Assembly (NCBI GenBank): GCA_025059805.1
Contig: JANXDG010000083.1
Coordinates: 1 to 34,112, forward strand
Length of the DNA: 34,112 bases
Direction of reading: 5' to 3'
DNA from: Endomicrobiia bacterium
GTDB taxonomy: Bacteria; Elusimicrobiota; Endomicrobiia; DTEH01
Part shown: piece after piece, positions 1 through 34,112 of the stretch
Position numbering within the stretch: position 1 is the first letter of the stretch
How the letters are laid out: each line of letters starts with the position of its first letter
Position numbers and translations under genes: made by a program
The notes under the pieces: model-generated
What the model was told of the DNA's origin: nothing
Seen by the model: the letters and a program-made list of their open reading frames with translations, nothing else
The model's database searches: none

Positions 1-477
1 CTTTGGGCCCCATGGCGAGAAAAATTTGTTAAGAAAATTAAAAAAGATAAAAGTTGTATATTTTGTAAAAAGTCAAAATCTAAGAATGATGCTAAAAACT
101 ATGTTGTTTACAGAGGGGTGTACAATTTTGTTATCCTTAACATATACCCTTATAATAATGGACACTTAATGGTAGCTCCTTACAGACATATAAGTGATTT
201 AGACAATTTAACTAAAGATGAATTATATGAACTGTTTGACCTTGTTCGCAAAATGGTAAGACTCCTAAGAAAAACGCATAAGATGCAAGGTTGTAACATT
301 GGTATAAACCTTGGTAAAGCTGCAGGTGCAGGTATTGAAGATCATCTGCATATACATATTGTTCCGAGATGGTTAGGAGATACAAATTTTATGCCGATAG
401 TTGCCAAAAGTAAAGTTATTTCTGAAAGTTTGAATACTACTTATAGTTTAATAAAAAAGGAGGTGGAAAAGTTGTGA
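1..477 (+). CDS. HIT family hydrolase/nucleotidyltransferase, 5' truncated by window edge
   Basis: Frame 1 is open from base 1: LWAPWREKFVKKIKKDKSCIFC...; the ORF-track start at 118 is internal. HIT motif HLHIHIVPRW and the typical LWAPWR...CIFC N-terminus. Confidence 0.93.
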   Translation, partial: LWAPWREKFVKKIKKDKSCIFCKKSKSKNDAKNYVVYRGVYNFVILNIYPYNNGHLMVAPYRHISDLDNLTKDELYELFDLVRKMVRLLRKTHKMQGCNIGINLGKAAGAGIEDHLHIHIVPRWLGDTNFMPIVAKSKVISESLNTTYSLIKKEVEKL

Positions 478-632
478 CACATAGATGTAAAAGTAAACAA
501 AAAAGAAGAAAACTTGAGATAAGAAGAAGATGGAAAAGAAGATTAAAAAGAAAAAAATTAGAGCAAAAATTGCAAAAACAGCAAGTTGAACAACCTACAG
601 TGTCAAAAATAGAATCAACAGGAAATAGTTAA
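474..632 (+). CDS. Small (52 aa) Lys/Arg-rich protein, function unknown
   Basis: GTG start overlapping the HIT stop, preceded by aaggaggtgg; translation (V/M)THRCKSKQKRRKLEIRRRWKRRLKRKKLEQKLQKQQVEQPTVSKIESTGNS; not in the supplied ORF track. Confidence 0.55.
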   Translation: MTHRCKSKQKRRKLEIRRRWKRRLKRKKLEQKLQKQQVEQPTVSKIESTGNS

Positions 633-637
633 AATTT

Positions 638-1405
638 ATGAAAAAAAATATACAATACCATATTGGTTTAGGCAAAGGTGATGTTGGTGAATACGTTTTA
701 CTTCCTGGTGATCCTAAAAGAACTGAATTAATAGCAAAATTCTTTGATGAACCTAAAGAGATAGCATTTAACAGAGAGTTTAGGACATTTACTGGATATA
801 TTACTGGATATGATGGTAAGAAAATTAAAATTTCAACAACTTCAACTGGTATCGGTTGTCCATCAGCTGCAATTTGTATTGAAGAACTTATAAACATAGG
901 AGCGAAAGTATTTATACGTGTTGGTACTGCGGGATCGTTACAGAGGTATGTAAAAGTGGGACATATTGTAATTTCATCAGCAACCGTACGTGAAGATGGC
1001 ACTTCGCGACAGTATGTTCCTTTATCATATCCAGCTGTAGCTGATATTGATGTTGTTAACTCATTAATTACTGCGGCAAAGAGATTGGGATTTAAATACC
1101 ATGTTGGTATTGTTCATACTAAAGATGCGTTTTACACTGAAAGTTTTAGTGACACTGAAAGTGTTCCACTTAAAGAATATAACGAAGTCTTATGGAAAGT
1201 ATGGGAACGAAGTAATATACTTGCAACTTCAATGGAATCTTCAGCACTGTTTGTAATAGGAAGTGTTAGAAAAGTAAAAGTTGGAGAAATCTTAGCTATA
1301 ATTGGTTCTACAATGTCAAAGAATCCTATAATTAAAAAAGTTGGTATAGAAGAAGCAATAAAAGTTGCAATAGAATCTGTCAAAATTCTAGATAACATGA
1401 AGTAA
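638..1405 (+). CDS. udp: Nucleoside (uridine-type) phosphorylase
   Basis: YHIGLGKGDVGEYVLLPGDPKR, STTSTGIGCPSAAICIEEL, RVGTAGSLQ, and ATSMESSALFVIG are typical of the PNP/UDP family. Confidence 0.88.
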   Translation: MKKNIQYHIGLGKGDVGEYVLLPGDPKRTELIAKFFDEPKEIAFNREFRTFTGYITGYDGKKIKISTTSTGIGCPSAAICIEELINIGAKVFIRVGTAGSLQRYVKVGHIVISSATVREDGTSRQYVPLSYPAVADIDVVNSLITAAKRLGFKYHVGIVHTKDAFYTESFSDTESVPLKEYNEVLWKVWERSNILATSMESSALFVIGSVRKVKVGEILAIIGSTMSKNPIIKKVGIEEAIKVAIESVKILDNMK

Positions 1406-1420
1406 AAAAAGTTAATAGTT

Positions 1421-2230
1421 ATGAAAAAATTTACAATCTGTGGTGTTCAACCTAAAATAATACCCCTTGCAATAGAAGAAAACGTTAATTACTGCATAAT
1501 TATTTTGAAAGATATTTTTAAAAAAATAAAACCAAATCTGCTGGTTTTCCCGGAAACTATAACAACGGGTTTTTCATTAACTAAAGAGTCTATTCCGAAA
1601 GTGTATAACGAACTAAGACATAAGTTACCTACAATTTTTGCAAAGATTGGACAGTTAGCAAAAAAATACAACACTAACATAGTTTTTACTACTTATGAAC
1701 CTGCATATATTAAAAATAAATTTTACAATTCAGCAATACTGTTTTCTTCAAAAGGACAAATTGAAAGTATTTATAGAAAAACATTTCTTTTCCCTACTGA
1801 ATTCTGGAGTATACCGGGAAGAAAACCATTTGTATGGAAAACAGAATTTGCAAAAATTGGCTGTATGATATGTTTTGATGGTGATTTTCCTGAACTCGCA
1901 AGACAATATGCTCTTAAAGGAGCAGAAGTTATTATCCGTCCGTCTGCACTATTACGGGATTTCAAAATTTGGTCAGTTACTAATATATCCCGAGCGTATG
2001 AAAATCAGGTTTACCTCTGCGCTGTTAATAATATTGGTATGGACAGTTGCGGGAAAACTTACTATGGACACAGTATGCTTGTTGACCCGTATGCTAGAGT
2101 GCTGGCACAACTTGGCAGCAATGAAGATTTTTTCGTAAAAGAAGTTGTACCTCTAAGTCAGGTTGATACATCTAATATAGTAAAGATAAATCATATAGAC
2201 CATTTCGTTAAAAATAAGGACCGATTATGA
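1421..2230 (+). CDS. Carbon-nitrogen hydrolase (nitrilase superfamily)
   Basis: Glu-Lys-Cys arrangement: FPETIT, YRKTFLFPTEF, IGCMICFDGDFPELAR. Confidence 0.88.
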   Translation: MKKFTICGVQPKIIPLAIEENVNYCIIILKDIFKKIKPNLLVFPETITTGFSLTKESIPKVYNELRHKLPTIFAKIGQLAKKYNTNIVFTTYEPAYIKNKFYNSAILFSSKGQIESIYRKTFLFPTEFWSIPGRKPFVWKTEFAKIGCMICFDGDFPELARQYALKGAEVIIRPSALLRDFKIWSVTNISRAYENQVYLCAVNNIGMDSCGKTYYGHSMLVDPYARVLAQLGSNEDFFVKEVVPLSQVDTSNIVKINHIDHFVKNKDRL

Positions 2231-2892
2231 ACAAAGAGAAAATTAATGAAAAAGTTGAAGAAATAATCAATCTTGCACGAGAAGAGAAAATCTCAGAAGA
2301 AGAACTAATAAAGGAAGCTGTACAGGAAAAAATTAAACAAATTAATCAACTACAAGAACAAAATAAAGAACTAAACAAACAGTTGTTATACCTTAAAGCT
2401 GAATTTGAAAATTACAGAAAACGTGTAGAAAAAGAAAAACAACAGAAGTTTATCTTAGGTAAGGTTACAATAATTGAAAAAATGATTTCCCTGTACGAAA
2501 TGTTTAACCTTGCAATAAAAAGTATTGAGAATTCTTCAGCGATGAAATCTAACGCAGACACTCAGATTTTTGACGGGATAAAATTGTTACATAAAGAATT
2601 TGAAAACTTTTTTCTCAGAGAAGGTGTCAAGAAGATTGAATGTATTAACAATGTTTTCAATCCGGCATTGCACGAAGCTGTGGAGATAGAAGAAAACGAT
2701 GCCGTAGAAGCTGATACTATTACTGAAGTTTTTTCAGATGGATATCTTTTATCAATAAATGGTGAGGAGTATGTACTGAAACCTGCAAAAGTTAAAGTTG
2801 CAAAACCAAAAGAAAAAAAGAAACAGAATAATAAAGATGTAACTCAAACCAATGATACGACATCTAATGTAAAGGAAAGCACTAACAATTAA
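2227..2892 (+). CDS. grpE: GrpE nucleotide exchange factor
   Basis: Coiled-coil N-terminus, YLKAEFENYRKRVEKEK, FNPALHEAVE, GYLLSINGEEYVLKPAKVKVAK; immediately upstream of dnaK. Confidence 0.92.
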   Translation: MNKEKINEKVEEIINLAREEKISEEELIKEAVQEKIKQINQLQEQNKELNKQLLYLKAEFENYRKRVEKEKQQKFILGKVTIIEKMISLYEMFNLAIKSIENSSAMKSNADTQIFDGIKLLHKEFENFFLREGVKKIECINNVFNPALHEAVEIEENDAVEADTITEVFSDGYLLSINGEEYVLKPAKVKVAKPKEKKKQNNKDVTQTNDTTSNVKESTNN

Positions 2893-2926
2893 CAATTTTA
2901 TTAGTCAATGAAGGAGGTGGATGTCT

Positions 2927-4813
2927 ATGCCAAAAATTATAGGAATTGACCTTGGAACTTCAAATTCAGCCGCTGCAGTGTTAGAAGGTGGCAAACCTGT
3001 TATCATCCCAGCAGCGGAAGGCACTACAATTGGTGGAAAAGCTTTCCCATCATATGTTGCTATAACAAAAGATGGTCAACTCATTGTAGGCGAACCTGCA
3101 AGAAGACAAGCTGTTTCTAATCCTGAAGGGACGGTTTACGCTTTTAAACGTAAAATGGGTACAGATTATAAATATAAATTGTACGGAAAGGAATATACAC
3201 CACAACAACTCTCTGCTTTTCTTTTACAAAAAATCAAGCGTGACGCTGAAGCATTCCTTGGAGACAAGGTGGAAAAGGCTGTAATTACAGTTCCCGCATA
3301 TTTCAATGACAACCAGAGGCAAGCAACTAAAGATGCTGGTGCCATAGCAGGACTTGAAGTTGTAAGAATTATTAACGAACCTACGGCTGCGTGTTTAGCT
3401 TATGGTATTGACAAAGCTGGTCATGAAGAAAAAATTATGGTTTTTGACTTTGGTGGGGGTACGCTTGATGTCACCATAATGCGCTTTTGGGAAGCAGGTG
3501 GTGCAAAAAGTTTTGACGTTATCTCTACCGCTGGGGATACACAACTTGGCGGCACAGATATGGATAATGCATTAATTGAATATATCATTGAAGAATTTAG
3601 AAAAGAAACAGGAATAGATTTACGTAATGATAAAATGGCAATGCAACGTATCCGCGAAGCTGCAGAGAAAGCAAAAATTGAACTATCTAGTGTTTTAGAA
3701 ACAGAAATAAATTTACCATTTATAACAGCTGACGCTTCAGGACCTAAACATCTCACTATGAGGATAACACGAGCTACCTTAGAAAAACTAGTAGCGCCCA
3801 TTGTACAACGTTGTGCTAAATCTATTGACCAAGCTATTGAAGATGCAAAGGCTAAACCTAACAGTGGTATTACTTCAATAAGAGATATAACGCGTATAAT
3901 CCCTGTAGGCGGTCCTACCAGAATGCCTATAGTGATAAAATTTTTAGAAGATTATGTAGGAAGAAAAGTAGAACGTGGTATAGATCCTATGGAATGTGTA
4001 GCAATAGGTGCTGCAATTGAAGCTGGCATTATAGCAGGTGAAGTAAAAGATATAGTGCATCTTGATGTTACACCGTTATCGCTTGGTGTAGAAACTTTAG
4101 GTGGTGTGTTTACGAAACTTATTGAACGAAATACTACAATTCCTACACGTAGGTCGGAAATTTTTACTACTGCAATGGATAACCAAACTTCAGTAGAAAT
4201 ACATATATTGCAAGGTGAACGACCAATGGCTAAAGATAATGTTTCTTTAGGTCGGTTCTATCTTGAAGGTATACCTCCAGCACCGCGTGGTGTACCACGG
4301 ATTGAGGTTACTTTTGACATTGATGAAAACGGGATACTTCATGTTTCTGCAAAAGATCTTGGCACTGGTAAAGAGCAATCTATTCGTATTACTGCACCGC
4401 ATAAACTTTCAAAAGAAGAGATAGACCGTATGATTAAGGAAGCTGAACGTTTCGCAGAGGAAGATAAGAAACGTAAGGAACTTATAGAAGAAAGAAATGC
4501 CCTTGACAGCGTAATCTATACAACTGAAAAATCACTGAGAGAATATGGAGATAAGTTGACACAAGAAGAACGTTTGGAAATAGAACGTGCTTTGAATGAT
4601 GCAAAAGAAAAACTAAAATCTGAAGATATCAACGAAATACGTAAAGCTAAAGATGACCTCATTCGTGCATCACATAAACTAGGTGAGGCTGTCTACAAGG
4701 AATCACAAAAAGGGCAACAAACAACAACTGAGGAAAGAAAAACTACAACTGAATCAGAAACAAAAAAAGATAAAGGTGAAGTAATTGATGCTGAATATAA
4801 GGAAGAAAAATAA
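2927..4813 (+). CDS. dnaK: Chaperone DnaK (Hsp70)
   Basis: [51 protein letters not shown], and a typical Hsp70 SBD. ATG at 2927 has better spacing to aaggaggtgg than the track start at 2921. Confidence 0.98.
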
Positions 4814-4833
4814 TTTAAATAAAGGAGGATAAA

Positions 4834-5136
4834 GTGCCTAAAGTTATAGAAGCACCAATAATTATCTATACGGATACTTTCTTAATCACAGGTTTTGTGA
4901 AGATAAAGCCAAAGTTAAAGTACCTTGTCAACCCACATCTACCACAGAGGATATCTGAAGTGATAGGTGTCGCTGGGGAACGTATGTAGAAAGTAGGAGA
5001 AAAAGGATTCATAGAAGTAACAAATGCGGATATCCAAGATCTAAGGACAAAAGAAATTGTTAAAGCCGGTGTCAAACGATTGGTAGTAAACAAAGGTTCA
5101 ATAAGAATAATTGTTCCCTTAGAGATGAAACTTTAG
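4834..5136 (+). pseudogene. Small conserved-looking ORF interrupted by an in-frame TAG (4987-4989)
   Basis: SD aaaggaggataaa then GTG; same-frame translation MPKVIEAPIIIYTDTFLITGFVKIKPKLKYLVNPHLPQRISEVIGVAGERM*KVGEKGFIEVTNADIQDLRTKEIVKAGVKRLVVNKGSIRIIVPLEMKL*. Confidence 0.6.
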
Positions 5137-5208
5137 GATCCATGTGAGCTCTTATATTTATTAAGAAATTAGTAATACTTAAAGAAAGTTACAAAAGGAG
5201 GACATATA

Positions 5209-5973
5209 GTGATAAGAGTAGGTATCAATGGTGCATTAGGTAGAATGGGTAAAACCATCTTGTCATTAGCAATACAAGATAAAAATTTGGAAATAACAGG
5301 TTTAGCTGACATTGCCGGACCTACAAAAATAAATGATGAACTACCTAAAGTAGAAAAAACTTTAGATAAATATATTTCAAATATAGATGTTGTAATAGAT
5401 TTTTCTTCTCCCGAAGGAACACAGTATGCTGTTTCCATTTGCAAACAGAACAAAGTACCTATAGTGATAGGAACAACGGGGCATTCTCAAGAACAATTAA
5501 ACAAATTCCAAGAAGCGGCAAAATACATTCCTTTATTATTCTCTCCTAATATGAGTCTGGGAGTTAATATCTTATATAAGCTTGTTGAAATGGTAACAAA
5601 AGTTGTGAAAGATAAAAATTATGACATTGAACTTATTGAAACTCATCATAACAAGAAAAAAGATGCGCCGTCTGGTACCGCAAAAAAAATAATGGAAATA
5701 ATAAAAGAAATAAAACCTGAAACAGATTTTGTATTTGGCCGAAATGGTCTTATTGGTGAACGGAAACCTAATGAAGTTGGTGTAAACGTACTGCGCTGCG
5801 GTGATGTTATAGGAGAACACAATGTCATATTTTGTACATATGGGGAGAGAATAGAATTAAAACACACTGCAAGTTCACGGGAAATTTTTGCAAAAGGAGC
5901 AATTATCGCAGCTAACTGGATTTTTGGAAAACCAGCAGGTTTTTATACTATGTTAGACGTATTAGGTTTATAA
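5209..5973 (+). CDS. dapB: 4-hydroxy-tetrahydrodipicolinate reductase
   Basis: IRVGINGALGRMGKTI N-terminus, ETHHNKKKDAPSGTAKKI motif, SPNMSLGVNIL. Confidence 0.97.
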   Translation: MIRVGINGALGRMGKTILSLAIQDKNLEITGLADIAGPTKINDELPKVEKTLDKYISNIDVVIDFSSPEGTQYAVSICKQNKVPIVIGTTGHSQEQLNKFQEAAKYIPLLFSPNMSLGVNILYKLVEMVTKVVKDKNYDIELIETHHNKKKDAPSGTAKKIMEIIKEIKPETDFVFGRNGLIGERKPNEVGVNVLRCGDVIGEHNVIFCTYGERIELKHTASSREIFAKGAIIAANWIFGKPAGFYTMLDVLGL

Positions 5974-6005
5974 TCATTATGTGCAATTTGCTTTGGAGCA
6001 ACTGA

Positions 6006-6779
6006 ATGACGCTCACCTATTACGCACGCGTGCTTCACAATGAAGAAGAAATCTGGGGAATATTAGAACCAGCTAATAACCGTTTGCATAAAGTTGAACC
6101 GTCGTATCTTGAACATAACTATGTATTAACTGACAAAGTAGTAGAATTGGCAGATACTACAAAATTTCTTGTACCAACGAAACCTACCAAAATTATCTGT
6201 CTTGGTCTAAATTTTATTGACCACGCTTTAGAGTTAGGGATGGAAATTCCAGATGAACCTATAATTTTTCTGAAACCAACTTCTGCACTTTTAGCACATA
6301 AGGAAAATATTATATATCCACAGATGTCTAAACAAGTTGAATATGAGGGCGAATTAGCTGTTGTAATTAATAAATTAACAAAAAATGTGAAAAAAGAAGA
6401 AGCCCCAAACTATATTTTAGGTTTTACGTGTTTCAATGATATTACTGCAAGGGATTTACAAAAAAAAGACGGACAGTGGACAAGAGCAAAATCGTTTGAC
6501 ACTTTTGCACCATTGGGGCCATGGATTGTCAGTGGTGTTGATCCTACAAATTTAAGAATAAGAACACGGTTAAATGGGAAAGTCGTACAAGATTCAAATA
6601 CAAGAAATATGATTTTCAACGTATATGAAGTTATAAGTTTCATATCATCCATAATGACACTTTATCCTGGAGATGTTATAACTTTAGGAACACCGCCAGG
6701 AGTAGGTGAAATAAAAAAAGGTGATGTTATTACTGTTGAGGTACAGAACATTGGTGAATTAACTAATTATGTGGTATAG
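6006..6779 (+). CDS. Fumarylacetoacetate hydrolase family protein
   Basis: KIICLGLNFIDHALELGMEIPDEPIIFLKPTSAL, VEYEGELAVVI, NDITARDLQ, GDVITLGTPPGVG. Confidence 0.95.
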   Translation: MTLTYYARVLHNEEEIWGILEPANNRLHKVEPSYLEHNYVLTDKVVELADTTKFLVPTKPTKIICLGLNFIDHALELGMEIPDEPIIFLKPTSALLAHKENIIYPQMSKQVEYEGELAVVINKLTKNVKKEEAPNYILGFTCFNDITARDLQKKDGQWTRAKSFDTFAPLGPWIVSGVDPTNLRIRTRLNGKVVQDSNTRNMIFNVYEVISFISSIMTLYPGDVITLGTPPGVGEIKKGDVITVEVQNIGELTNYVV

Positions 6780-6782
6780 TTA

Positions 6783-8327
6783 ATGAATAAAACCTTTATT
6801 TTATCTCTCTGTATATTAACATGTGTTTACTGGTATCTCTATCCTTTTAAACAAACTTATTATTTCTACAGTAAAGGACTATTAGACCTGCAAAATAAGA
6901 ATTACAAATCTGCAATAGAAAATTTTGAAAAAGTCATACATAACGACCCACAAGCAACCGATGTATATTTGCAACTTGCTCACCTTTACATTCTTGAAGG
7001 GCAAGATAATAAGATAAATGATTTAGTCACCATAATGGAAAACAACGTTGAAGATGTTACAGAACTAAAAAATGTTGCTGAACTACTGATATCATTTAAC
7101 TATCTTGATGAAGCTACCAAGTTACTTGAGAAAATATTACGTATTGAACCACAAAATAAAGATGTATTATTAATGTGCGCTCAGATTTTTTATAACAGAG
7201 ATTATGAAAAATCATTATCGTATTATAAAAGATATAATGAATTATATCCGGAAGACAGCTCTATATATTTACCAATGAGTATGCTAGAGTACAAACTTGG
7301 CAACTATGATAAAGCAAGACAGATATTAAAAAAAGTTTCTACCGAAGATGTACCATCAGAAACTATGCAATTAATAGAGACACTTATGTCATTACCAACA
7401 AGTTTTGACATACTGGATACTCAAGAAATGGAAGTTATAATAAGCGAGCCATCTAGTATAGCCGCTATGTTTTACTTTCTTACAATAAAAAAAGATTTTG
7501 ATAAAGCAGAAAAATATTTAAGTCAACTTTTGAAACTGCCAAAAAAAGAATTTCATCCTGACTGGTATTTTTATATCGCAGTTTTTTATGAATATAAAGG
7601 TGATTTGTCATCCGCTATAAAATATATGCTGAAATATTTAAAACATGCAGAAATAACTAATGAGTTGCCTTATATTAAACTAGCTTATTACTATATGCTG
7701 GGGAAAAAATACAAAAATGCTAAAGATGTTCTTCTTAAAGCAAAAAAGAAATATAATGTTGATAACATTAAAATTGTACTATCATATCTATATATTGAAA
7801 ATAAAGATTATAAATCTGCAGTTTCTATTTTACACGAACTGGAAAAATCTACAACAGTAGTTTTTCGTACTAATTTTTATCTTGCGTTCTGTTATGACCA
7901 GCTTGGTAATTTTGAAAAAACTGAGTATTATCTTAGACAAGCTATAAAACAAAATCCTAACGATCATGAAGCTCTAAACTATCTAGGATATCTTTATGCT
8001 GACAAAAATCTTAACCTTGATGAAGCAGAACAACTTATAACCAAGGCATTATCACTTGAACCAACAAATTATGCTTATATTGATTCCTTAGCATGGGTTT
8101 ATTACAGAAAACAAATGTATGAGAAAGCAGAGGAACTTTTTGAAAAAATAAAAGATTGCAACGACCATATTGTTTACGAACATATAGGCGATACAAAATA
8201 TATGCTAGGCAAATTTGAAGAGGCATTGTACTTTTATACAAAATCGTTAACATTGAATAAAAAAAATAACATTATAAAAAAGAAAATTAAAAAATTAAAT
8301 CGTGAATTAAAATCTAAGAAACAGTAA
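6783..8327 (+). CDS. Tetratricopeptide-repeat protein with N-terminal membrane anchor/signal
   Basis: Multiple TPRs (e.g. NPNDHEALNYLGYLYADKNLNLDEAEQLITKALSLEPTNYAYIDSLAWVYYRKQMYEKAEELFEKI); hydrophobic N-terminus. Confidence 0.9.
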   Translation: MNKTFILSLCILTCVYWYLYPFKQTYYFYSKGLLDLQNKNYKSAIENFEKVIHNDPQATDVYLQLAHLYILEGQDNKINDLVTIMENNVEDVTELKNVAELLISFNYLDEATKLLEKILRIEPQNKDVLLMCAQIFYNRDYEKSLSYYKRYNELYPEDSSIYLPMSMLEYKLGNYDKARQILKKVSTEDVPSETMQLIETLMSLPTSFDILDTQEMEVIISEPSSIAAMFYFLTIKKDFDKAEKYLSQLLKLPKKEFHPDWYFYIAVFYEYKGDLSSAIKYMLKYLKHAEITNELPYIKLAYYYMLGKKYKNAKDVLLKAKKKYNVDNIKIVLSYLYIENKDYKSAVSILHELEKSTTVVFRTNFYLAFCYDQLGNFEKTEYYLRQAIKQNPNDHEALNYLGYLYADKNLNLDEAEQLITKALSLEPTNYAYIDSLAWVYYRKQMYEKAEELFEKIKDCNDHIVYEHIGDTKYMLGKFEEALYFYTKSLTLNKKNNIIKKKIKKLNRELKSKKQ

Positions 8328-8334
8328 TAATTTT

Positions 8335-9195
8335 ATGTCTGTTGCATTATTAGCTCCGGCTAAAATAAACCTTATGCTAAGGGTATTATCAAAACAAAAT
8401 GATGGCTACCACAAAATTTTTACACTTATGCAGACAATTAGTTTATATGATAAGTTGAGAATATCTATTCTACCATACGACGCTATTGAAGTTAACTGTG
8501 ATAATCAAGATCTTTCTGGGAAAAAAAATCTATGTTACCGTATGGCGGAATTAGCAAAGGAAAAATTTAATTTAAAACAAGGGTTAAAAATAGATATAAT
8601 AAAAAACATCCCTGTTGGTGGTGGACTTGGTGGTGCTTCTTCTGACGCTGCTTGTGTTATGAAGGCAATTTTATTACTATTTAACCTTAGAGTTAAAAAG
8701 AATGTAATTTTAAAATTGTGTTCAATGGTTGGCAAGGACGTTCCATTTTTCTTATATCAAGGACTTTGCATTGCAGAATCGTTAGGAGAAAAAATTAAAA
8801 AACTTACTACTTATCCTTGGCATAACAAACCTTTATGGTTTGTAGTTGTATATCCAAAGATTGTGTTGCCAACAAAAAAAGTTTATCAAAAATATGATGA
8901 ACTAAATAATGATAAAACTAAAATGATAAATAAAGATAAGATTATCAAATTAATAATGAATAAAGAATTTGATAAACTATTAGTAAACGACCTTGAATCT
9001 GCCGCTATTGAACTTTGTCCGAAACTGAAAAACATCAAAAATATTATGCTTAAATATACGAAGTTAGTTTCTATGACAGGCTCTGGTTCCTGTTTATTTG
9101 GGATAACAGAGAATTATAGTTCCGCAGTAAAATTGAAACAAACTATTGAAAAAGAGCTAAAAAATTGTAAAATTTTTGTTGCCAGAAGTATTTAA
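8335..9195 (+). CDS. ispE: 4-diphosphocytidyl-2-C-methyl-D-erythritol kinase
   Basis: APAKINLMLRVLSKQNDGYHKIFTLMQTISLYD; GHMP motif PVGGGLGGASSDAA; MTGSGSCLFGI. Confidence 0.96.
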   Translation: MSVALLAPAKINLMLRVLSKQNDGYHKIFTLMQTISLYDKLRISILPYDAIEVNCDNQDLSGKKNLCYRMAELAKEKFNLKQGLKIDIIKNIPVGGGLGGASSDAACVMKAILLLFNLRVKKNVILKLCSMVGKDVPFFLYQGLCIAESLGEKIKKLTTYPWHNKPLWFVVVYPKIVLPTKKVYQKYDELNNDKTKMINKDKIIKLIMNKEFDKLLVNDLESAAIELCPKLKNIKNIMLKYTKLVSMTGSGSCLFGITENYSSAVKLKQTIEKELKNCKIFVARSI

Positions 9196-9231
9196 GAAAT
9201 AATTTAAACTAAAAATGGGAGGAAAGATAGC

Positions 9232-9513
9232 ATGCAAGTCACAGAAGTAAGAATATACCCACAAAAGGAAAAAAGAGTAAAAGCATACGCAAGTATTACA
9301 TTAGACAATGAATTCGTTGTACATAACATTCGTGTGGTAGAATTCAAAGATGGTGCAAGAATATTTATGCCCTCTCGTAAAACTAACGAAGGTAGACACA
9401 GAGATATTGCACATCCTATAAAAAACGAATTAAGAAACCAAATTGAAGAAAAGGTTATCAATGCTTATAACGAGAAAACTGGAGAAAAATTACAATTAAT
9501 AAAGAAAAAATAG
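9232..9513 (+). CDS. spoVG: SpoVG family septation regulator
   Basis: MQVTEVRIYPQKEKRVKAYASITLDNEFVVHNIRVVEFKDGARIFMPSRKTNEGRHRDIAHPI. Confidence 0.97.
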   Translation: MQVTEVRIYPQKEKRVKAYASITLDNEFVVHNIRVVEFKDGARIFMPSRKTNEGRHRDIAHPIKNELRNQIEEKVINAYNEKTGEKLQLIKKK

Positions 9514-9581
9514 AGTCGTAATCATAGAACTTCTAGTAAATAAATCCACTACTTTTTGTAGAGATTAAAAAGGGGATAAAG

Positions 9582-10874
9582 ATGATACTTAGATATTCTT
9601 TACCTGAAATGAGTAAAATATGGTCCGAAGAAAACAGATTTGAATTAATGTTGTTAATTGAACTTAGTTTGTTAGACGTGCTTAAAGAAGAAAAAATTAT
9701 ACCAGATGAAGATTATTTAAAAATAAAATCAAAAATAAAACTCAACATACAACGAGTAAAAGAAATTGAACAAATAACAAAACATGATATTGCTGCTTTT
9801 GTTGACCAACTTAGTGAATCTGTTGGTTCAAAAGCTGCAAGATGGATACATTATGGTTTAACATCTTCCGATGTACTGGATACAGCTACTGGATTGCAAC
9901 TAAAAACAAGTTGTGATCAAATCTTGAAAAGGCTAAATAATTTATCAGATGCTTTAGCTAAACAAACAAGAAAGTATAAAGATTTATTAATGATCGGCAG
10001 AACACATGGAGTTCACGCAGAACCTATCACTTTCGGATATAAACTTGCAGGATGGTATACTGAAATAGTACAACATATTGATGTAATGAAATATGTCAAA
10101 GATATCGTGAGCGTAGGTAAACTTTCAGGTGTAGTGGGGACTTATTCACAGCTATCTCCTGAAATTGAAAAAAAAGTATTAAAAAAACTTGGACTTAAAC
10201 CTGAACCTATCTCAACACAGGTAGTTCCGCGATATAGATATGTATATTATCTTACAACCTTAGCAAACATTGCTGCGTCACTTGAACGTTTTGCGACAGA
10301 AATTAGACACTTACAACGTACTGAAGTGCTTGAAGTTGAAGAGGAGTTCACTAAAGGACAAAAAGGTTCCTCAGCAATGCCACATAAACGTAATCCTATA
10401 ATTTCAGAAAACATTTGTGGTTTAGCAAGGTTAATTCGTTCATATGTGGTTGCTGGATACGAGAATGTTGCATTATGGCATGAACGTGACATCTCACATT
10501 CATCAGCAGAACGGATAATACTTCCGGACGCGAGCATAGCTACAGATTTTATATTGTATAGATTCACGAACCTAGTGAACAATATTGTTGTTTACCCAGA
10601 AAATATGAAACAAAATTTGCAAAAATCATATAATATCTATTTTTCGCAAACCTTACTTTCAGAACTAATACGTAGAGGTATAGATAGGCATTCAGCTTAT
10701 TTAATGATACAACCGTTAGCACACAAAGCTTTGCTTGAAAAAAGAGATTTTATAGAACTTTGTTGCAACAATAAAGAACTTACAAGAATATTAAGTGCAC
10801 AAGAAATAAAAAATATTTGTACAACCAAGTATTTACTACGATACATAAATAAAAAACTTAATGAAATTTTATAG
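9582..10874 (+). CDS. purB: Adenylosuccinate lyase
   Basis: Fumarase/ASL superfamily signature GSSAMPHKRNPIISENI; HYGLTSSDVLDTA; GRTHGVHAEPITFG. Confidence 0.97.
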   Translation: MILRYSLPEMSKIWSEENRFELMLLIELSLLDVLKEEKIIPDEDYLKIKSKIKLNIQRVKEIEQITKHDIAAFVDQLSESVGSKAARWIHYGLTSSDVLDTATGLQLKTSCDQILKRLNNLSDALAKQTRKYKDLLMIGRTHGVHAEPITFGYKLAGWYTEIVQHIDVMKYVKDIVSVGKLSGVVGTYSQLSPEIEKKVLKKLGLKPEPISTQVVPRYRYVYYLTTLANIAASLERFATEIRHLQRTEVLEVEEEFTKGQKGSSAMPHKRNPIISENICGLARLIRSYVVAGYENVALWHERDISHSSAERIILPDASIATDFILYRFTNLVNNIVVYPENMKQNLQKSYNIYFSQTLLSELIRRGIDRHSAYLMIQPLAHKALLEKRDFIELCCNNKELTRILSAQEIKNICTTKYLLRYINKKLNEIL

Positions 10875-12036
10875 ACTAGGATTGTATTTTTTAGCAGGTC
10901 TAATCGCAATTTTTGTAAAATTCTATCTCTCAACCAATATTGCAAAAATTTCTATTCTAACTGACAATTTACAAGTTTCATCTTCAACATTAAACTTTCC
11001 AGTAAACATATACTCGCGTAAAGATGGGATTTATCGTTTTGCTTTTTATATTCATAAAGATAACAAAAAAATAGAATTGCCACATTCATATGTACTCGCT
11101 CTTAAGAAAGGACAACAATATAAGTTAGATTGTAATCTACAAATTGATACATCAACAGAGATTACAACAATACAACCACCATTTGTATTACGTACTGTGG
11201 TTCAACAAATATACCCAAGACAAAAAAGATATATAAAATCAGTACTTGTAAAAAAACCTGTTGTGGAACCAACTGTGCCACAAGTAAGTGTAGATACAGA
11301 ACCGGCAACTGTTACTACAACAGAAACTTCTACAAAAGAAGAACCACAACTTGTACTGTCTGAAGAAAAAATCCAAATTGGCAAACAACAAGCTAAGAAA
11401 AAACCAGATTACGAAATAAATATAAATACTGAAGCTGTCAAGAAAGAGTACAAATACGGTGAAAGCGTTCAAATAAATATTACGCTAAGTAATAGGTCAT
11501 CAAAAGGTAATTTAAAAATTGGAATAGATACCTCATTAAAAACCTTTTCTGGGATTATTGTTTCTTCAACAACTGTTCAAACTAGTTTGAAACCGCAGGA
11601 AAGCAAAGAACAGAATATAGCATTTAGTTTAACCGATGATTTACTACCTGAAAACTATTATTTAGAGCTAATAGTAGATACAGATGGTAAAAAACAAATT
11701 TTCACTCTTGATACTTTTCAGTTAATTGATCTACCACCGAAAATTGTTATTTCTGAAACACCTGTGATAAAATATAAGCAAACAAATACTTTATTTGCTG
11801 AAGTTGAAGATGATAGAGGAATAAATGAAGTTAAATTTGTACATGTAAACGAAAAAAAGAAAACCGAAGTTGAATACCCAATGATACTCATTGCAGGTTC
11901 AAGAAAAACAGGATTGTATAGTTTTACAACTGAAAAGATTTTACAAAAAAATTATTATTCTTTTTATATCAAAGCTGTTGATACTGTAGGTAATATTACA
12001 AAAACAGAGGTTTTTAATGTTAAAATTTCACGATGA
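10861..12036 (+). CDS. Predicted exported/surface protein with Thr/Pro-rich linker and Ig-like C-terminal region
   Basis: N-terminal hydrophobic segment, linker PTVPQVSVDTEPATVTTTETSTKEEPQ, beta-rich C-terminus; stop overlaps the start of the CHASE2 cyclase (ATGA). Confidence 0.75.
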   Translation: MKFYRLGLYFLAGLIAIFVKFYLSTNIAKISILTDNLQVSSSTLNFPVNIYSRKDGIYRFAFYIHKDNKKIELPHSYVLALKKGQQYKLDCNLQIDTSTEITTIQPPFVLRTVVQQIYPRQKRYIKSVLVKKPVVEPTVPQVSVDTEPATVTTTETSTKEEPQLVLSEEKIQIGKQQAKKKPDYEININTEAVKKEYKYGESVQINITLSNRSSKGNLKIGIDTSLKTFSGIIVSSTTVQTSLKPQESKEQNIAFSLTDDLLPENYYLELIVDTDGKKQIFTLDTFQLIDLPPKIVISETPVIKYKQTNTLFAEVEDDRGINEVKFVHVNEKKKTEVEYPMILIAGSRKTGLYSFTTEKILQKNYYSFYIKAVDTVGNITKTEVFNVKISR

Positions 12037-13835
12037 AATTAACAAAAAGAGAATATGGTTGGATCTTATATTCTACAGTATGCGTAATTCTCGTCTCTAT
12101 TTTATACCTACTAGGTGCTTTTTCATCACTTGAAAATATATTTTATGATTTAAGGTTTAAACTACGCGGTCCTGTAAAACCTTCAGATACAGTCGTTATA
12201 GTCAAAATTGATGAACAATCACTGACAGAACTTGGCCGCTGGCCTTGGGATAGGAAAATTATTGCAAAAACTGTAGAAAATCTCTTCAACGCGGGTGTAA
12301 AAGTTGTAGGATTAGATATCCTTTTCCCAGAAAAAAGTGATAAAATATCTGATGAAAAATTGGCTAAGGCTTTATCCAAAGGTAACTCTGTTGTTGCTGC
12401 ACATTTTGAGGATGTATTTGAAAATATTATAATTGATGGTGCGTTGCAAAAAGTTTCACGCAAAAGTTTTGTTCGTCCAATACCTGCCATTGAAATAGTA
12501 GCAAAAGTTGGATTTGTTAACATTGATCCTGACGAAGATGGTGTAGTGCGAAAAGTTTTGTTTCACCAGGTACATAACGGTGTAAAATATGATTCTTTTA
12601 ATTATAAGATTGCTAAGATTTATAATCAGGAATTAATCAATGTTCCAGAAGAAATTTATGTTAATTATTATGGTGCTTCTGAATATTTTGATACAAGTAA
12701 TAATAGAATGCTTTCCACCTTTGTTAGTTATTCGTTTGTAAGTGTTTACCACAATGTTATACCCTCAGCATGGCTTAAAGATAAAATTGTACTTATTGGT
12801 TCTACTGCAACTGGACTTTATGACCATTATCCAACACCATTCATAGAAGCTTATCCAGGTGTTGAAATACATGCCACTATTATAGAAAATCTTTTATCAG
12901 GGTGTTATCTAACAAAACCATTAACTAATAAACATTATTTATTTCTAATCGTCTTGTTAGGAATCATATTTAGCTTCTTATTCTACAAAACAAGTCCACA
13001 ATTAACAATTCTGATTATGTTCCTTCTAAGTTTTTCATTTTACTTTATTACCTATTATTTATTTTATAAGTACTACTTGGTTATAGAGTTCGTAGAATTT
13101 TTTGTAGAAGTCATTCTTTTTGGTTTCAGTAGTATATTTTATAATCTATTGTATGAACAACGAGAAAAAATGATAGTAAAAAATGCTTTTTCAAAATACA
13201 TTAATCCATATATAATGGAAGAATTATTGAACAACCCAAAAGGTACCATAAGTACACTCGGAGGACAAAAACGCGAAATTACCATTGTATTCACGGATAT
13301 TAGAGAATTTACAACTATTTCAGAAATTCTTAATGCAGAAGAGATTGTTAAGTTCTTGAACGCTTATTTCCAGATTATGAATGATATAATATTCAAATAT
13401 AATGGAACTATTGATAAATACATCGGGGATTGCATAATGTTCTTTTGGAACGCACCTGTGGATCAACCAGACCACGCATACCTTGCAGTAAATTGTGTGA
13501 TTGAAATGATAAGAGAATTAGAGAGATTTAACACAATGTATCAATTACCAACTAAATTTCAAATAAGAATTGGTGCTGGGATTAACACTGGCGAAGCTAT
13601 AATAGGAAACATAGGTTCTTCACAACTTATGCAATATACTGCAGTTGGTGATACTGTAAATATTGCGTCAAGATTACAACAACTTACAAAAGAATTTAAA
13701 ACACCTATTATTTTGTCAGAATTTGTATGTAACCGTCTAAACGGTAGAATCCCAGTTGTACCCTTGGGCAAAATTAAACTCCGTGGTAAAGAAAAAGAAA
13801 TTGAAATTTATACTATTGAAGGATTTAAATATTAA
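12033..13835 (+). CDS. CHASE2 domain-containing class III adenylate/guanylate cyclase
   Basis: CHASE2-like ectodomain (YDLRFKLRGPVKPSDTVVIVKIDEQSLTELGRWPWDR), TM helices, cyclase domain ITIVFTDIREFTTISE...GTIDKYIGDCIMFFWNAP...AVGDTVNIASRLQ. Confidence 0.96.
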   Translation: MKLTKREYGWILYSTVCVILVSILYLLGAFSSLENIFYDLRFKLRGPVKPSDTVVIVKIDEQSLTELGRWPWDRKIIAKTVENLFNAGVKVVGLDILFPEKSDKISDEKLAKALSKGNSVVAAHFEDVFENIIIDGALQKVSRKSFVRPIPAIEIVAKVGFVNIDPDEDGVVRKVLFHQVHNGVKYDSFNYKIAKIYNQELINVPEEIYVNYYGASEYFDTSNNRMLSTFVSYSFVSVYHNVIPSAWLKDKIVLIGSTATGLYDHYPTPFIEAYPGVEIHATIIENLLSGCYLTKPLTNKHYLFLIVLLGIIFSFLFYKTSPQLTILIMFLLSFSFYFITYYLFYKYYLVIEFVEFFVEVILFGFSSIFYNLLYEQREKMIVKNAFSKYINPYIMEELLNNPKGTISTLGGQKREITIVFTDIREFTTISEILNAEEIVKFLNAYFQIMNDIIFKYNGTIDKYIGDCIMFFWNAPVDQPDHAYLAVNCVIEMIRELERFNTMYQLPTKFQIRIGAGINTGEAIIGNIGSSQLMQYTAVGDTVNIASRLQQLTKEFKTPIILSEFVCNRLNGRIPVVPLGKIKLRGKEKEIEIYTIEGFKY

Positions 13836-13887
13836 ATATTTGTTCCCGTTGAATTGAAATAGTAAATTTTGTATTCTTTCCTCGTAT

Positions 13888-14580
13888 ATGAAGATCTTTT
13901 TTAGGTTGTTGTTAGCACATCTTCTTGCAGATTTTACTCTGCAAACTAATTATATTGCAAAATGGAAAAAAGAAAAATTTTTAGGTGTAGTGTTTCATTC
14001 AACTATTTTTTTGGCATTAGCGCTCATTTTTACATATAAAGATGTACACAAAATATGGTTTGATTATCCAATAAAATTAAGTGGTATTTGGTGCTTGCTG
14101 ATTTTGTTTTTATTACACATCATAGAAGATGAATACCGTGCTTATAATGTAAGACGTTATCATATTAATGATACTATATTATTTTTCTTCTGGGATCAGA
14201 TTATACATATTGTATTTCTATTTGTATTTTCTCCATACCGTGAGGGTGAACCTGAACTAATTGTTATCATCCTCTGTTTATTAATCGTTGGTACACATGT
14301 TACTAGTATATTTACGTTGTATACTGATACAATGTTTTATGGAAACTCTGTAGCATACGAATTTTTTGAGAAAAAATATATAGCTATAACAGTACGACTT
14401 ATAACATTATTACTTTTTTTATTCTTTAACAAACATTACTATATAATTTTTATGCTTATACCGGTAAGCTGGTTGCTAAACAAAAAATATAAACACCTAA
14501 CAAATGCTGGCTGGTATGTAAGCACAGTTATTTCTTACGGGATAGGTATTTATTTTGCAAAACTTCTAAGGTCTATATGA
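13888..14580 (+). CDS. DUF3307-like membrane protein
   Basis: N-terminal RLLLAHLLADFTLQTNYIAKWKKEKFLGVVFHSTIF resembles DUF3307; multiple TM helices. Confidence 0.7.
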   Translation: MKIFFRLLLAHLLADFTLQTNYIAKWKKEKFLGVVFHSTIFLALALIFTYKDVHKIWFDYPIKLSGIWCLLILFLLHIIEDEYRAYNVRRYHINDTILFFFWDQIIHIVFLFVFSPYREGEPELIVIILCLLIVGTHVTSIFTLYTDTMFYGNSVAYEFFEKKYIAITVRLITLLLFLFFNKHYYIIFMLIPVSWLLNKKYKHLTNAGWYVSTVISYGIGIYFAKLLRSI

Positions 14581-15347
14581 AAAGTTTAATTTCACTAATT
14601 ATTTTTTCGCTAAAAGAAAATTTGAGGACAAAACTTTATGTTGTACTGTTAATCTTTACAATAATTCTCATATTTATTGGGTTGTTGTTGACAGGACTTA
14701 GTGGTTTTGAACAACCGCAAAGAGTGTTAGTAAACACAGGTATTGCTATGATGGAACTGTTCTGTCTTTTTTTAATACTACTTAACTCTGTAAATCTTTT
14801 CTTGCAAGATATAGAAAGCAAAAGTGTATATCTAACACTATCAAAATCAATTTCCAGAAGTAAATATCTGGTTGGTAAATATTTTGGTTCATTATTGCTT
14901 ATACTAATAAACATTTTGATAATGTCTATAATACACATTTTGTTGATAAAACTTTCAAGATGGAAAATACCGGAAAACTATTATTTTACACTGTTTACAA
15001 TTTTTCTAAAAACAGGTGTTGTTGCTAGTATATCATTGTTAGCAGTAACTACCATGACATCGCAGGCAACTGCTGTTATAACATCATTACTTATATGGAT
15101 AGCAGGACATTTTATCTCAGAAATTATTTTTTTAGCAGGAAGAATTAAAATTATGTTTTTACAGTTTTTTTTAAGAATATGTTGTTATATCATTCCTAAC
15201 TTTCAGTATTTTAATGTAAAAGATTACTTTGATACACATTATTTCGTTGCCAAATTTGGTATTGTATTAGCGATTATCTACTGGATTGTTTATAACAGCG
15301 TAGTTTTAATCTTATCCTGTGTAGTGTTTAATAAGAAAGACTTATGA
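14577..15347 (+). CDS. ABC-2 type transporter permease
   Basis: Six-TM pattern; FLQDIESKSVYLTLSKSISRSKYLVGKYFGSLLLI is typical of ABC-2 permeases. Confidence 0.8.
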   Translation: MKSLISLIIFSLKENLRTKLYVVLLIFTIILIFIGLLLTGLSGFEQPQRVLVNTGIAMMELFCLFLILLNSVNLFLQDIESKSVYLTLSKSISRSKYLVGKYFGSLLLILINILIMSIIHILLIKLSRWKIPENYYFTLFTIFLKTGVVASISLLAVTTMTSQATAVITSLLIWIAGHFISEIIFLAGRIKIMFLQFFLRICCYIIPNFQYFNVKDYFDTHYFVAKFGIVLAIIYWIVYNSVVLILSCVVFNKKDL

Positions 15348-16126
15348 ATTCTATTAAACTTGTTGTGAGATATTTAATGTTTGGATTAATTTTTTTTATA
15401 ACAGCAAGTATGCTTGTCCATAGGAACATACGTAGTGATGCATATAATGTGCGTTATAGCATTTTTGGTAAAAGAAAGTTAGTTATTGAAGATTATTTTG
15501 TTTTAGACAGTATAGGGATAATTTTTGGTCTAAGAAAACTCGTAAGTGATATAGCATGGATACAGTTATTGCAATATTACGGTGGTGAACCACCTGAGGA
15601 AAATCATCATTGTACAAATCACAACAAATGTTGCCATATTGAACATCTTACAAAAATCCAACCCGGGAAATACAAAAAATTAATTGATTATTGTAGACGT
15701 GTCACTACTTTAGATCCGCTGTACAGTTTTGTATATTTCTATGGAGTGGGGGCGTTAGCGTGGAACTTGGAACGTCCTGATGAAGCTTTAGAATATCTAA
15801 ATGAAGGATTAGAAAATCTTGAATTCCAAAAATCTAACCCTAATAGCGACTATTGGGAGCTTGTAAAATATCAACAAGCTATTTATTATAAACTTGGTGG
15901 CAAATATAAAGAAATGTTAGATCAACTAAAAGTTATTATCCAAAGTGGTAGAGCACCAAATATGGTGAAAGCTATACTTGCTAATCTTTACAAAAAATAT
16001 GGATATTATACTGAAGCGTTAGAGATATGGCACGAATTACTTTTTTGTAATGATCCAGAATATGTTGAACGTGCAAAAAAACAAATTGTTATTTTAAACC
16101 AACTTATTAAAAACAAAAAGGTATAA
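15344..16126 (+). CDS. Membrane-anchored TPR protein with His/Cys-rich insertion
   Basis: N-terminal TM, HHCTNHNKCCHIEH segment, TPR-like repeats (PDEALEYLNEGLENL; YYTEALEIWHELL). Confidence 0.75.
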   Translation: MNSIKLVVRYLMFGLIFFITASMLVHRNIRSDAYNVRYSIFGKRKLVIEDYFVLDSIGIIFGLRKLVSDIAWIQLLQYYGGEPPEENHHCTNHNKCCHIEHLTKIQPGKYKKLIDYCRRVTTLDPLYSFVYFYGVGALAWNLERPDEALEYLNEGLENLEFQKSNPNSDYWELVKYQQAIYYKLGGKYKEMLDQLKVIIQSGRAPNMVKAILANLYKKYGYYTEALEIWHELLFCNDPEYVERAKKQIVILNQLIKNKKV

Positions 16127-16129
16127 CCT

Positions 16130-16939
16130 ATGAAAAAAACAGTACAAATACCAAAAGAAATCTTTGAAACTTGTCCTGGTTGTAATAAGATTTTGTTAAA
16201 AAAAGAATTATTTGAGAATAACAAAATTTGTCCTAAATGTGGATATATATTTAGACTTACGGCTTGGGAACGTATTGAACTGTTGGTAGATAAGAATAGT
16301 TTCAAAGAGTTATATAGAAACTATACTTCAAAAAATATCCTCGGATTTCCTGAGTATGACGCAAAACTTAAGGAATCAAAAGAAAAATCTAAACTTAACG
16401 AAGCATGTGTCTGTGGCATATGTACAATTGATAATATAAAAACGATTCTCGTAGTGCTTGATTTTAATTTTCTTGGTGGTAGTATGGGCTCTGTCGTAGG
16501 AGAAAAAGTTACTTTATGTTTTGAAAAAGCTACAAAACTTAAAGTTCCTATCGTGATAGTATCAGCGAGTGGTGGTGCAAGAATGCAAGAAGGTATCATG
16601 TCATTGATGCAGATGGCAAAAACTTCAGCTGCATGTGCAAAGTTTAAAAAAACAGGTTTGCCATATATCTCTATACTTACAGATCCTACGACCGGTGGGG
16701 TTACAGCATCATTTGCTATGCTTGGTGATATTATTATTGCTGAAACGAAAGCGTTGATAGGTTTTGCCGGACCACGAGTAATTGAACAGACTATTAAACA
16801 AAAACTACCTGAAGGGTTTCAATCAGCAGAGTTTTTACTTGAACATGGATTTGTTGATATGGTAGTTGAAAGAAAAGATATGAAACGTATTCTTGGATTA
16901 GTACTTCATCATTGTCTTAGAAATCGTAATTTTCTATAA
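16130..16939 (+). CDS. accD: Acetyl-CoA carboxylase carboxyltransferase subunit beta
   Basis: Zn ribbon CPGCNK...CPKCGY; VSASGGARMQEGIMSLMQMAKTSAA; DPTTGGVTASFAMLGDIIIAE; IGFAGPRVIEQTI. Confidence 0.97.
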   Translation: MKKTVQIPKEIFETCPGCNKILLKKELFENNKICPKCGYIFRLTAWERIELLVDKNSFKELYRNYTSKNILGFPEYDAKLKESKEKSKLNEACVCGICTIDNIKTILVVLDFNFLGGSMGSVVGEKVTLCFEKATKLKVPIVIVSASGGARMQEGIMSLMQMAKTSAACAKFKKTGLPYISILTDPTTGGVTASFAMLGDIIIAETKALIGFAGPRVIEQTIKQKLPEGFQSAEFLLEHGFVDMVVERKDMKRILGLVLHHCLRNRNFL

Positions 16940-16974
16940 AACAATTAAAATTTTTGAAAAAACGGAGATTAACA

Positions 16975-18207
16975 ATGAAACAAAAAATAGTTTTAGCATA
17001 CTCGGGTGGTCTTGATACTTCAGTGATTTTGCATTGGTTAAAAGTAAACTATAATGCTGATGTCATTGCATGTATTGTAGATGTAGGACAAAATGAAGAT
17101 TTTGAACTTATAAAATCTCGTGCGTTATCTGTTGGTGCAAAAAAAGTATATTTAACAGATGCAAAAGACGAGTTTGTGATGGATTATATTTTTAAAGTTT
17201 TAAAAGCAGATGCGATATACGAAGGTAAATATTTATTAGGAACTTCAATTGCAAGACCATTAATAGCGAAAAAAGTTGTAGATGTTGCAAAAAAAGAAAA
17301 AGCTAAAATCTTAGCTCATGGTGCAACAGGTAAAGGTAACGACCAAGTACGGTTTGAACTTGCATTTAAATGTTTATATCCCGAAGCAAAAATAATAGCT
17401 CCGTGGCGTATCTGGGAGTTAAAATCGCGTGAGGACGAAATTAACTACGCAAAAAAATATAAAATTCCTGTACCTATAACTAAGGAGAAACCTTACTCTT
17501 CAGATGCAAATCTGTGGCATATAAGTTATGAAGGTGGGATATTGGAAGATTTAAATAACGAACCTAATGAAAATATGTTTCAGTTAACAGTTTCACCAAA
17601 AGTTGCACCTGACGAACCTGAAGTTGTACAGATTGAGTTTTTTAAAGGTATCCCTGTAAAAGCTACTACAGCAAAAGAAACTGTTTCAATAAAAAAAGAT
17701 AACCCTGCTAAACTAATAAAATTTTTAAACGAAGTTGCTGGACGTAATGCTATTGGTCGCAGTGATATTGTTGAGAATCGTCTAGTAGGTATTAAATCTC
17801 GTGGTGTATACGAAGCACCTGCTGCAACTTTACTATATTTTGCACATAGAGAATTAGAATATCTTACTCTTGACCGTGAAACTTTCCATTATAAGCAGCA
17901 CATAGCATTAGAGTATGCACGTATGGTTTACAACGGTGAATGGTTTACTCCAAAACGCGAAGCTATTGACGCTTTCATTGACGAGACACAAAAAGTTGTT
18001 ACTGGCAAAGTCAAAGTCAAACTATATAAAGGGAATATAACTGTTGTCTCACGGTATTCAAAATATTCACTCTACAAAACAGAACTTGCTTCATTTAACA
18101 AAACTGCAAAAGGTATCTATGAATACAGTCAAAAAGATGCTGAAGGGTTTATAAATTTATTTGGTCTCCAATATAAACTTGCTTACCTAAGAAAAAAGAA
18201 AAAATGA
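16975..18207 (+). CDS. argG: Argininosuccinate synthase
   Basis: KIVLAYSGGLDTSVILHWL; HGATGKGNDQVRFE; YSSDANLWHISYEGG. ATG at 16975 after acggag is preferred over the TTG at 16954. Confidence 0.97.
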   Translation: MKQKIVLAYSGGLDTSVILHWLKVNYNADVIACIVDVGQNEDFELIKSRALSVGAKKVYLTDAKDEFVMDYIFKVLKADAIYEGKYLLGTSIARPLIAKKVVDVAKKEKAKILAHGATGKGNDQVRFELAFKCLYPEAKIIAPWRIWELKSREDEINYAKKYKIPVPITKEKPYSSDANLWHISYEGGILEDLNNEPNENMFQLTVSPKVAPDEPEVVQIEFFKGIPVKATTAKETVSIKKDNPAKLIKFLNEVAGRNAIGRSDIVENRLVGIKSRGVYEAPAATLLYFAHRELEYLTLDRETFHYKQHIALEYARMVYNGEWFTPKREAIDAFIDETQKVVTGKVKVKLYKGNITVVSRYSKYSLYKTELASFNKTAKGIYEYSQKDAEGFINLFGLQYKLAYLRKKKK

Positions 18208-19634
18208 TGAAAGATAAAAATCTAAAGATACTAAATATAGGAACAAAATGGTTCTATGACGCACTTGTGAGTCAGGGTGTAAAAAATGTTGTAAATCTTG
18301 CATGGCAGCCAAAACTTATTGCTTCAAATAAAATTGCTCTACCTTTAGATAAACTTTTAGAGAATAGACAACTTGTTGAAAAAATTAATAAAGCAAACAC
18401 TTCTGTAGTTGATAAATTTAACTCTGCACGACCTTACCTTATTGATATTGAACTTGCTGGTAAAGTTATTCCAAATTTTAAACGTAACTTGATATTACAC
18501 GCAGGACCACCTATTGATTACAACTCAATGTGTGGTCCGATGAAAGCTGCAGTGTTAGGCGCGATCGTGTACGAAGGCCTGGCTAATAGTTTACAGGAAG
18601 CAGAAAAACTAATAGTTAAAGGTAAGATAGAATTTGCGCCATGTCATCATTTTTCAGCAGTTGGACCAATGGCTGGTATTATTTCATATTCAATGCCAGT
18701 ATGGGTTGTGAAAAACTTTGAGTTTGGCAATGTTGCGTTTTCAAATATTAACGAAGGATTAGGAAAAGTTTTAAGGTTCGGAGCTAACAGTCCTGAAGTA
18801 ATCAGTCGGTTAAAATGGATTAAAAACGTTCTTTATCCTATAATTAAAAAAGCTTTAAGATTAGCAGTGAAAAAACAAGACGGTGTAGATATTAAAAATT
18901 TAACTTCGCAAGCGTTACTTATGGGTGATGAATGTCATAACAGAAATGTTGCAGGGACAGGTTTATTTTTGAAAGAAATATTACCTTATTTATGTGAAAT
19001 TGACATACCTAAAAAAAAGTTAATAGAGGTTATAAAATTTATTTCTGCAAATCCACATTTTTATCTTAACATTTCAATGGCGGCTTGTAAATCTACAGCT
19101 GATGTCGTAGAAGGTACAAAATATTCTTCAATAGTTTATACGATGGCACGTAATGGTGTAGAAATAGGTATTCGCGTGGCAGGATTGTTAAAAGAATGGT
19201 TCACTACGACAGCTGGCATTCCGAAAGGGTTGTATTTCCCAGGATATTCTGAAAAAGATGCAAATTTAGACCTTGGTGATTCTACAATTTCTGAAACTGT
19301 CGGCATTGGCGCGTTCGCAATGGCAGCTGCACCTGCAATTGTAAAATTCGTTGGTGGCACTCCTGAAGACGCGGTAAAGTATAACAATGAAATGTATGAT
19401 ATTACCTATGGCGTGCACAAAACTTATCTTATACCACAGTTTAACTTCCGTGGCACACCGTTAGGAATTGATATATTAAAAATTGTTAAAACTGGTATTA
19501 CTCCATTTATCAACACTGGTATCGCACATAAAGAACCCGGTGTTGGACAGATCGGTGCAGGAATTTTACACGCACCAATTGAATGTTTTATAAAAGCGTT
19601 TGAAAAGTTTATAAATGTCTACTTAAAAGACTGA
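18204..19634 (+). CDS. DUF1116 (YlbE/AllG-like) protein
   Basis: NIGTKWFYDALVSQGVKNVVNLAWQPK, LHAGPPIDYNSMCGPMKAAVLGAIVYEG, APCHHFSAVGPMAGI, QALLMGDECHNRNVAGT. Confidence 0.85.
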   Translation: MMKDKNLKILNIGTKWFYDALVSQGVKNVVNLAWQPKLIASNKIALPLDKLLENRQLVEKINKANTSVVDKFNSARPYLIDIELAGKVIPNFKRNLILHAGPPIDYNSMCGPMKAAVLGAIVYEGLANSLQEAEKLIVKGKIEFAPCHHFSAVGPMAGIISYSMPVWVVKNFEFGNVAFSNINEGLGKVLRFGANSPEVISRLKWIKNVLYPIIKKALRLAVKKQDGVDIKNLTSQALLMGDECHNRNVAGTGLFLKEILPYLCEIDIPKKKLIEVIKFISANPHFYLNISMAACKSTADVVEGTKYSSIVYTMARNGVEIGIRVAGLLKEWFTTTAGIPKGLYFPGYSEKDANLDLGDSTISETVGIGAFAMAAAPAIVKFVGGTPEDAVKYNNEMYDITYGVHKTYLIPQFNFRGTPLGIDILKIVKTGITPFINTGIAHKEPGVGQIGAGILHAPIECFIKAFEKFINVYLKD

Positions 19635-19638
19635 TTTT

Positions 19639-20376
19639 ATGACAGTCCGTATTGCAGTTTGTGGCAAAGGCGGTGTCGGAAAAACAACAATAGTGTGTGG
19701 AATAGTAAAATGTTTTTTAGAACTTAATCATACACCTATACTTGTTGTTGATGCAGATCCAAATTCTAATCTTGCAGAAAACTTAGGTGTAACATATACA
19801 ACAACTGTTGCTGATATAAGAGAAGAACTAAGAAATGTACAAATACCATCTAACATATCAAAATCAGACTATTTCTTAATGCGCCTGCAAGATGCGGTGG
19901 TTGAACATAAAGGTTTTGATTTAATCGTTATGGGCAGACCTGAAGGTAGAGAATGTTATTGTTTTGTTAACGAGCTTTTACGCACATTTCTTTCTAATCT
20001 CAGCAAGAACTATAAATTTGTGGTAATTGATACAGAAGCTGGTATGGAACACCTTTCCCGACGTACAACTGATAACATTGACCACCTTATCGTGGTTGCC
20101 ACTCCTACAAAAGTTGCAATGGATACCGCAAAAAAAATTATTAAGCTTACTGAACAACTTAAACTTAAGATTTTAAATAAAAAAGTTGTATTGAATATGG
20201 CTGACAGCAAAAATTTTAGCTCTCAGTGGGAAATAGATTTTGTAATTCATAAAGACAATACAGTAGAGAATTATTCACAACAAGGCCTACCGCTACTCGA
20301 GAATATAATCAATACAAATTTTTATAAAGAAATAAAATTATTTTGTAACACTTTTTTTAATCCTGTACGTGGTTAA
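19639..20376 (+). CDS. cooC: CooC/AcsF-like nickel-insertion ATPase (MinD/ParA superfamily)
   Basis: CGKGGVGKTTIVCGI, VVDADPNSNLAENLG, GRPEGRECYCFVNELLR, VVIDTEAGMEHLSRRTT. Confidence 0.9.
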   Translation: MTVRIAVCGKGGVGKTTIVCGIVKCFLELNHTPILVVDADPNSNLAENLGVTYTTTVADIREELRNVQIPSNISKSDYFLMRLQDAVVEHKGFDLIVMGRPEGRECYCFVNELLRTFLSNLSKNYKFVVIDTEAGMEHLSRRTTDNIDHLIVVATPTKVAMDTAKKIIKLTEQLKLKILNKKVVLNMADSKNFSSQWEIDFVIHKDNTVENYSQQGLPLLENIINTNFYKEIKLFCNTFFNPVRG

Positions 20377-20403
20377 TATGCAGTAAAGAAAGGAGATGTA
20401 TAT

Positions 20404-21774
20404 ATGAAAAGTGACAAGAAAGTAATGTTGACAGAAAAAGAGATGCCTGCAGAATGGTATAACATACTCCCAGATTTACCTGAACAATTACCGCCACCGA
20501 TAAATCCAGCTACTGGAAAACCTCTATCTCCACAAGATCTTCAACCAATCTTTCCCATGGGATTAATACAACAAGAGGTTTCACAAGAACGTTGGATACC
20601 AATACCTGACAAAGTTTTAGAAGTATACAAAATTTGGCGGCCAACACCATTAGTGCGTGCACACGAACTTGAAAAATATCTTAGTACGCCTGCAAGGATT
20701 TATTACAAAAACGAAAGTGTCTCACCTGCGGGTAGTCATAAACCAAATACTGCTGTTGCACAGGCGTATTATAACAAAATTGAAGGTGTGACACGTTTAA
20801 CAACTGAAACAGGTGCGGGACAATGGGGTTCTGCGTTAGCATTTGCTTGCAATATTTTCGGTCTTAAATGTACAATATATATGGTAAAAGTGAGTTATCA
20901 ACAAAAACCTTTCAGAAAATCTCTAATGCACGCATGGGGTGCTGATGTTTATCCATCACCAACAAATTTAACAAATGCTGGAAGAAAAGTTTTAGCGGAA
21001 GATCCTAACTCGCCAGGGTCGTTAGGAATAGCAATATCCGAAGCTGTAGAAGATGCTGCTACACATGAGGATACAAAATACTCGCTTGGTAGTGTATTAA
21101 ATCATGTGCTTTTACATCAAACAATAATTGGTCTTGAAACAAAAAAACAACTTGAACTTATTGGAGAAAAACCTGATGTGATGATAGGTTGTGTAGGAGG
21201 TGGAAGCAACTTTGGCGGGTTCGTACTTCCATTTATAGCAGAGAAACTTAAAGGTAAAATTGATACAAAATTTTTAGCAGTTGAACCTACTGCATGTCCT
21301 TCATTGACAAAAGGATTATATTTGTATGACCACGGTGATACAGTAGGGTTAACACCATTATTAAAAATGTACACATTAGGACATAAATTTGTACCACCAA
21401 GAATACACGCAGGCGGGTTAAGATATCATGGTGATGCACCTATAATTTGTTACTTAGTTCACAAAAAAGTAATTGATGCTGTTGCTTATCCACAGAAAGC
21501 TGTCTTTGAGGCAGCAGTGACTTTTGCACGTACAGAGGGTTTCCTGCCAGCTCCTGAAACTGCACATGCTATAAAAGCTGCAATTGATGAAGCAGTTAGA
21601 TGCAAAGAAACTAAACAGGAAAAATGTATAGTGTTCAACTTCAGTGGACATGGCCATTTTGATATGGCAGCGTATGATCAATACTTTGAAGGAAAACTTG
21701 AAGATTTTGAATATTCAGAAGAAGAAATTAAAAAATCTTTGGAAGAAATCAAAAAATTTCAAGTGAACCAATAA
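20404..21774 (+). CDS. trpB: Tryptophan synthase beta-like protein (TrpB2 type)
   Basis: [79 protein letters not shown]. Confidence 0.95.
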
Positions 21775-21778
21775 CGAG

Positions 21779-21801
21779 GCCGACGCGGGGTCGGTTTACG
21801 G
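21779..21801 (+). repeat. REP-like GC-rich hairpin repeat, copy A (orphan)
   Basis: gccgacgcggggtcggtttacgg directly after the trpB2 stop; stem CCGAC/GTCGG with 5-nt loop GCGGG; matches copies B and C. Confidence 0.75.
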
Positions 21802-21823
21802 ATGTAAAATCAAGTAAATTTTT

Positions 21824-22375
21824 ATGAAAACTATTAAAGTTGACAATGTTGTTATACAATGTGTGCAGGGCGATATAACAAAACAGCCAGATGTTGAAGC
21901 AATTGTTAACGCAGCGAATGCGTATCTAAAACCTGGCGGTGGTGTTGCTGGAGCGATACATCGTGCTGCTGGTCCTGAACTTGAAAAAGAATGTAGTAAA
22001 TACGCACCGATAAAAGTTGGCGAAGCAGTAATAACAAAAGCATATAATTTACCTAACAAATATGTAATTCATTGCCTTGGACCGCGCTATGGCATTGACA
22101 AACCTGAAGATAAACTTTTAGCTGATTGTTATATAAACGCAATAAAGTTAGCAGAAGAAAATAAAATTACTTCAATTGCTTTTCCTGCGATTTCCACAGG
22201 TATCTTCGGGTATCCAATTGAAGATGCAACCAAAGTTGTTTTAAAAACAGTTTTCACACTTGTAAAAAGGATCACATATTTAAAAATTATACGTTTCGTT
22301 TTGTTTAGCGAACAGGACTATATTGTGTATTGTAAATATTTAGACGAATTAGGGGGATCTTACTATGAAAAATAA
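21824..22375 (+). CDS. Macro domain (ADP-ribose binding/deacylase-like) protein
   Basis: VQGDITKQPDVEAIVNAANAYLKPGGGVAGAIHRAAG; IAFPAISTGIFGYPIEDATKV. Confidence 0.95.
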   Translation: MKTIKVDNVVIQCVQGDITKQPDVEAIVNAANAYLKPGGGVAGAIHRAAGPELEKECSKYAPIKVGEAVITKAYNLPNKYVIHCLGPRYGIDKPEDKLLADCYINAIKLAEENKITSIAFPAISTGIFGYPIEDATKVVLKTVFTLVKRITYLKIIRFVLFSEQDYIVYCKYLDELGGSYYEK

Positions 22376-23561
22376 AAAGTATGCCGTATTGTTTGATTGT
22401 GGTAGAAATTTTATTGAATTTGGATTATACGAAGTAGAAGCTGAAGAAGAACTAATTCGTGGAAGGGTCCATCCCATAGGAGCTACTATTTCTGAAGTAA
22501 GATATACAATCAGAAAAAAAGAAACTTATAAAGATTTCCACTCTGCTGAAAATATAGCATCAGGAATAAAACTTGTACAATTAATTATAACTCAAAATTT
22601 TGGCAAAGATATACTTCAATCAATATTTTGCTGTATTCATCGTGTAGTTCATGGCGGGGATAAACACTTTTGTGCAACTTATGATTCACCACAGGTAAGA
22701 GTTGATATTACAGAGTATAACAAATTAGCCCCACTGCATAATCCTTATAACTTACAGGGAATAATTGAAGCAAACAATATATTTCCTCAGGCAAAACATA
22801 TAATATGTTTTGACACAGCATTTTTCCAAACACTGCCTGAAATTGTGAAACGATATCCTTTGCCTGAAAGATTATTTACACATTATAGAATCAAAAAATA
22901 TGGATTTCATGGTTTATCACATGAGTATTCAATGTTAGAAACAGCACAGTTATTGAAAAAGAAACCTTCTGAACTTAATATTATTTCCATACATTTAGGT
23001 GCAGGTGCGAGTATGTGTGCTATAAAAAAAGGTAAGGCGATTGATATCTCTATGGGTTTTACACCAACAGGTGGACTTATGATGACAACACGTTGTGGAG
23101 ATATTGATCCAGAAATACCGATATATCTGCAGAAAGAGGGTTGTTCCGCAACTGAAGTTGAAGATATAATTCTTCGTGAGAGTGGTCTTTTGGGTGTTGC
23201 ACAGAAAAGTTTTGTTAAAGATGTTATTGAAAACTATGGTAAAGACGAACGTTGTACACTTGCGGTCGATATGTATATCTTAAGAATCAAAAGATATATT
23301 GGCTGGTATTATCTAGAATTAGATACTAATGTTGATGCTATAACTTTCACTGGAGAGATCGCTACGGAATACCCGATTATAAGACAAAAAGTTGCTGAAG
23401 AACTAAAACCGCTCGGAGTAAAGTTTGACAAAAATAAAAATTTAAACCTCAAAGTTGACGGTATATTTAGCAGCAAAGATAGTAAAATTAAACTTGTCCA
23501 TGTTGTTACAAACGAGTTTTTGATAATGCTAAGACAGGCAAAAAGTTTGCTAAAAAAGTAG
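22365..23561 (+). CDS. ackA: Acetate kinase family protein
   Basis: HRVVHGGDKH, LAPLHNPYNLQGI, CFDTAFFQTLPE, KYGFHGLSHEY, HLGAGASMCAIKKGKAIDISMGFTPTGGLMMTTRCGDIDPEIPIYL. Confidence 0.88.
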   Translation: MKNKKYAVLFDCGRNFIEFGLYEVEAEEELIRGRVHPIGATISEVRYTIRKKETYKDFHSAENIASGIKLVQLIITQNFGKDILQSIFCCIHRVVHGGDKHFCATYDSPQVRVDITEYNKLAPLHNPYNLQGIIEANNIFPQAKHIICFDTAFFQTLPEIVKRYPLPERLFTHYRIKKYGFHGLSHEYSMLETAQLLKKKPSELNIISIHLGAGASMCAIKKGKAIDISMGFTPTGGLMMTTRCGDIDPEIPIYLQKEGCSATEVEDIILRESGLLGVAQKSFVKDVIENYGKDERCTLAVDMYILRIKRYIGWYYLELDTNVDAITFTGEIATEYPIIRQKVAEELKPLGVKFDKNKNLNLKVDGIFSSKDSKIKLVHVVTNEFLIMLRQAKSLLKK

Positions 23562-23580
23562 TAGATAGGAGGTAAACTTT

Positions 23581-24369
23581 ATGTATGTAATAGGTGAGAA
23601 AATTAATGGTATGTTTAAAAAGGTTAACCAAGCAATTAAAGAACGTAATTCAGCATTCATTAAAGAACTAGCTTTGCAACAGATTGAAGCAGGTTCTGAT
23701 GCATTAGACGTAAATGTAGGACCTGAATCTGTAAATCCACTGCAAGATATGAAATGGCTTATAACTACAATACGCGAAGTAACTAACGCACCTCTGGCAA
23801 TAGATACTACGAAACCTGAAATAATGGAAGAAGGATTAAAAATTGCTGGTGAAAATTCATTCATAAACTCAACACATGCTGATAATGAAAAGTTAGATAT
23901 CTATGTACCTATGGCGAAAAAATATAATGCTAAACTCATTGCTTTAACAATATCAAAATCTGGTGTACCACAGGATACTGCTGGGAAAATGGAGTTAGTT
24001 ACTAACATTATTCAGAAATGTATTGAATATGAATATGATATAAGCAATCTCTATATAGATCCTGTGATTCTTCCTGTGAATGTAGCACAACAAAATGCTA
24101 CTGCGGTGCTTGAAGTTATTCAACAGATAAAACTTGTCTCAGAACCACCACCTAAGACTTTGTTAGGTCTTTCAAATGTTTCACAAGGTACAAAGTACAG
24201 AAGTTTGATTGACCGCACGTATGCAGTGTTAGCATTAGCTTCGGGACTTGACAGTGCGATATTGAATCCGCTTGACCGCGAACTTATGGATGCTATTATT
24301 ACTGCTGAACTTTGTCTTGGGAAACAACTTTATTGCGATTCTTTTTTAGAAGCGTATCGGAAAAAGTAG
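23581..24369 (+). CDS. acsE: Methyltetrahydrofolate:corrinoid methyltransferase (AcsE-like, pterin-binding)
   Basis: VIGEKINGMFKKVNQAI, AGSDALDVNVGPES, PLAIDTTKPEIMEEGL, FINSTHAD, LLGLSNVSQGTKYRSLIDRTYAVLALASGLDSAILNPLD. Confidence 0.9.
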   Translation: MYVIGEKINGMFKKVNQAIKERNSAFIKELALQQIEAGSDALDVNVGPESVNPLQDMKWLITTIREVTNAPLAIDTTKPEIMEEGLKIAGENSFINSTHADNEKLDIYVPMAKKYNAKLIALTISKSGVPQDTAGKMELVTNIIQKCIEYEYDISNLYIDPVILPVNVAQQNATAVLEVIQQIKLVSEPPPKTLLGLSNVSQGTKYRSLIDRTYAVLALASGLDSAILNPLDRELMDAIITAELCLGKQLYCDSFLEAYRKK

Positions 24370-24378
24370 ACTTCTCTA

Positions 24379-25062
24379 ATGAACGCTATAATACTTGCTG
24401 GTGGCAATAGCAAAAGGTTCAACAAAGTAAATAAAGCATTCATCAAACTTGGTGACAAAACTCTAATAGACATAATTATAAACAGACTTGAGACTCTCTT
24501 CAATAAGATACTTATTATCGTTAAAGACGATGAACAACTTCATAAGTTTACTATGTTTACTACGCAAAATGTTGCTGTCATAAAGGATGTCTTACCTAAG
24601 CGAAGTTCCCTATCAGGAATATATTCTGGTCTAATACAATCAAAGTCGTATTATAACTTTATCTGTGCCTGTGATATGCCTTTTATTAATACAGATCTTG
24701 TAAGATATATGATAAACACTGTAAAACAAGGTAATGCAGATGTAGTTATACCAAGACTAAAACTTGAAAATTTGCCTAATAAAGGTTACGAAGTATTGCA
24801 TAGCATATATTCCAAAAAGTGTATCCATCACATTGAAAGACAGATCAAAAATAATAACTTTAAAATAATAGATTTTTTCTTATATGTGAAAGTAAAAGAG
24901 ATACCTGAAGAGGTAATAAAAGAAATTGATCCACAACTATTGTCATTTTTTAACATAAATAACATTAACGACTTAAGGAAAGCCTCCAGAATACTTCATA
25001 AAAAGGAGGACTTAAACTATGCAACAGATACCATCAGATATAGAAATAGCACAGAGTATTAA
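24379..25062 (+). CDS. mobA: Molybdenum cofactor guanylyltransferase (MobA-like)
   Basis: [51 protein letters not shown]. Confidence 0.88.
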
Positions 25063-26722
25063 ACTTAAACCAATACTTGAAATTGCGAAAGATGCCGGAA
25101 TTTTACCGTCAGAGATAGAATTGTATGGCGACTACAAAGCTAAAGTAAAACTTGAAATTTTAGAAAGGATAAAAAATAATCCTCAAGCAAAATATATTGA
25201 TGTTACTGCAATAACACCTACGCCTCTTGGTGAAGGAAAAACTGTCACAACAATTGGTCTCTCGTTAGGCCTTGCAAAAGTTGGTAAAAAAGTTTTCACT
25301 TGTATTCGTCAACCATCTTTAGGACCTGTGTTTGGTATAAAAGGTGGTGCTGCTGGAGGTGGATATTCACAGGTGCTTCCTATGGAAGATTTTAACTTAC
25401 ATCTCACAGGTGATGTCCATGCTGTATCAATAGCACATAATCTTTGTATGGCGTTTTTAAACAATGCTATATACCGAAGACAAATACCAATTGATCCTAA
25501 AAAAATTTTATGGAGGTATGTCGTTGATGTATCTGATAGATTTTTACGCAGTATCATAATAGGTGTAGGTCCTGGTGCTGATGATGGTATACCTCTAATG
25601 AGCGGTTTTGATATTTCGGTTGCGTCAGAACTTATGGCTATACTTGCCTTAACAACTTCGCTTAAAGACCTGCGGGAAAGGTTATCCCGTGTAGTTGTTG
25701 CGTTCACTTATGATAACAAACCTGTCACTGCAGAAGACCTTAAAGTTGCAGGTTCTATGACAGTTTTACTTAAAGATGCTATTAAACCAAATCTTCTACA
25801 AACAACAGAATACACACCTGTCTTTGTTCATACAGGACCGTTTGCAAACATTGCTCACGGCAACAACTCCATCATTGCAGACCTTATCGCCACCAAACTT
25901 GCTGAATATGTTGTCACAGAAAGTGGTTTTGGAGCTGACTGTGGCATGGAAAAATTTATGAATATAAAATGTAGATACTCAGGACTTAAACCTGACTGTG
26001 TAGTAATGGTATGTACAGTTCGTGCATTAAAAATGCATTCAGGAAAAGTAAATGTTGTTGCAGGAAAGCCATTACCTGAAGAGTTAACAAAAGAAAATCT
26101 ACAGCTTCTTGAAGAAGGGTTATGCAATTTAGAAAAACAAATTGAAAATGCTTTACTTCATGGTGTTCCTGTAGTTGTTGCTATAAATAGATTTACCACA
26201 GATACTGATAAAGAGTTAGCTTTAATACAGAAACGAGCAAAAGAGTTTGGCGCTGAAGATGCGGTTGTATCTGAAGTATGGGCAAAAGGTGGTGAAGGTG
26301 GGAAAGATCTTGCTTATGCAGTAATCAAAGCTGCAAATAAACCAAACAACTTCAAATTTTTATATCCACTTGATATTCCTATTAAGGATAAAATTCATAT
26401 TATTGCAACAAAAATTTATGGTGCAAAAGATGTGCAGTACTCTCCACTTGCTGAAGAAAAAATAAAATTATTTACACAGCTTGGCTGGGATAAACTACCT
26501 ATATGTATGGCAAAAACACATCTTTCTTTGTCTCATGAACCAACTTGGAAAGGTAGACCAAAAGATTTCACTCTTCCAATACGAGATATTCGTGCATCTG
26601 TTGGTGCAGGATTTCTTTATCCTTTATGTGGTGAGATGCGGACAATGCCAGGGTTACCCTCAGTACCTGCTGGAACAAAAATTGATATTGACGAAGAAGG
26701 AAAAATTGTAGGTATATTTTAA
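25019..26722 (+). CDS. fhs: Formate--tetrahydrofolate ligase
   Basis: [79 protein letters not shown]. Confidence 0.98.
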
Positions 26723-26728
26723 CCCTTA

Positions 26729-26754
26729 TCCGACGCGGGTTCGGTTTTCGGTTG
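26729..26754 (+). repeat. REP-like repeat, copy B (left of transposase)
   Basis: tccgacgcgggttcggttttcggttg; matches copy A and the reverse complement of copy C. Confidence 0.78.
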
Positions 26755-26772
26755 AAATTTCAGTATAAAACT

Positions 26773-27423
26773 ATGCCGGTGCGAAAATTTTTAGCAAAAG
26801 ATAAACTATATCACGTACTTACAAAAAGTATCGCGGGTTACCGTATATTTAACGAACCAACGGACTTTGAAAGAATGCTGGATATTCTGGAGTATTACAA
26901 TACAACTAAACCTCCATGCAAGTTCTCAAAATATCTAACGCTGACAGCAGAAGAAAAACTAAACCTTTCTGTTCCTCAATGCAATAAAATTGTAAAAATT
27001 ATCGCCTACTGTATAATGCCTACGCATATTCACCTTCTTGTTTCACCACTTGAAGATAATATACTTTCGCGATATATGAATATTGTACTGCGAAGTTATA
27101 CAGGATATTTCAATTATAAGTACAAAAGGAAGGGACCATTGTGGGAAAGCAGGTTTAAAGCCGTTATAGTAAATAGCAATGAACAACTACTTCACTTAAC
27201 GCGATATATTCACCTAAATCCGACAACGGCGTATCTTGTAGAAAGACCAGAGGACTGGGAATTTTCCTCATATAACGAATATATTGGTAAACCAGCAACA
27301 AGAAAACTGACAGACTTCTTAGAGTATTTGGATATAAATCCAACATCCTATACTGAATTTGTAAACGATAGGATAAATTACCAAAGAGAGCTTGCAAAGA
27401 TAAAAGATATGATACTGGAATAA
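26773..27423 (+). CDS. REP-associated tyrosine transposase (RAYT, Y1_Tnp/IS200-like superfamily)
   Basis: HUH motif MPTHIHLLVSP; YKRKGPLWESRFKAVIV; LTRYIHLNPTTAYLVERPEDWEFSSYNEYIG. ATG at 26773 is a more plausible start than the TTG at 26752, which lies in the repeat. Confidence 0.9.
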   Translation: MPVRKFLAKDKLYHVLTKSIAGYRIFNEPTDFERMLDILEYYNTTKPPCKFSKYLTLTAEEKLNLSVPQCNKIVKIIAYCIMPTHIHLLVSPLEDNILSRYMNIVLRSYTGYFNYKYKRKGPLWESRFKAVIVNSNEQLLHLTRYIHLNPTTAYLVERPEDWEFSSYNEYIGKPATRKLTDFLEYLDINPTSYTEFVNDRINYQRELAKIKDMILE

Positions 27424-27440
27424 ATAACCTATTGAAAAAC

Positions 27441-27466
27441 CAAGGAGAAACCGACCCCGCGTCGGA
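27441..27466 (-). repeat. REP-like repeat, copy C (right of transposase, inverted)
   Basis: caaggagaaaccgaccccgcgtcgga; reverse complement contains CCGACGCGGGGTCGGTTT, identical to the core of copy A. Confidence 0.78.
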
Positions 27467-27478
27467 AAGATAAGGAAG

Positions 27479-28396
27479 ATGAAAGGAAGAGTGTTTTCAG
27501 TAAATGTTGGAAAACAAAAGGGTGAAGTTAAACATCCAGAAGACAAAATTATTTTAATTGAAAATTACGGCGTTAAAGGTGACTGCCATGCACAACAAAA
27601 TTCAACAAAACAAGTAAGTTTACTTTCGTGGGAACGGATGAACGAAGAATTTTTTTGTTTACGAAAAGAAGTAGATATTAAACCAGGTGTGTTTGCTGAA
27701 AATATAACAACTGAAAATATTGATTTGCGTTTGTTAAAAATTGGTGATAAACTTAAAATAAACGAAGTTTTGTTAGAAATCTCAGAAATTGGCAAAAAAT
27801 GTCACAACTACTGCGAAATTTATAAAAAAGTAGGAAAATGTCTAATGCCAAAGGAAGGTATTTTTGCAAGAGTCATCAAAGGTGGTGAAGTTAAAAAAGG
27901 TGATACAATAAAAGTAATTCCTAAAATAGATGTTGGAGTGATAACTATAAGCGATAGCTGTTATTTAGGCAAAAGAGAGGATGAGAGTGGTAAATATATA
28001 AAAGAAAAATCACTACAGTTAGGTTGGAATGTGATAAACTACACTATAATTCCCGACGATATAGAAAAAATAAAGGAAAAACTTATAGAATTTTGTTCAT
28101 CTTGTGATTTAATTTTAACAACAGGAGGAACTGGTATCACACAAAGGGACCTCACACCAGAAGCAACAAAACAAGTGATAGAAAAAGAGCTACCCGGAAT
28201 AAATGAAATTTTACGAATCAAAGGTTTTGAAAAAACACCGTCTTCAGTAATTTCAAGAGGTCTTGCAGGAATTAGAAATAAAACATTAATAATAAACCTA
28301 CCTGGCAGCTTAAATGCTACAAAAGATGCGTTTGAAGTTTTACCAGATGTAATACTACATGCAATTGAGATGTTAAGAGAGTTTCCACATAATTAA
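27479..28396 (+). CDS. MOSC domain fused to MogA/MoaB-type molybdopterin adenylyltransferase
   Basis: N-terminal MOSC-like (GVKGDCHAQQNSTKQVSLLSWE, PGVFAENITTENIDLRLLKIGDKLKI); C-terminal VGVITISDSCYLGKREDESG, LTTGGTGITQRDLTPEAT, LIINLPGSLNATKDAFE. Confidence 0.92.
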   Translation: MKGRVFSVNVGKQKGEVKHPEDKIILIENYGVKGDCHAQQNSTKQVSLLSWERMNEEFFCLRKEVDIKPGVFAENITTENIDLRLLKIGDKLKINEVLLEISEIGKKCHNYCEIYKKVGKCLMPKEGIFARVIKGGEVKKGDTIKVIPKIDVGVITISDSCYLGKREDESGKYIKEKSLQLGWNVINYTIIPDDIEKIKEKLIEFCSSCDLILTTGGTGITQRDLTPEATKQVIEKELPGINEILRIKGFEKTPSSVISRGLAGIRNKTLIINLPGSLNATKDAFEVLPDVILHAIEMLREFPHN

Positions 28397-28416
28397 AATT
28401 TTTCTAACAAAAGTTT

Positions 28417-28866
28417 ATGGAAGAAAAATTAAAAGAAATTATAGATGTCATTCGTATAAACAAATTATCATACCTTGAGATACTTCAATTACTTCAAGAA
28501 AAGTTTAATTTTGTGCCAATGGATTATCTTAATAAAATTTGTGAAATGTTAGAAATACCTAAAAGCAAAATCTACGGTATCTTAACTTTTTATTCTCAGT
28601 TTTCTACGAATGAACGGGGAAAGTATTTAATTCGTATATGTGATGGTACTGCTTGTCATGTGAAAGGTGCAACTAAACTTATTGAAATGTTAAAAAGAAA
28701 TTACCATCTTGAAGATGGGAAAACTACACAAGATAAAAAGTTTACATTACAGGTTGTTGCATGTCTTGGTGGTTGTTTTTTAGCACCTGTATGTATGATA
28801 AACTCTCACTACCATGGAAGTTTAGATGAAAACAAATTAAAAAACATTCTTGAAAGTTTAAAATGA
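28417..28866 (+). CDS. NuoE/HydC-like [2Fe-2S] thioredoxin-like subunit
   Basis: YGILTFYSQFSTNERGKYLIRICDGTACHVKGATKLIEML; VVACLGGCFLAPVCMI (four-Cys pattern). Confidence 0.93.
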   Translation: MEEKLKEIIDVIRINKLSYLEILQLLQEKFNFVPMDYLNKICEMLEIPKSKIYGILTFYSQFSTNERGKYLIRICDGTACHVKGATKLIEMLKRNYHLEDGKTTQDKKFTLQVVACLGGCFLAPVCMINSHYHGSLDENKLKNILESLK

Positions 28867-30705
28867 CAACAAAATTTAACAGCATCTCTGAATTTACTGA
28901 GTATTGCAAAAAGTTAAAAACTACAATTGATAATAGAATAAAAATAAAAGTTTGTATCACAGGTTGTAGAGCAGCTGGTGCAATTGAAGTGTATGAAAAA
29001 TTTAAACAAAGTATTTCTAACAATAAAGATATTAAACTTATCCCTACAGGATGTCAGAAATTTTGTTCTGGCGGCCCTTTAATTAAAGTTGAATTTGACA
29101 CTAAAGAAGTATTTTATCAAAAAGTCACAGTAAACGATGTTGAACGAATTTTACAATCAGTGTATAAAAAACAAATACTTGACGACCTTGTTGTGAAAGA
29201 TGAAAGTTTTTTTAAAAACCAAACATTCAAAGTGCTTAAACTTTGTGGTGAGATAGACCCACTTAGTATTGAAGATTATATAGCAAATGGTGGTTTTTTA
29301 TCTTTTTTAGAAGTTCTTCAACATTACACTTCAGAAAAAGTTATCAATGAACTTAAAAAATCCAAACTTAGAGGCAGAGGTGGCGCTGGATTTCCAACTT
29401 ACCTTAAATGGGAGATAGTAAAAAATCAAACTTCTAATGAGAAATTCATAATCTGCAACGGTGACGAAGGCGACCCTGGCGCGTTTATGGACAGAACTTT
29501 ACTTGAAGGTGTGCCGTTTCAAGTAATTGAAGGTATGCTTATCTGTGGATATACTGTTGGTGCTAAAAAAAGGTTATTTTTATATCCGTGCTGAATATCC
29601 GATTGCAGTTGAACATATTCAGAAAGCATTAGAAGTATGTTATAACTTAGGTCTTTGTGGAAGAAACATTTTAGGGACAAATTTTAATTTTGATATAGAA
29701 CTTAAGAAAGGAGCAGGAGCGTTTGTCTGTGGAGAAGAAACAGCTTTAATCGCCTCTATAGAAGGCAAACGCGGTATGCCAAAACCACGCCCACCATTCC
29801 CTGCAGAAAAAGGATTGTATGGCAGTCCCACTTGTGTAAACAATGTTGAAACTTTTGTAAATATCCCAATAATAATCAATGAAGGTGCTGAAAATTTTGC
29901 AAAGTTGGGGACAGAAAAAAGTGGTGGCACAAAAATTTTCTCCCTTGCAGGGAAAACTAAAAACACAGGCCTTGTTGAGGTTCCGTTAGGTATACCACTT
30001 GCTAAAATTGTATATGATATTGGTGGTGGCGCTTTAAATGGTAGAAAAATTAAAGGTGTTCAAACAGGTGGACCTTCAGGTGGTTGTATCCCTGTTGAAT
30101 TTTTCAATACACCAGTTGATTACGAAACTTTTGCTGAGTTAGGTTCAATTATGGGTTCTGGTGGGATGATCGTGATTGATGACACAGTTTGTATTGTAGA
30201 ACTTGCACGGTATTTTACTGAATTTGTCCAGAAAGAATCTTGTGGCAAATGTGTCCCTTGTAGAATAGGAACAAAAAGAATGCTTGAAATACTTGAAAAA
30301 ATTACAAAAGCTAAAGCTGAAGTTGAAGATTTAACAACACTTGAAATGTTAGGTAATTACATAAAAGAGACAAGTTTATGCGGCCTGGGACAGACAGCAC
30401 CTAACCCTGTCTTAACCACAATAAAATACTTTAGAGATGAATATATCGCACATATTGTAGATAAAATATGTCCAGCAGCAGTATGTAAAGAGTTAATAGA
30501 ATACTATATTGAACCTACAAAATGTGTAGGATGTACTGTTTGTCTTAAAAACTGTCCTGTTGAAGCAATTGAAGGTAAAACAAAACAAACACACAAAATA
30601 AATATACTAAAATGTATAAAATGTGGAATATGTTTTACTTTATGTAAATACAAGGCTATCACAGTAAAACAAGCAACAATCTATGCAACAGAAAATAAAA
30701 ATTGA
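28863..30705 (+). pseudogene. NuoF/HydB-like flavin/Fe-S subunit, reading frame interrupted at an A7 run (29565-29571)
   Basis: ORF 28863-29594 (N-terminal Trx-like domain, SKLRGRGGAGFPTYLKWEIV, CNGDEGDPGAFMDR) continues in the +1 frame ([41 protein letters not shown]-terminal 2x[4Fe-4S]). May be a real frameshift or a sequence error. Confidence 0.9.
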
Positions 30706-33397
30706 AATAGACGGTAAACAAATAATTACACAACAAGAAAAAACAATACTTGAAGTTGCACAAGAAAACGGTATTGAGATACCACATCTATGTAGTGACA
30801 ACAGATTACTGCCATATGGCGCATGTAGGTTATGTATAGTTGAAGTTGAAGGTGAAAAAAAACCTGTTGCTTCGTGTTGCTATCCTGTATATGATGGGAT
30901 GAAAGTTTTTACAAATACCAAAAAAATTCAAGAATTAAGAAAAATAACACTTGAACTTCTTATTTCAGACCATCCACTGGATTGCATAATTTGTGAGAAA
31001 TCTGGCGAGTGTTTACTTGAGAAATATGCATATGAGTACGGAATAAAAGAAGTAAAATTTACAGGTGAAAAAAGCAAAAGAACACAAAAAGATGGTACAC
31101 CATTTATAATTAGAGATTACAACAAATGTATCTTATGTGGTATGTGTGTTAGAGTTTGTAGTGAAATTGTAAGCAGTGACGCTATTGATTATAAAAATCG
31201 TGGATTTAATGTTGAAATAATATCTGGGTTTGATGAACCATTAAAAGATACAGAATGTATCTTTTGTGGAAACTGTATAGAGGTATGTCCTGTAGGTGCG
31301 TTAAGAGAAATCTCTGCTGAAAGAAAAGGAAGAAGTTGGGAATATAAAAAAGTAGAATCTGTTTGTCCTTATTGCGGTGTTGGCTGTGGTGTTGTAGTTT
31401 ATGTAAAAGACAATCAAATAGTAAAAATAAAAGGACAAAAAGACAGTCCAGTCAACAAAGGGTTTTTATGTATTAAAGGTAAATTTGGGTTTGATTATGT
31501 TCATTCTGAATCTCGTCTTAAAACACCTCTTATAAAACAAAATGGGAAATTTATAGAAACTTCTTGGCAGGAAGCTGTTGAAGTTATATATCAAAAACTT
31601 AAATTTTACAAAGAGACCTACGGAGCTGACTCTATCGCAGCAATTGCTTCAGCAAAGTGTACAAACGAAGAAAACTATTTGTTTCAAAAATTTTTCCGTG
31701 TTGTTATAAAAACAAACAATATTGACCATTGTGCACGGTTATGTCATGCACCTTCAGTAGTTGCATTAAACGAAACTTTAGGTTCTGCTGCTATGTCAAA
31801 CTCGCTTGAAGAAATTGAGAAGTATTCAGACTGTATTATAGTTGTAGGAACAAATGTTTCTGAAACACAACCTGTAACTTTTTACAGGATAAAAAAAGCA
31901 AAAAATAGAGGTGCTAAACTTATAGTTATAGATCCTCGCAGGATTGACCTTGCAAAAATTGCTGATGTTTATATTCAACCACGCTACGGAAGCGATATTG
32001 TTGTGTTTAACGCACTTGCAAAAATTATTGTCGATGAAAAACTTTATAATGAAGAATTTATTAGCCTTCAAGTTGAAGGGTTTGATGAGTTCAAACAATA
32101 TATAGAAAAATTTGATTTATCAGAAGTTGAAAAAATTGCAAATGTTAAAATTGAAGATTTAAGGAAAGTTGCACAACTTTACGCAAAATCTACCACAAGT
32201 ATAATTTTGTGGTCTATGGGAATAACACAACATACTACTGGAACAGAAACTGTTTTCGCAATATCCAACTTAGCTTTACTTACAGGACAAGTTGGTAAAA
32301 AAGGTTCAGGTCTTGCACCTTTACGAGGACAAAATAATGTCCAAGGTGCTTGTGATATGGGGTGTCTACCAAGTTTTTATCCTGGATATAATAAAGTGAT
32401 AGATAAAACTACAATAGAAAAATTTGAAACTTTCTGGAATGAAAAAGGTTTACCAGACAAACCAGGTCTTACTATGACAGAAATGTTTGAAAATATAAAC
32501 ACTGGTAAAATAAAAGCTATGTATATTCTTGGTGAAATGCCACTTATAGCTGAACCTGACACATCAAATTTAAGAAAGTCGTTAGAAAAATTAGATTTTC
32601 TTGTTGTACAAGATATATTTTTTACTGAAGTATGTGAATATGCTGATGTTGTATTACCTGCATTGTGCTCTTATGAAAAAGAAGGAACTTTTACTAATAC
32701 AGAACGACGAGTACAAGCTATACAAAAATGTGTTGAAAACAAAACTTTAGCAAAAACTGACTGGGAAATAATACAACTTATAGCAAACAGGTTTGGCTAC
32801 AACTGGAACTACAAAACGGTCTGGGATATACTTGAAGAGATAAACAGCACAGTTGAGATTTATAAAGGAATTACACCGAAAAGATTACTTTCTAAAGAAA
32901 AAATTCAGTGGCCCTGTCCTTCTGAAGACCATCCTGGAACTGAAACTCTACATATAGGAAAGTTTAAACGAGGAAAAGGACTGCTTAAAATTGTAACCTA
33001 CAAACCACCAGCGGAACTTCCCGACGAAGAATATCCGTTTTTACTCACTACAGGGCGAATCCTTCAAGAATATCATTCAAGAACAATGACATCAAAAGTT
33101 AAAGGATTAAAAGAAATCGTAAAAGAGCCGTATTTTATTATGAACAAAACTGATGCTGAAAAATTAAAAATTAACGAATCAGATACTGTAAAAATTGTCT
33201 CACGCAGAGGAACTGTAGTATTGAAAGCAAAACTAAGCAACAACATTCAGCAAGGAACAATTTTTATACCATTTCATTTCTACGCCAATATCCTAACACA
33301 TTCAGAACTTGACAAGTATTCAAAAACACCTGAGTTTAAAGTTTGCGCCTGTAGGCTAATCCCGGCAAATTCCGACGCTGGGACGGAATCAGGTTGA
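30683..33397 (+). CDS. fdhA: Formate dehydrogenase catalytic subunit with NuoG-like N-terminal Fe-S domains (Cys-type)
   Basis: N-terminal [2Fe-2S] [37 protein letters not shown], two 4Fe-4S motifs, [67 protein letters not shown]. Confidence 0.94.
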
Positions 33398-33429
33398 TTT
33401 TTCAACCTATTCCCAAACCCGCATCGGGA
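33370..33429. repeat. BIME-like palindrome: diverged REP-like copies D (+) and E (-) around a perfect 7-bp hairpin
   Basis: D: ttccgacgctgggacggaatcaggttga; loop tttt; E: tcaacctattcccaaacccgcatcggga. aggttga/tcaacct (33391-33408) is a perfect inverted repeat. Confidence 0.65.
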
Positions 33430-33439
33430 ACATCGGGAA
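33422..33439 (+). repeat. Tandem duplication of 9-mer catcgggaa
   Basis: catcgggaacatcgggaa read directly. Confidence 0.7.
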
Positions 33440-33470
33440 GTAGAGTGGTGGGAAAGGTTGGGAAGATGAG

Positions 33471-34112
33471 ATGGGTAAGTTAATACTTTTATTTTTACTA
33501 ACATTTTCTACTATGACTTCTACTCAACAGCTGCCAAAAAACACCTTAAAAGAAGCAATGTTTTACAAGACAATCCACACAAACAAAATCCAATGTGAAT
33601 TATGTTTTAGAAGATGTATAATTGATGAAGATAAACGCGGGTTTTGCCGTATAAGAGAAAACCAAAACGGAAAACTCTACTCTCTTGTGTATGGCAAACC
33701 TGTAGGACTCCAAATTGACCCCATAGAACTTGAACCAATGTATCACTTAATCCCCGGACATAAAAACCTTTGTGTATATACGGCAAGTTGTAACTTCCGT
33801 TGTAAACACTGTCATAACTGGCACATCACACAAAGAACTTTTGAAGAACTACCACACAAAAGCTACACCCCACAAGAAGTAGTTAATCAGGCAATAAAAG
33901 CTGGTTGTAAATCTATCTCTCACAGTATAAATGAACCAACAGTTTTTTACGAATATATGTTAGATATAGCGAAAATAGCAAAACAGAAAGGTCTTAAGGT
34001 TTTGTTTCATACAAATGGTTCTATAAATCCTGAACCTCTAAAAGAAATACTTAAATATGTAGATGCAGTAACTGTTGACTTAAAAGGTTTTAATAAAAAA
34101 TTTTATTCTGAA
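33471..34112 (+). CDS. Radical SAM protein, AmmeMemoRadiSam (AmrS)/PFL-activase-like, 3' truncated by window edge
   Basis: Open to window end: ...IQCELCFRRCIIDEDKRGFCRIRENQNGKLYSLVYGKPVGLQIDPIELEPMYHLIPGHKNLCVYTASCNFRCKHCHNWHITQ...; CxxxCxxC motif CNFRCKHC; ISHSINEPTVFYEY. Confidence 0.9.
   Translation, partial: MGKLILLFLLTFSTMTSTQQLPKNTLKEAMFYKTIHTNKIQCELCFRRCIIDEDKRGFCRIRENQNGKLYSLVYGKPVGLQIDPIELEPMYHLIPGHKNLCVYTASCNFRCKHCHNWHITQRTFEELPHKSYTPQEVVNQAIKAGCKSISHSINEPTVFYEYMLDIAKIAKQKGLKVLFHTNGSINPEPLKEILKYVDAVTVDLKGFNKKFYSE

Follow-up and report, generated by a model that had tools for sequence, protein, structure and literature searches.

The locus between fhs and the MOSC-MogA gene appears to be a REPtron-like unit, that is, a Y1/HuH transposase gene bracketed by cognate REP hairpins that have spread through intergenic DNA, and we put the probability of this reading at about 0.88. 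It draws on what is directly observed: the bracketing, the copies elsewhere in the genome, the cognate-linked distribution of the hairpins, the agreement between apex loops and the protein tree, an insert-free site, and the intact motifs and fold of the protein. The window, i.e. the whole stretch of 34,112 nucleotides that was analysed, is contig C64 of a 1.64-Mb assembly (G000).

The transposase gene occupies 26773–27423 on the + strand, from the ATG at 26773 to the stop at 27423, and codes for 216 amino acids. That it is of Y1 type, as the sequence-only reading had it, is borne out by a match to Pfam Y1_Tnp (E 1.1e-8). The HuH metal-binding motif reads T-H-I-H (codons for H-I-H at 27025–27033, +), and the presumed catalytic tyrosine of YIHLNP lies at 27205–27207 (+); T83, H84, H86, Y144 and N148 are all invariant in 64 homologues. 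Y---NP is the signature of class 2 TnpA-Y1 proteins (PMC6006769). The AlphaFold2 model (pLDDT 93.9) has as its best PDB fold match 4er8, the E. coli TnpA-REP bound to its REP hairpin (E 2e-7; 17% identity in the fold alignment), and both catalytic motifs and fold are intact. The C-terminus, checked by Pfam only, has no HTH match, and against the NCBIfam equivalog NF047646 REP_Tyr_transpos the protein scores 62.6 bits, under the 80-bit cut-off. G000 holds three Y1 genes, and the other two, on contigs C52 and C51, encode proteins 61% and ∼30% identical to that of the window, the C51 protein being of a distant DHFH type. The locus thus combines what defines a RAYT in the broad sense, namely a HuH/Y1 core with Y---NP, flanking hairpin repeats that recur in the genome, and a low gene copy number with diverged paralogues. 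The system is a RAYT by this broad definition and works like a REPtron, while failing the canonical GTAG-REP test.

The repeat, REP1, is 34 bp long and consists of CCGACGCGGGGTCGG followed by WWTCNGGTTGAAWWTTCAA, so that conservation extends 19 bases beyond the hairpin. The window contains the pattern CCGACGCGGGKTCGGTTT at exactly three places (21780–21797 +, 26730–26747 + and 27448–27465 –), with none expected from 100 shuffles of the window. Two of these occurrences bracket the transposase gene in opposite orientation, as had been read from the sequence, and differ at 5 of 26 positions. The upstream copy B (26730–26763, +) has AACC at 26722–26725 and directs its GGTTGA tail at the gene; the downstream copy C (27432–27465, –) is inverted relative to B, with its tail likewise directed at the gene. 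The third is a solo copy A (21780–21813, +) between a TrpB-like gene and a macro-domain-like gene, beginning five bases past the stop of the former, and a composite inverted doublet lies at 33372–33428, which agrees with the claim of related copies elsewhere in the window. The proposed hairpin, CCGAC-GCGGG-GTCGG, holds for A and C, and copy B has a mismatch at one pair of its stem (GTTCGG). The doublet, recognised by sequence, by a REP2 match and by covariance-model matches, consists of a degenerate REP1 and an inverted REP2 (CCCAAACCCGCATCGGG) joined by the linker GGTTGATTTTTCAACC. As single-stranded DNA it folds much better than shuffles (z = –3.9), as does an inverted REP1 doublet on another contig (G000:C7:966-1021; z = –6.9), and copy B alone folds no better than shuffles. 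As a side observation, the degenerate REP at 33370–33397 overlaps the 3′ end of a formate-dehydrogenase-like gene, whose final residues (NSDAGTESG) it encodes; the orthologue in genome G004 ends without them.

Genome-wide counts rest on pattern searches and covariance-model searches. With up to 3 mismatches, G000 gave 22 matches, and the reversed-pattern control gave none; a covariance model built from 22 copies finds ∼23 true REP1 copies. They are mostly intergenic, and many lie within a few bases of stop codons. The anticipated abundance of further intergenic copies was thus found, and the expectation of frequent inverted pairs was borne out in part: inverted doublets are present, some of them composites of two REP families, and solos form the majority. 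The doublets have the same end arrangement as the gene-bearing unit, minus the gene. In the congener G001 the covariance model finds one perfect copy and one degenerate composite copy, the latter being a doublet on contig C151 of the same kind as that at 33372–33428 of the window. G001 carries these copies despite having no window-type RAYT; it holds a related RAYT, and its assembly is 88% complete. In G002–G004, which belong to the same genus or family and have no close full-length homologue, no REP1 copy was found, so the repeat is not equally common in relatives without the gene. One small contig of G000 has five REP1 copies or remnants in ∼3 kb (C24:141-3338), two of them with near-identical left flanks; the sequence suggests that this cluster may be a local gene duplication carrying REP1.

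The window protein belongs to a clade marked by a THuH motif, the loci of which were collected by searches of whole genomes and GTDB contigs. The motif is present in 85 of the 88 clade proteins analysed, together with Y[IVL]HLNP in nearly all, and an SH-aLRT of 99.7 separates the clade from the other Y1 proteins of related genomes that were sampled; the proteins closest to it in the same genomes have NHFH together with YIHLNP. Among 80 named loci 43 are from Omnitrophota and 8 from Elusimicrobiota, the rest being from Berkelbacteria, Nitrospirota, Planctomycetota and others. A near-identical 17-mer hairpin stands on both sides of the gene at 67/88 loci, and about a quarter of clade loci have no matching pair. 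Pairs with the same stem were found at 60/85 loci, versus 9% for swapped flanks. Among 18 other Y1 genes used as a control, such pairs occur in two only, both of the DHFH/EHFH type (∼160 aa) with GTAG-type REPs; since several of these genes gave no hairpin to score, the control is small. Inverted orientation of the pair was considered as a rule for the clade and rejected, since pairs compared in both orientations were inverted at 34 loci and direct at 33.

What these hairpins share is not the canonical foot. Across 134 elements, the left foot carries GT[AG]G in 3%, versus 5–13% in control positions, and is thus not enriched in it; the mark of a canonical GTAG REP, GT[AG]G 5′ of the hairpin foot, is absent. 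AACC 15–18 bases left of the hairpin centre is present in 52% of them (about 9% in the control) and GGTT 12–14 bases right of it in 43% (about 4%). Stems vary among lineages, and apex loops are mostly of three types, CGTA, GCGGG and CCGG. Loop type follows the protein tree, requiring 25 changes against a shuffled mean of 33.5 (0/200 shuffles as low), and proteins with GCGGG-type hairpins, that of the window among them, fall mainly in one supported group. In CGTA-type hairpins the letters GTAG do occur, at the apex and not at the foot.

That each TnpA-REP gene is tied to a REP family of its own is a known concept (PMC6006769), and the hairpins that we checked genome-wide are essentially confined to genomes with the cognate gene or one closely related to it. 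The hairpin of G024 occurs at 8 places in that genome with one weak 3-mismatch match elsewhere, and that of G058 at 6 places in G058 only. The G049 hairpin is limited to its two flanking copies, so not every hairpin family has spread; near variants of it are found in G034, which has related proteins. Within the loci retrieved, extra copies of the hairpin belonging to a locus are ∼12 times commoner per kb than copies of the hairpins of other loci, with an extra copy at only 14 of 50 loci. Copy numbers are low across the systems, from 2 to about 23; classic REPs number more than 100 copies. The densest local cluster seen was at a locus of a Thermodesulfobacteriota MAG (L085, JAJSAC010000046.1), where its own hairpin TTCCACCTACGAAGTGGAA is repeated six more times in 8.6 kb.

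The same pairing can be followed within G000. The gene on C52 is a second RAYT of the THuH clade, bracketed by a different hairpin, CCCAATGCGGGTTTGGG; this REP2 family has 6 good copies in G000, 15 in G001 and 0–1 in G002–G004. One REP2-like match in G004 (C27:7707) was considered as a shared insertion near formate dehydrogenase and rejected, as it sits in coding sequence. G001 carries a syntenic orthologue of the C52 gene, which is therefore stable. The third Y1 gene, on C51, has GTAG-footed REPs, so that an ordinary GTAG-REP system stands beside REP1 in one genome and offers a useful contrast. Its family, GGTAGACAACG...CGTTG (L049; C51:12622-13254, C52:11207-11275 and C77:46003-46128), surrounds the distant Y1 gene, has several copies as inverted pairs, and is absent from G001–G004.

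In the sister genus represented by G004, fhs adjoins MOSC-MogA without an insert, the two being about two dozen bases apart. This junction agrees with the proposal that the unit was inserted between these genes: the window differs from G004 by a precise 0.7 kb, comprising the gene and its two REPs, with no target duplication evident. It should be noted that the insert-free site belongs to another genus and cannot tell gain from loss. MOSC and MogA-like domains are fused in one gene both in the window (27479–28396) and in G004; the two halves match separate places in G003.

So precise a difference, the tails pointing inward at both ends and the doublets that share this arrangement without the gene could also fit an autonomous insertion sequence of the IS200/IS605 type, moving whole with the hairpins as its ends and leaving solos and doublets as internally deleted, MITE-like remains. 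We consider this improbable. Elements of that type are characterised by Y---Q and near-identical gene copies, whereas the window protein has YIHLNP and G000 holds no second near-identical copy, only the two diverged Y1 genes; moreover, no tnpB adjoins the transposase gene, the C52 gene has kept its place relative to the G001 orthologue, and half of the clade has its hairpins as direct, not inverted, pairs. Still less probable is a regulatory role, in which the hairpins would be retained as terminators of transcription or as structures at mRNA ends and would surround the gene by chance: their closeness to stop codons and a GC-rich stem with TTT after it do give them a terminator-like look, but we reject this explanation because the stem runs into WWTCNGGTTGA, with no T run, and because the G000 copies lie with and against their flanking genes about equally often, to which may be added a distribution that tracks the cognate gene and the lack of any Rfam match in the window.

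For the REPtron-like unit, homology and distribution are the grounds on which we infer binding, cleavage, mobilisation and the identity of the bases that the enzyme reads. The enzyme or its ancestors would have spread the REP hairpins as intergenic solo REPs and inverted doublets. It probably recognises the hairpin in single-stranded DNA, for example on the lagging strand, probably uses the tyrosine of YIHLNP to cut close to the hairpin foot, and probably rejoins the element elsewhere. Recognition would proceed via the stem peculiar to the lineage, via the apex loop and via the AACC/GGTT feet, and not via a canonical GT[AG]G guide.

Hairpin recognition has so far been explained through the GTAG guide, and most of the known REP/RAYT systems come from Proteobacteria, Cyanobacteria and Bacteroidetes. 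With the E. coli REPtron (TnpA-REP/RAYT with REP/BIME; 4er8) the window system shares a Y1/HuH core with Y---NP and a single gene bracketed by hairpins that recur intergenically as solos and inverted doublets. It differs in having AACC/GGTT feet and typical apex loops in place of a GT[AG]G foot, a THuH instead of a DHLH motif, extra C-terminal helices, and about 23 copies rather than hundreds. The inverted doublets, such as that on C7 and that at 33372–33428, recall REPINs (PMC3116915); here, however, most copies are solos and certain doublets combine two REP families. The proposal of a lineage-specific REP/RAYT system stands as regards its many, cognate-linked copies, and needs amending in two respects, as the system is non-canonical (no GT[AG]G foot, a score below the NCBIfam cut-off) and is not a one-off.

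The Y[IV]HLNP motif is shared with subclass 2.1, also known as RAYT group 1 or TIRYT (PMC6006769, PMC3733652). Di Nocera et al. (2013) described TIRYT genes with inverted repeats, some of them self-complementary (PMC3733652), and Quentin et al. (2018) reported no REP-like sequences for subclass 2.1 (PMC6006769). That subclass is defined by NH[VYF]H, an HTH C-terminal domain and the lack of REP-like hairpins, a combination not found here: the clade has THuH and not NHuH, the window protein is 216 aa long, and the proteins form a separate clade with hairpins present. Most TIRs of TIRYT genes share GGGGWSAS (PMC3733652), which was not seen here. The hairpins of subclass 2.6 (RAYT group 5) and class 3 are also atypical, lacking GT[AG]G and recurring at other sites of the genome (PMC6006769), and in this they resemble those that flank the clade's genes. 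Going by their descriptions, subclass 2.6 is set apart by its occurrence mainly in Bacteroidetes, NH[LIV]H, YIH[QN]NP and ‘weaker’ structures, and class 3 by Y----Q and a CnGA foot. As the comparison is with published descriptions, the clade may touch subclass 2.1/TIRYT, 2.6 or class 3.

We give even odds to the broader proposal that the THuH clade is an undescribed REP/RAYT class, found across Omnitrophota, Elusimicrobiota and other, mostly uncultured phyla, in which the enzymes would recognise apex loop and AACC/GGTT feet in place of a GT[AG]G guide, the stems having diverged together with the proteins. A literature search returned nothing relevant on RAYT in Elusimicrobia or REP in Omnitrophota, which is weak evidence of absence. 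Relative to the literature, the differences lie in the foot, in the THuH motif and in the phyla, the gene–REP tie itself being already established. The clade extends REP-like repeats to candidate phyla, and its dozens of protein/hairpin pairs, with natural variation of stem, loop and foot, form a data set on how single-strand transposases choose their hairpins. At one clade locus, L045 (G058:C47), the last part of the RAYT coding sequence is a GGAACGGG-type repeat (EPEPVPGTG), and GTTCC/GGAAC hairpins lie a short way upstream; a REP has possibly inserted into the end of the RAYT gene itself.
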